Assembly: GCF_025717515.1 (NCBI RefSeq) | Contig: NZ_JAJIRN010000003.1 | Coordinates: 248,001-312,000, forward strand | Source: Roseateles oligotrophus | Lineage (GTDB): Bacteria > Pseudomonadota > Gammaproteobacteria > Burkholderiales > Burkholderiaceae_C | DNA: 64,000 nucleotides | Direction of reading: 5' to 3' | Part shown: positions 1-64,000 of the stretch, one piece after another | How positions within the stretch are numbered: the first letter of the stretch is position 1 | Layout of the letters: every line of letters starts with the position of its first letter | The notes under the pieces: generated by a model | What the model was told of the DNA's origin: nothing | Databases searched by the model: none | What the model saw: the letters and a program-made list of their open reading frames with translations, nothing else | Program-made: the position numbers and the translations under genes

Positions 1-596
1 ATCGGGTAGTCATGCCAGGCGATGTTGTAGCCCAGCGCCGCCAGCGCATCGCGTGCGGCGATGCCGCGGTCCATGGTGACCATCGCATCCTTGCGGCCAT
101 GCGCCATGAAAATCGGCACCAACGCATTGGCGTCATGGCGCTCGGCCGCTGTTTGGGCGGCCAAGGGCAGGTAGCCGGACATGGCGACCAAGCCCCCCAA
201 GCGCTCGGGGTAGCGCAGGCCGGCCAGCAGCGTCATCGCGCAGCCTTGCGAGAAGCCGGCCAGCACGATGCGGTGGGCCGGCACGCCGCGCTCGCGTTCG
301 CGGTCGATCAAGGCGTGGACCTCGCGCACCGATTCGCGCAGGCCCGCTTCGTCCTCGCGACGCTGCAACTCCATGCCGTAGAGGTCGTACCAGGCGCGCA
401 TGCGGTAGCCATTGTTCAAGGTGATGGGCCGTTCGGTCGCACGCGGCAACACAAAGCGCACCGCGCCGACCTCGGCGAGGTCCAAGGCGTCGCACATGGG
501 GATGAAGTCGGCGCCGTCGGCCCCCAGGCCGTGCAAGACGATCAGGCTGGCCTTGGCAGCGTCGGCAGGGCAGAGTTCAATGGTTTGGAGAGTCAT
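1..596 (-). CDS. alpha/beta hydrolase, carboxylesterase/phospholipase type (C-terminus outside window)
   Basis: The frame starts at ATG 596 and runs off the left edge, so about 198 residues are visible. It reads as a small soluble esterase of the Abhydrolase_2 (carboxylesterase/lysophospholipase) family, which cleaves short acyl esters. H22-G-L-G25 is the oxyanion-hole segment, G114-F-S-Q-G118 is the nucleophile elbow with Ser116, and Asp170 in HGRKD is the expected acid; the catalytic His would lie beyond the edge. Substrate cannot be told from sequence. It faces away from the solute-binding gene at 830, with 233 bases between them that hold no convincing gene. Confidence 0.85.
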   Translation of the reverse strand, partial: MTLQTIELCPADAAKASLIVLHGLGADGADFIPMCDALDLAEVGAVRFVLPRATERPITLNNGYRMRAWYDLYGMELQRREDEAGLRESVREVHALIDRERERGVPAHRIVLAGFSQGCAMTLLAGLRYPERLGGLVAMSGYLPLAAQTAAERHDANALVPIFMAHGRKDAMVTMDRGIAARDALAALGYNIAWHDYP

Positions 597-829
597 GGTG
601 GCGGTTTGGGGCTTGGATTTGAATTGGGCTAAGGACGCTTGGCCGAGATGGTAGCGGAGGAGAGCGCCGGATCCCAAGTCCGACAGCCTCCTGGCAGCCC
701 GAGTGGCGGGAGGCGGCATTTTTGCGGCTTGCCGGGTACTCTCTGCTTGTCTGATGCGAGTAAATATGTGAGCATTCGCCCCCAGTCGGAGCCGTCCATG
801 GCTTTGGTGGTTTGCCAAGAGGGCTGTCC

Positions 830-1624
830 ATGTTTCGAGTCATGCTTGCTGCGCTGTTGAGTCTCTGGCTCGGGTCTGTCGCAGCCATTGATGGCCCGAT
901 CAAGCTGTGTTTCGAGGACAGCTCGGTCTACCCCTGGATCACCGGTGACGACAAGGGGCTGGTGCTGTTCGAGTTGGCCTTGGTCGAAAAAGATCTGAAC
1001 CAGAAGTTCGACTACATCCGCCTGCCTTGGCGGCGCTGCCTCCTTGAGGTTCAAACCGGCCGCATTCACGCGGCGATTGCCGCCAGCTTCAATAGCGAAC
1101 GCGCCAGCTGGGGCAGCTACCCGCAAAACCCGGACGGCAGCCTGAACCGTGAGCTGCGCCTGCACACCGATAGCTTTCATGTGTTTCGCCGGCTCGATAG
1201 CCCGGTGCGCTGGCTGAACCAGCGCTTCGAGAATCTGGGTGCCCAGCCGGTCGGCGTGCAGCTGGGCTATAGCGTCGGGCGCAATATCGAGGAGTTGGGC
1301 TACCCGGTCAAAACCGCCCGCAGCGCGGAAGATCTGACCCGCATGTTGGAGATCGGTGTTCTGCAAGTGGCGGTCTTGCAGCACTATGAAGCTCTGCGCT
1401 TGTTGAAGGCCAAACCCGAACTGAACACGGTGATGGTCGAAGACGGCCCGCCGGTCAAGGTGGCCGATCAATACCTGCTGTTCAACAGCCTGTTCTATGC
1501 CGGCAATGAGGCGCAGGTCAGGTCGATTTGGTCGGCGATAGAACGCGCACGCAAGAGCAAAAAATACCAGGATGAAGAGGCCTTGATGCTGGGCACCGAA
1601 GCCCGCGTGTCCATGAATAAATAG
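830..1624 (+). CDS. periplasmic solute-binding protein, family 3-like
   Basis: 264 residues. A short hydrophobic N-terminus (MFRVMLAALLSLWLGSVAA) is a Sec signal peptide ending near residue 19, so the protein should be periplasmic. The body resembles the amino-acid-type periplasmic binding fold (SBP_bac_3), with an early ligand-lobe segment around WRRCLLEVQTGRIHAAI. No ABC permease or ATPase genes are adjacent, so it is an orphan that may act as a sensor or in an unlinked transporter. ATG 830 was preferred over an upstream TTG at 812 because it places the signal peptide at the very start. Ligand unknown. It ends 10 bases from the convergent EamA gene. Confidence 0.75.
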   Translation: MFRVMLAALLSLWLGSVAAIDGPIKLCFEDSSVYPWITGDDKGLVLFELALVEKDLNQKFDYIRLPWRRCLLEVQTGRIHAAIAASFNSERASWGSYPQNPDGSLNRELRLHTDSFHVFRRLDSPVRWLNQRFENLGAQPVGVQLGYSVGRNIEELGYPVKTARSAEDLTRMLEIGVLQVAVLQHYEALRLLKAKPELNTVMVEDGPPVKVADQYLLFNSLFYAGNEAQVRSIWSAIERARKSKKYQDEEALMLGTEARVSMNK

Positions 1625-1634
1625 CTATTCGTGC

Positions 1635-2576
1635 TCATCCATCCGCATTGACGGTGCCGGCGGCCGGCGCAATGCGAACCAGCGGCGCAAACTGCGCCAG
1701 GGCCACGCCGCTCAAGGTGATGGCCGCCCCGAGCAGCTTGACCGCAGTGAACTGCTCGCCGGTGCTGGCCCAGGCGGCCAGGCCGGCGACCGGCGGCATC
1801 AGGTAAATCAAGGGCGCGGTGCGCGCCACGCCGCGTTGGGCGTTGACCCAGCCCCAGGCCAGCCAAGTGACAAAGCCAATGCAGACAATTGCCCAGGCCG
1901 CACCCAGCCAGAGCAGCGGCGAAACGGCGGCCCAGTCGACCTGGCTTGCCTGCGGCGCGGCATAGATCAACACCGGCAGAGTTGCGGCCAGGCTGGCGTA
2001 ACACATCACCAAGACGGCACCGTGGCGCTCGATCAAGGGCTTGGCAGCGACCGTGTAGTAACTGAACATCGCGGCGGCCAGCAAGAGCACGGCGTCGCCG
2101 CCGCTGGCGCGCCAATTGGCGACCAGCAACTTGTCGGACATGAACAGCAAGGCACCGGCAGCGGCCACCGCGATACCCAAGAGCTGGGCGCGCTGCAGTC
2201 GCTCGACACCATAGGCGCGCAGGATCAACAAGGTGAACACCGGCCCGCAGGCCAGCAAGACCGAGCTGGAAAACGGCGTCGAGAAATGAATGCCGTAGCT
2301 GCTCAAGGCCAGGTGCAGGCCCTGGCCGAGCAGACCCAGGCGCGCCAGCGCCCAGGCGTCGGCACCGGACACGCGCGGCCAGTGCAAGCCATAACGATGC
2401 AACAACAGGCCCGTCACCAGCAGCGGCATCAAGGCGAAGCGCATGAACAAAAAGCCTTCCGGCTGCATCGCCGTCAGCAGTGCTTTTTGCAGCGGGAAGT
2501 TCAGGCCCCAGGCGATCACGATGGCCAAGCCGACGGCAAGGCTGTGGCGGGAAGCGGCGGGATGAGGGGTCGACAT
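1635..2576 (-). CDS. DMT-family transporter (EamA)
   Basis: 313 residues, almost entirely hydrophobic, with about ten predicted membrane segments arranged as two EamA repeats. The N-terminus has the usual IAWGLNFPLQKALL pattern, and a second repeat begins near AAMFSYYTVAAKPL. Members of this drug/metabolite superfamily export amino acids or small metabolites from the inner membrane; substrate cannot be assigned. It lies 41 bases downstream of the DUF4397 lipoprotein gene on the same strand and may be co-transcribed with it, although no functional link is known. Confidence 0.88.
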   Translation of the reverse strand: MSTPHPAASRHSLAVGLAIVIAWGLNFPLQKALLTAMQPEGFLFMRFALMPLLVTGLLLHRYGLHWPRVSGADAWALARLGLLGQGLHLALSSYGIHFSTPFSSSVLLACGPVFTLLILRAYGVERLQRAQLLGIAVAAAGALLFMSDKLLVANWRASGGDAVLLLAAAMFSYYTVAAKPLIERHGAVLVMCYASLAATLPVLIYAAPQASQVDWAAVSPLLWLGAAWAIVCIGFVTWLAWGWVNAQRGVARTAPLIYLMPPVAGLAAWASTGEQFTAVKLLGAAITLSGVALAQFAPLVRIAPAAGTVNADG

Positions 2577-2617
2577 GCCGGCATCTTGCCTGAACCCCAG
2601 CCGTTTCCCTCGGCTGC

Positions 2618-3910
2618 TTAGCGTTCGCGCCGCAGCGTGCCGACCATCTTGTCGGCGCCGCCCAGCATGAAGACGCTGTAAACGCCATTGCTCACCAAGG
2701 GCAAGTCGGTGATCGAATAGGCCGGGCTGCTGCTGGCGCCGGAGCTGACGCTCAATAGCGAGCTGACGCTGGATGACAGCAGGCTCGGCGTTGAGCTGGC
2801 GCCCGGCAGCACATTGGACGCGATGGCGCTGTAGTCCACCGACAGGCCCAAACCGGCGTTCAAATTGGCGACCGCATTGACCAGGCGCATCTTGACCGCG
2901 CCGGCGGTGGCGGCCAGGCGGTTGTCATCGCTCAGCAGGGTCAGTTGCGGTGCCGCGCTGTCGCCCCAGACCAGCAGCGTGTAGTCACCACCGGCCTTCA
3001 AACTCGGGGCGGCCAAGTTCATCGGGCTGCCATTCACATGGATGCTCAAGCTGCCGGCGCCGGCCTTGCTGTTTTGATATTCGCCGATGGCCGGGGCAAC
3101 GGCATTGCTCATCAAGCTGCCGCCATTGAGCTGGGCCGTGACCCGGGCGCCGTCGCCGAATGAGCTGATGACGCGCACGCGCGCATCAGCGCTGAGGAAA
3201 TTGCTGGACTCGCCCTTTTGTTGCAGCAAGATGCCGTTGACCAACATGCCTCCCTCATTCGACGTGACGATCAGCGTGGCGACGCCGGTCGACGCCAGGG
3301 TTAGGGACGGAATATCCAGCCGCACTTCATCCTTCTTGCCTGCGCTGGTGATGCGCAAGCGGTAGCTGCCGCTGTTGATGGTGTTGAAGCCGCTGGTGAG
3401 ACCGCCTGCAATGCTGCTGGCCACGGCGGCTTCGTTGTCCAGGCTGTCGCCGACCACGGAGAGATAGAAGTCCAGCGTGCCGGCATCCGGTGCGAGGTTC
3501 ATCACCAGGAGCTTGGCCTTGCCACTGGCCGCGAGTTCCTGATCTTCTTGCAGCATGCTGGTGTGGACGGCGCCGGCCCAGCCGTAGGCGATCATGGTGT
3601 AGTTGCTGCCCTTGTTCAGTGACGGGGCGAGGCTGGCCACCGTGGTGCCGATGCCGGTGGTTTGAATCTGGCTGGTGGTTGCCGAGGTGTCGACGCTGGC
3701 ATAGGCGCCAGCAGAGGCGTAGGCCACATCGGTATTGATGCTCTTGTCGTTCACGCTCAAGGCCAGGTTGGCGTAGCCGCGCGTCGCATTGAGCAATCGA
3801 ATGTTGGCGTTGCTGTCACCGGAATTGCCACCACCACAGGCGCTGAGCAGGCCGGCGCAGGCAAGCGTCAGAAGGCCCCAGTTTTTTGGGGCAAGAAAGT
3901 TGAATCGCAT
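2618..3910 (-). CDS. DUF4397-domain lipoprotein
   Basis: 430 residues with a signal peptide and lipobox (AGLLSAC, Cys at about 26) followed by a Gly/Ser/Asn-rich linker, so a lipid-anchored envelope protein. The body matches DUF4397, with two repeats each starting like NIRLLNATRGYANL and MRLVNAVANLNAGL, a beta-rich fold of unknown role. A serine-rich stretch lies near residues 370-400. ATG 3910 is favoured over TTG 3913 because GGAG sits at normal distance upstream. It is divergent from fadH across a 192-base promoter region. Confidence 0.8.
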   Translation of the reverse strand: MRFNFLAPKNWGLLTLACAGLLSACGGGNSGDSNANIRLLNATRGYANLALSVNDKSINTDVAYASAGAYASVDTSATTSQIQTTGIGTTVASLAPSLNKGSNYTMIAYGWAGAVHTSMLQEDQELAASGKAKLLVMNLAPDAGTLDFYLSVVGDSLDNEAAVASSIAGGLTSGFNTINSGSYRLRITSAGKKDEVRLDIPSLTLASTGVATLIVTSNEGGMLVNGILLQQKGESSNFLSADARVRVISSFGDGARVTAQLNGGSLMSNAVAPAIGEYQNSKAGAGSLSIHVNGSPMNLAAPSLKAGGDYTLLVWGDSAAPQLTLLSDDNRLAATAGAVKMRLVNAVANLNAGLGLSVDYSAIASNVLPGASSTPSLLSSSVSSLLSVSSGASSSPAYSITDLPLVSNGVYSVFMLGGADKMVGTLRRER

Positions 3911-4072
3911 CAAGAGAACTCCGTTGAAAGGTGCTGCGCGATTGGGCTTGAGCGATGTTGCTGTGGCGTGTGGCCTTGTGTCGGGCGCGTGAAGTCTTGT
4001 TGCTGCGCTTTCTTAGGGCAAGCTCCCCAATACAGGGCAAACCTGCTCTGCCTGGCCGAGGCCGACTGCTAG

Positions 4073-6175
<2,103 letters not shown>

Positions 6176-6347
6176 ACCCTAGCCGGGCTCAAGCTGGACC
6201 CGACACTACCGAAACGACGAGAACGAGGGGACACCTAGGTTTGTTGCGGCAAGCCAGGGTGGACTTGAAAATCTACAAATGCAAGGCACAGCGGGTCGGC
6301 CCAAGAAGCCGGCCGGGCCGATGCCCGAGCAAAAATTTTGGTAGCCG

Positions 6348-8669
6348 ATGAGCACTTTCTTCAAGCACCTGATGGGGGCCATGGCCGCGTTCGCGGCGCT
6401 TTGTGCCTGGCCGTCTGCCTGGGCCGCAGGCTCGGGCGGCGGAGCCACCGTGGATTTGCGCGACCCGATGTTCTGGCTGATCGCCTTCAGCGTGCTCGGC
6501 GCCGTGGCCATGGGTTTGGTATTGGCGCTGGTGCAATCGCAGCGCTTGCGCCTGCGCCAGCGGCGCAGCGAGTTGCAGCGGGTTCGGCGCGAGCGCAGCA
6601 AGCTGCAAGCCTTGCTCAACGCCATCCCCGACCCGGTCTATTTCAAGGACGCCCAAGGTGCCTACGAGGGTTGCAACCCGGCTTTTGAGCGCTGCACCGG
6701 CCTGCTTGAGGCGCAATTGATCGGGCAGCGTGACGATCAAATCGAGCAGCGCCCGGAGTGGAGTGGGGCGCTGGCCGGAGCCGCCGGCAATAACCATTCA
6801 ACGCAACGCACGCTGGCCTGGGTGACCCAGCCCGGCGGTGAGCGCGCTTGTCTGGACGTCGTTCAGGCGCGGGTGTTTGACGAGGGCCAATGTATGGGTC
6901 AGATCGGCGTGGCGCGCGATGTGACGGCGCTGCGCGAGGCGACCACCAAGCTGCACCGCGCGGTCACCGTGTTCGAGCATTGCGGCGAAGGCATCATGAT
7001 GATGGATGCCGACTTGCTGATTCGCGATGTCAACCCGGCGTTGAGCGCCATCACCGGCTATTCATGTGACGAGTTGCTGGGCACCATGCCTCACTACCTG
7101 CAACTGGGTGAGCAAGGTGCCGAGGTCTTGAAGGAGCTGTGGACCGATGTCGGTGCCAAGGGCAAATGGAGCGGTGAGTTGGTGGACCGCCATAAAGACG
7201 GCAGCTGCATACCCCTGTGGGTGACCATCGTCAGCGTGCCTGCCGCCGAACAGGGCGGCGAGCCGCATTATCTGGCGGTGCTGACCGACATCTCGCGCAT
7301 CAAGCAGACCGAGGCCGAACTGCTGCATCAGAAGCTGCATGATCGCTTGACCGGCCTGCCTAACCTTGCTTTGCTGCGGGACCGGATCGAGCGTCAAGTG
7401 GGGGTCGCTCAGCGCGACCAGACTTGCGTGGCGGTGCTCTATGTCGATCTGGATGGCTTCCGCGAGGTCAATGACATTGCCGGCCACAGCGCCGGCGATG
7501 CGGTGCTGAAGGAGGCTGCGGCGCGTTTCGTCAATGTGGTGCGGGCCAGCGACTCGGTCGCGCGCGTCGGCGCCGACGAGTTCGTTATCGTGCTGTCGGG
7601 CCTGGTCGACGAAGAAACCGCGATGCGCTTGGGCGAGCGCCTGATCGATGCGATGCGCGAGCCGATTTTTGATGGCCAGATCGACATCAGCAAGCGCTTC
7701 AATCTGGGTGCCAGCATAGGCTTGGCTTTGTTCCCGACCGATGGCGTGACGGTCGATGATTTGCTCCGCAACTCCGAGGCGGCGATGGTGCGCGCCAAGG
7801 CCCATGCCCGCAACAGCGTGCAAGCCTATCGGCCGGAGCTGACGCAGGCAGTCAAGCAGCGCTTTGAGCTGACCCATGCCTTGCGCCACGCCAATGAAGC
7901 GGCGCAGTTCCGGCTGGAGTATCAGCCGCAGGTGCGGCTCTCGGACGGCGCCTTGATAGGTGCCGAGGCGCTGCTGCGCTGGCGCCACCCGACGCGCGGG
8001 CCGATCTCGCCGATGGAGTTCATCCCGCTGGCCGAAGAGACCGGCCTGATCATCCCGATCGGCCGTTGGGTGCTGGAGACCGCCTGTGCCCAGGCCGCAC
8101 GCTGGCAAGGTGTGCCGGGCAAACCGCAACAGGTGGCGGTCAATGTGTCGGCGCGGCAGTTGCGCCAGGCCGACTTTATTCAAACGGTGGACTTCATCCT
8201 GGCCGAGACCGGCTGCCCCGCCCATGCGCTGGAACTCGAAGTGACCGAGAGCCTGCTGCTGGAAGACGCCGAGGGTGCGATCGAGCTGCTGGGCGCCTTG
8301 AAGTCGCGCGGCGTGCGGGTGGCGATCGATGATTTCGGCACCGGCTATTCCTCGCTGTCTTATCTGCGCCGCATGCCTGTCAACACGCTCAAGATCGACC
8401 GCAGCTTCGTCTCCGAGCTGGGTCAGGACGCCAACGTCGCCGCGATTGCCCGCACCGTCATCGTGCTGGCGCGCAGCCTGCATCTGGATGTATTGGCCGA
8501 GGGCGTCGAGACGGCCGAGCAGGCCGCCTGGCTGCAGCGCGAGGGTTGCGACTGGGCGCAGGGTTGGCATTACGGCCGGCCGATGCCGGCGGAGGACTTC
8601 GCCGTCATCCAACAGGTTTTGCCGGTAGGGCCCAAGCTGGCGGTGGTGAAGCGGCTGCAGCTGGCTTGA
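6348..8669 (+). CDS. membrane PAS-PAS-GGDEF-EAL protein, probable c-di-GMP phosphodiesterase
   Basis: 773 residues. A signal-like segment and a transmembrane helix (about 38-60) are followed by an arginine-rich coil, two PAS domains (about 85-200 and 205-325), a GGDEF domain (about 330-490) and an EAL domain (about 505-755). The cyclase motif is GADEF at about 407, one residue off consensus, although an RxxD (RASD) inhibitory site is kept. The EAL domain has EALLRW (about 540), NVSARQ, LEVTES, DDFGTGYSS, LKIDRSFV and AEGVET, so hydrolysis of c-di-GMP looks intact. I infer a phosphodiesterase whose GGDEF half is inactive or regulatory. Its 3' end is duplicated at 13453-13508. Confidence 0.92.
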   Translation: MSTFFKHLMGAMAAFAALCAWPSAWAAGSGGGATVDLRDPMFWLIAFSVLGAVAMGLVLALVQSQRLRLRQRRSELQRVRRERSKLQALLNAIPDPVYFKDAQGAYEGCNPAFERCTGLLEAQLIGQRDDQIEQRPEWSGALAGAAGNNHSTQRTLAWVTQPGGERACLDVVQARVFDEGQCMGQIGVARDVTALREATTKLHRAVTVFEHCGEGIMMMDADLLIRDVNPALSAITGYSCDELLGTMPHYLQLGEQGAEVLKELWTDVGAKGKWSGELVDRHKDGSCIPLWVTIVSVPAAEQGGEPHYLAVLTDISRIKQTEAELLHQKLHDRLTGLPNLALLRDRIERQVGVAQRDQTCVAVLYVDLDGFREVNDIAGHSAGDAVLKEAAARFVNVVRASDSVARVGADEFVIVLSGLVDEETAMRLGERLIDAMREPIFDGQIDISKRFNLGASIGLALFPTDGVTVDDLLRNSEAAMVRAKAHARNSVQAYRPELTQAVKQRFELTHALRHANEAAQFRLEYQPQVRLSDGALIGAEALLRWRHPTRGPISPMEFIPLAEETGLIIPIGRWVLETACAQAARWQGVPGKPQQVAVNVSARQLRQADFIQTVDFILAETGCPAHALELEVTESLLLEDAEGAIELLGALKSRGVRVAIDDFGTGYSSLSYLRRMPVNTLKIDRSFVSELGQDANVAAIARTVIVLARSLHLDVLAEGVETAEQAAWLQREGCDWAQGWHYGRPMPAEDFAVIQQVLPVGPKLAVVKRLQLA

Positions 8670-8677
8670 TTTCATCG
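8621..8677 (+). repeat. direct repeat copy A (3' end of the EAL gene)
   Basis: Bases 8621-8677 match 13453-13508 in the same orientation at 49 of 57 aligned positions, counted by hand, with one single-base gap. The longest exact run is GGTGGTGAAGCGGCTG. The repeat includes the last codons and stop of the EAL gene (PKLAVVKRLQLA-stop here, PKLVVVKRLKLA-stop in copy B). The two copies bracket the peptide-export island. Confidence 0.8.
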
Positions 8678-8720
8678 CTTTGGCTTGCCGTTTAAGTAGG
8701 GCTCTACGCTGCGTCAACGG

Positions 8721-10764
8721 TCAAGTTCCGCTTGGCGCCAGCACCCGAGCCAGTTCCGCAACCTGACCCAGTTGCACCAACACCACCCGTTTTGCACCGG
8801 CGATCGTCTCCGGCCGGTGCGCAATGATCAGGCGCGTCAGCTGCAATTGACCCAAGGCAGCCGTTACCGCACGTTCGTTGGTCACGTCGAGGTGACTGTT
8901 GGCCTCATCCAAGGCCAACACGCGCGGCTGCTTTTACAAGGCGCGTGCAAGCAGCAGCCGTTGCTTCTGCCCGCCGGAGAGCCCTGAACCCAAGTCACCG
9001 ACCAAGGTTTGATAGCCCATGGGCATGCGCACGATGTCGTCATGCAATTGCGCCAGCTTGGCGCAGGATTCCAAGCGAGCCTGATCGGGCTGAACATCGA
9101 AAAATGCGATATTTTCAGCCAATGAGCCGGTCAAAAGCGTGTCCTCCTGCATCACCGTGCCGATCTGGCGGCGGAAGTTGGCCAGGCCGAGTTGGCGCAC
9201 CGGCATCGCGCCGAACAACACTTCACCCTCACAGGGTTTGAGCAGGCCGAGTGCGATTTTCAACAGCGTCGACTTTCCGGCGCCCGAGGGCCCGGTCACG
9301 GCCACGCTTTCGCCGGCCTCAATGAGAAAGTTCGCGTTGCGCAGAATCCATGGCTCGCCCTCGGCATAGCGAAAACTCACATTGCGTAGTTCGATGCTGG
9401 GAAGCAGGTGCGCCAGATTGCTGTCGGGTTGCTCATCGCGTTCGGGTGGCTCCAGCGCAATATCGGCTGCTGAATTGAGTCTTGTAGCTGATGGAGGCAA
9501 ACAGCATGCCTACGGTCATGCCCCCCGCCAACCCGGCGCCGGCAAACTGGCTGCTGATGATCAGCTTTGCTCCCAACCAAAGCACCAACAGGTTCTCCAC
9601 GCCGAAGATCAAACCATGGGCGGTGTTGAGGCCCATGCTCATCTTGGCCGTGCGCACATCGCGGTTCTGCACCTCGACGATCAGGTTTTGCCAACGCGCG
9701 CGGCGTTCCTCCTCGCGGCCGAACAGTTTGAGTGGTGTGATGGCGTGCAGGGTCTCCAGGAAATGAGTGCTTTCCCTGGCAGCCACCACCAAGCGTTCGG
9801 CGGCCGCGTCACGAAACGGCTGGTAGGCGGCCCAACGCAGCAGCCCGTAGGCGGCGACCGCTGCGATGACCACAGCAGCCAGAGTCGGCGCGTAGATCAG
9901 CATCATGAGCAGAGCAGCCACGGCCATCAGACCATCGAGCAAGGCTTCGACGGCGGCCGTGGCGAGGGTCTTCTGGATCGCGCCGACGGCCCCGAAGCGC
10001 GAACTGATGTCGCCCAGATGGCGCTTTTCAAAGAACTCGACGGGCAGGCGCACGAGGTGGGCGAACACATTGCCCATCCATTGCAGACTCAAGGTCTGAC
10101 CCAGCAAGATCACCATCCAGGAGCGTGCCAGGGCCAGAGCTGTTTGCACGAGCAGCAACAGGCCGAAACCGATCACGAGCACCGCCAGTAGATCGCGGTC
10201 GCCGGAGCTGAGCACATCGTCCACGACCAGCTGATTGAACAAGGGTGCGACGATGGCAAACAGTTCCAGCACCACAGCCACCGCGAAGATCTGCAAGAGC
10301 GAGCGCTTCAGGCCTAGCACCTTGCCGGTCAGTGCCCGCAGCGAGACGCGCGGTGCCGGAGCTTGGCTCTTGAACTCGGTGTTGGGCGTCAGCTCCAAGG
10401 CCACGCCGGTGAAGTGGCGGGAAATCTCGGAGAAAGGCAGGCGTCTCTCGCCCACGGCGGGGTCAAGGATCAAAGCTCCGCTGCGATTCACCCGCTTTAG
10501 CACCACGAAGTGATTCATATCCCAGTGCAGGATGCAAGGGGTTTGCAGCTCCTTGAGTTCGTCCAGATCCAGCTTCAGTGGGCGGGAAGAAAACCCCATG
10601 GCGCCGGCATGAGCCATCAATTGCTGCAGGGTGGCGCCTTTCAGGCTGACCGAAAAACGCCGGCGCAAAGTGACCAAATCCTGCTGCAGACCGTACGCGC
10701 TGCTGACCATTGCCAGGCAGGCGAGGCCGCATTCACTGGATTCGGATTGGAGGATTGCGGTCAT
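8721..10764 (-). pseudogene. broken C39-peptidase ABC exporter (bacteriocin/microcin type)
   Basis: An intact gene here would encode an inner-membrane exporter of about 700 residues that cuts double-glycine leaders and secretes the peptide. The peptidase domain is complete: Gln6, Cys12 (ESSECGLACLAMV), His85 and Asp101. The membrane domain follows, and after it an ATPase with Walker A (GPSGAGKST), Q-loop, LSGGQKQR, Walker B (LALDEA) and H-loop. Two lesions break it. At about 9464-9474 the frame shifts between YKTQFS and ADIALEPPE; by family comparison from memory some 20-25 residues are missing. At 8934-8936 a TAA stop replaces the tyrosine codon expected between RAL and KQPR. The start overlaps the CPBP stop (ATGA). 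A split but working gene is unlikely. Confidence 0.85.
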
Positions 10765-11426
10765 GGTTTTTGCTGCGCTGCGCTCTTTTTACTTATATGG
10801 GCGGCTAGCTTTCGGCTGGGTATTAAGGATGGATACTTTGGAATTTTCCACAACAAAATAGCTAAACCAGCCAGAAGAACCATAGCAAACGCGAAAGCCA
10901 TAAGGGGTTTAATGCTTGCGCAATGAATGCCGAATATTTCTTCTTTTGGAATCAATATAAATATATTTAATGAAGCGTGCGACAAAAAGGAATCAAGCAG
11001 CGAATTTCGCTTCAGGTAGATAATGGCATAAACCATCCCGGCTATCCAGACTGCGAGTAAATTTCCCGGATCAAAGTAGTTGATAATATATTGACTATGT
11101 CCGGCCGTGAATAGCATCGATGAGATAAATGCAGCGTAGGCCCAGTGCATTTTTCTCACTAAGGCGGTCAGCAAGCACTTCCTGAAAATATATTCTTCAA
11201 TTATTGGGGAAACAAGGACGGCAATCAGCAACCCCAAGATTGTTGCTGGTACTTTTTGGTCCCATTCAGTTAGGCGGGAATTAGTGCACAAAAGAAATTC
11301 GGTTAAATGGCCATTTGGCAAGAGGGGCAGCAGCAGTCGCATTGCCATATAGAGCAGCAGTGCAGCGACGACCAAGGCAATATATCGATTGAAATATTGC
11401 AAGCCTTGAGTGCAAAAATGGCGCAT
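10761..11426 (-). CDS. CPBP-family intramembrane metalloprotease-like protein, possible immunity protein
   Basis: 221 residues with about six to seven membrane helices. All CPBP (Abi/Rce1-like) signatures are present: E77-E78-x3-R82, F106-x3-H110 and H150-x3-N154. Members cleave peptides in the membrane, and several next to bacteriocin genes act in self-immunity (known for the family). Its position, directly behind the double-glycine precursor and overlapping the exporter start by ATGA, makes immunity or peptide processing likely; this is inference. The gene is clearly more AT-rich than its surroundings, which suggests transfer. ATG 11426 is used; TTG 11435 is an alternative. A weak ribosome site precedes both. 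Confidence 0.8.
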   Translation of the reverse strand: MRHFCTQGLQYFNRYIALVVAALLLYMAMRLLLPLLPNGHLTEFLLCTNSRLTEWDQKVPATILGLLIAVLVSPIIEEYIFRKCLLTALVRKMHWAYAAFISSMLFTAGHSQYIINYFDPGNLLAVWIAGMVYAIIYLKRNSLLDSFLSHASLNIFILIPKEEIFGIHCASIKPLMAFAFAMVLLAGLAILLWKIPKYPSLIPSRKLAAHISKKSAAQQKP

Positions 11427-11442
11427 ATCTATCAATTATTGA

Positions 11443-11613
11443 TTAAAATTTTGACATGATGATTTTAATGATAATAGTTCCTGCGATACCTACCCAGGGC
11501 AGATTGCCTAATCCTGGCTCCGGTGTTGGAACCGGCGCGCGTCCTGCGGGTGTGCCAGCCCAGCTATCGCCGCCAGCAACGACACTGATTTCATTTTGAG
11601 TAAGCGTCTTCAT
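11443..11613 (-). CDS. double-glycine leader peptide precursor (bacteriocin/microcin-like)
   Basis: 56 residues, ATG 11613 to TAA 11443, with a good ribosome site (AGGGAA, 6 bases upstream). The leader MKTLTQNEISVVAGG is a textbook double-glycine leader: Leu, Glu-Ile, a hydrophobic position and GG at 14-15, the site a C39 peptidase cuts. The predicted mature peptide (residues 16-56, 41 residues) has a Gly/Pro-rich half and a hydrophobic tail (GIAGTIIIKIIMSKF). It has no cysteine, so no disulfide or thioether. It lies 16 bases upstream of the CPBP gene and downstream of the HlyD gene, in a peptide-export cluster. Antimicrobial activity is inferred; a signalling peptide is possible. Confidence 0.8.
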   Translation of the reverse strand: MKTLTQNEISVVAGGDSWAGTPAGRAPVPTPEPGLGNLPWVGIAGTIIIKIIMSKF

Positions 11614-11641
11614 ATAGTTTCCCTGTAGATTTCAAACAAAC

Positions 11642-11661
11642 GGTGAACATGGCCGTTCACC
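11642..11661 (-). terminator. stem-loop between the HlyD gene and the precursor gene
   Basis: A perfect 7-base stem (GGTGAAC / GTTCACC) with a 6-base loop lies 28 bases upstream of the precursor ATG. On the minus strand it is followed by GTTTGTTTG. It could be a weak terminator or attenuator, or an RNA structure that sets peptide level relative to the adaptor. A less regular hairpin (CTTCA-CCC / GGG-TGAAG) sits at 11677-11701. Function not shown by sequence alone. Confidence 0.4.
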
Positions 11662-11710
11662 ACTTCTTGTGTCGACCTTCACCCTTTTGGGTTGGATGAA
11701 GTCTTCGCAC

Positions 11711-13017
11711 TCAAACTTTTAGCAAACCAGATGCCGCAAGCACCGGCGCCAGCATCCATTCCCATACCGCCCGGCGGTCCTGCAGCACATCGGCGTCAAG
11801 CGTCAGCCCGCTTTCAGCGGCTGGGATTTGCCATAGACCGTGACCGCCTGCCGGCCTAGTTGTACGGTGATCCGATACAGCGGTTCGTTGGACTGGGCGG
11901 CGCTTAGCAGTGCCTGAGCCTGGCCCAGGGGTAGATCTTGCGCAGCGATCGGCGTCTGACTGACTGCCGTGACCTTGCCTTCGGCCATGCCGAACTTCTG
12001 ATAGGGATAAGCGGCGTAGCGCAGCCAAACAGTCTGCCCCGGTCGCACAAAGCCGGTCGTGCGACTGGGGGCGAACAACTGAGCCTCCAGGCTGCCCGGC
12101 GCGCTCTCCGCTGCGGCTTCACGTTGCTGCGACACCAGGCTGATTAACGTCTGGCCCGTTTGGACGGCTTGGCCCGGATGTAGCGTCAGCGCGCTGACGG
12201 TTGCTGCTTGCGGCGCGGTGATCGTCAGGCCAAGACGGGCCTCGTTCTCGATGGACTCCTGGCTCAGGGCGGCCAGTGAGCGGTCAATCTGCGCCAAGGT
12301 GGTTTGCGCACTGGTGAGAGTGCTGGTCAACTCGGCGCGCAGCGCCTGGGTGTCGCGCAGCAGGGCCTGAAGCGAGCGCTCGGCATTGCGTTCGCGCAAT
12401 TGCAGATCCAACAGCTCTTCTTGCTTCTGCTGCACCTGGCTGGCAGACACAAAGCCGCTGCGCGCCAATTCGGCAAAGCGCTCCTGGCTCTTGACGGCAA
12501 GCTGGGCGCGTAAGCGGCTGGTGTCGAGTTCGCCTTGCGCCTGGCGCTCCTCGGCCTGCAGGCTGCGCAGTCGATCGTTCAGTGCATCCTGGCGTTGCCG
12601 GGCTTGCTGCTGAGTCAAGAGGCGTTCGGTATCGAGGCCGGCACGACGTTGGGCGATTGCCTGAGCGTTCAGCGCCGAGGCTTCGCCGGAACCTGTGATG
12701 CGCTCGCTGTGCAAGCGCATCAAGGCTTGACCCGGGCGTACGACTTCGCCCTCTTGCACCAACACTTCGGCGACTTGGCCGGCCTGCGGTGCAGCTATTT
12801 GCAGCAGTCCGCCGCTGGGCACCAACAGGCCAGGCAACTTAGCCTTGCCGGTCACCTCGCCCAGCCAGGCAAAGGCGATCAACGCTGCCGCAAGCAGCAA
12901 CGCGGTGCCAGTGACCCACGCGAAGCTTGCCGGGCGGCCGATACGTATATTGCCCAGCCATTGCACCTGCTTGGCTTGCAAAACCTCTGCCCGGAATAGC
13001 GGGCTAGCGTTGCTCAT
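11711..13017 (-). pseudogene. HlyD-family peptide secretion adaptor, C-terminal frameshift
   Basis: The open frame from ATG 13017 gives 404 residues and stops at 11803. It is a periplasmic adaptor protein of the HlyD/CvaA type: one membrane helix near residue 35, a lipoyl half (KLPGLLVPSGGLLQI), a long coiled coil (about 120-270) and a second barrel. Normal family members end with a conserved LDAD-x(3)-DRR tail. That tail exists here in another frame (TLDADVLQDRRAVWEWML, ending at 11711), just past the stop. Inserting one base before the TGA would give ...LKAG-M-TLDADV..., so a single-base deletion is the simplest cause. A strong ribosome site (GGAGG) precedes ATG 13017. Residual function with a shortened end cannot be excluded. 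Confidence 0.75.
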
Positions 13018-13539
13018 TTGATTTTTCCTCCCTGCGGAACTACCGTTTGCTTCGTCGTCCGTCCCTGCTCTCCGGCATGTCTCGGTACGACTGGCCACAA
13101 GTGTTCCAAACTTGGGGGGGGACCCCTCGGGTGCGGGGGTGGGAATTCGAAGGGAAGTGGAAGTCTCGGTGCGACGCGCGCATATCTTGTCTTGTAAGCT
13201 GTGGCTATGCACGTAAACCCTTTTGAAAGCGTGATGCAAAGCTGTGTAAGCCGGCATTTGTTGGAAGGGCCAGCGGCGCCGATGCCCATCATTTCACGCC
13301 GCAAGAACTTGGAGACTGGCCCAATGTTCCGGAAATCCAACGACTCTGTCGCCGCGAACCCGTGTGAACGCGCGGGCATCTCGGTGACTTCGCGCTGGCA
13401 TTGCATGCTATTCATTGGGAAGGCAAGGACGCCACCGCCTTTGTGCAATGTCGCCGGCAGACCCGAAGCTGGTGGTGGTGAAGCGGCTGAAGTTGGCTTG
13501 ATTCATCGTACTGTCATGCAGCCCTGGCAGGCTGGCGAG
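13018..13539. other. intergenic region between the peptide-export island and ppk2
   Basis: 522 bases without a supported gene. It should hold the promoter for the minus-strand HlyD gene and whatever drives ppk2. It contains an eight-G run at 13114-13121 and direct repeat copy B at 13453-13508. The plus-strand frame is open in phase with ppk2 from 13201, but the translation resembles nothing I recognise and has no ribosome site, so I treat it as noncoding or as remnant sequence. Confidence 0.6.
13453..13508 (+). repeat. direct repeat copy B, diverged EAL-gene 3' end
   Basis: Imperfect copy of 8621-8677 lying 32 bases before the ppk2 start. Read in the phase of the EAL gene it still encodes PKLVVVKRLKLA followed by TGA, but nothing recognisable as EAL lies upstream of it. 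It may be a relic of target duplication, a displaced gene end, or the last trace of a deleted paralogue. Confidence 0.75.
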
Positions 13540-14478
13540 ATGACTAGCAAAACACCCCAGCAAGAAGTCTCGGCCGCCGAAGAACATGCCGAGATGATGC
13601 AGCGCATGCAGGCCGATCTGATCGACAGCTACGACGAAGAGCTGGAGATGGAGATCGATGACCGCGCTTTTGACGAAGGTGGTGGCGTCTTCAGCGCCGA
13701 GCAGCGGGCTCAGCGCCGCGCCTATTTCAAGGAGCTGTTCCGCCTGCAGGGCGAGTTGGTCAAGCTGCAGGACTGGGTGGTGGCGACCAAACACAAGGCG
13801 GTGATCATTTTTGAAGGTCGTGACGCGGCCGGCAAGGGCGGCGTCATCAAGCGCATCACCCAGCGCCTGAATCCGCGCGTCTGCCGCGTGGCGGCGCTGC
13901 CAGCGCCGAACGACCGCGAGCGCACGCAGTGGTATTTCCAACGCTATATCTCGCATCTGCCGGCCGGCGGCGAGATCGTCTTGTTTGACCGCAGCTGGTA
14001 CAACCGCGCCGGCGTCGAGCGGGTGATGGGCTTTTGCTCGGACGAGGAGTACGAGGAATTCTTCCGCTCGGTGCCCGAGTTCGAAAAGATGCTGGTGCGC
14101 GCCGGCATCCAGGTCATCAAATACTGGTTCTCGATCACCGATGAGGAGCAGCACACGCGCTTTTTGGGGCGCATCCATGACCCGCTCAAGCAGTGGAAGC
14201 TGAGCCCGATGGATCTGGAGTCGCGCCGCCGCTGGGAGGACTACACCAAGGTCAAAGAGACCATGATGGAGCGCACCCATATCGAGGAAGCGCCTTGGTG
14301 GGTGGTGCAGGCGGTCGACAAGAAGAAGGCGCGGCTCAATTGCATGGCGCATTTGCTGGCGCAGATGCCGTATCACGAGGTCGAGCATGCGCCCGTCACC
14401 TTGCCGCCGCGCGAGCGGCGTGACGACTACGCCCGCCAACCGGTGCCGCCGGAGATGGTGGTGCCGGAGATCTATTGA
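13540..14478 (+). CDS. ppk2: polyphosphate kinase 2
   Basis: 312 residues from ATG 13540. PPK2 transfers phosphate between polyphosphate and nucleoside diphosphates (ADP or GDP), linking polyphosphate stores to nucleotide pools in the cytoplasm. Walker A is FEGRDAAGKGG, the lid and Walker B region reads LFDRSWYNRAGVERVMGF, and the conserved WYFQRYISHLP and KYWFSITDEEQ blocks are present. An acidic helical N-terminus (about 20-60, rich in E and D) precedes the core. ATG 13516 in the same frame is an alternative start. Sequence does not tell whether ADP or GDP is preferred; it is close to single-domain class I enzymes. Confidence 0.95.
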   Translation: MTSKTPQQEVSAAEEHAEMMQRMQADLIDSYDEELEMEIDDRAFDEGGGVFSAEQRAQRRAYFKELFRLQGELVKLQDWVVATKHKAVIIFEGRDAAGKGGVIKRITQRLNPRVCRVAALPAPNDRERTQWYFQRYISHLPAGGEIVLFDRSWYNRAGVERVMGFCSDEEYEEFFRSVPEFEKMLVRAGIQVIKYWFSITDEEQHTRFLGRIHDPLKQWKLSPMDLESRRRWEDYTKVKETMMERTHIEEAPWWVVQAVDKKKARLNCMAHLLAQMPYHEVEHAPVTLPPRERRDDYARQPVPPEMVVPEIY

Positions 14479-14530
14479 CGGGGTTGGCCATGCCATGCCT
14501 GGCGTCATCTTGAAGCGCTAGCATGGCGGT

Positions 14531-15286
14531 ATGTTGTCGATCAGTGCCCCTTTAGTCACCGCCACGCCTTTTTGGCAGTTGCTCACCCGCCTCGGTGAGA
14601 TTCAGATTCTGTTGCCCTTGGCGCTGCTGTGCTCGCTTTGCTTGTGGCGCCAGTCTGTCGTCAATCACATGCCCGCGCAGGCGCAATTGGCAAGGCGCTG
14701 GATGTTGAGCTTTGGCGCGGCCATCGGCCTGACCGCCGCGAGCAAGCTGGCATTTTTCGCTTGGGGTTGGGGTATTGCCGCCTGGGATTTCACCGGCATT
14801 TCCGGTCACGCCATGGTGTCGGCGGCGGTGCTGCCGCTTCTGGCTGGCTACGCATTGATGGGGCAATCGCCACCGCTGCGTCGCCTTGGGGTGATCTTTG
14901 GTTTTGGTCTGGCCGCTTTGATTGCGTACTCCAGACTCAAGGTGGGCGCACACTCACCTGCGGAGTCGCTGGCCGGTTTTGTGCTTGGCGGGCTGGCCAG
15001 CCTGTTCAGCTTGGAGCTGCTGCCGCGGGCCCAGTCGGCCAAGGCGCCGCCGATTTACTTGCCGGTCGGCCTGCTGGCCGCCTTGCTGTTGATGCCGTTT
15101 GGAGCGCCCAAATCGCGCAGCCATGATTGGGTCATTCAACTCTCTTTGCAGCTGTCCGGCCGCTCTCAGCCCTTTGTTCGTGCCGATCTGCATCGACAGC
15201 AAATGGCGCCCTTCAGTGCAAGGTCAATGCGCCGTTCAACACCCGAGTCCAGAGCTGCAACAGGACCGGGTCAAGCTCCTCGGTGA
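14531..15286 (+). CDS. PAP2-family phosphatase
   Basis: 251 residues with about five or six membrane helices. It has the PAP2 core motifs ISGHAMVSAAVLP (phosphate-binding SGH, about 95-107) and SRLKVGAHSPAESLAG (SR-x5-H, about 138-153), with Glu where many members have Asp. Such enzymes remove phosphate from membrane lipids such as undecaprenyl diphosphate or phosphatidate. It starts 52 bases after ppk2, so the two may be co-transcribed, which would fit a phosphate/polyphosphate theme, although that is inference. The last about 40 residues are hydrophilic and overlap the 3' end of the convergent small gene at 15213. Confidence 0.85.
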   Translation: MLSISAPLVTATPFWQLLTRLGEIQILLPLALLCSLCLWRQSVVNHMPAQAQLARRWMLSFGAAIGLTAASKLAFFAWGWGIAAWDFTGISGHAMVSAAVLPLLAGYALMGQSPPLRRLGVIFGFGLAALIAYSRLKVGAHSPAESLAGFVLGGLASLFSLELLPRAQSAKAPPIYLPVGLLAALLLMPFGAPKSRSHDWVIQLSLQLSGRSQPFVRADLHRQQMAPFSARSMRRSTPESRAATGPGQAPR

Positions 15287-15437
15287 CCGTCAAACCCTGG
15301 TTGAGTTCGAAGCTGGAGTCGAAGTAGCCGCAGCCGCCGCGCACCGTTTCGGGGCTCACAAACTCCAGACTTGTTGGGCCTGACTGGCTTGAGGCGACTG
15401 CTGCGCGAGCGACGAGAGAAACGGCCTGAGCTTGCAT
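15213..15437 (-). CDS. small hypothetical protein
   Basis: 74 residues, ATG 15437 preceded by GGAG at a six-base spacing. No family recognised. The middle (SPETVRGGCGYFDSSFELNQG) looks structured and the end reads LLQLWTRVLNGALTLH. Its last 74 bases overlap the end of the PAP2 gene on the other strand. Codon use and the good ribosome site favour a real gene; function unknown. Confidence 0.55.
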   Translation of the reverse strand: MQAQAVSLVARAAVASSQSGPTSLEFVSPETVRGGCGYFDSSFELNQGLTVTEELDPVLLQLWTRVLNGALTLH

Positions 15438-15627
15438 TTTGGACTCCGTATCGGGACTGGGGTGAGGGCTGAGCTGTTTGCGCAGTGCAGCAATATTCGG
15501 CGCTGCCGGCCCCAATTCCTATCCTGCTGATGGCGGGTTTTGCAAACAAACCTTGTTGGCGCTTTGATCCCCCTCCCCCAAAGGAGCCAAGGGTTTTCCT
15601 GGGGGTGTTCGGCGGCTGCCGGAGCGC

Positions 15628-15867
15628 CTAGCTCGCGGTCGAGTTGTGACCGGCGCCTCTGCTTGAGCTCAAGCTGCGAAGCGCGAAGCTGGGCAAATAG
15701 TCGTCCGGGTGACGGAGCAGCACGCGCACTTCGCAGCTCTCAGGCACGCGCGAAGCATGTGGGTCGCGCCTGAGGGCATCGGCCTCGGTGAGGCGGCAGG
15801 TCGAGCGGGCGGGCGCGCCGCTCACCGGGTCATGCAGTTGCCAGTACCAAAATTCAATATGTTTCAT
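15628..15867 (-). CDS. small conserved-type hypothetical protein
   Basis: 79 residues from ATG 15867, beginning MKHIEFWYWQLHDPVSG. The aromatic N-terminus followed by STCRLTEADALRRDPHASRVP and EVRVLL resembles small soluble proteins of unknown function that are common in Burkholderiales (recognised from memory, not from a search). The C-terminus is serine-rich. Monocistronic, between two other small minus-strand genes. No function proposed. Confidence 0.6.
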   Translation of the reverse strand: MKHIEFWYWQLHDPVSGAPARSTCRLTEADALRRDPHASRVPESCEVRVLLRHPDDYLPSFALRSLSSSRGAGHNSTAS

Positions 15868-15918
15868 TGCCGGTCCCTTCTGCGGATCTTGCTCTCCTTG
15901 TGAGTCAAGCGCGTGAAA

Positions 15919-16182
15919 TCAGGCCGCCAACAGCGCGTCGGCGGGGTCATCCTTGTAATGCCGAGGCGCGACTTCGTCGGCGTGGGCGGACTCGGCGGCG
16001 ATGCCGCGCTCAAACAGATGCCGGAGTTCCGGGTCGGCCTTGATACGGCGCACCGCCACTCTGATCGGCTGAGCAAACTGGGGCCGAAGCCGTGCAAAGG
16101 CTTGCAGTTGCGGCCCATGCCGCTCGGGCAGGACCTTCCACCAATTAACGATGCTGGCGGGATCGGTGAGGTTCAGGATCAT
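15919..16182 (-). CDS. small hypothetical protein
   Basis: 87 residues from ATG 16182, chosen because GGAG lies nine bases upstream; ATG 16197 in frame lacks a ribosome site. It starts MILNLTDPASIVNWWKVLPERHG, then a basic stretch (RPQFAQPIRVAVRRIK), and ends with acidic and alanine residues (DDPADALLAA). Soluble, likely helical, no recognised domain. It lies 51 bases upstream of the 79-residue gene and could share its transcript. Confidence 0.6.
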   Translation of the reverse strand: MILNLTDPASIVNWWKVLPERHGPQLQAFARLRPQFAQPIRVAVRRIKADPELRHLFERGIAAESAHADEVAPRHYKDDPADALLAA

Positions 16183-16340
16183 GGGGCATGACTCCATTGG
16201 GCTGCGTTGAGATGGCAATAGTACTGTATAAATAAACAGTTCTATCGACTGCAAATCAACCGGCCGTTCCACCGCGCTTCGCCCCCCCCCTTCAGCAGGC
16301 GCGTACCTGCTCCTCAGTCCATCGCTTGGCAAGGGAGCGT

Positions 16341-16811
16341 CTAAAACGGCAGCGCCGTGGTGTTCTTGACTTCCTCCATCACCGCATAGGTGCGGGTCTC
16401 GCGCACTCCGGGCAGGGTCCAGATCACGCTGCCTATGAACTCGCGGTAGGCGCCCATGTCCGACACCCGCGTTTTCAAGAGATAGTCAAAACCGCCCGCC
16501 ACCAAATGGCATTCCAATATTTCGGGGCGCGCCTGCACGGCGGCCTTGAAGTTATCCATCACGTCTTGTACCGTGCGGTCTAGCAAGATCTCGATGAAGA
16601 CCAACATCGCGGCGCCGAGCTTTTCCGGGTTCAGCCTGGCCTCGTAGCCGAGGATGTAGTTGTCACGGGTCAGGCGTTTGACGCGCTCCAACACGGCGGT
16701 TGGCGACAGGTGCACGGCCTCGGCCAATTTCAGGTTGGAGATGCGGCCATCGCTTTGCAGCACCCTGAGAATACGGGCGTCGATCTTGTCGAGAGGGGTT
16801 TCCGGGTTCAT
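16341..16811 (-). CDS. Lrp/AsnC-family regulator, probable proline-responsive activator of putA
   Basis: 156 residues. An N-terminal winged helix-turn-helix (about 8-60: LDKIDARILRVLQSDGRISNLKLAEAVHLSPTA region) is joined to an AsnC-type ligand domain (about 70-145). It is transcribed away from putA across a 104-base gap. Divergent Lrp-type regulators (PutR/BkdR type) control putA in several proteobacteria in response to proline (family knowledge), and this PutA lacks its own DNA-binding domain, so the pairing is a strong inference. Confidence 0.9.
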   Translation of the reverse strand: MNPETPLDKIDARILRVLQSDGRISNLKLAEAVHLSPTAVLERVKRLTRDNYILGYEARLNPEKLGAAMLVFIEILLDRTVQDVMDNFKAAVQARPEILECHLVAGGFDYLLKTRVSDMGAYREFIGSVIWTLPGVRETRTYAVMEEVKNTTALPF

Positions 16812-16915
16812 GCCGCATTTTCCACTATCGAAGCGCTAATGATTTGAATTTAAAACACCTGATTCATTCATATAGTTCGGTTCTTCACTAGAAACAAGCC
16901 GTCAAGGTCGCTCTC

Positions 16916-19900
16916 ATGTCCACATTCACTCTGCCACCCGAAGCCGCCCGCCTGCCCGACCCCTATCGCGAGGAGATCGCGGTCGTCAATGCCTTGGCGC
17001 AAACCATCGGCGACGGGCTTGATTGGTCGACGGTGCTGACCTTGGCCGGCCCCTGGGTGCAGCAGGTGCGCGCTAACCCGGCGCCGTTCTGGGCGATGGA
17101 GTCGCTGCTGCGCGAGTACCCGATCAGCAGCTCCGAGGGCTTGGCCCTGATGCGCTTGGCCGAGGCCTTGCTGCGCGTGCCGGATGCGCCGACCGCGATC
17201 GCGCTGACTGCCGACCAACTCGGCCGCGGCCAGTTCGACGGCAGCTCGGAAGGCCCGCACAAGATGTTCGCGGCGCTGTCGGCCTCGGCGATTTCGCTGT
17301 CGAAGAAGTTCCTGCCGGACGCCGAGGGTTCGGGCGGCCTGATGACCCGCTTGGGTGCGCAGACCGTCGTCAGCGCGACGGTGCGGGCGATCCAATTGCT
17401 GGGGCGCCAATTCGTGCTGGGGCGCAATATCAAGGAGGCGATGAACGAGGCCGCCGGCGCCCGCAAGGCCCAGCCGCAACTCAGTTTTTCCTATGACATG
17501 CTGGGCGAGGGCGCCCGCACCGAGGCCGATGCACGCCGCTATCACGCCGCCTATATCGGCGCCATCAAGGCCATCGCCAGCGGCGCCCGCGCCGACAACC
17601 CGCAGCAGGCCGACGGCATTTCGATCAAGCTCAGCGCCTTGTTCTCGCGTTATGAAGTGCTGCAGCGCGAGCGCGTGTTTGCCGAGTTGCTGCCGCGGGT
17701 CTGGGAGCTGATCACCTTGGCCGCGCAGGCCAATATCAACCTGACCATCGATGCCGAAGAGGTCGACCGCCTAGAGCTGTCACTCGACGTGCTGGACACG
17801 CTGGCCGCCCGCATCGCCAGCACCTATCCGCAATGGCAGGGCTTCGGTCTGGCCGTGCAGGCCTATCAGACGCGTGCGCTGCAGGTGATTCACGAAGTCG
17901 CCGCAATTGCCCACAAGCATGGCCTGCGCTTCATGGTGCGGCTGGTCAAGGGTGCTTATTGGGACGGCGAAATCAAGCGCGCCCAGGAGCAGGGCCTGGC
18001 CGCCTACCCGGTGTTCACGCACAAGCAGCACACCGATGTGTCTTACCTCGCCTGCGCGCAGGCGCTGATAGCCCATGCCGATGTGATCTATCCGCAGTTC
18101 GCCAGCCACAACGCCGGCACCATCGCCGCCATCGTGCTGATGGCCCGCAAGGCGAATGCCAAGTTCGAGATGCAGCGCCTGCATGGCATGGGCGAAGGCG
18201 TCTACCGCGAGGTCTTGCGCGACGGCACGATCCCCTGCCGCGTCTACGCGCCGGTCGGCGAGCACCGCGACCTGTTGGCCTATCTGGTGCGCCGCCTGCT
18301 GGAGAACGGCGCCAATTCTTCCTTTGTCCATCAGCTGGCCGACGTCAATGTGCAAGTGCCCGAGCTGCTCGGTTCGCCCTTGCAAGAGCTGCAGACGGCG
18401 GGTGCATTGCCGCTGCCCGGGGCGCTCTACTTTGACCGCCTCGGCCATGGCCGCGTCAACTCGACCGGCGCCGACCTGACCGATATCGCGCAGCGCCGGC
18501 CGCTGCAGCTGGCGCTTGAGCAGTGCCAGGTCTTGCCCGTCGCCGAGGCCAGCCCCGCCTATCTGGCCTCGACGATGGCCGGCTTGCAGGCCGGTTTCGC
18601 GGGCTGGAACGCCGTGCCCGTGCAAGAGCGCGCCGCCGTGATGCGCCGCGCTGCCGATGCGCTGGACGCCCGCCTGGCCGAGTTTTGCGCGCTGCTGGTC
18701 AAGGAGGCCTTCAAAACCCAAGGCGACTGCGTGGCCGAGGTTCGCGAGGCCGTTGACTTCTTGCGTTACTACGCCGACCAGGCCGAGAGCGACGGCCCGG
18801 CCATGCAAGGCCGTGGCGTGTTCGTCTGCATCAGCCCCTGGAACTTCCCGCTGGCGATTTTTGCCGGCCAGGTGGTGGCGGCGCTGGTCGCCGGCAACAC
18901 GGTGGCGGCCAAGCCGGCCGAGCAGACGCCGTTTGTGGCGCTGAAATTTGTCGAGCTGCTGTATGCCGCCGGCGTCCCGCATGACGCGCTGCAACTGTTG
19001 CACGGCGCCGGTGAGACGGTCGGCGCCGGCCTGGTGGCGGCCGAGCAAACCGCCGGCGTCTGCTTCACCGGCTCGACTCAAGTGGCGCAGATCATCAACC
19101 GCACGCTGGCAGCCAAAGAGGGTCAGATCGTGCCTCTGATCGCCGAAACCGGCGGCCTCAATGCGATGCTGGTCGACTCGACCGCCTTGCCCGAGCAGGT
19201 CATCGACGCGGTGGTGCAGTCGGCCTTCCGTTCGGCAGGCCAGCGCTGCTCGGCGCTGCGTCTGCTGTGCGTGCACGAGAGCATTGCCGACGGCGTGATC
19301 GAAATGCTCAGCGGCGCGCTGCAGGAGCTGTGGGTCGGCCAGCCGGCCGAGCTGGCCACCGATGTCGGCCCGGTCATTGATGACGAGGCGTTCGAGAACG
19401 TCGCCAAGAACATCGAGCGCCTGAAGCGCGAGGCCAAGCTGATCGCCGAGGCGCCGGTGCATGACGGCATGCCGCGCCTGATTCGCCCGGTCGCTTTCGA
19501 GCTGAGCAATATCAGCGCCTTGCGCCAGGAAATTTTCGGCCCGGTGCTGCATGTGGTGCGCTGGGGCGGCGAGCCGGACGCGGTGATCGAGCAGATCAAT
19601 GCGCTGGGCTATGGCCTGACGCTGGGCATACAGACCCGCATCGACAGCCGCGCGCTGCGCCTAGCCCACAAGGCCCGCATCGGTAACGTCTATGTCAACC
19701 GCAACATCATCGGCGCGGTGGTCGGTGTACAGCCCTTCGGTGGCGAAGGCATGTCCGGCACCGGCCCGAAGGCGGGTGGCCCGAACTATCTGTATCGTTT
19801 CTGCGCCGTGCCGGCCGTGAATCACATCGTCGAGGCGGCATCCAGCGCAGCCGCTGCCGTGCCGGCCGTGCCGGTGGCTTCGGCGGTGGCCGCGCTGGCG

Positions 19901-20527
19901 GCGGGCTATGAGGTTTGGAGCGACAAGCCCTTGAGCGAGCGGGTCGCGCTCTTGCGCCGCGCCTTCGAGGGACAGCCGCAGGCGAACGCCGTCAACAGCC
20001 GTTTGCTTCAAGCGGAGCGCTTGCTCGCCGACAAATTGCTGCCCGGCCCAACCGGTGAGAGCAATGAGTTGCGCCAGCATGGTCGTGGTGTGCTGGCCCT
20101 GCAAGCCAGCGGCGCCTCGCCAGACGCCTTGGCATTGGCGCTGACTGCGGCCTTGGTAGCAGGCAATGCGGTGGCCTTGCTGGTGGACTCAACGAGTGCG
20201 GCGCAGGCTGAAACGCTGCAAGGACGATTGCGCGCCGCCGGCCTGCCGGCGGAGGTCTTGGTCTTGCTGCCGGGAGCCGCGCAGAGCCTGACGGCACTGT
20301 TGGATGACGAGCGCGTGGCCGGCGTCTGTCTGCTCAGCGCTAACGCCACCACCGAGCGGAACTTGCTGCGTCAGATGGCCGCCGATGATGGGGCCATTCG
20401 ACAACTGATCACGGCGCAGGAGTTGTTTGATGTGCGCCAGCAATACCGTTTCAGCGCCGAACAAACGCTGACCATCAATACGGCAGCCGCCGGCGGCAAC
20501 GCGGCCTTGCTGGCCGGCATGCATTGA
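16916..20527 (+). CDS. putA: bifunctional proline dehydrogenase / L-glutamate gamma-semialdehyde dehydrogenase
   Basis: 1203 residues. The enzyme oxidises proline to glutamate in two steps: an FAD proline dehydrogenase barrel (about 80-460, with SIKLSALFSRYE, LTIDAEEVDRLELS and RLVKGAYWDGEIK) and an NAD-dependent dehydrogenase (about 530-985). In the latter Glu744 (AETGG) and Cys778 (GQRCSALR) are the catalytic residues. A C-terminal domain (about 1020-1203) is a degenerate aldehyde dehydrogenase-like fold, as in long PutA proteins. There is no N-terminal ribbon-helix-helix, so it does not repress its own gene; the divergent Lrp regulator probably serves. A terminator follows 23 bases after the stop. 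Confidence 0.96.
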   Translation: MSTFTLPPEAARLPDPYREEIAVVNALAQTIGDGLDWSTVLTLAGPWVQQVRANPAPFWAMESLLREYPISSSEGLALMRLAEALLRVPDAPTAIALTADQLGRGQFDGSSEGPHKMFAALSASAISLSKKFLPDAEGSGGLMTRLGAQTVVSATVRAIQLLGRQFVLGRNIKEAMNEAAGARKAQPQLSFSYDMLGEGARTEADARRYHAAYIGAIKAIASGARADNPQQADGISIKLSALFSRYEVLQRERVFAELLPRVWELITLAAQANINLTIDAEEVDRLELSLDVLDTLAARIASTYPQWQGFGLAVQAYQTRALQVIHEVAAIAHKHGLRFMVRLVKGAYWDGEIKRAQEQGLAAYPVFTHKQHTDVSYLACAQALIAHADVIYPQFASHNAGTIAAIVLMARKANAKFEMQRLHGMGEGVYREVLRDGTIPCRVYAPVGEHRDLLAYLVRRLLENGANSSFVHQLADVNVQVPELLGSPLQELQTAGALPLPGALYFDRLGHGRVNSTGADLTDIAQRRPLQLALEQCQVLPVAEASPAYLASTMAGLQAGFAGWNAVPVQERAAVMRRAADALDARLAEFCALLVKEAFKTQGDCVAEVREAVDFLRYYADQAESDGPAMQGRGVFVCISPWNFPLAIFAGQVVAALVAGNTVAAKPAEQTPFVALKFVELLYAAGVPHDALQLLHGAGETVGAGLVAAEQTAGVCFTGSTQVAQIINRTLAAKEGQIVPLIAETGGLNAMLVDSTALPEQVIDAVVQSAFRSAGQRCSALRLLCVHESIADGVIEMLSGALQELWVGQPAELATDVGPVIDDEAFENVAKNIERLKREAKLIAEAPVHDGMPRLIRPVAFELSNISALRQEIFGPVLHVVRWGGEPDAVIEQINALGYGLTLGIQTRIDSRALRLAHKARIGNVYVNRNIIGAVVGVQPFGGEGMSGTGPKAGGPNYLYRFCAVPAVNHIVEAASSAAAAVPAVPVASAVAALAAGYEVWSDKPLSERVALLRRAFEGQPQANAVNSRLLQAERLLADKLLPGPTGESNELRQHGRGVLALQASGASPDALALALTAALVAGNAVALLVDSTSAAQAETLQGRLRAAGLPAEVLVLLPGAAQSLTALLDDERVAGVCLLSANATTERNLLRQMAADDGAIRQLITAQELFDVRQQYRFSAEQTLTINTAAAGGNAALLAGMH

Positions 20528-20550
20528 GATGCCTGGTCTTGCCTAACGGA

Positions 20551-20576
20551 AAGGGGCGCTTGGCGCCCCTTTTTTT
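20551..20576 (+). terminator. Rho-independent terminator of putA
   Basis: The stem GGGGCGC / GCGCCCC with a TTG loop is followed directly by seven T residues. It lies 23 bases past the putA stop and ends the putA transcript before the cyclase gene. Confidence 0.9.
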
Positions 20577-20684
20577 CTGGGCGCCGTTTGTGTGAAATTG
20601 TCAGTTATTGCAGACAAGCCTAGGCCTCCCGAGTTAAATTCCTCACCTTGCTTGCGGAGTCAGGAGCAAATCCAAGGGGGGGCG

Positions 20685-22451
20685 ATGTCGAATCCAGACC
20701 AGCGCTTGAAGATGCCGGCCGCCAAGGCCTTGTGCTCCGCGCGTGGACGGGAGCGCTCGGCGCATTTCGAGCTGTCGGTCTTGGATGCTTTGGCCGCCCA
20801 TGTTTGCGTGCTCGACGAGCGCGGCATCATCATCAAGGTGAACCAGGCTTGGCGCCGCTTTGCCGAGGCCAATGAAGGGTGCGCAGAGCGCTGCAGCGAA
20901 GGAAGCAACTATCTATCGGTGTGTGAGCGGGCCTTGCAGAATACGGCGCCGCCAGAGCCCGCTCTGCAGTCATTTCTTGCGCAATTGCGCCTGGTGCTGG
21001 CGGGCAGTCTGAATGAATTCCAGCTGGAGTATTCCTGTCCTTCGCCGCAGCAGGTGCGCTGGTTCTCGGTTCGGGTCTCAAGGGTGGGCGGGGTCAATCC
21101 GCCCCTGGTCGTGGTGGCTCATGACAGCGTGACGGAGCTCAAGCTGGTGGAAGCTGCCTTGCGAACGCATGAGGCCGAACTGCTGGACTTGGCGGCATCC
21201 ATGCCGGGAGCCTTGTTTCGGCTCCTGGTTCGCGCGACCGGCGAGCTTCAATTCGTCTATTTCAGCCCGGGTATCGAGGGCTTGTTCGGCCTGACGCCGG
21301 AGCAGGCCTGTGGCGACGGCCGCGCCTTGCTGCGTTGCGTGTCGCAGTCGGCGCGCGTGGCCTGCGAGGCCTCGCTGCGCAAGGCGGTCGCGGCCGGTCA
21401 GACCTGGGAGCATGAGGTGCAAGTTTGTGCGCCGGGTGGCGTTCCGAAATTCTTGCATGCCAAAGCAACGCCCAAGCCGGCGGGGCCGGGAGAGTGGCTG
21501 TTGACCGGTGTGCTGACCGATGTTTCTGACCGCATTCAGGCAGAAAGAGCACTCAAGACGAGCACGGAGGCGTTTCGCTTGTTCTTCGAAACGATGCCGC
21601 AAGGTGTGCTGTATCACGACTTGGCGGGCCGCATCACGGCCGCCAATCCGGCCGCCTGTGAGTTGCTGGGGCTTAGTCTTGAGCAGTTGCTCGGCAAGAG
21701 TTCCTTCGACTCCACATGGCATGCCATTCACGAGGACGGCAGTGAATTCCCGATTGAGCAGCATCCGGTGATGGAAACGCTGCGCACCGCTCGGTCCGTC
21801 AGGCAAGTGGTGATGGGTTTGTGCCTGCAGGATGGCAGTTTGGTCTGGCTACAGGTCAACGCCACGCCCTTGTTCAAGTGCGGCGACCTGGCCGAGGTCT
21901 ACACAAGTTTTGAGGACATCACCGAGTTGGTGCGTACGCGCCAGGAATTGCATCGCCAAGCCAGTACCGACTACCTGACCGGCGCCGCCAATCGGCGTCA
22001 TTTCATGGAGCGATTGCAGGCGGAATACGGTCGCATTCAGCGCCGGCCCGAGTTGAGTAGCTGTGTCGTGACCTTGGATCTGGACCACTTCAAGCAAATC
22101 AATGACGGCTTCGGTCATGCCGCCGGCGATGCCGTCTTGCGCCATGTGACCTTGCTGATGCGCCTGGGCACACGCCCGCTCGATGTGGTTGGGCGTATCG
22201 GCGGTGAGGAATTTGCTCTGCTGCTGCCCGACACCAGTTGCGAAGACGCGCAGGCGCTGGCCGAACGGCTGCGCCTGCGCATCGAGCAAAACCCGGCGCA
22301 GTATCGGCAGGCCATCATTCCGGTGACGGTCAGCATCGGCATCAGCGCGATAGCGAGCGCTGACGGCAGTCCGGAAGTGGCTCTAATGCGCTCCGACCAA
22401 GCGATGTACAGCATCAAAAGGAATGGCCGCAACGGAGTTGGCTTGGCCTGA
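20685..22451 (+). CDS. PAS-containing diguanylate cyclase
   Basis: 588 residues with no membrane segment. Three PAS-like modules (about 25-150, 160-290 and 300-430) precede a GGDEF domain (about 440-588). The motif is GGEEF at 506-510 and an RPLD inhibitory site sits five residues before it, so c-di-GMP synthesis with product inhibition is expected. The start is ATG 20685 after an AAGGGGGGG ribosome site; an earlier in-frame start at 20592 is less likely. The input sensed by the PAS modules is unknown. The cytochrome gene follows after 64 bases. Confidence 0.92.
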   Translation: MSNPDQRLKMPAAKALCSARGRERSAHFELSVLDALAAHVCVLDERGIIIKVNQAWRRFAEANEGCAERCSEGSNYLSVCERALQNTAPPEPALQSFLAQLRLVLAGSLNEFQLEYSCPSPQQVRWFSVRVSRVGGVNPPLVVVAHDSVTELKLVEAALRTHEAELLDLAASMPGALFRLLVRATGELQFVYFSPGIEGLFGLTPEQACGDGRALLRCVSQSARVACEASLRKAVAAGQTWEHEVQVCAPGGVPKFLHAKATPKPAGPGEWLLTGVLTDVSDRIQAERALKTSTEAFRLFFETMPQGVLYHDLAGRITAANPAACELLGLSLEQLLGKSSFDSTWHAIHEDGSEFPIEQHPVMETLRTARSVRQVVMGLCLQDGSLVWLQVNATPLFKCGDLAEVYTSFEDITELVRTRQELHRQASTDYLTGAANRRHFMERLQAEYGRIQRRPELSSCVVTLDLDHFKQINDGFGHAAGDAVLRHVTLLMRLGTRPLDVVGRIGGEEFALLLPDTSCEDAQALAERLRLRIEQNPAQYRQAIIPVTVSIGISAIASADGSPEVALMRSDQAMYSIKRNGRNGVGLA

Positions 22452-22515
22452 TCTAAGTCAAGCGGCAGGGCAGGCGGCGACCCACAATCTATCGCGAGCA
22501 AACTTGGAGATAGAG

Positions 22516-23001
22516 ATGAATCGGTTAAATCAAAACGGCGCAGTCCTAATATCTAAAACGATTGATTCATTGCGCGGCGCGGCGCTTGCCTCAGCGCTAT
22601 TGCTGCTGCTGGGCGGCTGCTCGGTCGAGATTCTGAACCAGCAAGGCGCCAAGGAAATCGCAGAGCAAGCCAAGCTGCCCGGCTCGGTGGCGACCGGTTG
22701 GCGGGTCTATCAAGAGCATTGCGCCGCCTGCCACGGTCCGGCTGCTGCCGGTACGGCCAAGGCGCCCGATTTGCTGCCCCTTGTGCGCCAGATGGGCTCG
22801 GCGCGGTTTTCCGATCTGGTCCTGAAGCGCTATGACTGGAGTTCAGCGCCAGGCGCAGCGAACACCATGCGCCCCGCCGGTCAAACGGTGATGCCGGCAT
22901 GGCAGAGCGACCCGGTGGTGAACGCCCATATCGTCGATCTCTATGCCTACCTGAGCGCCCGCTCCGAAGGCACGCAAGGGACGGGTCAGCCGATTCAATA
23001 A
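22516..23001 (+). CDS. c-type cytochrome lipoprotein
   Basis: 161 residues. A signal peptide ends in a lipobox (LLLLGGC, Cys about 36), so it is lipid-anchored on the periplasmic side. One haem site, CAACH (about 74), and a likely Met ligand in TVMPAW (about 128) give a small class I cytochrome c. It probably shuttles electrons in the periplasm; the partner oxidase is not in this window. ATG 22516 is preceded by GGAGATAGAG. It lies between a cyclase gene and the membrane/XRE pair, and no operon is evident. Confidence 0.88.
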   Translation: MNRLNQNGAVLISKTIDSLRGAALASALLLLLGGCSVEILNQQGAKEIAEQAKLPGSVATGWRVYQEHCAACHGPAAAGTAKAPDLLPLVRQMGSARFSDLVLKRYDWSSAPGAANTMRPAGQTVMPAWQSDPVVNAHIVDLYAYLSARSEGTQGTGQPIQ

Positions 23002-23054
23002 TTTGGCCCGCGGGGCTGCGCCGGCTTGAGCAAGGCTTGACCCCGCCAAATTAT

Positions 23055-23110
23055 GTAAAGGATGCTTTACAGCTCGGCGCTTTTTCGGTAAAGTGGAAAG
23101 CACGCTTTAC
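23055..23110 (+). promoter_or_regulatory. GTAAAG/CTTTAC operator pairs upstream of the membrane protein-XRE operon
   Basis: GTAAAG (23055-23060) and CTTTAC (23065-23070) form an inverted repeat with a 4-base spacer. A second GTAAAG (23088-23093) and CTTTAC (23105-23110) repeat the same half-sites with an 11-base spacer, ending 18 bases before the start at 23129. The natural candidate ligand is the XRE regulator encoded at the end of the operon. Binding is inferred. Confidence 0.6.
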
Positions 23111-23128
23111 ATGAAAGGTGCGTACGAG

Positions 23129-23509
23129 ATGAATCACAAGCAATATCTGAAAGAACTGGGCCTGGCCCTGCTGGGCTATGCAACGCTGCTGATCGGTTCG
23201 ATCACCTGGCTCAATGCCAATGCGACATTGGCCTCCCCTTGGCGCGATCTGATCGCGCTCAGCCCGATGTTGCCGGGCGCCTTGATGGTCTGGGTGATCT
23301 TGCGCCAGCTGCGCCGGCTTGACGAGTTGCAGCAGCGGGTGCAGTTCGAGGCCTTCGCTTTGGCCTTCGCCGGCACCGCCTTCGTCACCTTCAGCTATGG
23401 CTTTCTCGAAGGCCTGGGTTACCCGCGCCTGAGCATGTTTGTGGTCTGGCCGCTGATGGCTGCGCTTTGGATGTTGGGCCTGGTCTTGGCAGCGAGGCGC
23501 TACAAATGA
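23129..23509 (+). CDS. small inner-membrane protein of an XRE-linked pair
   Basis: 126 residues with four predicted membrane helices (about 8-28, 37-57, 72-92, 97-118). A short basic link between helices 2 and 3 contains RQLRRLDELQQRVQFE. It has no enzymatic motif. The stop overlaps the XRE gene start by ATGA, so the two are translationally coupled. Membrane-protein plus small HTH pairs of this kind are common, and the membrane partner often modulates or is controlled by the regulator. ATG 23111 is an alternative start six codons upstream. Confidence 0.75.
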   Translation: MNHKQYLKELGLALLGYATLLIGSITWLNANATLASPWRDLIALSPMLPGALMVWVILRQLRRLDELQQRVQFEAFALAFAGTAFVTFSYGFLEGLGYPRLSMFVVWPLMAALWMLGLVLAARRYK

Positions 23510-23697
23510 AAAACCTGCTCCGCGAGCTGCGCGCCCAGCGCGGCTGGTCGCAGACCGAATTGGGCGAACGCCTGAAGGTTTCGCGCCAAACCATCAATGC
23601 CATCGAGAACGAGCGTTACGACCCCAGTCTGCCCTTGGCCTTCGAGATCGCGCGTGTGTTCGAGATGCCGATCGAGGCGATCTTTTCGGCGGCTTGA
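23506..23697 (+). CDS. small XRE-family transcriptional regulator
   Basis: 63 residues, essentially a single helix-turn-helix (MKNLLRELRAQRGWSQTELG, then recognition helix SRQTINAIEN), with the ENERYDPSLPLAFEIARVFE tail typical of short YgzD/YozG-like regulators. It has no separate sensor domain. It is coupled to the membrane gene through an ATGA overlap. The GTAAAG/CTTTAC repeats upstream of the operon are likely its own operators, suggesting autoregulation. Confidence 0.88.
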   Translation: MKNLLRELRAQRGWSQTELGERLKVSRQTINAIENERYDPSLPLAFEIARVFEMPIEAIFSAA

Positions 23698-23823
23698 TCG
23701 GCTGAGCTTGCTGCGAGCTATTCCGAACCCGCCGGTTCGGTCCTTGCATTTGGCCCGCTTTTGCCCTCTTTAGTTGCGCCCGGCTCGTTGAGCGCGAGGT
23801 TCCGGAGATGGTAAATTCTGGGC

Positions 23824-24609
23824 GTGCCTATCTCCACTTTGTACCCCTGTCTCCGGCAGAGTCAGCTTACCTTCTGGGTGGTGGTGCTGCTTTGGACGGT
23901 TTGCCCTAAGGCGCATGCGGCCGAGTTCAGGGTTGATTTGATACAACTTGACCCCTGGGCCAAGCCGAACCCTGATGCCGCATTGCGGGGCCGCGAGCCC
24001 CATGTAGGCATCGTCGTGGATCTGCTGAACGAGTTTGAGCGCCGCAGCGGACACAGTACCGTGCGCACCCTCACGCCCTATGCCCGAGTGGAGCGCAACC
24101 TGCAGCTAGGTGAAGTCGACTTCTCACTCATGGCCTGGGGTGAGGCGCGAGCCTCCTACGCCAACCGCGGCACCGCCTTTGTGCCACTTGAATTTGGCGT
24201 GATGGCACGCAAAGGCGTGAGCCTGAAAAGTTATGCAGACCTTCTGAAAGTCGTTGTCGCCGCGCCGCGCGGCCTCAAGGTGGACCCGCGCTTTGATGTC
24301 GATCCGGACGTGCGCAAGGAGCTGCTGCTGGACTACACCCAAGCCATCCGCATGACGATTGCAGAGCGCGACGCCAAAGCGGTGGCGGGGTCTTTGTCCT
24401 CCTTGAATCACATCATTCACAAGCTGGGCTTGGAGGCGGAGTTCGGCGATGTGTTGGTTCTCAATACCACCTATCTGACCGTCGCTTTTTCAAAGAAATC
24501 GCCGCTGTCGAGCGCGGAAGCGCAAGTCAACGCCGTCTTCAAGGCCATCGTCGACGACGGCACGGCAAAGAAGATCTACGAGCGCTGGATGTTTCCGGAG
24601 CGGAAATAG
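23824..24609 (+). CDS. periplasmic solute-binding protein, family 3-like
   Basis: 261 residues starting at GTG 23824. A signal peptide (hydrophobic TFWVVVLLWTVCPKAHA) precedes a binding-protein fold with LIQLDPWAKPN, PYARVERNLQLGEVDFSLM and a C-terminal AQVNAVFKAIVDDGTAKKIYERW helix typical of amino-acid-type SBPs. It is distantly like the orphan SBP at 830. No transporter genes are adjacent and the ligand is unknown. The gene is followed by a stable hairpin. Confidence 0.72.
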   Translation: MPISTLYPCLRQSQLTFWVVVLLWTVCPKAHAAEFRVDLIQLDPWAKPNPDAALRGREPHVGIVVDLLNEFERRSGHSTVRTLTPYARVERNLQLGEVDFSLMAWGEARASYANRGTAFVPLEFGVMARKGVSLKSYADLLKVVVAAPRGLKVDPRFDVDPDVRKELLLDYTQAIRMTIAERDAKAVAGSLSSLNHIIHKLGLEAEFGDVLVLNTTYLTVAFSKKSPLSSAEAQVNAVFKAIVDDGTAKKIYERWMFPERK

Positions 24610-24621
24610 GGCGCTGGGCCA

Positions 24622-24646
24622 AGAATCCCCTTGCAGGCAAGGATTC
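24622..24646 (+). terminator. terminator-like hairpin after the solute-binding gene
   Basis: AGAAT-CC-CCTTGC / GCAAGG-ATTCT forms an 11-pair stem with a two-base loop and a two-base bulge, 12 bases past the stop. It is followed by GCTTTG rather than a T run, so termination may be weak or Rho-assisted. Confidence 0.5.
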
Positions 24647-24887
24647 TGCTTTGCCGGAGCCATAGTCATAGTCTTGCCGATAGGCACCGGCGCGGCCGCC
24701 AATCTCTGGTCGGTGTTGGCCGGTGAATGGCATGCCGGCGCCAACAGGGAGGCCTTGGTTTACGGGGGGCTTTCGCCCTCGCTGCTCGCGCCGGTTGAAA
24801 CGGGCCCAAATAGGCCAAGGTTCGATGCGAACGCTGCCCCCCGCGGCCGCTTCGCTAAACTGAGCGCTTTCGATGCGGAGTCAAACC

Positions 24888-25454
24888 ATGTTCTCGCCAC
24901 GCCAAGTCTCATCCTGCCTGCTCGCCGCCGTCCTGCTGTCAGGCGTTCAAGCGGCGCTGGCGCAGAACATCAAGCCGGGTCTGTGGGAGAACAAGATGCA
25001 GCCCCAACTCAGCCCCGAGCGGCAGGCGATGATGGCCGAGGCGCAAAAGCAGATGAGCGCAATGCCGGCCGAGCAGCGCAAGATGATTCAAGACATGATG
25101 GACAAGCAGGGCATCAGCGCCGATATCGGCAGCGGCTTGGTCACGATGAAGGTCTGCATCACGCCCGAGCAGGCGGCCTTGAACGAACTGCCCATCGACG
25201 ACAAGGGCAAGTGCCAGTACCAGATTCAGCGCCATGGCAAGCAAATCCAGAGCCAGTTCACTTGCAGCGATCCGCAGATCAGCGGCGAGAGCAGCGCCAC
25301 GATCAATAGCGCCGAGTCCTATAGCTCGACGATGCGCGCGACCACGCTGATGAATGGCAAGAGCGAAGCGATGACCATGACGGGCCAGGGCCGCTGGCTC
25401 GGCACCGACTGCGGCGGCATTGCGCCGATGAAGTCCGGCAAGGCCAAGGGCTAG
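24888..25454 (+). CDS. DUF3617-domain exported protein
   Basis: 188 residues with a signal peptide ending at ALA (about 25). The mature part starts with the typical IKPGLWENKMQPQLSPE of DUF3617 and has cysteines in VCITPEQ, GKCQYQ and FTCSDPQ. DUF3617 proteins are small periplasmic proteins of unknown role, abundant in proteobacteria. ATG 24888 has GGAG eight bases upstream. It stands alone after a 240-base spacer that holds nothing I can identify. Confidence 0.85.
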   Translation: MFSPRQVSSCLLAAVLLSGVQAALAQNIKPGLWENKMQPQLSPERQAMMAEAQKQMSAMPAEQRKMIQDMMDKQGISADIGSGLVTMKVCITPEQAALNELPIDDKGKCQYQIQRHGKQIQSQFTCSDPQISGESSATINSAESYSSTMRATTLMNGKSEAMTMTGQGRWLGTDCGGIAPMKSGKAKG

Positions 25455-25458
25455 TCTC

Positions 25459-25902
25459 TCAGACAATCATGCCGCGCGACTTGGCACCTTCCGAGTTGGC
25501 GAAGCGTGCCATCGCCGTCGTCATCAGGCGAAAGTCCTGCTTGGCGTAGAAGGGCTGTTTGCCGGGCGCCGCGTACAGCATCACATTGAGCGCGCCGGCT
25601 TGGGCGATCAGTGAGTCCATCAGAGCTCGGCCCAGGCCCAAGCCCTGGTATTCGGGCAGCAGCACCACATCGAACACCACGGTCCAGAGCGCACCATCGC
25701 TCAGCGCGCGGCCGGCGCCGATGATCTGGCTATCCGCATAAACAAAGCAGCGGACCTGGCTGTTCTTGAAGCTCAGCGCCAGCATGGCCGGATCGCGGGT
25801 GCCCAAGGGTGCACGCTCGAACACATCGGCCAGGGCCAGCCAATCCACGCGCTCGATATCGGTGCACAGCCGCGTTTGGGTCTTAGGCTCGCCCGCGCTC
25901 AT
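25459..25902 (-). CDS. GNAT-family N-acetyltransferase
   Basis: 147 residues with the GNAT core: VVLLPEYQGLGLGRALMDSL (motif A, acetyl-CoA loop QGLGLG, about 83-97) and a C-terminal FYAKQDFRLM element. It transfers an acetyl group from acetyl-CoA to an unknown amine. The start overlaps the previous gene's stop (ATGA), so this is the last gene of the PaiB-GNAT-GNAT-GNAT operon. Confidence 0.88.
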   Translation of the reverse strand: MSAGEPKTQTRLCTDIERVDWLALADVFERAPLGTRDPAMLALSFKNSQVRCFVYADSQIIGAGRALSDGALWTVVFDVVLLPEYQGLGLGRALMDSLIAQAGALNVMLYAAPGKQPFYAKQDFRLMTTAMARFANSEGAKSRGMIV

Positions 25903-26372
25903 GGCTTGCCCGCATAGACGATAAAGCCGCCATGCTTGCCGACCTTGTCATAGAGCCGGCGGCCGGCCGCATTTGATTCATGCGTGTGCCAGTAGACCCG
26001 GTCGATGCCGGCTTCTTGTGCGGCCTCGCTAACGCCGGCTATCAACGCACGGCCGACGCCGAGGCCGCGCTGCGCCGGCGCGGTGAACAGGTCTTGCAGA
26101 TAGCAGACCCTGTCCAGGCGCGTTGTGCTGCGGTGAAACAGATAGTGGCTCAGGCCGAGCAGCTCGCCGGCGCGCTCCGCCACCAATGCGAACACCGGCT
26201 CCTGCGGGTCGAAAAAGCGGGCCCAGGTGGACGCGGTGATCGCGGGGGCCAAGGCGGTCTCGCCGGCGCGGCCGTAGAAGGCGTTGTAGCCGTCCCAGAG
26301 CGGCTGCCAGGCTTCGAAGTCATCGGGGGAGATGGGGCGAACGATCAAGGCTTGCGGCATGGTCGGTGTCAT
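25899..26372 (-). CDS. GNAT-family N-acetyltransferase
   Basis: 157 residues from ATG 26372 (ATG 26360 is an alternative; neither has a clear ribosome site). Motif A is LFTAPAQRGLGVGRALIAGV, and the end reads YWHTHESNAAGRRLYDKVGKHGGFIVY, as in the amine-type GNATs. The long FDPQEPVFALVAERAGELLG strand pair is standard. Substrate not assignable. Third gene of the four-gene operon. Confidence 0.88.
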   Translation of the reverse strand: MTPTMPQALIVRPISPDDFEAWQPLWDGYNAFYGRAGETALAPAITASTWARFFDPQEPVFALVAERAGELLGLSHYLFHRSTTRLDRVCYLQDLFTAPAQRGLGVGRALIAGVSEAAQEAGIDRVYWHTHESNAAGRRLYDKVGKHGGFIVYAGKP

Positions 26373-26402
26373 TGGGTTTGGGGACTGATGGGGTTTGATC
26401 AA

Positions 26403-27014
26403 TCAAGCGCGCAGCGTGGTCAGCCGCGCCTTCACCGCCGGCCACTCGCTGTCGATGATGGAGAAGTAGACGGTGTCCCTGACCCTGCCGTTGTCATTGA
26501 CGATATGGCGGCGAAAGATGCCTTCTTGCGTGGCGCCTATGCGAGCAATCGCCGCGCGCGATTTGTCGTTCAAGAAGTCGGTCTTCAGCTCGACCCGGTG
26601 CGCGCCCAGCGTCTCGAATGCATGCGTCAGCAACAGCGTCTTGGCCTCGGTGTTGACGCTGCTGCGCTGCCAGGCCGGCGCCACCCAGGTCCAGCCAATT
26701 TCCAGGCGCCGGTCGCGCAGCGAGATATTGCCGAAGCGGCTGCTGCCGACTACCTGTCCGTTTTGCTGACCCGGCCCGGCCAACACCAGCGCGAAGGGCA
26801 AAGACGCACCTTTGAACTGATCCTCAAGCGCTAACTCAACATAGCCACGCATCTCGGCCGGCGTGCTGATCAGCGTGGGGACCCAGCGCCACAACTCGGG
26901 CAGCAGGCCGACGGCGGCGAGCCCGTCGACATGGTCAAGGCTCAAGGGCTCCAGGCGCAGGGTGGGGCCTTGCAGCGTGACGGGCGCGACTTGCATCGGG
27001 GGGATGGGTTTCAT
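26403..27014 (-). CDS. GNAT acetyltransferase of the RimJ/RimL type
   Basis: 203 residues from ATG 27014. It has the RimJ-like pattern: TLRLEPLSLDHVDGL at the start, SSRFGNISLRDRRLEIGWTW, and a late AFETLGAHRVELKTDFLNDKSRAAIARIGATQEGIFRRH block. Members acetylate protein N-termini or small amines. The DTVYFSIIDSEWPAVKARL tail is characteristic of the side branch that modifies metabolites. It lies 26 bases downstream of the PaiB-like gene. Confidence 0.88.
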   Translation of the reverse strand: MKPIPPMQVAPVTLQGPTLRLEPLSLDHVDGLAAVGLLPELWRWVPTLISTPAEMRGYVELALEDQFKGASLPFALVLAGPGQQNGQVVGSSRFGNISLRDRRLEIGWTWVAPAWQRSSVNTEAKTLLLTHAFETLGAHRVELKTDFLNDKSRAAIARIGATQEGIFRRHIVNDNGRVRDTVYFSIIDSEWPAVKARLTTLRA

Positions 27015-27040
27015 GTTTGCTGGTGAAAGAATTGCTGAAT

Positions 27041-27682
27041 TCAAAGGCCGAGCCGGGTCATCCAGGCACCGACGTCCTGCTCGGTGGGCGTGCCGGCGGC
27101 CATCGCCTCGCGGATGCGGCCGCGCTCGGCCGCGCTGCGGTTCTGGCTCAGCTTGAACTTGCCTTCCCAGCGCCGGACATGCAGGCGAAAGCCGACGATG
27201 GCGCCCAGCATCTTGCTTTGAAAATCCTCCGGCAAGTCGCGCCACTGGGCCGCATAGCCGGGTTCATGCTGGGCGATCAGGCGCTTGAGCAAATCGTCCT
27301 TGGCCTGCGCGTCGTCAATCAGCTCAAGCTCGCCGTAGACATGCACGGCCGCGTAGTTCCAGGTCGGCACGGCCAAGTGGCTGTCGGAATGGCGCGGCGA
27401 CACATAGGCGCTCGGGCCGCTGAACACCGCCATCACGTCCTGACCCTGCGCGGGCAAGCCGGCCAGCCAGCCCCAATGCGGATTGGCCCTTGCCATATGG
27501 CCTTCCAGCAGCATGCCGCAGCCGCTTCTGTCCGAGGCCTCATCCAGCAAGGTCAAAGGCAGATGGCTGCCGAAGCCCTGGCCCTGGGCGTCCGGGCCTA
27601 GCAGCAAGGCCAAGGGGCAGGCCCGCATCAGCTGATGAACGGGAACGAGTTCTTTGGCGGTGAAGTGGGCGGGCATGTACAT
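27041..27682 (-). CDS. PaiB-like FMN-binding protein
   Basis: 213 residues. It matches the FMN_bind_2/PaiB family, with the start MYMPAHFTAKELVPVHQLM, the central NPHWGWLAGLPAQGQDVMAVF, the YVSPRHSDSHLAVPTWNYAAVHVYG block and a KFKLSQNRSAAERGR end. In Bacillus, PaiB is associated with PaiA, a polyamine acetyltransferase, and with gene repression; here three acetyltransferases follow. It is divergent from a MocR regulator, which probably controls it. It is likely a flavin-binding split-barrel protein; its biochemical role is not settled. Confidence 0.9.
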   Translation of the reverse strand: MYMPAHFTAKELVPVHQLMRACPLALLLGPDAQGQGFGSHLPLTLLDEASDRSGCGMLLEGHMARANPHWGWLAGLPAQGQDVMAVFSGPSAYVSPRHSDSHLAVPTWNYAAVHVYGELELIDDAQAKDDLLKRLIAQHEPGYAAQWRDLPEDFQSKMLGAIVGFRLHVRRWEGKFKLSQNRSAAERGRIREAMAAGTPTEQDVGAWMTRLGL

Positions 27683-27746
27683 GGCGTTCTCGCAAGCATG
27701 GGTGGTTTTGATCGACAGGCTCGCAGCATAGTTTGCAACTTGGTAC

Positions 27747-27757
27747 GATCAAAGATC
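27747..27757 (+). promoter_or_regulatory. candidate MocR operator in the paiB/mocR intergenic region
   Basis: GATC-AAA-GATC is a perfect inverted repeat lying 18 bases before the MocR ATG. It is embedded in a partly symmetric TTGG...CCA context, and another TTGATC lies near 27709. The 92-base region must hold both divergent promoters, so this is the most likely operator. Assignment is tentative. Confidence 0.3.
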
Positions 27758-27774
27758 CACTTTGCGGCAATATC

Positions 27775-29373
27775 ATGGATCCAATTGATAGACCCACCTT
27801 GACACTGGACCCGGCCGGCATGTGCTTGCAGCCGGGCCAGGGGCTGGCGCAGCAGATTCATGCGCAGTTGAAGGACAAGATCCTGCAAGGGGCATTGAGC
27901 GCCCGCGCGCGCCTGCCGACAACGCGCGAATTGGCCGCGGCCCTGCAGGTCTCGCGCAACACCGTGGTGCGAGCCTATGAGTCCCTGGTCAGCGAGGGCT
28001 TTGTGGTCGGGCGGGTCGGCGCCGGCTGCTTTGTCGCCGATATTGCCGAGATCGCGAAGCTGGCCCGGCCAAGCTCCGGCGGCTTGCCGCGCAGCGCGGA
28101 GTTGGCCGAGCACGCAGCGACCGAAATCCCGCAGACCGCGCAATGGGCGCGCTTGCAAAACTACCAAACCCTGTCGGCCGTGCAAGGCCCGACGCCGGCC
28201 TTTCGGCATGGCCTGCCGGCGCTGGATCTGTTCCCTCATGCCCTGTGGGCGCGCTTGCAGGCACGCTTTTGGCGCGAACAAGGGCGACCGCAATCCAGGT
28301 CGCAGCGCCGGCCCGGCGCCTCCACCACCCCCAGCCTCAGCTATGGCGAGCCGGCCGGCCTGCCGCGTCTGCGTGAGTTGATCGCCGCCTATCTGAGCCA
28401 CTCACGTGGCCTGCGTTGCAGTGGAGAGCAGGTCATCGTCACGGCCGGCTCGCAGCAGGCGATCGCGCTGGCCGTGCTGGCGCTGGTGGAGCCGGGCGAC
28501 CGGGTTGGCATGGAGTCGCCCGGCTACCGCGCGGCGGCCGCCGCGCTGGGCTTGAGTGGCGCGCAGGTCGTGCCGGTGCCCCTCGACAGCCAAGGTCTGC
28601 GGGTCGGCGCGCTGCAGGCCTTGGGGCGGCTGAGCCTGGTCTACACCACGCCCTCGCACCAATACCCGACCGGGGTGGCGATGAGCTTGCAGCGCCGGCT
28701 CGAACTGCTGGCCTGGGCCGAGCGCGAGCGGGCCTGGATTTTGGAGGATGACTATGACGGCGAGTACCGCTTCAACGGCGTGCCGTTGGCGCCGCTGGCC
28801 ACCTTGGCCACGCCCGATCAGCAGCAGCGCACGCTTTATATCGGCAGCTTCTCCAAGCTCTTGTTCCCCGGCCTGCGCCTGGGTTATCTGGTGGCGCCAG
28901 CGGCTTGGCTGACGACGCTGGCCAAGCTGCGCGGCGTGCTGGACCGCCAGTCTTCGATTGCCGATCAGGTGGTGATGGCCGACTTCATGGCCGAGGGGCA
29001 TTTTTTGCGCCATGTGCGGCGAATGCGGCGTGCGGCGCTGGAGCGGCGCGATACCTTTCTGGAGGCCTGGGCGCAAGACCTGACCCCGAGCCTGCCGGCC
29101 GCCTATCAAGGCCTGCGACTGCTGCCGATCGATGCCGGCTTGCAAGCCGTGCTGCCCTTGCCGACTCGGGCCTTGGAGGCCAAACTGGTCACCGCTGGGG
29201 TGGCTGCGGGCATCGAGTTAGGAGGTTTGGGGCAGGTCGGTGGTTTGCCGGCGCATAGCCAAGAGGCGGGCCTGGTATTCGGCTTCGCCTCGGTCACGCC
29301 GGCCGAGATACGCCGCGCGGTGGCGGTGCTGGCAAAGGCCTGGCGGCCGGTGTGGGGCCTGAGCGCGCGGTAA
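27775..29373 (+). CDS. MocR-family regulator (GntR helix-turn-helix fused to aminotransferase-like domain)
   Basis: 532 residues. The N-terminal GntR winged helix (about 20-90; LSARARLPTTRELAAALQVS with SRNTVVRAYESLVSEGF) is linked to a fold-type I PLP domain (about 160-520). The PLP lysine lies in YIGSFSKLLFPGLRLGY (about 365), and EDDYDGEYR carries the conserved Asp. MocR proteins bind PLP plus an amino compound to control neighbouring amine or vitamin metabolism genes. The divergent operon encodes a PaiB-like protein and acetyltransferases, so an amine inducer is plausible. ATG 27775 was chosen over an upstream in-frame start at 27733. Confidence 0.92.
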   Translation: MDPIDRPTLTLDPAGMCLQPGQGLAQQIHAQLKDKILQGALSARARLPTTRELAAALQVSRNTVVRAYESLVSEGFVVGRVGAGCFVADIAEIAKLARPSSGGLPRSAELAEHAATEIPQTAQWARLQNYQTLSAVQGPTPAFRHGLPALDLFPHALWARLQARFWREQGRPQSRSQRRPGASTTPSLSYGEPAGLPRLRELIAAYLSHSRGLRCSGEQVIVTAGSQQAIALAVLALVEPGDRVGMESPGYRAAAAALGLSGAQVVPVPLDSQGLRVGALQALGRLSLVYTTPSHQYPTGVAMSLQRRLELLAWAERERAWILEDDYDGEYRFNGVPLAPLATLATPDQQQRTLYIGSFSKLLFPGLRLGYLVAPAAWLTTLAKLRGVLDRQSSIADQVVMADFMAEGHFLRHVRRMRRAALERRDTFLEAWAQDLTPSLPAAYQGLRLLPIDAGLQAVLPLPTRALEAKLVTAGVAAGIELGGLGQVGGLPAHSQEAGLVFGFASVTPAEIRRAVAVLAKAWRPVWGLSAR

Positions 29374-29419
29374 GAAGGAGAAGAGGCGCCGACCGATGAG
29401 CCGGCCCCTCGGCCTCACA

Positions 29420-30070
29420 TCAAACCGACTTGCGGCGGCGGGCCATCATGCCTACCAGGCCTAGGCCGGCGAACATCAAGGCATAGGTCGATGGCTCCGG
29501 CACGGCAGCGGTCATGACCAGATTGTTGGCGGTCAACCAAGTGCCTGGAACATCGCCGACGGAAATGGTCAAGGAAGTAATGGTGCCTGTGGACACAAAG
29601 CCCATGAAGCTGTTGATGTCGGTGCCGAGCAAGTCGATATTGGTCGTACCGCTGGAATCGACCACGGTCAAGTGAGTGGTCTGGTTGGCTACAAAGGCAC
29701 CGAACAGGTCGGAGCCAAAGAAATTGCCGCCAATGCCCTTCACCGAAGCGCTGAAGTTGTCGAATGTCACCAGCGCCTTGCGCTCGTTGGTGCTCAACCA
29801 CACATCGGCCGGATCCTCGCCGGCGGTCCAGAAGGAAGTTTCGCCGGACGTCACCGTGCCGGTGTAGCCGATCGCGCCGGCGTTGCGATTGATAGGCCCA
29901 GCAACTTGCGCTCCGACCGGCATGTCGTTGAAGGTGTCGGTGCCTCCGCCAGCGGCGGCGGCGTTGTAGCTCGCCAGGCTGTTATAGACCGTCACGGTCG
30001 CCTGAGCGGTACCCGCGATTGCCAACAGAGCGGCCAGGGCCAGTGGTTTGATAAACAGGTTTTTGGTCAT
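29420..30070 (-). CDS. PEP-CTERM sorting-signal protein
   Basis: 216 residues. A signal peptide (cleavage near AQA, about 24) and a C-terminal PEP-CTERM tail (VPEPSTYALMFAGLGLVGMM then RRR) mark it for exosortase sorting and probable surface or matrix attachment. The middle is Gly/Ser/Thr-rich and beta-like, with no enzymatic motif. The exosortase is not in this window. It starts after GGAG and is followed by the convergent MocR gene. Such proteins in betaproteobacteria usually belong to exopolysaccharide/biofilm systems. Confidence 0.88.
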   Translation of the reverse strand: MTKNLFIKPLALAALLAIAGTAQATVTVYNSLASYNAAAAGGGTDTFNDMPVGAQVAGPINRNAGAIGYTGTVTSGETSFWTAGEDPADVWLSTNERKALVTFDNFSASVKGIGGNFFGSDLFGAFVANQTTHLTVVDSSGTTNIDLLGTDINSFMGFVSTGTITSLTISVGDVPGTWLTANNLVMTAAVPEPSTYALMFAGLGLVGMMARRRKSV

Positions 30071-30264
30071 GATGGGTTAACTCCTTGAGGTGTAATAAGG
30101 CCGCCTTGATTAGCCGTTATGACCGAAGAGGCAGCTGCACAAATATCCATCTCCGATGCAGCGGCAACAACCCGTATATTCGATTAATGGCAAACGACTA
30201 CATATCAACCCGAATGTGTTTCCGGCCCTATGGACCTTGACCTACGGGGGAACGCGGGTGTGGA

Positions 30265-30816
30265 CTAAATCTTGCCCGTGAAGATGCGCCCCAACCAGCC
30301 CAGATACCAGTCCAGCAAGGCATGCCAGCGGCTTTTCTTTGCGACCAAAGCCTTGATTGGTGCGGCGGCATAACGTTCTTGCAGTGCGGTGTTGAGGTTA
30401 GCAAAAAAGTCGCCGGCCATCTTTTGCGCCGCCATATCGACCAGGCGCGAGCCAATCTGCGCGAGCTTGCCGCCGACGCTGGCTTGCACTTCGTAGTGCA
30501 GCAGGGTCTGTGCCGCACCCTGCGCCTCCAGGCGCACTTGCGCGCTGCCCTTGCCATGGCCGGCCGCGCCACCATGGCCCTCGAACGTCAGGCCGTAGCT
30601 GCTCGGCGGCTGCAAGTCTGAAAGCTTCAGCTTGCCCTTGAACCTGGCCTTGACCGGGCCGACGGAAACCGTCAACAAGGCCTCGTATTCATGCTCGCCG
30701 ATCAAGGTCAGGCTGTCGCAGCCGCTGATGCTGGCCTTGAGCAGTTCGGCGTCATTGAGGGCTTCCCAGGCTTGGGTCTGGGAGACGGGCAGGGTTTCTT
30801 GTCCGGACAAATTCAT
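30265..30816 (-). CDS. CoxG-like SRPBCC protein of the molybdenum hydroxylase operon
   Basis: 183 residues. The SRPBCC fold is that of CoxG (carbon monoxide dehydrogenase subunit G family): LSGQETLPVSQTQAWEALND at the start and ISGCDSLTLIGEHEYEA. A C-terminal amphipathic helix (WHALLDWYLGWLGRIF) could anchor the enzyme to the membrane, as CoxG does in Afipia. It is last in the coxS-L-M-G-like operon, 19 bases after the FAD subunit gene. Confidence 0.88.
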   Translation of the reverse strand: MNLSGQETLPVSQTQAWEALNDAELLKASISGCDSLTLIGEHEYEALLTVSVGPVKARFKGKLKLSDLQPPSSYGLTFEGHGGAAGHGKGSAQVRLEAQGAAQTLLHYEVQASVGGKLAQIGSRLVDMAAQKMAGDFFANLNTALQERYAAAPIKALVAKKSRWHALLDWYLGWLGRIFTGKI

Positions 30817-30835
30817 GCTGGCGCCGAATCCGGGG

Positions 30836-31627
30836 TCACTGTGTCGCCGCGACCGCCCGCCCGGTCAGCACCGGGATCAGTGCTGCCCGGTAGTCGGCTG
30901 AGCCGTGCAGATCGCCGTTCAGCTTGCTCGCGCTGATGCCGACCTGCGCGGCCGACGCCGCGCTCCAATTTGCTTGCAGTGCGGCCTCCATCGCCGTGAA
31001 TCGGAACACACCTGCCGCCGCGCCCGTCACCGCCACACGCACGCCGGCGGCGGTCTGGGCGACAAACACGCCGACCAGCGAGAAGCGCGAGGCCGGTTGT
31101 TTGAACTTCTGCCAAGCGGCCTTGTTCGGGACCGGGAAGCTGATCGAGCTGATGATCTCGCCCGGCTGCAAGGCGGTCTCGAACAGGCCCTTGAAGAAAT
31201 CATCGGCGGCGATGCTGCGCCGGTCGGTGTAGATGGTCGCCCCCAGGCCCAGCACAGCCGCCGGGTAGCAAGCGGCCGGATCGTTATTGGCCAGGCTGCC
31301 GCCGAGCGTGCCGCGGTTGCGTACCTGCCTGTCGCCGATGCGGCCGGCCAGATCGGCCAGCGCAGGGATGGCGCGCCGTACTTCATGACTCGCGGCGACC
31401 GTGGCATGGGTCGTCATCGCGCCGATCACGACATGGCCACCATCTACCCGGATGCCTTTCAGATCGGCCAAGCCGCTCAGATCGATCAAGGCCTCGGGCG
31501 CGGCCAGACCGAGCTTGATTGCACCGAGCAAGGACTGACCCCCGGCGATCAGCTTGGTTTCGGCGTCTGCTGCCGCGCGGCCGGCCTCGGCCAGGCTGTT
31601 GGCCAGGGTGTAGGTGAAGGTTGTCAT
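30836..31627 (-). CDS. FAD-binding medium subunit of a molybdenum hydroxylase (CoxM-like)
   Basis: 263 residues. FAD contacts are the motifs AGGQSLLGAIKLGL (about 31-44) and RNRGTLGGSLANNDPAACYP (about 98-117), both typical of CoxM/XdhB. The subunit passes electrons from the iron-sulfur subunit to an acceptor. ATG 31627 has CAGGAG upstream; TTG 31633 is not needed. It lies 18 bases after the large-subunit gene in the same operon. Confidence 0.92.
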   Translation of the reverse strand: MTTFTYTLANSLAEAGRAAADAETKLIAGGQSLLGAIKLGLAAPEALIDLSGLADLKGIRVDGGHVVIGAMTTHATVAASHEVRRAIPALADLAGRIGDRQVRNRGTLGGSLANNDPAACYPAAVLGLGATIYTDRRSIAADDFFKGLFETALQPGEIISSISFPVPNKAAWQKFKQPASRFSLVGVFVAQTAAGVRVAVTGAAAGVFRFTAMEAALQANWSAASAAQVGISASKLNGDLHGSADYRAALIPVLTGRAVAATQ

Positions 31628-31645
31628 GTGCAAGCTCCTGAAGGT

Positions 31646-34000
31646 TCAGCGTGTGGCTTGAATGGCTTGCCAGACCGCATGCGGCGTGGCCGGCATCGCG
31701 ATGTCCTTGACGCCAATCGCGTCGCAGATCGCGTTGATGACGGCCGGCGGCGAGCCGATGGCACCCGCCTCGCCGCAGCCCTTCACGCCCAAAGGGTTGT
31801 GGGTGCAGGGCGTTCCCTTGGCGGTCTTGATCAGGAAGTTGGGCAGGTCATCGGCGCGCGGCATCGCATAGTCCATATAGCTGCCGGTCAGCAACTGGCC
31901 GCTGTCCACGTCGTAGATGCCGTGCTCCAGCAGCGCCTGCCCTATGCCTTGGGCAATGCCGCCCTGCACCTGGCCTTCGACGATCATCGGGTTGACGATA
32001 TTGCCGAAGTCGTCCACCGCGCTGAAGCGGTCCACCCGCACATGGCCGGTGGCCGGGTCCACCTCGACCTCGCAGACATAGCTGCCGGCGGGATAGGTGA
32101 AGTTTTTAGGGTCGTAAAACGCGTTTTCGTTCAGTCCCGGCTCCAGCGTTGCGAGCGGGTAGTTGTGCGGCACATAAGCCGTTAGCGACACGGTGGCAAA
32201 GGGCACGCTGCGGTCGGTGCCGGCGACCTTGAAGACGCCTTGCGCAAATTCGATCTCGCTGTCTGCCGCCTCCAGCAAATGGGCGGCGATCTTCTTGCCC
32301 TTGGCGATCACCTTGTCAAGCGCCTTGACGATGGCCGAGCCGCCGACCGACAGCGAGCGGCTGCCGTAAGTGCCCATGCCGAACAGCACCTTGGCGGTGT
32401 CGCCATGCTGGATATCGACATCCTCGAAGGGGATGCCCAGCTTGTCGGCCACCACCTGCGCAAACGTCGTTTCGTGGCCCTGCCCATGCGAGTGGCTGCC
32501 GGTGAATATCGTCACCTTGCCGGTCGGGTGCACCCGCACCTCGCCGGCCTCGAACAGGCCGGCTCGTGCACCGAGCGCGCCGGCGATGTTTGACGGCGCC
32601 AGCCCGCAGGCCTCGATATAGGTCGAGTAGCCGATGCCGCGCTTGAAGCCCTTGCTCTCGCTCTCGACACGGCGGGCCGCAAAGCCGGCCACATCGGCCA
32701 ACTCGATCACGCTATTGAGCGTCGCGTCGTAGTCGCCGATGTCGTAGCTCAGGCCGACCGGTGTGGCATAGGGAAAAGTGCGGATGAAATTGCGCCGGCG
32801 CAGCTCGGCCGGGTCAATCTTGAGCTCGCGCGCGGCCGTCTCGACCAGGCGCTCCACCACATAGGTCGCTTCCGGCCGGCCCGCGCCGCGGTAGGCATCG
32901 ACCGGCGCGGTGTTGCTGAACACGCCGGTGACTTCGGCGTAAATCGCCGGCGTCGTGTATTGGCCGGCCAACAGCGTTGCATACAGAATGGTCGGAATGC
33001 TGCTGGCAAAGGTGGACAGATAGGCGCCCAGATTTGCCGTGGTGCTGACCCGCATGGCGACGAACTTGCCGGCAGCGTCCAGGCCCAGTTCGGCCACGGT
33101 GGCATGGTCGCGGCCATGGGCGTCGGTCAGAAATGATTCGCTGCGCTCGGCGGTCCATTTGATCGGCCGGCCAAGCTGGCGCGTGGCCCAGGTCAGCGCG
33201 GTCTCTTCGCCGTAGAGAAAAATCTTGGAGCCGAAGCCGCCGCCCACATCGGGCGCCACCACACGCACCTTGTGCTCGGGGATGCCAAGCACAAAAGCGC
33301 ACATCAACAGCCGCTCGACATGCGGGTTCTGGTTCGCCACATACAGTGTCCAGCTTTCGTCGCCGGGGTTGTAGCTTGCATTCGCGGCACGCGGCTCGAT
33401 CGCGTTAGGGATCAGGCGGTTGTTGCGGAACTCCAGCCTTGTCACATGGGTGGCGCGGGCAAAAGCCGCGTCGGTGGCGGCCTTGTCGCCGCAGCCCCAG
33501 GTGTAGCAGACGTTGTCGGGTGCTTCCTCATGCACGCTGCTGGCTGCACCCTTGGCGCGGGCGGTGTCGACCACCGGCTTCAACTCCTCGTAGTAAACCT
33601 CGACCAGTTGCGCGGCGGCCTTCGCCTGCTCATAGGTCTCGGCCACCACCAGCGCGACCTGGTCGCCGACATAACGCACCTTGCCGTCGGCCAGCACCGG
33701 GTGCTTGGGCTCCTTCATCGGGCTGCCGTCCAGGCTCTTGATCAGCCAGCCGCAGGGCAGGCCGCCCACAGCGCGGAAATGTTCGCCGGTGTAGACCGCC
33801 AGCACGCCCTCGGCCGCAACGGCGGCTGCCGTGTCGATCGACTTGATCAGCGCATGGGCGTAGGGCGAGCGCAGGAAGTAAGCGAATGTTTGGCGCGGCA
33901 ACACGATGTCATCGGTGTACTGGCCGCGTCCGGTCAAGAAGCGTGCATCCTCGCGGCGGCGGATGCTTTGGCCGATCAGGCCCTGTTGTGGCGCGTTCAT
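31646..34000 (-). CDS. molybdopterin-binding large subunit, form II CoxL-like
   Basis: 784 residues of the xanthine dehydrogenase superfamily. The active-site loop is AYRGAGR (369-375), the form II signature, not the AYxCSFR of true CO dehydrogenase, so the Cys that binds copper in genuine CoxL is absent. The catalytic Glu lies in [11 protein letters not shown] near residue 740, and the molybdopterin-binding GGGFGSK and [13 protein letters not shown] segments are present. Substrate is unknown: form II enzymes hydroxylate diverse aromatic heterocycles or aldehydes, and CO oxidation is unlikely. The start overlaps the small-subunit stop (ATGA). Confidence 0.92.
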
Positions 34001-34485
34001 GGCTGGCTCCTTGGCGCTGTGCCTCGGGCGCCGAGCATGACGGCGCGCACGATGTTCTGGTAGCCGGTGCAGCGGCAGAGATTGCCCTCCAGCGCTTCGC
34101 GCACCTGGGACTCGGAGTGACAGCCGTGATGTTGAACCAGGTCCACCGCGCTCATCACCATGCCCGGCGTGCAGAAGCCGCATTGCAGGCCATGGCATTC
34201 CTTGAATGCGGCCTGCATCGGGTGCAGCGTGCCGTCGGCGGCGGCCAGCCCTTCGATGGTGGTGATGTCGGTGCCGGCCGCCTGCACGGCCAGCATCGTG
34301 CAGCTCTTCACCGCATGGCCGTTCACATGCACGGTGCAGGCGCCGCATTGGCCGGTGTCGCAGCCGATATGCGTGCCGGTCAGGGCCAGGTCCTCGCGCA
34401 GCAGTTGTGACAGCAGACGGTCGGGCGCGGTCGCGCGCGTGATCGTCTCGCCGTTGACCTTGAGTGTGATCTTCTCGTGGCTCAT
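33997..34485 (-). CDS. [2Fe-2S] small subunit of a molybdenum hydroxylase (CoxS-like)
   Basis: 162 residues with two iron-sulfur sites. A plant-type N-terminal cluster is formed by [16 protein letters not shown] plus a later SC, and a C-terminal four-cysteine cluster by [10 protein letters not shown] and [11 protein letters not shown]. It relays electrons between the molybdenum centre and FAD. First gene of the operon, with promoter upstream at about 34486-34700, where a perfect palindrome lies. Confidence 0.94.
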
Positions 34486-34575
34486 ATCGCGTCTCCTGCG
34501 GGGTGGCGGGCGGGTTCTTGATCCGCCCCATCATCGCCTTGGCGCTGTCGGCGCACCATCCACGGTTTACCCACC

Positions 34576-34589
34576 TGTATGCCCATACA
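34576..34589 (+). promoter_or_regulatory. palindromic operator candidate upstream of the cox-like operon
   Basis: TGTATG-CC-CATACA is a perfect inverted repeat, centred about 97 bases upstream of the CoxS-like start and about 123 bases before the divergent DUF2789 gene. It is the only obvious symmetric site in this 220-base region and could bind a GntR-, TetR- or LysR-type regulator. No regulator gene is adjacent. Confidence 0.45.
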
Positions 34590-34705
34590 TGAGTCGCTCG
34601 GTCTGCTGGTTTATGTGTCAAGCTGGCACAGCGGCGGGCGGGCGGATCATGCGACCATCATGGCCCTGGCCCCGATGACTCCAGCACAGCTCAGCACCAC
34701 AGATC

Positions 34706-34945
34706 ATGGAAAAACCAAATCACCGCTTCAATGAACTGTTCGCCCAATTGGGCCTGCCCAATGATGCCGACAGCATCCGCGATTTCTTGAAAAGCCATGC
34801 ACCGTTGGCACCGGAAATCGGCTTGGCCGACGCGCCGTTCTGGCACCCCGCGCAGGCCGAGATGCTGTGCGAGGAGCGTTGTGCCGACGCGGACTGGGCC
34901 GAGTTGGTGGATCAGCTCGACGCCTCGCTGCGTTATCGGGGCTGA
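34706..34945 (+). CDS. DUF2789 small protein
   Basis: 79 residues. The sequence (HRFNELFAQLGLPNDADSIRDF, HAPLAPEIGLADAPFWHPAQAEML and a DWAELVDQLDASLRYR end) fits DUF2789, small acidic soluble proteins of unknown role that are common in Burkholderiales and Pseudomonas. It lies 59 bases upstream of xdhC and is divergent from the molybdenum hydroxylase operon. Confidence 0.88.
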   Translation: MEKPNHRFNELFAQLGLPNDADSIRDFLKSHAPLAPEIGLADAPFWHPAQAEMLCEERCADADWAELVDQLDASLRYRG

Positions 34946-35004
34946 TACAAGATCTCACCGGATGACCTTTGGCGATCGGCGCCGCGCGTCGTACGATCTT
35001 GCCC

Positions 35005-36003
35005 ATGGACAATGTCGACTTAGATGTGATTCGCCAGGTCGTGGCCTGGCGAGCGGCCGGGCGAGGCGTGGTGCTGGGCACCGTCACGCGCACCTGGGGT
35101 TCGGCGCCGCGACCTGTTGGCTCGATGGTGGCAGTGCGCGATGACGGCAGAATAGCCGGCTCGGTCTCGGGCGGCTGCATCGAGGACGACTTGATCACCA
35201 AGGTGCGCAATGGTGCTTTGAGCCTGACTCACCCGGGCTTGCAGCGCTGGGGCGTCGGGGCCGAGGAGGCCACACGTTTCGGCCTGCCCTGCGGCGGCAC
35301 GTTGGAGTTGATGCTGGAGCCTCTTTCCAACGCCTCGATGATCGATGAGTTGCTGGCGTGCTTGGACCGCGGCGAGCGCGTTTGCCGCACGCTGGATCTG
35401 GCCACGGGCGCGGTGGTCTTGAGCCCGGCCTTGGCCGGTGCCGACCTGTTGACGCTCGATGAGAAAAACCTGGTCACCCACCATGGCCCGCAATGGCGCT
35501 TGCTCATCATTGGCGCCGGTCAGATGACGCAGTACCTGGCCAGCATGGCCTTGAGCCTTGACTATCAAGTCTTGATTTGCGACCCGCGCGAGGAATATGC
35601 GGATGCCTTCCGCTTGGCCGGCACGACGCTGACGCGCGAGATGCCCGACGATGTGGTCACCGCCTTCGCCCCCGATGGTCATAGCGCCGTGGTGGCCTTG
35701 ACGCATGACCCCAAGCTCGACGATCTGGCCTTGATGGAGGCGCTCAAAAGCCCGGCCTTTTATGTCGGCGCGATTGGCTCGCGCGTCAACCAGAGCAAGC
35801 GCAAGGCCCGCTTGGCCGAGCATTTCGGCTTGACGAGCGCGCAGTTGGTGCGCCTGCACGGCCCGGTCGGCCTGCATATCGGCGCGCGCACGCCGCCTGA
35901 AATCGCGCTGTCCATACTCGCTCACATGACGGCCGAACGCTACGGTGTGAGTTTGAGCGGTTCACAGCTGCGCTCCGGTAACGAGGGCGCTTGTGCGGTT
36001 TGA
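35005..36003 (+). CDS. XdhC/CoxF-family molybdenum cofactor maturation protein
   Basis: 332 residues. The N-terminal XdhC/CoxI domain has GTVTRTWGSAPRPVGSMVAV (about 24-45) and VSGGCIEDDLI. The C-terminal Rossmann domain has LIIGAGQMTQYL (about 170) and the FYVGAIGSRVNQSKRKARL and GLHIGARTPPEIA blocks. XdhC binds molybdenum cofactor, guides its sulfuration and inserts it into the XdhB/CoxL subunit, so it should serve the large subunit encoded opposite. ATG 35005 was chosen. Its last bases overlap the next gene by 11. Confidence 0.92.
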   Translation: MDNVDLDVIRQVVAWRAAGRGVVLGTVTRTWGSAPRPVGSMVAVRDDGRIAGSVSGGCIEDDLITKVRNGALSLTHPGLQRWGVGAEEATRFGLPCGGTLELMLEPLSNASMIDELLACLDRGERVCRTLDLATGAVVLSPALAGADLLTLDEKNLVTHHGPQWRLLIIGAGQMTQYLASMALSLDYQVLICDPREEYADAFRLAGTTLTREMPDDVVTAFAPDGHSAVVALTHDPKLDDLALMEALKSPAFYVGAIGSRVNQSKRKARLAEHFGLTSAQLVRLHGPVGLHIGARTPPEIALSILAHMTAERYGVSLSGSQLRSGNEGACAV

Positions 36004-36667
36004 ACTATTGGCGGGGTTGCTGGCCTTGACTTGCGTTGGCGCTTGCGCCAACGCGACGCCGCGGGAGCAGGAGATTGCCGAATGCCGGCCCGGTGAAATA
36101 GCCACCTGGGCCGATGGCCGCGACCGCCCGGCCCTCGGCAAGCCCTTGGTCTTTGTCTACTGGGATTCCGGCGCGCCGACCTGGTTTTCATCCGCGCAGG
36201 TCATGGAATTGTTGAAACGCTCAAGCCAAGCCTGGGCGGGCTGCGGCATCGAGAGCCGGGTCAGTGCCCTGCTTGGCAATGCCCCGCTGCCTGCCGGTGC
36301 GGTGGTCGTGCAGTGGAGCGAGGCCGGTAGCCGAGGCAATTTTGGCCTGGCCAATCTGGGCCAGCGCACGCTGGCCTTGAGCCCGGCGATGTTCCAGCTG
36401 CTGCGCACCCGCAACCCCAGCTATCCGGCCGAGCAAACCTTGCAGATGGTCGTGTCGCACGAGATGGGTCACTTCTTCGGCCTGATGGCGCATTCGCGTC
36501 GCTGTATCGACGTCACCTCTTATTACACCGACGGCAAGGGCGGCAACTGCTATGCCCGTGACCGCTCGCAGTTGAAGACCGTGGTCGAATATCGCTCCAT
36601 CCTGCCGACCGCCTGCGATATTCAGCGCTGCCGGATTGCCAATGGCCTGCCGGTAAACGCGCCCTGA
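35993..36667 (+). CDS. zinc metalloprotease-like exported protein (matrixin-like)
   Basis: 224 residues from GTG 35993, overlapping xdhC. A lipoprotein-like signal (LLALTCVGAC, Cys about 18) suggests a periplasmic or surface location. The zinc site is H156-E-M-G-H160-F-F-G, but the third histidine is at 167, one residue later than in the metzincin consensus HExxHxxGxxH. Six further cysteines suggest disulfides. A metzincin-type protease of the matrixin/archaemetzincin style is likely; activity is uncertain because of the shifted ligand. Confidence 0.7.
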   Translation: MRFELLAGLLALTCVGACANATPREQEIAECRPGEIATWADGRDRPALGKPLVFVYWDSGAPTWFSSAQVMELLKRSSQAWAGCGIESRVSALLGNAPLPAGAVVVQWSEAGSRGNFGLANLGQRTLALSPAMFQLLRTRNPSYPAEQTLQMVVSHEMGHFFGLMAHSRRCIDVTSYYTDGKGGNCYARDRSQLKTVVEYRSILPTACDIQRCRIANGLPVNAP

Positions 36668-36696
36668 ATCCCTTTTTTTTGTTGCTGCTATTGTTC

Positions 36697-39147
36697 ATGA
36701 AAATTTCGCCTCCCAGGGCCAAGGCGAGCCTGCTCGCACTCGGCATTAGCCTTAGCATCGGCCTGAGCTCGGCGCTTGCCGGGCCGCAGCCCGACTACCT
36801 CGCCGGCCGGGCGCTGCTCGAAAAACCGCAGCAGAGCGCCGCCGGCAACCGCGAACGCGGATTGATCTACACCTGGTTGTTCGCTATCGATGACCTGGCC
36901 GAGGTCGAGCGCCGCACGCGCAGCGCGCTCGACCCCGCAGCGAAGCCCGCCGCACTGCCCGCCGACCTGCAGGCGGCCGGACGCTTGGCGCTGGAGCAGC
37001 GCAACTTCGAGCGCGCGCAGGCCGCCTTTGAGCGAGCCCGCTCGCATGCCAAGGCCAAGCCCGAGGACAAGGCTGCCGCCATCAAGGGCCTGAGCCAAGT
37101 CACCTTCCAGCGCCGCGACTATGACGCGGCGCTTAAAGCCGCGCAGGCCAGCGTCAAGCTGCACGCTTCGGCCGATGGGTTGATGACGCTGGCCGACACC
37201 CTGATTCGCCTCGGCCGCACCGATGAGGCGATCGCCGCTGCCGAGCGTGCGCTGACGCTGGACCCGCAGCATGAGGTGGCGCATTACCTGCTCGGCAATG
37301 GCTATGCGCGCAAGAATTACAGCGAACTGGCGGCGCTGAAGCCCGCGGCGTTTGAACAAGCACAGCGGCTGACGCGTCAAGCCTCCGACGCCTTCACCGG
37401 CGGCGCCTTCAAGCAAGCCGCTGACTTGAGCGAACAGGCCTTGGCTCTGTTGCCCGGCTATGGTCGCGCGCATGCGGTGCTGGCCAAGGCGCTGGAGTCG
37501 CAGCGTTTGGCGCTCGACGTGCATCGCGCCGAGGCGGAGGCCCGCTTTGCCGCCATGCCCATGCCCGCTGTCCCCGGCATCGAGCGTTATGTCCTGAACT
37601 GGGCGCAACTGTCGCCACGCCACCAAAAGCGCGTGGCCTTGTCGATCGCGCCCTGGAAAGCCTATGTGCCGGTGTTGGTGGAGGGCGGCGCCACGCATTT
37701 CATCAAGCCGCTGCACATGAAGTTGTCAGAAACCCCCGGCGCGCAGGCGCTGAAGGATCAGCGCATCAATTACGACTCGCGCCTGTGGGACGACGTGCGC
37801 GGGGCCGGCGGCTTCAATACCGTGACCGGCATCGAGGATGTGGAGCGCTCGATCTTTGACCGCTACAACACCGTGTTGCACGAGTTGACGCATCAGGTGC
37901 ATGGCGTGATGACGGCGGCCCAGGCGCGCGAGATTCAAGAGCTGTACCGGCGCGCCAAGCTGCGCGATGAGGCGACGCAAACTGGCTTCTTGTCGCGCTA
38001 CGCCGGCGGCTCGGTGTGGGAGTATTTTGCCGAGGGCGCGAACAGCTTCGATTCGCCGCGCCGCGACGCCTTTGACAATCGGGAGATTGTGCGTGAGCGC
38101 CTGCTCGCGCTGGACCCCGAGCTGAAGACCTTGGTCGCGCGCCTGCTGGCCCAACAGGATGTTGGCGCCAGCCTGCCGATTGCGCTGCTCAATGCCGGCC
38201 ATCAAAAACTCGAAGAAGGCGATGCGTCAGCCGCACTGGCCTTGTACGCCAGGGCGGCCAAGGTGGCGCCGCCGGATGATGAATTGGTGCTGACGGCGCA
38301 ACTAAACGGTCTCTCGTTCACTGGCGACAGCGCGGGCGTGGTCGAGATCGCCGCGCAGGCCTTGCAACTGCACCCGCGCAGCGGCGCCCTGCGTGTCGGC
38401 GCGGCCGATGCTTTGTGGCATGCCGGCCGGAGCTTGAGCGAGGTGACCGACGCCCTGGCCGCCAGCCGCGCCGGTTTGGCCGGTGATGAGGACCGTTACC
38501 GGGTCGATTTGGCCTTGGGCGACAACTACCGCAAGCTCGGCGACGGCCCGCGTGCGCTGGCCGCTTTTGATGCGGCGCTGGCCTATCAATCCGACAGCCC
38601 CGAGGGGCTATGGGGCCGGGCGGCTGCGCTGGCCATGCTGGATGAGCGCTGGGCCGAGTCCTTTGCCGTCTATGAGCAGGCGCTGCGCCTGCGCACCGGC
38701 CTGGTCGAGTTGCGCGCCGACCTAGTGCAAGACCTGATCCGCGCCGGCCGCTTCGACGCGGCGGCCAAGCAGTTGGCAGAGGCCCAGTTGCTGGACGGCG
38801 ACGACCCGCGCTTGTTGGCCTTGGGTGCCTGGCTGGCGCTTGAGGACAAGGGCCTTGGCAAGGGCGCGGGCAAGGCCCAGGAGCCTGCCGAGCTGGCTTT
38901 GTTGAAGGCCACGAAGGCGCTGGAGAAAGCACCTTGGAACGACCTGGCGCTGATCGTCAAGGCTGCGGCCCTGAAGTCATTGGGCCGCAGCGACGAGGCG
39001 GCCCTGGTCCTGGCGCCGCTGCGCGAGCGCTTGTCTACGGGCGCCCCACCGCAATGGTTGTACCGGGCGGACAAGTCGAGTTGGGTTTCGGTGCACGAGC
39101 TACCGAACGTGGAGCATGGCTTGTTGCGGCGCCTGGTGGGAGAGTGA
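36697..39147 (+). CDS. large TPR protein with embedded HExxH metallopeptidase-like core
   Basis: 816 residues with a signal peptide (about 1-30, cleavage at ALA-GPQ). TPR-like repeats (about 85-290) come first, then a central segment with H395-E-L-T-H399 and E446 (YFAEGANSF), the ligands of a gluzincin-type zinc site. More TPRs (about 490-800) follow. It is periplasmic or outer-membrane facing, to judge by the signal. The TPRs would bind a partner or substrate while the HExxH core cleaves; both points are inferred. It starts 29 bases after the metzincin-like gene, so the two putative proteases may be one operon. No named family recognised. Confidence 0.75.
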   Translation: MKISPPRAKASLLALGISLSIGLSSALAGPQPDYLAGRALLEKPQQSAAGNRERGLIYTWLFAIDDLAEVERRTRSALDPAAKPAALPADLQAAGRLALEQRNFERAQAAFERARSHAKAKPEDKAAAIKGLSQVTFQRRDYDAALKAAQASVKLHASADGLMTLADTLIRLGRTDEAIAAAERALTLDPQHEVAHYLLGNGYARKNYSELAALKPAAFEQAQRLTRQASDAFTGGAFKQAADLSEQALALLPGYGRAHAVLAKALESQRLALDVHRAEAEARFAAMPMPAVPGIERYVLNWAQLSPRHQKRVALSIAPWKAYVPVLVEGGATHFIKPLHMKLSETPGAQALKDQRINYDSRLWDDVRGAGGFNTVTGIEDVERSIFDRYNTVLHELTHQVHGVMTAAQAREIQELYRRAKLRDEATQTGFLSRYAGGSVWEYFAEGANSFDSPRRDAFDNREIVRERLLALDPELKTLVARLLAQQDVGASLPIALLNAGHQKLEEGDASAALALYARAAKVAPPDDELVLTAQLNGLSFTGDSAGVVEIAAQALQLHPRSGALRVGAADALWHAGRSLSEVTDALAASRAGLAGDEDRYRVDLALGDNYRKLGDGPRALAAFDAALAYQSDSPEGLWGRAAALAMLDERWAESFAVYEQALRLRTGLVELRADLVQDLIRAGRFDAAAKQLAEAQLLDGDDPRLLALGAWLALEDKGLGKGAGKAQEPAELALLKATKALEKAPWNDLALIVKAAALKSLGRSDEAALVLAPLRERLSTGAPPQWLYRADKSSWVSVHELPNVEHGLLRRLVGE

Positions 39148-39186
39148 GTGATGAAGAGGACGGGATACCCTTGACGTTTTTCGATT

Positions 39187-39245
39187 CGCCCAATTTATTG
39201 GGCGATAAATTGTCAATGTGGCACATTAATCTACTGAGGTAGATT
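39187..39245 (+). promoter_or_regulatory. three consecutive perfect palindromes before the FMN reductase gene
   Basis: In the 193-base gap three perfect inverted repeats follow each other: CGCCCAA-TTTA-TTGGGCG (39187-39204), AATGTG-G-CACATT (39215-39227) and AATCTAC-TGAG-GTAGATT (39228-39245). The region is AT-rich for this genome. TTGACG at 39171 could be a -35 element. The sites differ from one another, so more than one regulator, or RNA hairpins, may be involved. The first hairpin could also help end the TPR gene transcript. Confidence 0.6.
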
Positions 39246-39340
39246 GTTACTTCCAGCCCGTCAATTTGAGTTGCTGATCGTGTTTTTCCCTCCCCCTTGT
39301 TAAGGGCGCAAATTTGTGCCGATGGAAGATTGGAGACCCA

Positions 39341-39892
39341 ATGACCCAAACCACCAAAGTCCTCGCGCTCTGCGGCAGCCTGCGGGCCAAATCATCGAAT
39401 AAGGGCTTGCTGCGTTATGCGCAGTCCAATGCGCCCGAGGGTATGAGTATCGAGATTGCCGACTTGGCGGCGATTCCGTTTTACAACGCGGACATCAGCG
39501 AACCGCCGGCGGCGGTCACGCAGTTGCTGGCGCAGTTTGGCAATGCCGATGCGTTCATTTTTGGCGGCCCCGAATACAACTACTCGATCTCACCGGCGCT
39601 TAAAAATGCTTTGGATTGGGCCTCGCGCGCGCCAAACAATGCGCTGCTGGGCGGTAAGGCCGCTGCCATCATGGGCGCCGGCGGCGGCATGGGCACCTCG
39701 CGGGCGCAATACCATTTGCGTCAAGTCTGTGTGTTTGTCGACGTCCATCCTTTGAACAAGCCCGAGGTATTCGCGAACGCGTTTGCGGGTCAGTTTGATG
39801 CCGATGGCAATCTCACCGACGAGAGGATCAAGGACGGTGTGAAGGCTCAGTTGGCAGCGCTGGCGGCTTGGTCCTTGCAGCTGCGCAAGTAG
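39341..39892 (+). CDS. NADPH-dependent FMN reductase (flavodoxin-like)
   Basis: 183 residues. The flavodoxin-like fold has the phosphate loop GSLRAKSSNKGLLRYA (about 12-27) and the classic FGGPEYNYSISPALKNALDWAS (about 75-96), as in the NADPH-dependent FMN/quinone/azo-reductase family (ChrR/ArsH/EmrR-like). It reduces FMN, quinones or metals with NAD(P)H in the cytoplasm. ATG 39341 has GGAG. An array of palindromes precedes it, so the gene is probably inducible. Confidence 0.9.
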   Translation: MTQTTKVLALCGSLRAKSSNKGLLRYAQSNAPEGMSIEIADLAAIPFYNADISEPPAAVTQLLAQFGNADAFIFGGPEYNYSISPALKNALDWASRAPNNALLGGKAAAIMGAGGGMGTSRAQYHLRQVCVFVDVHPLNKPEVFANAFAGQFDADGNLTDERIKDGVKAQLAALAAWSLQLRK

Positions 39893-40043
39893 CGGCCTTG
39901 CCCCGCGCCGAAACGCATCCCATCCATTGCGGCTTGAGAGCGGCGCATGCTTGGCCTACAGTGCTGCAGCGCCAGGGGGCAGTAGGGCCACTCCGGGCCC
40001 ACTGTCGCATTGGCCCTTCTCCAAGCATTCCAAGGTCTTTTGC

Positions 40044-41099
40044 ATGATCAGCACTTCACCTCGTCGCCGCCTGTTCGGTACTTTTGCGCTAGCCACGGCG
40101 GTCGGACTATGGGCCTTGCTTGGCTCGGCCAGGGCGGCAACGCCTGTTGACGAAGAGGGCTTTCGGCGCATTGGCGGGATCGAGCAATGGGTCACCATCC
40201 ACGGCCAAGACAAGAGCAAACCGGTGCTGCTGTTCTTGCATGGCGGCCCAGGCAGTCCGCTCAGCCCTTTTGCCAAACGCATCTATGGCGACTGGAGTCG
40301 TGACTTCGTGCTGGTGCAATGGGACCAGCGCGGCGCCGGGCTCAGCTTCGGGCGCAACCCCGAGCAGGCCGGCAGCTCGCTCACTCTGGAGCGCATGGTT
40401 GCAGATGGCCTTGAGCTGACGGAGCGACTGCAGCAGCAATTCGGCCCGCGCAAGGTCTTGCTGATGGGAGGCTCTTGGGGTTCGGTGCTTGGCGTGCAAA
40501 TGGCGAAACTCCGGCCCGACTTGTTTGCCGTCTATGTGGGGACGGCACAGTTGGTCAGCGCCCAGGCCAATGGCGCAGCCAGCTACAAGCAGACCCTGGC
40601 CCTGGCCGAGGCGGCGGGTGATGCCGGAACTGTCTCCGCGCTGAAGGCCATAGGCCCACCGCCGCACCGCGATCCGCGGGCATTCGGGGTGCTGCGCCGT
40701 GCCATTCGTGCTTACGAGGCCAAGGGCAGCATGCCAGCGCCGCGCGATTGGTGGCAATCCGAGGCCCGCTATCAGAGCGCCGATGCCCAAGCCGCGACGG
40801 AAGAAGGCGAGGAGTATTCTTTTCTGCAGTTCGTGGGCTTGGCCGGTGACGGCATATTGTCCAAAATCGACCTGCCTGCGCTGGGGCCCGAGTACCTCAT
40901 CCCCATGCATTTCATCCAGGGTGAGCTGGATCTGCTGACGCCGCTCACGGTCACGCAGGGCTTTGTGGATAGCATCCGCGCGCCCGAGAAGTCACTCACC
41001 GTCGTGCCTTTGGCTGGCCATGACCCCAACCCCGCGCTGATTGAGGCGCAGCACAGACTCTTGCTGCGTGCCGCGCAGCAGATGTCGAAAGAAAACTGA
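40044..41099 (+). CDS. exported alpha/beta hydrolase, prolyl-aminopeptidase-like
   Basis: 351 residues. The N-terminus SPRRRLFGTFALATAVGLW is a twin-arginine-like signal, so the enzyme may be exported folded. The body has HGGPG (oxyanion, about 77), the nucleophile elbow GGSWGS (about 152), the acid in GELDLLTP and the His in LAGHDPN, as in the S33 proline iminopeptidase/hydrolase family. Substrate (N-terminal proline peptides or esters) is inferred. ATG 40044 was chosen to begin at the signal. Confidence 0.85.
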   Translation: MISTSPRRRLFGTFALATAVGLWALLGSARAATPVDEEGFRRIGGIEQWVTIHGQDKSKPVLLFLHGGPGSPLSPFAKRIYGDWSRDFVLVQWDQRGAGLSFGRNPEQAGSSLTLERMVADGLELTERLQQQFGPRKVLLMGGSWGSVLGVQMAKLRPDLFAVYVGTAQLVSAQANGAASYKQTLALAEAAGDAGTVSALKAIGPPPHRDPRAFGVLRRAIRAYEAKGSMPAPRDWWQSEARYQSADAQAATEEGEEYSFLQFVGLAGDGILSKIDLPALGPEYLIPMHFIQGELDLLTPLTVTQGFVDSIRAPEKSLTVVPLAGHDPNPALIEAQHRLLLRAAQQMSKEN

Positions 41100-41116
41100 C
41101 ACGGCGCCGGCACAAA

Positions 41117-41632
41117 TTGGAAACTACTCATGGATTTTCTGTCGCAATCGCTGCTCCTGAAGAGCGCCCTGTCGTGCGGCAACTCCTGCAGCTCTACTTG
41201 CACGACTTCTCCGAGTTCGACGGCGACGATGTGAATGAAGCCGGCCTGTACCACTACCCATGGGTGGAGGAATATTGGCAGGCACCGAAGGCGGCGTTTG
41301 TTTTCAAAGTGGCAGGACGCTATGCGGGCTTTTGCCTGGTGGATGGAGCCGAAGCCGGTTTGTTGCTGCCGGGCAGTGAGCATGCGATTTGCGAGTTTTT
41401 TGTGCTGCGCAAGTATCGAAATAGCGGCCTGGGCCGCTTCGCCGCCGCCGCTGTGTTCTCCTCGCTGGCCGGGCGCTGGGAAGTCGCCGAGCATGCCAAT
41501 AATCATGGGGCTCAAGCGTTTTGGCGCAGCGTCATCGACGACTTCAGCCGAGGCAAGTTCAGCGAGCAGCAGCTGAAAGATGACGACTGGCATGGCCCGG
41601 TGCAAAGCTTTGTCCACGCCCCAACGGGCTAG
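41117..41632 (+). CDS. GNAT-family acetyltransferase
   Basis: 171 residues, with TTG 41117 the likely start. The GNAT pattern is seen in AIAAPEERPVVRQLLQLYLHDF, CEFFVLRKYRNSGLGRFAAAAVF (acetyl-CoA loop NSGLGR, about 100-105) and EVAEHANNHGAQAFWRSVI. The substrate is unknown. It follows the hydrolase after 17 bases and precedes another GNAT by 21 bases, so the three may be one transcript. No ribosome site is clear. Confidence 0.78.
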   Translation: METTHGFSVAIAAPEERPVVRQLLQLYLHDFSEFDGDDVNEAGLYHYPWVEEYWQAPKAAFVFKVAGRYAGFCLVDGAEAGLLLPGSEHAICEFFVLRKYRNSGLGRFAAAAVFSSLAGRWEVAEHANNHGAQAFWRSVIDDFSRGKFSEQQLKDDDWHGPVQSFVHAPTG

Positions 41633-41653
41633 CATGATGTTAGGAAGCTGACC

Positions 41654-42190
41654 TTGAAAACTCTCCATACCGACCGTCTGGTCATTCGCCCCATGTCCGC
41701 CGTAGCCGACGCGGCTTTCATGTTGACCTTGTTGAATGACGCCACTTGGCTGCGCTTTATTGGCGACCGCGGGGTGCGCACCCTGGAAGAAGCGCAACGC
41801 TATATCGAGACTGGCCCGGTCGACATGTATGCCCGTTTGGGTTTCGGCTTCTGCATTGTCGAATCGAAGCAAACAGGGCTGGCGCTCGGAGCCTGCGGCA
41901 TCTCTCAACGGGACTACTTGGACAGCCCCGACATTGGCTTTGCTTTTTTGCCCCAGCATGCGGGTCAGGGCTACGCCTTCGAGGCCGCCGCTGCGGTGCT
42001 GCGTTATGCGCAAACCGAGCTGGGCCTGACAACCATTCTGGCGACCACGCGGCTTGACAATCTGCGCTCCCAACAGCTGTTGGAAAAGTTGGGTCTGCGC
42101 TTCGAGCGCCTGATGCCGCATCCGGACGGCAGCGAGCGCCAGCTGATGGTGTACGGGATCAGGGCGCCAGAGCCTGACTTTTTGAGCTGA
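41654..42190 (+). CDS. GNAT acetyltransferase, RimJ-like
   Basis: 178 residues from TTG 41654 after AGGAAG. The sequence LHTDRLVIRPMSAVADAAF, an IGFAFLPQHAGQGYAFEAAAAVL acetyl-CoA loop (about 95-117) and a TRLDNLRSQQLLEKLGLRFE end are typical of the RimJ/YdaF-type GNATs. The HPDGSERQLMVYGI tail is a common feature of the family. Protein or amine substrate not assignable. Confidence 0.9.
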   Translation: MKTLHTDRLVIRPMSAVADAAFMLTLLNDATWLRFIGDRGVRTLEEAQRYIETGPVDMYARLGFGFCIVESKQTGLALGACGISQRDYLDSPDIGFAFLPQHAGQGYAFEAAAAVLRYAQTELGLTTILATTRLDNLRSQQLLEKLGLRFERLMPHPDGSERQLMVYGIRAPEPDFLS

Positions 42191-42233
42191 GCCGCGTCGC
42201 TGATAATAAGCGCTCAACTCAGGAGTTAGCACC

Positions 42234-42647
42234 ATGGCAGGACCCGCCCGCGCCGGCGCCCTTATCTACGCGCATAGCTTGGACAAGCTTTCGGCCTTCT
42301 ACCAACAGGTGTTGGGCATGCGCTTGTTGCACGCCAACGCCGAGCTTCAGGTGATCGCTTCGACGGACTTTCAGCTGATCATCCATGCCTTGCCCGCGCC
42401 GGTCGCGGCGACCTTCAGCATCGCCGTGCCTCCCGCACCGCGTGAGGAGCAGGCGATCAAGTTGTTTTTCACTGTGGATAGCATGGAGGCGGCCGCCTCG
42501 CGCGCGCGCTCGCTTGGCGGCGATCTGTTCGGCCCGGTCTACGCGGGGCCGGGCTTTCAGATGCGCAATGCCTACGATCCGGAAGGCAATGTGTTTCAGC
42601 TCCGGGAAACGCCGGCCCCGGAGCAGCTCTATAGCCCGGCAAGCTGA
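42234..42647 (+). CDS. VOC-family (glyoxalase-like) protein
   Basis: 137 residues. A single vicinal-oxygen-chelate module set: LIYAHSLDKLSAFYQQVLGM at the start, SMEAAASRARSLGGDLFGPVY in the middle, and NAYDPEGNVFQLRE, whose Glu is a likely metal ligand. His or Glu ligands in the first half are less clear. Members include glyoxalases, dioxygenases and resistance proteins; substrate unknown. ATG 42234 has AGGAG upstream. Confidence 0.85.
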   Translation: MAGPARAGALIYAHSLDKLSAFYQQVLGMRLLHANAELQVIASTDFQLIIHALPAPVAATFSIAVPPAPREEQAIKLFFTVDSMEAAASRARSLGGDLFGPVYAGPGFQMRNAYDPEGNVFQLRETPAPEQLYSPAS

Positions 42648-42659
42648 GTAGCGCTGCCG

Positions 42660-43907
42660 TCAGAACTGCCACCGCAAAGAGGCCGTCAGGCTGCGCTCGG
42701 TTTGCGCGGGCGCATTGCCCGTCAAACGCCGGGCCGGGCGCGTGCTCTTGACCACCAGCCATTCGCCGAGTAAAGACCAGCCTTGCCGCAGCGGCAAGGC
42801 GTAGGCCAGCGCCAAGGCCCGACCATCTTCATGATTGGGGTCGCTCGGCAGAATGTCGTTTTCGCGGGCACGGAAGCGGTCATAGCGCAGGCTCAGATGA
42901 CCTTGCGCGAACGGATGGCTGGCAAGCAAGTAGCCGGCCTTGAAGCTCAGGCGCACCGCCTGCGGACCCATCAAGGTTTCGCCGCTCATCAGTTGGGCGG
43001 CTAGCTCCCATTCGCCGGCCGGTCGCAGGCGCAACCCGATATGGTCAAAACGGGTGTGCCAAGCGTATTGACCGTTCTTCTCGACCAGCGGGTCGCCCCG
43101 GTTGTCGTAGTGCAAAGCGCTCAACTCGACTTGCTCGGTGTAAGCATATTGGCCGCCCAGGTAATAGCCCGCCCGGCCGTCCAGCTCGCGAAAAAGGTGC
43201 ACGCTGCGGTTCTGTTTGGGGATCTCGCCACTGGGCCTATAGACCGGCAAATCGGCCAGCAGCAGGCCTTCGGTCAGCCCGGACACCCGGTCGCTGATCG
43301 ACCATCCGCGCCAGCCCATCAATGTGCCTGCGGGGTCATTGCCGCCAAAGACCGCCAGGGTCAGGCCGAAGTCGTGCAGCGAGTTGCTCTGACGCCCTTT
43401 GTGCGTCAACGTCAATTCAGCACCTTGGGTGCGCAGCTCTTCGCCGATCCAGCTGTTGACGGCCGAGCTGGACACCGTCCGGGACGGCGTCCAGCCGATG
43501 CTGTCGTAGTCAAGCTCCAGGCTGCTGGCGGGAAAGAAGGCCCCTAATTTGACCCGTGTCTTCCAGGCGCTGCTGGGCAAGGGGCTCCAAAGCAGCCAGG
43601 CTTCGTTGACGTCCAAAGCGCCGGCGCGGTCATCGGCCGCGCTCAGGACCAAACGGCCCGTGATGGTGTTGGACAACAGATCTGCTTGGGCCGACAAGAA
43701 GGCCTGGCCCAGGCGAAGCCCGCTTGATTGCTTGTCATGGCGCAGTTTGCCCAGGCCGGCGTCGGTCCAACTGCGTTCGGCGTCCGTATGCAGCGCCCGC
43801 ATATCCAGCAAGCCATGCCACTCGACGGCGGCGGCCGGCGGCGTGCCGCTCAACAGCGCCCAGCCCGCAAACAGCGGAGCAATCGCTGTGCAAAATAATG
43901 CCTTCAA
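42660..43907 (-). CDS. outer-membrane-like protein coupled to DUF3034 gene
   Basis: 415 residues. TTG 43907 overlaps the upstream stop (TTGA) and gives a clean signal peptide (MKALFCTAIAPLFAGWALLS, then A-A-A). The rest is rich in alternating hydrophobic residues and aromatic strand ends and closes with SLTASLRWQF, whose final Phe is a hallmark of outer-membrane beta barrels. Porin-like or a barrel of unknown specificity. It is coupled to the DUF3034 gene, so the two likely act together. The choice of a rare TTG start is inferred. Confidence 0.7.
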   Translation of the reverse strand: MKALFCTAIAPLFAGWALLSGTPPAAAVEWHGLLDMRALHTDAERSWTDAGLGKLRHDKQSSGLRLGQAFLSAQADLLSNTITGRLVLSAADDRAGALDVNEAWLLWSPLPSSAWKTRVKLGAFFPASSLELDYDSIGWTPSRTVSSSAVNSWIGEELRTQGAELTLTHKGRQSNSLHDFGLTLAVFGGNDPAGTLMGWRGWSISDRVSGLTEGLLLADLPVYRPSGEIPKQNRSVHLFRELDGRAGYYLGGQYAYTEQVELSALHYDNRGDPLVEKNGQYAWHTRFDHIGLRLRPAGEWELAAQLMSGETLMGPQAVRLSFKAGYLLASHPFAQGHLSLRYDRFRARENDILPSDPNHEDGRALALAYALPLRQGWSLLGEWLVVKSTRPARRLTGNAPAQTERSLTASLRWQF

Positions 43908-44776
43908 AGCTGTGCCTGCAAAGAAATATAGCTGCTGCGTTGTGCAGCCTTGGTGGCAATTTGGCCAAGGTCGAGGTAGGCGACCGTCAGGTTCAGCTTG
44001 GGGCTGATCCACCAGGCCACGAACAGATCCATTGCCCGCGTTTCGGGTGCATTGCTCAGCAGGCTGGGCTTGCCGCGCCACTCGATGCCGATCGCCAAAT
44101 TGTCCCGCGGCAGTAGGGCCAGCGACATCTCGAGCTGCGGCTGCAAGCTGCCGCCGCGGTCGCCGCCGAAGCCCAGCAGACCCATCTGGTTGGCGCGCGT
44201 GCCGCGCAGGGTCAGGTGGGTGAGCAGGTTGTAGCCGCCCGTAGCCCCCAGCCACAGCTTGGTCGCGGCCGCATAGGGCTCGGTGTCATGGGCACGCTTG
44301 GCGCCCAACAAGCGGGGCACGGTCATGTCGCGATTGCGCTTGTGCTGCAGGCCGAGGGCCAATTGCGGGCGCCAACTGTCGGCATCGAAGACCGCGTCAC
44401 CGAGCACGCGCCACTTCAGCCCGAACAGGTCCAGGCCGAGGTGCTCGCCCGGCACGGTATCGGACAAACCGAAGCGCCAGCGCGCCAGCGACAGCTCGAC
44501 GCTGTCATACCAGCCGACGGCGGCGCCGGCCGCATCCAATGTGTAGCCGCCGCGCGTGTGGGCCCGCGTGACGAAAGCTGAGGCGCCAATTTGGTCACGG
44601 CTGCCGCTGCCGGCGATCATGGCCCAAGGTGTCAGGCCGCCGCCGGCCGCGCCTTCGATCTGGCTGACCCCCGAACTGCCCAGCAGCCGCTCGCCGGCAC
44701 AGCTCGGGTCGGCCCAGATTGCTGCAATCAGCATCAGGCCTTGCCAGCGAATCAGTTGAGGGTGCTTCTCTGGCAT
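43904..44776 (-). CDS. DUF3034 family protein, probable outer-membrane protein
   Basis: 290 residues with an N-terminal signal (LMLIAAIWADPSCAG). It matches DUF3034: IEGAAGGGLTPWAMIAGSGS, ATGGYNLLTHLTLRGTRANQ and SPKLNLTVAYLDLGQIATKA. The family is predicted to be a beta barrel with unknown function, and its genes are often near globin and redox genes (from memory). It is divergent from the truncated-globin gene across 132 bases, which could hold shared control. Confidence 0.82.
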   Translation of the reverse strand: MPEKHPQLIRWQGLMLIAAIWADPSCAGERLLGSSGVSQIEGAAGGGLTPWAMIAGSGSRDQIGASAFVTRAHTRGGYTLDAAGAAVGWYDSVELSLARWRFGLSDTVPGEHLGLDLFGLKWRVLGDAVFDADSWRPQLALGLQHKRNRDMTVPRLLGAKRAHDTEPYAAATKLWLGATGGYNLLTHLTLRGTRANQMGLLGFGGDRGGSLQPQLEMSLALLPRDNLAIGIEWRGKPSLLSNAPETRAMDLFVAWWISPKLNLTVAYLDLGQIATKAAQRSSYISLQAQL

Positions 44777-44908
44777 GGCGTCTCAAGTTGGGCTAAGTGA
44801 AGTCGATAAAGTTTGCTGTAGGCGCGGCAAAGGCGTGTGCGCGCCTCATTCATTCATCGGACGTTCGCCAAGCGGCTGAAGCCCTCATTTTGCAAATCGA
44901 AACCCACC

Positions 44909-45334
44909 ATGCCGAGAGTTCGTCTCCTTCCGCCGGCTTGCCTGCTGCTTGTGTTGCTCGGCTGTGCCGCGACGCCACCCGCCAGCCTGTTTGAGCGCCT
45001 CGGGGGGCCGGCCGGGGTATCGGATTTGATGGGCCGCACTTTGGCGCGCGCGGCCGCCGACCCGCGCACCCAACGCAGCTTCGAGGGCATCAAACTGAGC
45101 CCTTTGCAGCAAAGCCTGACCGAACAGATCTGCGCGCTGGCAGGGGGCGGATGCCGCTACCAGGGCGAGACCATGGCCCGTGTCCATCAAGACCTGCATA
45201 TCAAGCCTTCGGAATTTGATGCCTTTGTCGAAATGCTGCGCCAGGAAATCGATCGCGGCGGCAGCGACGCGAGGGCGAAGAATGAGTTGCTGCGCCTGCT
45301 GGCACCCATGAAACAGGCTATCGTTAGCCCTTGA
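44909..45334 (+). CDS. truncated-haemoglobin-like lipoprotein
   Basis: 141 residues. A lipobox (LLLVLLGC, Cys about 18) means an envelope-anchored globin, unusual because most group 1 truncated globins are cytoplasmic. The fold starts with LFERLGGPAGVSDLMGRTL, and the proximal-His helix reads TMARVHQDLHIKPSEFDAFVE. Haem ligation of O2, NO or related gases is expected, but the distal residues are not clear, so function is inferred. It begins the group that continues with a cupredoxin and a c-di-GMP protein. Confidence 0.82.
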   Translation: MPRVRLLPPACLLLVLLGCAATPPASLFERLGGPAGVSDLMGRTLARAAADPRTQRSFEGIKLSPLQQSLTEQICALAGGGCRYQGETMARVHQDLHIKPSEFDAFVEMLRQEIDRGGSDARAKNELLRLLAPMKQAIVSP

Positions 45335-45367
45335 CGACTTAAAGCCTGCCGGAATCGAGCCCAAACC

Positions 45368-45973
45368 ATGAAGTTGATTTCCCCCCGCGCGCTGCTGGCG
45401 TCAAGCCTTTTGGCATGTTCGGCCGCCCAAGCGCTGCCCTGGACCGTGCAGCTGAATAGCGCGGCCGGCAAGCCGGTGGCGGGCGCGGCCGTTGCCGTGG
45501 AGCTGCTGGGCCGCGCCAGCAAAGCCGCCAGCTCGGTCAAGGCCGAGATGGCGCAACGCGAGCGCCAATTTCAGCCCGCCTTGTTGATCGTGCAAACCGG
45601 CACGGCGGTCAACTTTCCTAACTTCGACGTGGTTCGGCATCATGTCTATTCCTTCTCGCCGATCAAGGTCATCGACGTCAAGCTCTACTCAGGCACGCCG
45701 AGCGAACCTATCGTGTTCGACAAACCCGGCGTCGCAACGCTCGGATGCAATATCCATGACCGTATGAGCGCCCATATCGTCGTCGTCGATAGCCCCTTGT
45801 TCGGCATCACCGACGCGAATGGCAGCGTCAAGTTCGAGCTTCCGGCCGGAGAGCACAGGCTCAAGGTTTGGCATGCCGGCATGAAGACGCAGACCTTGCA
45901 AAGTCAAACGCTGGTCGTGCCTGCCAATGCGCCGGCCGGCGACGCGCAGACCAGCCTCACGCTGAGCGAATGA
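45368..45973 (+). CDS. cupredoxin-like periplasmic protein ('methylamine utilization' type)
   Basis: 201 residues with a signal peptide (cleavage near AQA-LPW). The blue-copper-type ligands are in VVRHHVYSF (His) and GCNIHDRM (Cys, His, Met), so a type 1 copper site is likely, held in a plastocyanin-like fold. A C-terminal beta domain (TDANGSVKFELPAGEHRLKV) follows. It would accept or pass single electrons in the periplasm. Its stop overlaps the GGDEF-EAL gene start by ATGA. Confidence 0.85.
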   Translation: MKLISPRALLASSLLACSAAQALPWTVQLNSAAGKPVAGAAVAVELLGRASKAASSVKAEMAQRERQFQPALLIVQTGTAVNFPNFDVVRHHVYSFSPIKVIDVKLYSGTPSEPIVFDKPGVATLGCNIHDRMSAHIVVVDSPLFGITDANGSVKFELPAGEHRLKVWHAGMKTQTLQSQTLVVPANAPAGDAQTSLTLSE

Positions 45974-48396
45974 GGGTCGCCGTGACGCTGCCGGCCTATC
46001 TGAATCTGCGCCGCCTCGAAGGGCGCATCGTGGCGCTCTTTCTGGCCCTGTTGCTGGTGGTGCAATTTGCCAGCTTCGCCGTCATCCGCTCCAGCATCGC
46101 GCGCAATGCCGATGCTTCGATCGCGGCTGAGCTCAAGACCGGTGACCGGGTCTTCAGGCGCTTGCTGGCGCAGCGGGCCGACAAGCTGAACGATGCGGCC
46201 GAGCTGCTGGCCAAGGACTATGGCTTCATCAAGGCGGTAGGCCTGCCCTTGGCCGAACAGGGCACGGTCGAAACCATCAAGGACGCGCTGGCCAACCAGG
46301 GCGAACGCATAGGCGCCAGCGTGGTGGCCTATTTTGATAACGAGCAAGCGCTGGTGACAGCAACCCGCGACGACGCCAGCCGATTTGCGAGCCTGTTGAA
46401 GCAGCAACTTGCGCGTGCCGAATCGGAGCAGCTCGCACATCTCTCGCTGCTGGGTGGGCAGGTCTATCAAGTCGCGGTCGTGCCGGTCAAGACACCCGCC
46501 CAAGTGGGTTGGATCTTGATGGGCTTTGTGCTGGAGAAATCGGCGCTGCAGGATTTGCAAAAGCTGTCCGAGTTGCAGGCCGTCATCGTGATGCAGGACG
46601 AGCGTGGCCAATGGCGCAGCCTGCTGAGCCTGCTGGAGCCGGCCGAGGCCGATGGCGTGGCGCGCCTGATCCCGCCCGGCGGCGGCTTGTTCCCGGTCGA
46701 CATGGGCGCCGACCATATGCGCGGCCTGTGGGCGCCTTTGATGGCCCCGGAGCAGCAGAAACAACAGCAGCAACTCGGTGTTTTGTTGCTGCGCTCATTT
46801 GACGCTGCGGTCGCACCTTACCGCGAATTGCAACTGACCTTGTTGGCCCTGACCTTGATCGGGGTGGCGGTCTTCGCGCTGGGATCGGTGCTGATGGCCA
46901 GGCGCATCAGCGGCCCGGTGAAGGCGCTCGCGCTGTCGGCCGACCGCTTGGGCCAGGGTGACTACGAAACGCCGGTGCTGCGGCAATCGGTCGATGAGGT
47001 CGGTGATCTGGCGGCGGCCTTCGAGTTGATGCGCCGCGGCATTCGCGAGCGCGATGAGAACCTGAGCCAGCTGGCCTATAAAGACCAGCTGACGAATCTG
47101 CCCAATCGTTCTGGTTTCAGCGAAGGTTTGGCCTTGCGGCTGAGCCAGAGCAGCGCGCCCTTCGCCTTGCTGCAGCTGGGCCTGGACCGTTTCAAGCATG
47201 TCAATGATGTGCAGGGCCATGACTTCGGCGACCGGCTTTTGTGCGCGGTGGTGCTGCGTTTGCAAACCCTGCTGGGGGCGCAGTCGCGCAGCCTGGCGCG
47301 CCTGGGCGGTGATGAATTTGTGCTGCTCCTGGAGCATGCCGATGAGGAGGCCGCGCGCGCGGCGGCGGAAACGATTCGCCTGGACTTCGAGCGCGCGCTG
47401 TGCATAGCTGAGCAGACCGTTGACCTCAGCGCGGGCATAGGCATTGTGCTGTCGCCGGCCCATGGGCAAGACGCCAAGCTGCTCTTGAGCCGCGCGGCCT
47501 TGGCCATGGTGGCGGCAAAGAAGCGCCAGACCGGCAGCGCGATCTACTCCCCCCAGCTCGACGCGGGCAGCCAGGAGTCACTGTCCTTGCTGAGCGAATT
47601 GCGCCGAGCCGTCGAGGGTGGGCAGCTGCGCCTGTATCTGCAGCCCAAGGTCGAACTGAAGACGGGCCGCGTCATCAGCGCCGAGGCCTTGCTGCGCTGG
47701 CAGCATCCCGAGCGGGGCTTGGTGCCGCCGATGCAGTTCATTCCTTTTGCCGAGCAAACCGGCTTCATCCGGGAATTGACGCGCTGGGTGCTGGCCGAAT
47801 CGGCGCAAGCCTGGGCCGCACTGAACGCGCAAAACCAGGCCTTGCGCATCAGCGTCAATTTGTCCACCCGCGACCTGATGGATCAGGACCTACCGGCCAA
47901 GATCAGCGCGATGCTGGCCCAATATGGCGCCAACACCGATTCGCTGTGCCTGGAGATCACCGAAAGCGCCATCATGGACGACCCGCAGCGCGCGCTGGAG
48001 ACCTTGAACCAGCTGCACGAGATGGGCTTCAAGCTGTCCATCGATGACTTCGGCACCGGCTACTCCTCGCTCGCCTATTTGAAGGGCTTGCCGGTCGACG
48101 AGTTGAAGATCGACAAGAGCTTTGTGCTGGCGATGGAAACCGATCTGGGTGATGCCAAGATCGTGCGCTCAACCATAGAGCTGGCTCACAATATGGGCCT
48201 GACCGTGGTGGCCGAAGGCCTTGAGACCGGCATGGCCTGGAAGCTGCTGGCCGAGTTGGGTTGCGATGAAGGACAAGGTTATTTCATCGCCAAGCCGATG
48301 CCGCAGGAGCAGTTCTCGGCTTGGTTCAAGGCCTGGTCGGCTCCCGACCTCAGTCACGAGTCGGTGGAAACCATGCTGGGCAGTTTGAGTGCTTGA
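45970..48396 (+). CDS. membrane GGDEF-EAL protein with periplasmic sensor
   Basis: 808 residues. One helix near 20-40 and one near 285-310 enclose a periplasmic sensor (about 45-280), then a HAMP segment (about 312-365), a GGDEF domain (about 375-535) with an intact GGDEF at 446-450 and no RxxD inhibitory site, and an EAL domain (about 545-795) with E572-A-L, NLSTRDL, LEITES, IDDFGTGYSS, LKIDKSFV and VAEGLET, all intact. Either activity is possible. The overlap with the cupredoxin gene suggests that redox or gas state in the periplasm sets c-di-GMP. Confidence 0.92.
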   Translation: MRVAVTLPAYLNLRRLEGRIVALFLALLLVVQFASFAVIRSSIARNADASIAAELKTGDRVFRRLLAQRADKLNDAAELLAKDYGFIKAVGLPLAEQGTVETIKDALANQGERIGASVVAYFDNEQALVTATRDDASRFASLLKQQLARAESEQLAHLSLLGGQVYQVAVVPVKTPAQVGWILMGFVLEKSALQDLQKLSELQAVIVMQDERGQWRSLLSLLEPAEADGVARLIPPGGGLFPVDMGADHMRGLWAPLMAPEQQKQQQQLGVLLLRSFDAAVAPYRELQLTLLALTLIGVAVFALGSVLMARRISGPVKALALSADRLGQGDYETPVLRQSVDEVGDLAAAFELMRRGIRERDENLSQLAYKDQLTNLPNRSGFSEGLALRLSQSSAPFALLQLGLDRFKHVNDVQGHDFGDRLLCAVVLRLQTLLGAQSRSLARLGGDEFVLLLEHADEEAARAAAETIRLDFERALCIAEQTVDLSAGIGIVLSPAHGQDAKLLLSRAALAMVAAKKRQTGSAIYSPQLDAGSQESLSLLSELRRAVEGGQLRLYLQPKVELKTGRVISAEALLRWQHPERGLVPPMQFIPFAEQTGFIRELTRWVLAESAQAWAALNAQNQALRISVNLSTRDLMDQDLPAKISAMLAQYGANTDSLCLEITESAIMDDPQRALETLNQLHEMGFKLSIDDFGTGYSSLAYLKGLPVDELKIDKSFVLAMETDLGDAKIVRSTIELAHNMGLTVVAEGLETGMAWKLLAELGCDEGQGYFIAKPMPQEQFSAWFKAWSAPDLSHESVETMLGSLSA

Positions 48397-48966
48397 TCAG
48401 CCGCGCAGCGCCGTGCCGACTGGTTTGCGTCGTGTCAGCGCCACGCCCAATAGCGCCAGACCGAGCAGGCCATAACTTGACGGTTCCGGAACCGCGAAAC
48501 TCAAAAGGCCGGATTCGGTGTAGCTGCCGGCCATGGTCAGCGGCTGATCAAAGCTGATGAAACTCAAGCCATAACCGCTGGCTCGGCTGAAGGCGCCGCT
48601 GCCGCCGAGGATTTGGTAGTCGATCTCGAACTGGCCGTCACCGTCCAGGTCACTGCCGGTCAACAAGCCGCTGATGCTTGAGGCCAGATCCAGGCTGCTG
48701 AACTCGAAGCTGCCGCTGAGCGTGTTGGTGCTGGCGTCGAGTTTGAACAGCACGTTTGAAAGCAGCGACTCGGTGACATCGGAGCCAAAGCCTGGCTTGA
48801 TGCTGCCGCTCCAAAGCCCCGTGCCTTGCGCGGCGTCGATTGCTGGCTGAGTTCCGGCCCCGTCAAAGAAAAGGTTGACCGGGCTCGGGCCGGCTTGGGC
48901 GGCCAGCGCAAGCGCAGCGCAAAGGCCCAGCATCAGTTGGCCGGCGGTTTTTTTAAAGGTAGGCAT
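48397..48966 (-). CDS. PEP-CTERM sorting-signal protein
   Basis: 189 residues. A signal peptide (about 1-25) and a C-terminal VPEPSSYGLLGLALLGVAL followed by TRRK give a PEP-CTERM tail. The middle is a Gly/Asp/Ser-rich beta region, with a repeated SLDLASSISGL-like segment, and no catalytic motif. Exosortase processing is expected but the exosortase lies outside the window. It stops one base after the GGDEF-EAL gene on the other strand and diverges from the DUF4331 gene. Confidence 0.85.
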   Translation of the reverse strand: MPTFKKTAGQLMLGLCAALALAAQAGPSPVNLFFDGAGTQPAIDAAQGTGLWSGSIKPGFGSDVTESLLSNVLFKLDASTNTLSGSFEFSSLDLASSISGLLTGSDLDGDGQFEIDYQILGGSGAFSRASGYGLSFISFDQPLTMAGSYTESGLLSFAVPEPSSYGLLGLALLGVALTRRKPVGTALRG

Positions 48967-49136
48967 TATTGAAAATTCCCTGGGTGAAGTTGAGGATCGC
49001 GTCAAGCCATACGCCGCGTCGGGGCGATTGGATGCAAGAGATTCATTTCAATGACCTTGCATCCAATTCAAGCGGTAGCGCGTATAGACCTCCAGCGGCA
49101 TTTACCGCCAAACCCGCTCACCCTGGAGATCTACTC

Positions 49137-50672
49137 ATGCAAGTTCACCGACTCAACTTGGCGCCCCTGGCCGCTGCCGTACTGCTGGCCTGCACCGGCC
49201 TGGCGCAGGCGTCCAGCCACCGCGAAGCACCTTTCATCACCACCGCCCCCAAGGTGGATGCAACCGATTTCTATATGTTCCGCAGCTATGAAGACGGCCG
49301 CAAAGACTATGTGACGATGATCGCTAACTACCAGCCCTTGCAGGCTGCTTATGGCGGCCCGAACTATTTCGCAATGGATCCGAATGCCCTTTATGAGATC
49401 CATATCGACAACAACGGCGATGCCAAAGAAGACCTGACCTTTCAGTTCCGCTTCAACAACAGCCTGGGTGCGGCCGGCAAGGGCTTCGCCTTGCCGATCG
49501 GCGGCAAGAACATTCCCATCCCTCTGGTGCAGAAGGGGCAAGTCGCTGGGGTGCGTGATGGCAATCTGAATCTGACCGAATCCTTCGGCGTGAGCCTGGT
49601 GCGTGGCGACCGCCGCACCGGTACGGCCATGCCCCTGACCAATCTGGCCAATGGCAGCACGAACTTTGACAAGCCGGTCGACAACATCGGCGTCAAGACC
49701 ATTCCCGACTACCCCGGCTATGCCGATCAGCATATCTACAGCGTCAATATCCCGGGCTGCGACATGCCGGCCAAGCTTTTCGTCGGCCAGCGCAAGGATG
49801 CGTTTGCGGTCAATCTGGGCGTTATTTTCGACCTGGTCAACGCCCCGGTCGACGTAATCACCAACCCGGCCCTGATCGGCGCGGCGCAAAACACCATTGA
49901 TGACGCCAATGTCACCACGCTGGCGCTTGAGGTACACCGGAGCTGTTTGACCCGTGGTGATGATGTGATCGGCGGCTGGACCACCGCCAGCCTGCGCCAA
50001 TCGCGGTTGCTGAACGCCACGCCGCCATCGGGCCATCAAACCAGCGAGAAGGTCGGCGGCGGCTGGGTGCAGGTGTCGCGCCTGGGCATGCCGCTGGTCA
50101 ACGAGCTCGTGATCGGCCTGCCGGACAAGGACAAGTTCAATGCCTCCTCGCCCACGGGAGACGCTCAATTCATTGATTATGTGACTCATCCGTCCTTGCC
50201 GGCCTTGCTGGAAATCGCCCTGGCGCTGCCGGGTACGGCGCCGACCAACTTCCCGCGCTTCGATTTGGTCACCACCTTCCTGACCGGCATCAAGGGCGTC
50301 AACCAACCCAAGAATGTGGTCGGCTCGGAGATGCTGCGCTTGAACACGGCGATCGAACCGGTGCGCTTCGATCAGCAGAATCGCTTGGGGCTGGTCGGCA
50401 ACATTCTCGCCGGCGGCAGCGACAACGCCGGCTACCCCAATGGCCGTCGCCCCAAGGACGATGTTGTCGACATCTCGCTGGTGGCGGTGATGGGCGGCTT
50501 GTGCGTGGCCAATGGCAACGCCAATGCCTTGGGCTTCGGCATGGACTGCAATCCGGGCAAGGTGCCGCTCGGCGCTACCTCGTTCAAGCTGCATGACGCG
50601 GTGGATCAGGCGGTGGTTCCCTTGTTGAGCAAGTTCCCCTATTTGTTCACGCCGATAGCGGGCAGCAAATAA
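49137..50672 (+). CDS. DUF4331 family exported protein
   Basis: 511 residues with a signal peptide ending in AQA-SSHREAP. The mature N-terminus SSHREAPFITTAPKVDATDFYMFRSYEDGR is the hallmark of DUF4331, a family of secreted proteins of unknown role that often sit near ECF sigma factors and redox genes. Further blocks (ANYQPLQAAYGGPNYFAMD, DGNLNLTESFGV) fit. ATG 49137 has GGAG upstream. A terminator follows. Confidence 0.9.
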   Translation: MQVHRLNLAPLAAAVLLACTGLAQASSHREAPFITTAPKVDATDFYMFRSYEDGRKDYVTMIANYQPLQAAYGGPNYFAMDPNALYEIHIDNNGDAKEDLTFQFRFNNSLGAAGKGFALPIGGKNIPIPLVQKGQVAGVRDGNLNLTESFGVSLVRGDRRTGTAMPLTNLANGSTNFDKPVDNIGVKTIPDYPGYADQHIYSVNIPGCDMPAKLFVGQRKDAFAVNLGVIFDLVNAPVDVITNPALIGAAQNTIDDANVTTLALEVHRSCLTRGDDVIGGWTTASLRQSRLLNATPPSGHQTSEKVGGGWVQVSRLGMPLVNELVIGLPDKDKFNASSPTGDAQFIDYVTHPSLPALLEIALALPGTAPTNFPRFDLVTTFLTGIKGVNQPKNVVGSEMLRLNTAIEPVRFDQQNRLGLVGNILAGGSDNAGYPNGRRPKDDVVDISLVAVMGGLCVANGNANALGFGMDCNPGKVPLGATSFKLHDAVDQAVVPLLSKFPYLFTPIAGSK

Positions 50673-50696
50673 GCAACCCGGCTTGAGCCGGAACCG

Positions 50697-50737
50697 GGCG
50701 CTGTGAGCAGACCGCTTGCAGCGCCTTTTTTCTTTTT
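50697..50737 (+). terminator. Rho-independent terminator after the DUF4331 gene
   Basis: GGCGCTG / CAGCGCC form a 7-pair stem with a 15-base loop, followed by TTTTTTCTTTTT. It lies 24 bases past the stop and ends the DUF4331 transcript. Confidence 0.85.
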
Positions 50738-50799
50738 CGCCTTTCGATTTCTAGGCTTGCCGCCCTGATCCAAAAAGCCCCCGGTGGCGTATTCATTTC

Positions 50800-51366
50800 A
50801 TGCCTAGTCGATATTCTTCCCACTCCCCCAAGGCTGCGGCCCGATTTGTCTTGATCAGCCGTTGGCGCATGACTTGCACCAGCCAGCCGATCTGGGACTT
50901 GCTGACCGATCTGGAGAACTGGCCCCGCTGGTGGCCGCAAGTGAGCCAAGCACGTCTGCTGCACCGGGCTCCGGTCGGAGAAGCGGGCACCAAAGTGGCG
51001 CTGACCTGGCGCAGCCCCTTGGGCTATGGCTTCACGATTGATGTGTTGAACACCAGGCGCGAGCGCGGCGAAGACGGCCATTGCGAAATCGAGGGCCGCT
51101 CCAGCGGTGATTTGATGGGTCAGGGCTTGTGGGTGCTGGACCCGGTGCGCTCTTCCGTCACGGCCGGCGAGCCCCGTCAGGTCGACGTCACCTACCGCTA
51201 CGAGGTCGAGTTAGGCCGGCGCTGGATGCGCTGGCTCGCCCCCTTGTTGCGAACCCTGTTCAAGTGGAGCCATTTTGCGGTGATGGAGGCCGGCGCCCAG
51301 GGCATGGCCACGCGGCTCAATTGCCGCAGCTCGCGGCTCAAGCATTGGACGGTGGTGCAGGGCTGA
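50800..51366 (+). CDS. SRPBCC-fold protein (polyketide cyclase/dehydrase-like)
   Basis: 188 residues. The SRPBCC signature is WRMTCTSQPIWDLLTDLENWPRWWPQV (about 22-49), with WRSPLGYGFTIDV later. The fold binds hydrophobic ligands, and members range from cyclases to lipid carriers; none can be chosen here. The basic C-terminus (RLNCRSSRLKHWTVVQG) is unusual. It converges on the cupin gene with 33 bases between stops. Confidence 0.82.
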   Translation: MPSRYSSHSPKAAARFVLISRWRMTCTSQPIWDLLTDLENWPRWWPQVSQARLLHRAPVGEAGTKVALTWRSPLGYGFTIDVLNTRRERGEDGHCEIEGRSSGDLMGQGLWVLDPVRSSVTAGEPRQVDVTYRYEVELGRRWMRWLAPLLRTLFKWSHFAVMEAGAQGMATRLNCRSSRLKHWTVVQG

Positions 51367-51399
51367 GCTCGAAAGCCCGGCGCCACAAGCACGCCTCCC

Positions 51400-52329
51400 T
51401 TAGCCCGCCCGCATCGCCGGGTCTACCGCAGCCGGGTCGATGGCGCCACAGAAGAACAGCAGGCAGCCGACATCCGAGTAAAGCTCATCATGGCCGGTGC
51501 CGGCCGGGGCGAACTGGAACTCGCCCGCGCGCAGCAGCACATCTCCAAGGAATAAATCGCCGTCCAGCATCAGGCATTCCTCGCCCAGGCCATGCGGATG
51601 CGCAGGCACCCGCGCGCCGGGCTCGAAGCGCACCAGCATCGAAATGCGCTCGCCCACCAGATGCAGCGCTTTGATGTCGACGCCTTGGCGCAGGGGCTCC
51701 CAGCCTTGCCCACCACCGGCGACCCGGTGCGAAGCAGTCGTTTGCCCAAACTCGTCGGCGCCCGCTCCCGGCTTGCTGCTGCGCCAGTAGAGCAAGGCAC
51801 CCAGGGGCGAATTCAGCCTGGCCTCGGCCGGCCAAGGCTGGTCGAGGCCGATCAACTGGTAGTCCTGAGCGACCAGCGTGGGTGAACCAAGCGCGGCGAA
51901 TTCGACTTGCAGCTCGCCATGCAAAACCAGGCATTCATGCACAGCGGGCCCCGGGCCATGCAACAAGGCCGCACCTTCGCCGGGGGCCCATTGCGTGCCG
52001 GGGGCCAGTTCAAGCAAGCTGCTTTGGCTGTTATCCCCCCGGTGCTGAGAATAGAGGCGCACGCCGGGGGCCAGGTCTTGCCAGACGGCGTCGCCGGCGC
52101 GAAGCGTCGTCATGCCGGCGCTGGCGGCGGCGCTGCTGGCCACGCGGGCGAGCAAGCGTTGGCGCAAGGCGCCGGCGCTGGCCGGGGGCGGCTCGATCGG
52201 CGTCAGCTCGACGGCCAGCGTGGGCAGTAGGCCGAGGCCGGCCGCGGGCGCAACGCCGGGCAAGGTGAGGGGCTCGAGCGCTTCGGCGGCCGCAAGATCG
52301 GAAGGGGACTGAGTGGCGCTTGTGTTCAT
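51400..52329 (-). CDS. ChrR-like cupin protein, putative partner of the ECF sigma factor
   Basis: 309 residues with two cupin modules. The second has the metal site of ChrR, H-P-H-x4-E (PAHPHGLGEECLML) with a later His (TGHDELYSDVG). Unlike ChrR it shows no N-terminal HxxxCxxC zinc finger, the part that binds sigma, so anti-sigma activity is uncertain. It starts where the sigma factor stops (ATGA overlap), the normal position of an anti-sigma or sigma-coupled sensor. A cupin that binds an oxidised ligand is a reasonable guess. Confidence 0.75.
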   Translation of the reverse strand: MNTSATQSPSDLAAAEALEPLTLPGVAPAAGLGLLPTLAVELTPIEPPPASAGALRQRLLARVASSAAASAGMTTLRAGDAVWQDLAPGVRLYSQHRGDNSQSSLLELAPGTQWAPGEGAALLHGPGPAVHECLVLHGELQVEFAALGSPTLVAQDYQLIGLDQPWPAEARLNSPLGALLYWRSSKPGAGADEFGQTTASHRVAGGGQGWEPLRQGVDIKALHLVGERISMLVRFEPGARVPAHPHGLGEECLMLDGDLFLGDVLLRAGEFQFAPAGTGHDELYSDVGCLLFFCGAIDPAAVDPAMRAG

Positions 52330-53195
52330 ATCGAATTCGTTGAATTGCAGGTGGCCGCCGATTGCGGGCCCAGGCATTTGCGCATGGCGAGCATGGCGCG
52401 GCGCAGATGGGATTTGACGGTGCCCAGTGGCAGGCCAATCTGGCTGGCGATCTCTTCGTGGGTCAAGCCTTTGAAGAAGGCCAGCGCCACCAATTGGCGC
52501 GGCACGGCGTCGAGTTTCGCCAAGGCCTGATGCAGCTGCTGATTGCTTTGCACCGCCTCCAGCAGATCATGCGGATCGGCGTTGCCGCTGCCGGCGCCGC
52601 CCGCGTCCGTCGCTTCGACCAAGGCGTCCATCGCCTCGCCCAAGGCATCGGCCGACACGGTGTTGGCCAAGACACGGCGGCGCGCGCGCAAGGCATCGAG
52701 CGCGCGGCTGCGCGCGATCGTCAGCAACCAGGCCAGCGAGGTGCCGCGCGAGGGGTCGAAACGCGGCGCCTGGCGCCAGACTTGCCAGAAGGTGTCTTCG
52801 GTCACTTCTTCGGCAATCGCGGGGTTGCGCACGACGCGCAAGGCCAGGCCATAGACCCGGCCCACGCAGGCGCGATAGAGCGCATCCAGCGCGGCCTCGT
52901 CCTGACGCACGATGCGGGCCAGCCACGCCTGCAGCTGCGGCTCATCGGCGCTGGCCAGCGGGCTCAGCGGGGGGGGCTCGGCAATGCTGTCGGCGTCCGC
53001 GTCGGCGTCGCTGTCGACCTCTTCCGCCAGCCCATCGTCGGCCATTGCTTCGGCCAGATCATCGACCTCCCAGGCCTCGCCAACATCGGCGCCAGGCGGT
53101 GTGGCCGGTCGAGCAAAATAAACCATAGCAGCATCCAGACGAGACAATTCCCGGGGGGCAGCAGCCAAGCGACGGGGCAATGCGAACAGCACCAT
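52326..53195 (-). CDS. ECF-type RNA polymerase sigma factor
   Basis: 289 residues from ATG 53195 (ATG 53126 is an alternative with a similar ribosome site). An unusual acidic region (about 55-75, Glu/Asp-rich) and a proline stretch precede region 2 (DEAALDALYRACVGRVYGLA ... FDPSRGTSLAWLLTIARSRALD, about 95-170) and region 4 (LDAVPRQLVALAFFKGLTHEEI with GTVKSHLRRAM, about 225-275). It lies upstream of and overlaps the cupin gene. The target promoters are unknown. Confidence 0.9.
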   Translation of the reverse strand: MVLFALPRRLAAAPRELSRLDAAMVYFARPATPPGADVGEAWEVDDLAEAMADDGLAEEVDSDADADADSIAEPPPLSPLASADEPQLQAWLARIVRQDEAALDALYRACVGRVYGLALRVVRNPAIAEEVTEDTFWQVWRQAPRFDPSRGTSLAWLLTIARSRALDALRARRRVLANTVSADALGEAMDALVEATDAGGAGSGNADPHDLLEAVQSNQQLHQALAKLDAVPRQLVALAFFKGLTHEEIASQIGLPLGTVKSHLRRAMLAMRKCLGPQSAATCNSTNSI

Positions 53196-53419
53196 TACCT
53201 CACCATTGTGCCGGCAAGTTGCGACGGGCGGGGCTGCGCTCGGCGCGGCCGGGTCGGTTCTTTCTGAGTTTGCATAGCGTTTCCAGTCGGAGCTAGCCGC
53301 CGCCAATTGAAGCAATTGAGCGAGGCGGAATGACTCTCCCCATCGGTACGCCGGCCGCGCTGATTTGGATGCAGGGTGGTGAAAAAGAATCTCTCCGGCG
53401 GCTTGGGCTGGCCTGCGAC

Positions 53420-55393
53420 TCAGGGCGTTTTGTCGGGCGCCCTTGCGTCCACGGGCCAGTCGAGCGCAACGCTGAGCCCGCCGCTCTGGCTTGACTCCAG
53501 CCTCAGTTGAGCGCCCAAGGCGGCGGCGCGGGCCTGCATATTGCCTATCCCGTGGCGTCGAACCGGCGAGTCGGCTTGCTGCGATGACGGCTGATCGTTC
53601 AAATCGATACTCATGCCCACACCGTTGTCGGCGATCCTCAACAGAATCATGGCCGGCTCGCCGACCCGGTACTCGGCGCTCACGGTCACTTCGGTGGCCC
53701 GCGCGTGCTTGAGAATATTGGTGAAGGCTTCCAACAAGATGCGCTGCACTTGCAGGACCTTCTGAGGCGACAAGTTCGGCAATGCCGGCAGGTCGTCCAC
53801 TTGCCAGATCACCCGAATACCCGCGGACTCAAGCCGCGCCTGCAAGCGGTAGCGCAGGGTCGCCAAGACGGTCAACAAATCGTCGTGCACCGGTTGCAGA
53901 GAATCGACCGCCATGCGCATTTCGTCCAAGGCATGTTGCACCTGTTCATGCAGCACAGCAGGCTCTGCGCCAGGGCGCGCCACCATATTCAGCAAGCCGA
54001 CCAGTTGGGCGCCGACGCCATCGTGAATCTCGCGCATCATGCGTTGCCGCTCGTCTTGTACCGATTGCTGGTGGCGCTGCTCGCGCAGTCCATCGAAGGC
54101 CTGTTGCAGTTGCTGCTCGCGGTCGGCAACCCTTTGGCCAAGACTGGCATTGAGCCGCACCACCTCCACGCGCGCAGTCACCACTCGGGCAACCAAGCCC
54201 CACAGTGTCGACACCAACATCAACACCCCGGTGTAGTGCGAAATCGAGTAGGCGTCATAGGGCAATTGGTTGCGCAGCAGCAGCAGATCCCGATACGAGA
54301 GCAGCAGGAAGACCAAGGCGGTGGCGGTCATCAGCGCGGTATCGACACTGCCCTCATGCCAGGCCTTGCGCGCCAGCAAGCCCACCAGCACAAAGAAGAA
54401 CAGCAGGCCGGGCGCAATCGTCACGGCCATCAGTTGCTGAAAATTACTGAAAACCCCGAGCAACAACAGGATTGAATTCAGGCCGGCATAGGCCCACAGC
54501 GAAGCTTCCACGCGGGGCCAACGCAGCTCTGCAAAGCGCAAGACAAAAAGCCCGAACAGCGCATAGAACCAGCAATTTCCCGCGACAACGAGTGAGGTCC
54601 ACGCCTCCAGTGAGAGCGGCAATTGCTCCAAGAAGAGATTGCTGTTACGCGCCGCCCAGGCCAGGCTGGCTAGGCCAAAAAAAAATAGGAAAAGCCGATC
54701 CTGGCGTTGACGGAGCCAAGTCAGCAGCATCATCAAGCCGGCCACCAGACTGACCGTACCGGACAGCATGGCCCCCTCGAACTGCCAAAAATTACGCCGC
54801 TTAAAGACCGGCCGCAGCGCTGCATAGTCGGCTAGTTGCGGTGCTGCTAGTCCGGCTCGGTACTGGCCCGAACCGCTCACTTGCACCAATACCTCGTTGC
54901 CCGCAGCGCGCAGCAAATCGCTCGGCAGCACCACCAGCAGCGGCGCGTTCCAGCTGAAGGTGATGCCGGGCCGCTCGGCGCGGCGCTCCCACAGCTGGGA
55001 GCCGTTCAAGAGCAAGGACCCGCTCGTCGCCAAACGCGACAACAAGAGCGCCTGGGTCTGCGCACTGCCACGATCAAAGCGCAGCCGATACCAAACGCTG
55101 CCTTGGTAAAAGGGGCGGCTGACTTTCCAGTTGTCCGGGAGCGTGACAGGCTGCCAGTCGGCGGCCACGGGCGGTCGCTGCTCTTCCGACCCAGCATCCG
55201 GTAGCCAGTACTCGGCCACACTCAAACTCTGGCCGGGCCATTGGTGATGCTCTTCGGCCAGGGTGCCCGACACCCATAGCGCCACGCCCAACAAGGCGGC
55301 GCAAAGCAGCGGCATCAGCCAACGCCGCCCGACTGGGGGTGCCGGGGCGGCCAGCTTGACCGGGTTCAGGCGGTCAGCCGCCTTTTCATTCAT
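53420..55393 (-). CDS. 7TMR-DISM-type sensor histidine kinase
   Basis: 657 residues. A signal-anchor helix (about 25-45), a jelly-roll extracellular domain (about 55-190; GSVWYRLRFDRG, WNAPLLVVLPSDLL), seven membrane helices (about 205-410), a coiled coil, then a HisKA_3 dimerisation domain with His457 (MREIHDGVGAQL) and a HATPase with N-box EAFTNILKHARA, DNGVGM and HGIGNMQ. It fits the NarL-type regulator encoded 8 bases overlapping upstream. The ligand for the jelly-roll may be a sugar or peptide; it is unknown. Confidence 0.92.
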   Translation of the reverse strand: MNEKAADRLNPVKLAAPAPPVGRRWLMPLLCAALLGVALWVSGTLAEEHHQWPGQSLSVAEYWLPDAGSEEQRPPVAADWQPVTLPDNWKVSRPFYQGSVWYRLRFDRGSAQTQALLLSRLATSGSLLLNGSQLWERRAERPGITFSWNAPLLVVLPSDLLRAAGNEVLVQVSGSGQYRAGLAAPQLADYAALRPVFKRRNFWQFEGAMLSGTVSLVAGLMMLLTWLRQRQDRLFLFFFGLASLAWAARNSNLFLEQLPLSLEAWTSLVVAGNCWFYALFGLFVLRFAELRWPRVEASLWAYAGLNSILLLLGVFSNFQQLMAVTIAPGLLFFFVLVGLLARKAWHEGSVDTALMTATALVFLLLSYRDLLLLRNQLPYDAYSISHYTGVLMLVSTLWGLVARVVTARVEVVRLNASLGQRVADREQQLQQAFDGLREQRHQQSVQDERQRMMREIHDGVGAQLVGLLNMVARPGAEPAVLHEQVQHALDEMRMAVDSLQPVHDDLLTVLATLRYRLQARLESAGIRVIWQVDDLPALPNLSPQKVLQVQRILLEAFTNILKHARATEVTVSAEYRVGEPAMILLRIADNGVGMSIDLNDQPSSQQADSPVRRHGIGNMQARAAALGAQLRLESSQSGGLSVALDWPVDARAPDKTP

Positions 55394-56060
55394 TCAGCAG
55401 ACCCAGCTGGCGCGCTTCAAACACCGCCTCGGTCTTGTTGTGCACATCGAGCTTGCCATAGATATTGCGCACATGGCTTTGCACCGTCGAATGCAAAATG
55501 CCCATTTTTTGAGCAGATTCGAGATAGGTAAAGCCGCGCGCGACCAGGTTCAAGACTTCGGACTCGCGTGGCGACAAAGCCTCGGTCTGCTGCGTCGCCA
55601 CACGCGGCGCGGGCGCTTGAGCCTGGCCGTGCTGCCAGCGCATCAGCAATTGGCGCGCAATGATGGGCGACATCGGCGAGCCGCCTGCGTGCAAACTCAT
55701 CACATGAGCGGATAGATTGGACTCGGTGTCATCTTTCAGCAAATAGCCACTGGCGCCGGCCTCAAAGGCCTCGAGCATATTGGCCTCATCACCAAACATG
55801 GTGATCACCATCACCGCGCAAGCCGGCTGCATGCGGCGGCCGCGGCGGATCACGTCTTGCCCCGAGCAGTCGGGCAGGCCGAGGTCGACCAGCAGCACAT
55901 CGACCGCGTTGTCGGCCAACCAGGCCAGCAGCTCCTGCCCGCTGGCGGCCGCAAACGCCAGGCGCAAGCTCGGTTCAAGCCGAATCACCCGCGCCAGACG
56001 CTCGCGCATGTCCAACTCGTCTTCGACCAGGGCAACGCTGACGCAGGGGACGGAGTTCAT
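55386..56060 (-). CDS. NarL/LuxR-type response regulator
   Basis: 224 residues from ATG 56060. The receiver has acidic VEDELD near the start, phospho-acceptor Asp59 (LLVDLGLPD) and a lysine in YLLKDD. A LuxR-type helix-turn-helix follows (LSPRESEVLNLVARGFTY ... STVQSHVRNIYGKLDVHNKTEAV). The kinase gene's start overlaps this stop by 8 bases, so the two form one operon with regulator first. It is divergent from the Pro-Thr lipoprotein gene, which is a plausible target. Confidence 0.92.
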   Translation of the reverse strand: MNSVPCVSVALVEDELDMRERLARVIRLEPSLRLAFAAASGQELLAWLADNAVDVLLVDLGLPDCSGQDVIRRGRRMQPACAVMVITMFGDEANMLEAFEAGASGYLLKDDTESNLSAHVMSLHAGGSPMSPIIARQLLMRWQHGQAQAPAPRVATQQTEALSPRESEVLNLVARGFTYLESAQKMGILHSTVQSHVRNIYGKLDVHNKTEAVFEARQLGLLNE

Positions 56061-56267
56061 GTGAATAGGCTGCGCCGCTTTAGGTGAGGGTGGCCGATGT
56101 TCGCACAGGCGGGGTCGTTTCGGGGCCGGGTCGGTACCCCATGAACTGCGGATGTGCAAGGCCTGGCTTGTCGATAAGGTTCGTCACTGCTGCTGGGTTT
56201 GCTAGCGGCTCAAGCCGACGGCCTCGCCACGGACTTCTTTGACGATTCACTTGGGAGAGTAAAAATC

Positions 56268-58046
56268 ATGACGACACAGAATTGGGAACGCAAACTGGTC
56301 GGTTTGGCGCTGAGCGCCTTGGTCGTGGGCTGCGGTGGCGGCAGCTCAAGCTCTGACCCCGCCCCGACCCCGACCCCAACGCCTACGCCCACGCCCACGC
56401 CCACGCCCACGCCCACGCCGACCGTCACCAGCTTGACGCTGAGCGGCACCGCGACACGCAGCTCTGGCTTGGGCGGCAAGGCCTTCGCGGCCAAATGCGC
56501 GGCCGGCAGTGGCAGCGGCACCACCAAGTCTGATGGCGGCTACAGCGTCGACATCGAAGGCGGCAAGTGGCCTTGTCTGGCCCGCGTCACCGAGGACGAC
56601 GGTACTCAGCTGCATTCCATCGCGCAGGGCAGTAGCGGTGCCACCAGCGCTACGGCCAACATCACGCCGGTCACGCAACTGGTGGTCGCGCGGCTGGCCG
56701 GCGCCGAACCTGCCGCCTACTACACGGCGTTTGACAGTGCCGCAGCGGCCTTTGTCACGCCCGCAGCGGTGGCCAATGCACAGACGGCCGTGCTGAGCAC
56801 CTTGAATTCCGGCGGGGTGGACCTGAGCGCCGCCGGCGACGTGATCAACGCCGCCGCCGTGACACCGGCCTACACCGCCGCGCTGGTGGCGCTGGACAAG
56901 GCGCTGGTCAGCAGCGGCACCAAGCTGGCCGACCTGACCACGGCGGTGGTCAACACCACGCCGACCAAGGCCGACGGCACTCCCGTCATCATCGTTGGCC
57001 TACCGAGCCTGCCGCCCGAAAGCATCATCAAACCGGCGGCGTCCAACTGCGCGGCGGTACGCAGTGGCAAATACCGTGTGGTCATACCGGTGCCCGGCGC
57101 GCCGATGAGCGAGCAGGCCGACAGCTTTGATCTGAATGCATCGACGGGCGTGAGCACCAATGCCGATGGCACTGTCGACAACATGATTCCCAATGGCGCA
57201 TGCCGCTATCGGACCAACGATGGCAAAGACGATGTCGTGGTGTCACCGGCCGGTGTGATGGTGGCGCGGATTGCCGATGGCGCCCAGTTCCGCACCGCCA
57301 TGGCCTTTCCAGAGCAATTGCACGCGCTGGCCGAGTTGGCCGGTACTTGGAGCGGCTTGGGCATGAACGCCTGGGACGGCGCGGTCGGCTTTGGCGCCGT
57401 TGCGGCCACGGTGACCTTTGGGGCGGACGGCAAGATCAGCGCCGGCTCGGCGTGCTCGCATCCTTCAAACTGGGATGTCGTCAGCTGCGCCAGCTTCACA
57501 CCGAGCAAGCAGGCCTTGCGTGTCAACGCAGCCGGCGGTTTCGACCTGATGAGTGACACTGGCACGGTCGACGGGCGCGGCTTCATCTACCAGTCCGGCA
57601 GCGGTGACCTGATGTATGTCCAGGTGTATGCCAAGGGTGAGTTCAATATCTGGACCAAACAGCGTGTCAACAGCCTGCCTGCCGTGGCCCAAGTCAAGAC
57701 GAATTGGAGCTTTGGCATTGATGAGCAAATGTTGTCCAGCGGCGCAATTTCGGCCGACACCAACACCGTCGTTTCGGTCGACGCGGTCGCGGGCAGCTGG
57801 GTGCGCAAGCAAAAGTCGGTGGGCGGCACGAGCACGGGCACTGACGAGCATTCGGAAACCTGGTTGCTTAACAGCCCACGCAATGGCTATAACTACCGCG
57901 CCGCCGGCACCGCCTTGGCCGGCGACGGATCAACGTTGACGATCAACCAGGTCACCAGCATGGGTCTGCGCGGCATGGGCGTCACGGCGGTGTTGAACCA
58001 AAGCAAAAAGCGCTTCCAGTTCTCGGTCGAACAGCCGGCGCCTTGA
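56268..58046 (+). CDS. lipoprotein with Pro-Thr repeat, unknown function
   Basis: 592 residues. A signal peptide ends at a lipobox (ALVVGC, Cys about 22), then GGGSSSS and a Pro-Thr linker (about 30-52), so the rest is held away from the membrane. The region at 53-150 resembles a carboxypeptidase-like beta sandwich (SGLGGKAFAAKCAAGSG), and the rest is Ala/Thr-rich without a named domain. No catalytic motif is visible. The upstream two-component genes may control it. Confidence 0.72.
   Translation: MTTQNWERKLVGLALSALVVGCGGGSSSSDPAPTPTPTPTPTPTPTPTPTPTVTSLTLSGTATRSSGLGGKAFAAKCAAGSGSGTTKSDGGYSVDIEGGKWPCLARVTEDDGTQLHSIAQGSSGATSATANITPVTQLVVARLAGAEPAAYYTAFDSAAAAFVTPAAVANAQTAVLSTLNSGGVDLSAAGDVINAAAVTPAYTAALVALDKALVSSGTKLADLTTAVVNTTPTKADGTPVIIVGLPSLPPESIIKPAASNCAAVRSGKYRVVIPVPGAPMSEQADSFDLNASTGVSTNADGTVDNMIPNGACRYRTNDGKDDVVVSPAGVMVARIADGAQFRTAMAFPEQLHALAELAGTWSGLGMNAWDGAVGFGAVAATVTFGADGKISAGSACSHPSNWDVVSCASFTPSKQALRVNAAGGFDLMSDTGTVDGRGFIYQSGSGDLMYVQVYAKGEFNIWTKQRVNSLPAVAQVKTNWSFGIDEQMLSSGAISADTNTVVSVDAVAGSWVRKQKSVGGTSTGTDEHSETWLLNSPRNGYNYRAAGTALAGDGSTLTINQVTSMGLRGMGVTAVLNQSKKRFQFSVEQPAP
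56367..56420 (+). repeat. hexanucleotide tandem repeat encoding the Pro-Thr linker
   Basis: Nine six-base units, of which five are perfect ACGCCC (56385-56414), flanked by ACGCCT and ACGCCG and two ACCCCN units. Each unit adds one Thr-Pro pair, so slippage would change linker length without breaking the frame. Confidence 0.85.
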
Positions 58047-58062
58047 CGGGTTGGCTGAATGA

Positions 58063-58088
58063 AAAAGGGCGCCCATCGGCGCCCTTTT
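58063..58088. terminator. bidirectional Rho-independent terminator
   Basis: AAAAGGGCGCC / GGCGCCCTTTT with a CATC loop gives a seven-base GC stem with A and T runs on both sides. It lies between the convergent lipoprotein and thioredoxin-like genes and can serve both. Confidence 0.9.
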
Positions 58089-58099
58089 CGTTGTCAGCA

Positions 58100-59686
58100 T
58101 CAAGCCTTCTTGCCCGGTGCCTTCAACAGCCCCTCGCAAGTCGCACGCTGCTTGTCGGCCGCGTCGACCTTGCTGCAGATGCCGTCTAACTGCGTTTTCA
58201 AGCGGGCGATGTTCATATCATGCTTGCCGTCGGCATTCCACTTGACCAGCGCTCCGCCGACTTTTTGCAGCGAGCGGGCGCTGCGCTCATAGAAAGCCCC
58301 CTTGTCCTGCGCGGCTTCGCTGAACAAGAGCGCGGCGGTTTTTTCGATGCGGGCGGCGTCTTGCGGCGCCAGCTCGGTCAGCGCGGCCATATAGCCGGAG
58401 CCCCATTGCAGCCGGGTCGCAGGGCCTTCGCTCTTGTTGTAGCTCTCCTCATACCAGCGCAACGCCTCGTCCTTGCGGCCTTGCTTCTTGGCATTGCCGC
58501 CGAGTTGGCTCATCAGGTAATAAGGTGAATGGCTCTTGGCGAGGCTGGCCTTGAGCAATTCGTCGCTGTCCTTCCACTGGCCGGCATAACCGAGTAAATA
58601 AGCGGCCGAACTGATGACGGCCTGGCGCTCGTAGCCATCGGTGATTTCGCGGTCGGCCTTGGCCGCGGCTTCCTTGACCTCTTTGACCAGGGCCGGGCTC
58701 AACTTGGGCGCCAGCTCGGTCTTGGCCAGATCGAGGCGGGCCAGGTCGACGCGGGCATTCAAGGCGCCCAGGCGGTCGGCGCGTGACAAGCTGGCGTCGG
58801 CTTCCAGGCGCTTCAAGGCGACTTCAAACTCGCCAATCAGCTTGGCGCGGGCTGCGCCCGCTTCAGGCGTTAGCGTCTTGACGATGTCGGCGGCGCCATT
58901 GCTCAACACATCCATCTGCGCGCGCGACTCGGCCGGGCTGGCCAGCACGCCCTGCACCAGACCGGCAAGCTTGGCATCCGGCTTGACGCCCTTGCCCTCA
59001 TCGCTGGCGCTCAGGGTCTTCAACCACAAACGCGTCGTCGTTTCGGTATCAACGCCTTGCGAGGCGGCCGCCAGTTGCGCAAGCAAGGCCGGCAACTCGG
59101 CGGCGGGCACCAACTGCGACTCACCGGTTTCCCAGGAATAGAAGCCCAACAAACGCCATTCATTGGCGCTGAGCTTCTTGCCGGCCTTGGCATCGGCCAA
59201 CACATCGCCTACGGGGCGGCCACCGGCTAGGCCTAACTGCAAGACCTTGATCACCTGCGGCGCGTCGATTTCGCCTGGCAAGCGGGTAATCTCGCGGCCA
59301 TCGGCGCTGAACAGAATCATCGTCGGGTAGCCGCGCACCTTGAAGCGGGTGCCGAGCTTTTGCGCGCCGGGCGAGTCGCCGTCGATATGCACCGGCACGA
59401 TGGCCTGGGTCTGCTCGATGAAGTCCTGGCGGTTGAACAGCGTGGCCTTCAGTTGATTGCAGGGCGGGCACCATTTGGCACCCCAGTACAGCAACACCGG
59501 CTTCTTTTCGGCGCGGGCCTGGGCGAAGGCTTTTTCAATATCGGCGTCGGCGCCGGCCTCTTGCCAGGCGACGCTGGCGTTGGAGGGGGCCATCGCATAG
59601 GCCACAGGCGCCTGACAAAGCAAGACCAAACTCAGGGCGGCGGCAGCGGTGGCGGCCAAGGCGGAAGGGCGACGGTTTATCTTCAT
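58100..59686 (-). CDS. exported thioredoxin-like protein with long helical C-terminus
   Basis: 528 residues with a signal peptide (about 1-32). A thioredoxin domain (about 40-160) has WCPPC (about 75), the redox motif, and the cis-proline region RGYPTMILF. A long alpha-helical part (about 170-510, alanine-rich) contains TPR-like stretches (AYLLGYAGQWKDSDELL, LRWYEESYNKSEGP). It may handle disulfides in the periplasm with a helical scaffold for partners. Total length is far above simple thioredoxins. ATG 59686 was chosen for the signal peptide. Confidence 0.82.
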   Translation of the reverse strand: MKINRRPSALAATAAAALSLVLLCQAPVAYAMAPSNASVAWQEAGADADIEKAFAQARAEKKPVLLYWGAKWCPPCNQLKATLFNRQDFIEQTQAIVPVHIDGDSPGAQKLGTRFKVRGYPTMILFSADGREITRLPGEIDAPQVIKVLQLGLAGGRPVGDVLADAKAGKKLSANEWRLLGFYSWETGESQLVPAAELPALLAQLAAASQGVDTETTTRLWLKTLSASDEGKGVKPDAKLAGLVQGVLASPAESRAQMDVLSNGAADIVKTLTPEAGAARAKLIGEFEVALKRLEADASLSRADRLGALNARVDLARLDLAKTELAPKLSPALVKEVKEAAAKADREITDGYERQAVISSAAYLLGYAGQWKDSDELLKASLAKSHSPYYLMSQLGGNAKKQGRKDEALRWYEESYNKSEGPATRLQWGSGYMAALTELAPQDAARIEKTAALLFSEAAQDKGAFYERSARSLQKVGGALVKWNADGKHDMNIARLKTQLDGICSKVDAADKQRATCEGLLKAPGKKA

Positions 59687-59844
59687 ATCTGCATCCGGGC
59701 GGCCCGGGTCGGGCCAGCACTTGAAATGGGTGGTGGCGCATTGTGAGGCTTGGCGCAGAGCCTCGATATCCGGGGAACAACCAAGCTTGATGTGGCTGGC
59801 GCCGCGATGAGGGCCGGCGCGACGCCCCGGGGCTATTGCCGCCC

Positions 59845-60642
59845 TCACGCCATGATGTTCGCTCCGCCATCGATATACACCGTGTTGCCGGAGATATGCC
59901 GCGCATAGCGGGTCGCCATATAGGCGCAGGCATAACCAACGTCCAGAATGTCAACCAACTCGCCCAGCGGCGCGCGCTGTTCGGTCTCATGCAGCAAGGC
60001 CTCAAAGTCCTTGATGCCCGAAGCGGCGCGGGTCTTCAAGGGGCCGGGCGAGATCGCATGGACGCGAATGCCCTGGTGGCCCAACTCGAAAGCGAGGTAG
60101 CGGCACGAGGCCTCCAGCGCCGCCTTGACCGGCCCCATCACGTTGTAATTGGGCACGACCTTGTTGGCGCCGTGATAGCTCATCGCGAACAGGGTGCCGC
60201 CGTCCGTCATCAAGGGCGCGGCTAATTTGGCCATGCGGATGAAGGAGTGGCAGGACACATCCATCGCCTTGCCGAAGCCCTCGGCCGAGCAGCTCAAAAG
60301 ACCACCTTGCAGGTCTTCCTTGGGCGCGAATGCGATCGAATGCAGGACGATATCAAGCTTGCCCCAACGCGCTTCAATCTGCTCGAACACGGCCTCCAAC
60401 TGGCCGGGCTGGGTGACGTCAAGTGGCAGGAATAGCGGCGCTTCGATCGCGCGCGCCAGCGGCTCGACATGAGGCCTTGCCTTCTCGTTCAGAAAAGTCA
60501 CCGCTACCTCCGCGCCCAGCTCTTTGAAGGCTTGCGCGCAGCCCCATGCGATCGAGCTTTCGTTGGCAATGCCGACGACCAGGGCCTTCTTGCCGGCCAA
60601 GGCTTGGTTGTTGCCGGCGGCGGCTTCATGCTTGCTGTTCAT
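59845..60642 (-). CDS. fabI: FabI-type enoyl-[acyl-carrier-protein] reductase
   Basis: 265 residues. The NADH site is VVGIANESSIAWGCAQ (about 23-38), and the catalytic Tyr-x6-Lys is YNVMGPVK (about 160-167). The conserved SYHGANKVVPN segment precedes it. FabI reduces enoyl-ACP in the last step of fatty-acid elongation. ATG 60642 has GGAG nine bases upstream. No other fab gene is near, so this may be a second copy (paralogue) rather than the housekeeping enzyme. Triclosan or isoniazid-type sensitivity cannot be judged. Confidence 0.9.
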   Translation of the reverse strand: MNSKHEAAAGNNQALAGKKALVVGIANESSIAWGCAQAFKELGAEVAVTFLNEKARPHVEPLARAIEAPLFLPLDVTQPGQLEAVFEQIEARWGKLDIVLHSIAFAPKEDLQGGLLSCSAEGFGKAMDVSCHSFIRMAKLAAPLMTDGGTLFAMSYHGANKVVPNYNVMGPVKAALEASCRYLAFELGHQGIRVHAISPGPLKTRAASGIKDFEALLHETEQRAPLGELVDILDVGYACAYMATRYARHISGNTVYIDGGANIMA

Positions 60643-60956
60643 CTGCAGACTCCTTGACTTCAAATAGGGGTACCAGCGTTTGGCACAGGATCAAAAACAC
60701 CCGGTTCTCTGGAAGTTTCGCATACGCACTTGTGCGGTGCAGCAAACTGATCTTGCAGCCCATTTATTGCGTGCGTGTGTCGAGCAATCTCGGCCCAAGT
60801 GCTCGGCGGGCGAGTGACTGCGGCGGCCAAAAGGAGCTTCAGACGCACCCGCAGGCAGCGGAATCCGCGACCTCGCGCGCGCCTAGCCGGCCGCCTTCAA
60901 GCGCGCCATAGGATGGAGCCGTCGAAGCTAGCCAAAAATTGGACCAACGATTGATC
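60643..60956. other. intergenic region between fabI and the tandem lipoproteins
   Basis: 314 bases with divergent promoters expected at both ends. No gene, strong palindrome or terminator stands out; open frames here have no ribosome site or family resemblance. Confidence 0.6.
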
Positions 60957-61697
60957 ATGAAGATGAGCATGCGCCTTCAAAAAACCTCAATCTGGCTCGC
61001 GCCGGTTGTGCTGATGTGGCTGAGCGCCTGTGGCACCGTGGCGCCGATTGCGATGACGCCGCCGCAGGGCTTCGAGGCACAAAGCGACGCCTTCTTGGCC
61101 GGCAATCGCAGCGCCGACAGCGGCTTGTTTGCCAATGAATCTTTCGACCTGGGGCCTTACCGGGTGACCGATGTCAAGCGTGACTGGGCGGACTCCAAGG
61201 CCAGTTTCAGCCTCGGACCGCTGACCTGGGGCAAGAGCAGCAACGGTTTCGCCTATGTGCTGCGGGCCTCCAACTCAACGCTGCATGGGCGCTGTGAGGT
61301 CAATAACGGCGAAACCCGACTGCCGCTGTCGGTCAGCATCATCCCCTTGCAAAGCAGGTTTTCGCTGAAATGTGACTGCCAAGGCGATGGCGCGCCGGCG
61401 CGCATGGAACTTGCCAGCAACTCCGGTTGGCAGCAGCAAGACGCATGGTTGCCTGAGAGCCTGAAGCTGACGATTGGAGAGCAGAGCTTTAGCGGCAGCC
61501 CCTTTGATCACCGCGGCCTTGCGATGAGCGATGGGCGGGCCTTTGTCGGCTATCGCTTTGACGGGCAGGCCGGCCCGGCGGCGGCGGTCGGCCTGTTTTC
61601 GCCCGGCGAGGTCTGGCTGCACCAGAGCTTGCCGGCCTCGCAGCGGGCGGCGATGACTTGCGCCTTGGCGGGCTTGTTGCTGCACACCGGTCCCTGA
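60957..61697 (+). CDS. putative lipoprotein, first of a tandem pair
   Basis: 246 residues. A signal peptide ends at a lipobox (MWLSAC, Cys about 25). Shared blocks with the next gene include ESFDLGPYRVTDV (about 61-73), AGRCE-like HGRCEVNNGE, and a C-terminal VWLHQSLPASQRAAMTCALAGLLLH. Two cysteines in KCDCQGDG suggest disulfides. No known domain. The pair is a tandem duplication; function unknown. Confidence 0.7.
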   Translation: MKMSMRLQKTSIWLAPVVLMWLSACGTVAPIAMTPPQGFEAQSDAFLAGNRSADSGLFANESFDLGPYRVTDVKRDWADSKASFSLGPLTWGKSSNGFAYVLRASNSTLHGRCEVNNGETRLPLSVSIIPLQSRFSLKCDCQGDGAPARMELASNSGWQQQDAWLPESLKLTIGEQSFSGSPFDHRGLAMSDGRAFVGYRFDGQAGPAAAVGLFSPGEVWLHQSLPASQRAAMTCALAGLLLHTGP

Positions 61698-61835
61698 AAA
61701 TCGGTTCATGTCGGCCGAGTCGGGTGAGCTTCTTGCTACCGAGAGTGGCGAAATTCGATACTCGGCAGAATCTCCACACCGGCTCGAGCCGATGGCTAAA
61801 GTGCGAGCTCATCCGACCTGTTTGGGACAAGCATC

Positions 61836-62579
61836 ATGCCGATGATCAACAAGACTTCAAACTGCCTGGGCCTGGCGGCGCTGCTGACCCTGCTGGCCGC
61901 CTGCGCTACGCAGCACGCCTTGGTCACGCCCGAGGGTTTTGCTGGGCAGAGCCAAATTTTGCCCGCCTCAAATCGCAGTCGCGCGACCGGGCTATTGGTC
62001 GATGAGTCCTTCAATCTGGGGCCTTACCGGGTTACCGGCATCGAAGGTAAATCCGGCAGTTCCGCCAACTCGAAAGAGATCAACGGCGTCAAGACAGAAA
62101 ACAAGCGCAGCGGCTTCAGCTTCCGCCTGCTGGGTGGCCCCAGCGGGCTGACCGAGTGGGCGGGCCGCTGCGAAAGTCGTTCACAAGATGTCAGTACCAA
62201 GCTGGCTTATGGCATCTCGCAGCAGCAGGGGCGGGGCTTGTTCAGCTGCGTCTGCAGCAGCAAGGACCAGCATGAAGCCACGCTCAGCATCGCCAGCGAC
62301 CGCAGCTGGCAAGGCTTGAGTGGCTCAAGCAGCTTGAGTTTGAGCATCGCGGTGGATGGACAGACCTATCGGGTGGCGCGCTATGACGGCAACGGCCAAA
62401 CGGTGCCGGCTGACGAACCCTTCTATGGCTACCGTGTTGATGGGGGGAATGGGGCGGTGGCCGCTCTGGGGCTGGCTTATCCGGGCACCGTTTGGCTGCA
62501 TGAAAGATTGCCGGCGCCGCAACGCGAGGCGATGACTTGTGCGATCGCCGGCTTGATGCTGCACCGCGGCCCGCAGTAA
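61836..62579 (+). CDS. putative lipoprotein, second of a tandem pair
   Basis: 247 residues from ATG 61836. Lipobox LLAAC (Cys about 24). It shares ESFNLGPYRVTGI (about 60-72), WAGRCESRSQ, SCVCSSKDQH and VWLHERLPAPQREAMTCAIAGLMLH with the preceding gene, but the middle is diverged and richer in serine and glycine. No known family. The two genes are separated by 138 bases and may be expressed separately. Confidence 0.7.
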   Translation: MPMINKTSNCLGLAALLTLLAACATQHALVTPEGFAGQSQILPASNRSRATGLLVDESFNLGPYRVTGIEGKSGSSANSKEINGVKTENKRSGFSFRLLGGPSGLTEWAGRCESRSQDVSTKLAYGISQQQGRGLFSCVCSSKDQHEATLSIASDRSWQGLSGSSSLSLSIAVDGQTYRVARYDGNGQTVPADEPFYGYRVDGGNGAVAALGLAYPGTVWLHERLPAPQREAMTCAIAGLMLHRGPQ

Positions 62580-62587
62580 GTTCATGG

Positions 62588-63787
62588 TTAGGCCGGCCGC
62601 CTAACCAGCAAAACAAGCAGCGTCAGCAGGCACAGGCCGGCGCCGGCATAGAAGGTGGCTTCGGCACCCCAGCCGTCCCACAGCAGCCCCGCCAAAGCGC
62701 TCGCCAGCAGCATGGCCAAGCCGCTGATCAGATTGAAAAAACCATAGGCCGTGCCGCGCAAATGGGCCGGCGCGGTGTCGGCCACCATGGTCGCCAACAG
62801 GCCTTGGGTGATGCCCATATGCACGCCCCAGAGCGCCACCCCGCCGCCCAATGCCGCCCAAGCGCTGCTGCTGGCCAGCAGCAAATCGGCCGCCAGCAAG
62901 ACCCCCAAGCCCAAGCCCAGCATGGCGCTGTGGCTGACCCGGTCGGACAGCTTTCCGAAGGGGTAGGCGCTGGCCGAATAGACCAGATTCATCGCCACCA
63001 TCACCAGTGGAATAGTCGCCAGGGGCAGGCCGGTTTGCTGTGCCCGCAGCACCAGAAACGCCTCGCTGAAACGCGCCAGCGTGAACAATCCACCGATCGC
63101 AACCACCCACCAATAGGCCGGGGAGAGCTGGCGCAGATTGGCCCGGCTGATCGGATTGAGGCGTTTTTTACCGGCACTGCTTCGGGGCTCATGCACGCCG
63201 AATGCCAGCAAGGCGACCGCCATGGCGGCAGGAATCACCGCCACCCAGAACACCGCGCGAAAGTCGTTCGCCCACAGCAGCATCAAGCCCACGCCGAGCA
63301 GCGGCCCGAGCACCGCGCCGATCGAGTCGAGCGCTTGGCGCAGCCCGAAGGCCGCACCGCGCAAGCCCGGTGGCGCGAGATCGGCCACCAGCGCGTCGCG
63401 CGGCGCGCCCCGAATGCCCTTGCCGACCCGGTCGGTGAGGCGCGCCGCGACGACCCAGCCGACGCCGCTGGCAAGCGCGAAGACGGGTTTGGTCGCCGCG
63501 CCCAGGCCATAGCCCAACAATGCCAAGCCTTTGCGGCGCCCGAGGTAGTCACTCAAGGCGCCGGAAAAGACCTTGACGATCAGGGCTGTGGCCTCGGCTG
63601 CCCCCTCAATCAGCCCTACCGTGAAGGCCGAGGCGCCCAAGCTGCCGACCATGAACAGCGGCAACAGGCTGTGGATCATCTCGGACGACACATCCATCAA
63701 CAGGCTGACGAAGCCGAGCAGCCAGATGGCGGCGGGCAGTTGCGCGCGCGCGCTCGTCGGAGAAGTCGGACCAGAATCATGCTGCAT
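62588..63787 (-). CDS. major facilitator superfamily transporter
   Basis: 399 residues from ATG 63787 with twelve predicted helices. MFS motif A is in SDYLGRRKGLALLG (about 85), and a similar GKLSDRVSHSAMLG is in the second half (about 270). A charged central loop (SSAGKKRLNPISRANLRQ) lies near residue 195. It resembles the MFS proteins with a repeated RxxDRxGKGxRGAPRDAL motif (AARLTDRVGKGIRGAPRDAL, about 115). Substrate unknown; export of a small compound is likely. It converges on the tandem lipoproteins, with its stop 8 bases past theirs. Confidence 0.9.
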   Translation of the reverse strand: MQHDSGPTSPTSARAQLPAAIWLLGFVSLLMDVSSEMIHSLLPLFMVGSLGASAFTVGLIEGAAEATALIVKVFSGALSDYLGRRKGLALLGYGLGAATKPVFALASGVGWVVAARLTDRVGKGIRGAPRDALVADLAPPGLRGAAFGLRQALDSIGAVLGPLLGVGLMLLWANDFRAVFWVAVIPAAMAVALLAFGVHEPRSSAGKKRLNPISRANLRQLSPAYWWVVAIGGLFTLARFSEAFLVLRAQQTGLPLATIPLVMVAMNLVYSASAYPFGKLSDRVSHSAMLGLGLGVLLAADLLLASSSAWAALGGGVALWGVHMGITQGLLATMVADTAPAHLRGTAYGFFNLISGLAMLLASALAGLLWDGWGAEATFYAGAGLCLLTLLVLLVRRPA

Positions 63788-63815
63788 AGGCTTGTCCAGT
63801 GAATTGCGTCGCGGC

Positions 63816-64000
63816 TCACCAAGCCGCACGGGCCTTGGCCAAGGGAATCGAGAACTCGCATGGCTCCGGCAACTCGCCCCGCAGCCATGCGGCGATGACC
63901 TGGATCTGCCTGCGGTCCGACAGCATAGGCGTGTGGCCGGTGGCGGGGATATGCGCGAGGGTCAGGTCTTGCAAGCGCTGCATGCGGCCGAGGGTGGCGG
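63816..64000 (-). CDS. alpha/beta hydrolase, C-terminal end only
   Basis: The last 61 residues of a gene whose start is beyond the right edge. The segment LAHIPATGHTPMLSDRRQIQVIAAWL is the final strand, catalytic His (GHTPML) and last helix of an alpha/beta hydrolase, typically an esterase or hydrolase that acts on a small substrate. The catalytic Ser and Asp are not visible. It lies 28 bases upstream of the MFS gene on the same strand. Confidence 0.75.
   Translation of the reverse strand, partial: ATLGRMQRLQDLTLAHIPATGHTPMLSDRRQIQVIAAWLRGELPEPCEFSIPLAKARAAW

Follow-up and report, generated by a model that had tools for sequence, protein, structure and literature searches.

A putative microcin-like peptide module, probably acquired and now decaying, in Roseateles oligotrophus

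We consider it rather probable (about 0.7) that the 64 kb stretch of Roseateles oligotrophus DNA analysed here (the window) carries an acquired microcin-like module that is decaying, that is unable to export its peptide by its own pump and in which a CPBP membrane protease is likely the immunity protein. An earlier sequence-only reading of the locus had overlooked that the exporter is interrupted twice and that the HlyD frame is lost near the C-terminus.

Results

The precursor ORF

The sequence-only reading had proposed a 56-codon double-glycine precursor without Cys and with a good ribosome site, and these features were all recovered:

11443..11613, minus strand: double-glycine precursor, whole ORF (56 codons, ATG start, no Cys)
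11569..11613, minus strand: leader MKTLTQNEISVVAGG, codons 1-15 (L-12, E-8, I-7, V-4, GG)
11533..11568, minus strand: 'tag' DSWAGTPAGRAP, the first 12 mature residues, codons 16-27 (GC 0.75)
11446..11532, minus strand: core VPTPEPGLGNLPWVGIAGTIIIKIIMSKF, codons 28-56 (GC 0.41)
11620..11624, minus strand: ribosome-binding-like AGGGA, 6 nt before the precursor ATG

The leader follows the double-glycine pattern, with hydrophobic residues at -4, -7 and -12 (V, I and L) and GG at -2/-1. We take the E at position -8 (within codons 1-15 of the precursor) to be a leader feature as well. Positions -15, -12, -7 and -4 are described as important in such leaders (excerpt of PMC7018657). When ATG-initiated ORFs of 30-130 aa were scanned, the precursor was the sole leader-type ORF in the window under both the strict and the loose pattern. 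The chance expectation, estimated on 60 second-order Markov copies of the window, was a mean of 0.017 (strict) or 0.267 (loose) such ORFs per 64 kb, and a strict leader-type ORF with a ribosome site occurred in none of the 60 copies. The mature peptide, 41 residues without Cys, has a net charge (KR minus DE) of only +1, and a helix was predicted in the core at 39-55 (pLDDT 72-73 for this block, mean of 58 for the whole model).

The precursor peptide had no Pfam or NCBIfam match up to E 1 and none in PHROGs or plasmids, while the PDB returned maltose-binding proteins only (E 0.24-0.33). As regards membership of the class II microcins, no family model or solved microcin or bacteriocin structure was matched in Pfam, NCBIfam or the PDB. 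In 148 genomes of relatives, the single-peptide search gave one strong match beyond the own gene (G007, E 9e-7); the remaining matches up to E 1 were weak, the next (0.0018) lying in a 563-aa frame. A five-peptide profile, built from the window precursor and four same-genus peptides, matched 4 of the 148 genomes, namely the own one, G004, G007 and, weakly, G060 (E 0.009). Four matches to a two-sequence profile (E 0.002-0.004, in frames of 146-539 aa; with the own one, 5 of 399 genomes of the order) were taken as chance. On sequence grounds, we nevertheless consider the ORF to encode genuinely a class II microcin/bacteriocin-like secreted-peptide precursor.

Relatives of the core in other genera

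The order HlyD, precursor, CPBP, C39 is shared by two loci, both in other genera: L093, a Rhodoferax MAG with a 59-aa precursor between HlyD and CPBP, and L195 (genome G652, another genus of the same family), with a precursor of 57 aa. The mature parts of the three peptides have in common EPGLG(N/H) followed by a hydrophobic stretch, EPGLG being invariant. The window core matched that of L195 with a z of 12.5 and that of L093 with 9.1, against -0.8 for the same-genus peptide of L063, and its codons differ from those of L195 in a coding manner (pS 0.83, pN 0.28).

These loci answer several points raised by the sequence-only reading. The same four-gene order exists in related genomes with a conserved mature core, a conserved small ORF is thus present in two relatives, and the changes in tag and core look coding (pS > pN) rather than noncoding. 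Its statement that the mature sequence has no close relative holds for Pfam, NCBIfam, PHROGs, the PDB and plasmids, but not for genomes, where the two core relatives were found. In the openly licensed literature searched, neither a GG peptide paired with a CPBP protein in Burkholderiales nor an EPGLG(N/H) core was encountered; for Paucibacter aquatile, antibacterial activity and a predicted bacteriocin cluster are reported (PMC5920192).

The exporter and the adaptor are broken

Pfam matches confirmed the placement that the sequence-only reading had given to the precursor, between HlyD and CPBP and upstream of a C39 exporter; on the minus strand, the genes follow one another as HlyD, precursor, CPBP and C39 exporter.

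11803..13017 (about), minus strand: HlyD-type adaptor, frame lost near the C-terminus
10761..11435, minus strand: CPBP (Rce1-like) intramembrane protease, 224 aa, open frame (PF02517, E 1.2e-17)
9433..10764, minus strand: C39 peptidase and membrane domain of the exporter (PF03412, E 3.9e-34); the ORF ends past the deletion
9467..9470, minus strand: about where 68 bp are deleted by comparison with six exporters of the genus
8934..9467, minus strand: remnant of the ATPase domain, read in a different frame and reaching to the in-frame TAA 8934-8936
8721..8933, minus strand: remainder of the ATPase domain beyond the stop, a relic of 70 residues

The exporter and adaptor genes adjoin the precursor and are homologous to intact ones in relatives. 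In the exporter, C12, H85 and D101 of the peptidase align with the solved bacteriocin transporter 4ry2, and we take them to be the catalytic Cys/His/Asp of the C39 peptidase. TIGR03796 (NHLP/Nif11-type) gave 240 bits against a cut-off of 853, a score obtained on the 443-aa exporter fragment only. By comparison with the exporters of L063b, L065, L066, L068, L069 and L070, all open frames of 707-709 aa, 68 bp are missing between the membrane and ATPase domains and the reading frame is therefore lost. The in-frame TAA comes before the LALDEA stretch, presumably the Walker B-like motif. In HlyD, the final 31 residues, similar to those of L063, lie in another frame and extend to 11711.

A sequencing error was rejected as the origin of the exporter break, since a 68-bp deletion and a separate stop are two lesions unlike a base-call slip and since long frames of the window are open (6348..8669, 773 aa; 16916..20527, 1203 aa). 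The small HlyD lesion, on its own, could be a sequencing error. The window exporter is a pseudogene.

In the own genome, two C39 domains were detected: that of the window exporter and that of a 255-aa solo peptidase. No other C39-ABC exporter was found with the one Pfam model used on this draft assembly (5.76 Mb in 55 contigs; listed completeness 100%). With the exporter broken twice, the adaptor frame lost and no second C39-ABC found, export by the module's own pump is impossible as sequenced. The intact exporter and adaptor of a class II microcin system are lacking in the window (deletion, TAA, HlyD frame loss). The sequence-only proposal that the precursor is the substrate of the island stands in part: the precursor belongs to an HlyD/CPBP/C39 module, but a module that works in this genome is not supported.

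The solo peptidase (PF03412; L002 1318-2085) lies on the same contig as the window and is followed by a 337-aa ORF (L002 302-1315) which has no Pfam match and looks like an outer-membrane barrel. We take this pair to be reminiscent of Fap/nap-type systems.

The exporter is damaged in L195 as well, where its similarity stops after about residue 181, beside an integrase-core (rve) transposase ORF (L195 4360-5541), and the 5.5 kb beyond this stop yielded no more of the exporter. In L093, exporter similarity ends 127 bp short of the contig end, immediately ahead of the GPSGAGK stretch. The exporter is thus broken in both assessable modules with an EPGLG(N/H) core, the window and L195.

The island and its insertion site

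8672..13452: island of about 4.8 kb; the site is without it in the five nearest relatives
8621..8671, plus strand: left 51-nt direct repeat, the end of the PAS-GGDEF-EAL gene 6348..8669
13453..13503, plus strand: right-hand copy of the 51-nt direct repeat (86%), ahead of PPK2 (13540..14478)

In the nearest relatives, the EAL gene has its end at the position of the right repeat. This PAS-GGDEF-EAL gene is present in 15 of 18 genomes of the genus, own included (E 1e-200). It is followed by PPK2 without the island in all five nearest relatives, with a gap of 2-3 bp in G001, G003 and G005 (EAL protein similarity 92-93%) and of about 50-65 bp in G012 and G006 (86-87%). G002, whose EAL match of 89% is partial (441 residues), was left out of the five; its junction contains about 1.0 kb. 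Six other members of the genus, G002 among them, carry about 1.0-3.7 kb of other DNA between EAL and PPK2 (L173-L176, L179 and L180), and the junction is possibly an insertion hot spot in the genus. In L177 and L178, no PPK2 match was present in the stretch after the EAL gene, and the L181 stretch ends early. At E 1e-8, neither HlyD nor C39 was matched in any of these stretches.

The GC content is 0.50 for the precursor, 0.43 for CPBP, 0.63 for HlyD and 0.62 for the exporter. The best reading of the island is a horizontally gained module that would be of class II microcin-like type.

The precursor is a mosaic

The tag is identical in 11 of its 12 residues to that of the same-genus peptide of L063 (z 10.3), while the post-GG residues of the window did not match those of L195 and L093 (z 1.2 and 0.6). 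Between the window and L063, codons 14-27 comprise 9 synonymous, 1 nonsynonymous and 4 identical codons (pS 0.78, pN 0.03), and leader codons 1-13 include 1 synonymous and 10 nonsynonymous changes. The GC content of 0.75 in codons 16-27 drops to 0.41 in codons 28-56; as leader codons 1-15 are at 0.47, GC alone marks no single breakpoint. Taken together, these comparisons point to a mosaic precursor, whose front matches a same-genus peptide and whose core, with CPBP, matches other genera.

A second tag, GGNALDTTTGSF, was found on unrelated cores. Between L093 and the first precursor of L196, it shows 8 synonymous and 0 nonsynonymous changes, the leader 2 and 8, and the next 15 codons 2 and 13. 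Five precursors were compared, and in their nine remaining pairs nonsynonymous changes affect 2 to 5 of 12 codons in the tag and 5 to 7 of 10 in the leader. This second tag family occurs in 2 of 185 genomes, the known carriers only. A general rule that tags follow the adaptor lineage is not supported beyond these cases: for 31 precursors passing length filters, the rank correlation was 0.10 for tags against -0.06 for cores (461 non-independent pairs).

In L196 itself (6763-7183, G506), two tandem precursors carry one shared post-GG tag on unrelated cores, and the pair precedes a CPBP-like ORF and an exporter.

Tags that are kept on unrelated cores suggest that the tag would be a delivery part for interchangeable toxic cores, acting in receptor binding, entry or exporter fit. 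A three-part mosaic, in which a leader and a 12-residue delivery tag, better conserved than the leader, would be joined to an exchangeable toxic core with its own CPBP (a plug-in toxin at the 40-residue scale), is a tentative proposal which we regard as somewhat more doubtful than credible.

The CPBP protein goes with the core

The window CPBP keeps E80, E81 and R85, F109 and H113, and H153 and N157, and the corresponding motifs EExxxR, FxxxH and HxxxN are invariant in the five aligned proteins (HxxxN being, we assume, a motif of the family). Its fold model had a mean pLDDT of 39.5. It shows 32% similarity to the CPBP of L195 and 23% to that of L093. For HlyD, the similarity is 67% to L063 against 50% to L195. 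Because core and CPBP are common to other genera while tag, HlyD and exporter are nearest to the own genus, the CPBP would act on the core. Since it appears to travel with the core, the window CPBP is likely the immunity protein.

Close relatives of this CPBP were rare. At E 1e-6, the query found only the own genome among the 148 relatives; against the genome contigs, 16 stretches fitted a pattern and none was confirmed as a relative; a two-sequence profile at E 1e-12 found only the own genome among 399 of the order. A family search at E 1e-5 gave 9 of these 399 genomes, own included, and among the eight others HlyD and C39 lie alongside CPBP in G652 and G506 only.

In PHROGs, the window CPBP (10761-11435) gave phrog_28058 (E 1.5e-8), a family of phage proteins to which no function is assigned. 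A CPBP protein of an E. coli plasmid was set aside: its neighbours are conjugation and umuDC genes, and the annotation lists no GG peptide. CPBP proteins in bacteriocin clusters are assigned roles in immunity, processing or regulation (excerpt of PMC9298176), and a putative CPBP miniprotein of Treponema pallidum is said to be without the motifs (excerpt of PMC9200625).

The module across relatives

Exporters of the window type were present in 47 of the 148 relatives, own included. To describe their surroundings, 89 loci were used, which were chosen by exporter similarity (the best 80 of 562 minus six duplicates, with 15 hand-picked from the 148-relative search); L067, fetched for a peptide match, was dropped, and L063 had also been picked for a peptide match. 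In these loci, 42 stretches between HlyD and C39 measure at least 600 bp and 42 are shorter, and 7 exporters have no HlyD in reach. The GC content is below that of the exporter in all 42 stretches of at least 600 bp (mean difference 0.10), and 26 of them contain a leader-type ORF under the loose pattern.

CPBP-motif ORFs, all eight confirmed by Pfam, numbered four in 88 kb of HlyD-to-C39 stretches (L063, L064, L074 and L093) against four in 1,005 kb of flanking DNA, where they start within about 0.7 kb of the expected end of the exporter gene.

Two loci of G007 show rearranged modules. In L063 (8529-10256), an open frame of 575 aa begins as a C39 exporter, up to about residue 411, and continues as the C-terminal part of an HlyD; it precedes a second complete module and reads as a trace of recombination between tandem modules. 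In L064 (5014-7576), a damaged module contains two partial copies of the exporter that overlap (residues 5-159 and 89-437), preceded by a CPBP gene and a small ORF whose leader is of the CG type.

Discussion

In class II microcins of the colicin V type, a C39 exporter operates with a membrane fusion protein and TolC (excerpt of PMC9746304). The window resembles them in its GG leader, its C39-ABC exporter and HlyD-type adaptor genes, its small peptide and a neighbouring membrane protein as candidate immunity; it differs in that no family model is matched, the candidate immunity protein is a CPBP protease and exporter and adaptor are broken. Known microcins all come from Enterobacteriaceae, according to a review (excerpt of PMC10233263). 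The pneumococcal blp and angicin loci likewise cluster a GG precursor, a C39 exporter and a CAAX/CPBP protein (excerpts of PMC9298176 and PMC4739721). In contrast to such Gram-positive class II bacteriocins, the window has an export route via HlyD, of Gram-negative type, no quorum-sensing genes were seen in it and no relation of its peptide to a known bacteriocin was found. Plantaricin is a further Gram-positive class II bacteriocin with CPBP/Abi proteins.

By analogy with known C39 systems, the C39 domain of an intact module would cut the precursor after GG, and the ABC exporter, HlyD and a TolC-type channel would secrete the 41-residue peptide. Its Pro/Gly-rich front would carry a hydrophobic helix that may act on the membranes of related bacteria, and the CPBP membrane protease, encoded just downstream and travelling with the core, would protect the producer. 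Killing and immunity are both functions predicted from sequence. In this genome, the precursor is probably an orphaned relic; the decaying module could still give immunity.

A selective alternative is an immunity-only strategy: loss of the exporter would have been favoured, and the precursor and CPBP retained. Pneumococci with a disrupted blpA, the 'cheater' strains, give an immunity response without inhibition of others (excerpt of PMC4739721), and like the window they have retained precursor and immunity-type genes next to a disrupted C39 exporter (same excerpt). That the exporter is also cut in L195, hence in 2 of 2 assessable modules with this core, speaks in the same direction. However, n is 2 and the third module, L093, ends at a contig edge; moreover, 6 of 73 exporter matches (own included) are open frames below 650 aa, contig-end cases possibly among them. 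If precursor and CPBP (843 bp) had collected lesions as densely as the two large genes, about 0.7 would be expected in them, so that their intact frames say little and may be luck. Unlike in the pneumococcal strains, no induction system was seen in the window, immunity is a predicted role and no second C39-ABC such as ComAB was found. We hold such selection to be possible, though simple decay seems to us the better wager.

It is unlikely that the CPBP is a maturation protease of the core instead of an immunity protein, the peptide then being cut twice. Peptide processing by members of the family is described for other systems (excerpt of PMC9298176), and core and CPBP travel jointly; yet an association with the core rather than with leader or tag is what immunity would predict too, and no obvious second cut site is common to the three cores. 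Less likely again is a signalling or self-lysis peptide. The Neisseria Nap peptides, which carry GG motifs and in which antimicrobial activity could not be detected (excerpt of PMC11798529), provide a precedent, and the low net charge of the window peptide would fit it. The nap island is, like the module studied here, a low-GC acquired island with GG peptides, but it has a solo C39 with a FapF-type channel where the window has a C39-ABC with HlyD, and no CPBP is named in the excerpted text (PMC11798529). Against signalling stand the pairing of CPBP with the core, the island ORF list, in which no regulator-like ORF was seen, and the varied cargo that relatives carry between HlyD and C39, which looks like weapon/immunity turnover. 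Finally, a chance ORF in AT-rich DNA, as might be suspected from its shortness and from the lack of Pfam and NCBIfam matches, can be dismissed as hardly conceivable in view of the core conserved in L195 and L093, the coding-type codon changes and the rarity of leader-type ORFs (0.017 per 64 kb).

The preferred reading is therefore that of an acquired, decaying microcin-like module with a candidate CPBP immunity protein. Its core, EPGLG(N/H) with a linked CPBP protein, represents a new type in Gram-negative bacteria. If the swap between tag and core is true, recombination within a gene of 56 codons separates a delivery part from a toxic part. Furthermore, the pneumococcal cheaters would have a Gram-negative counterpart here, with the exporter broken and the neighbouring candidate immunity gene intact.
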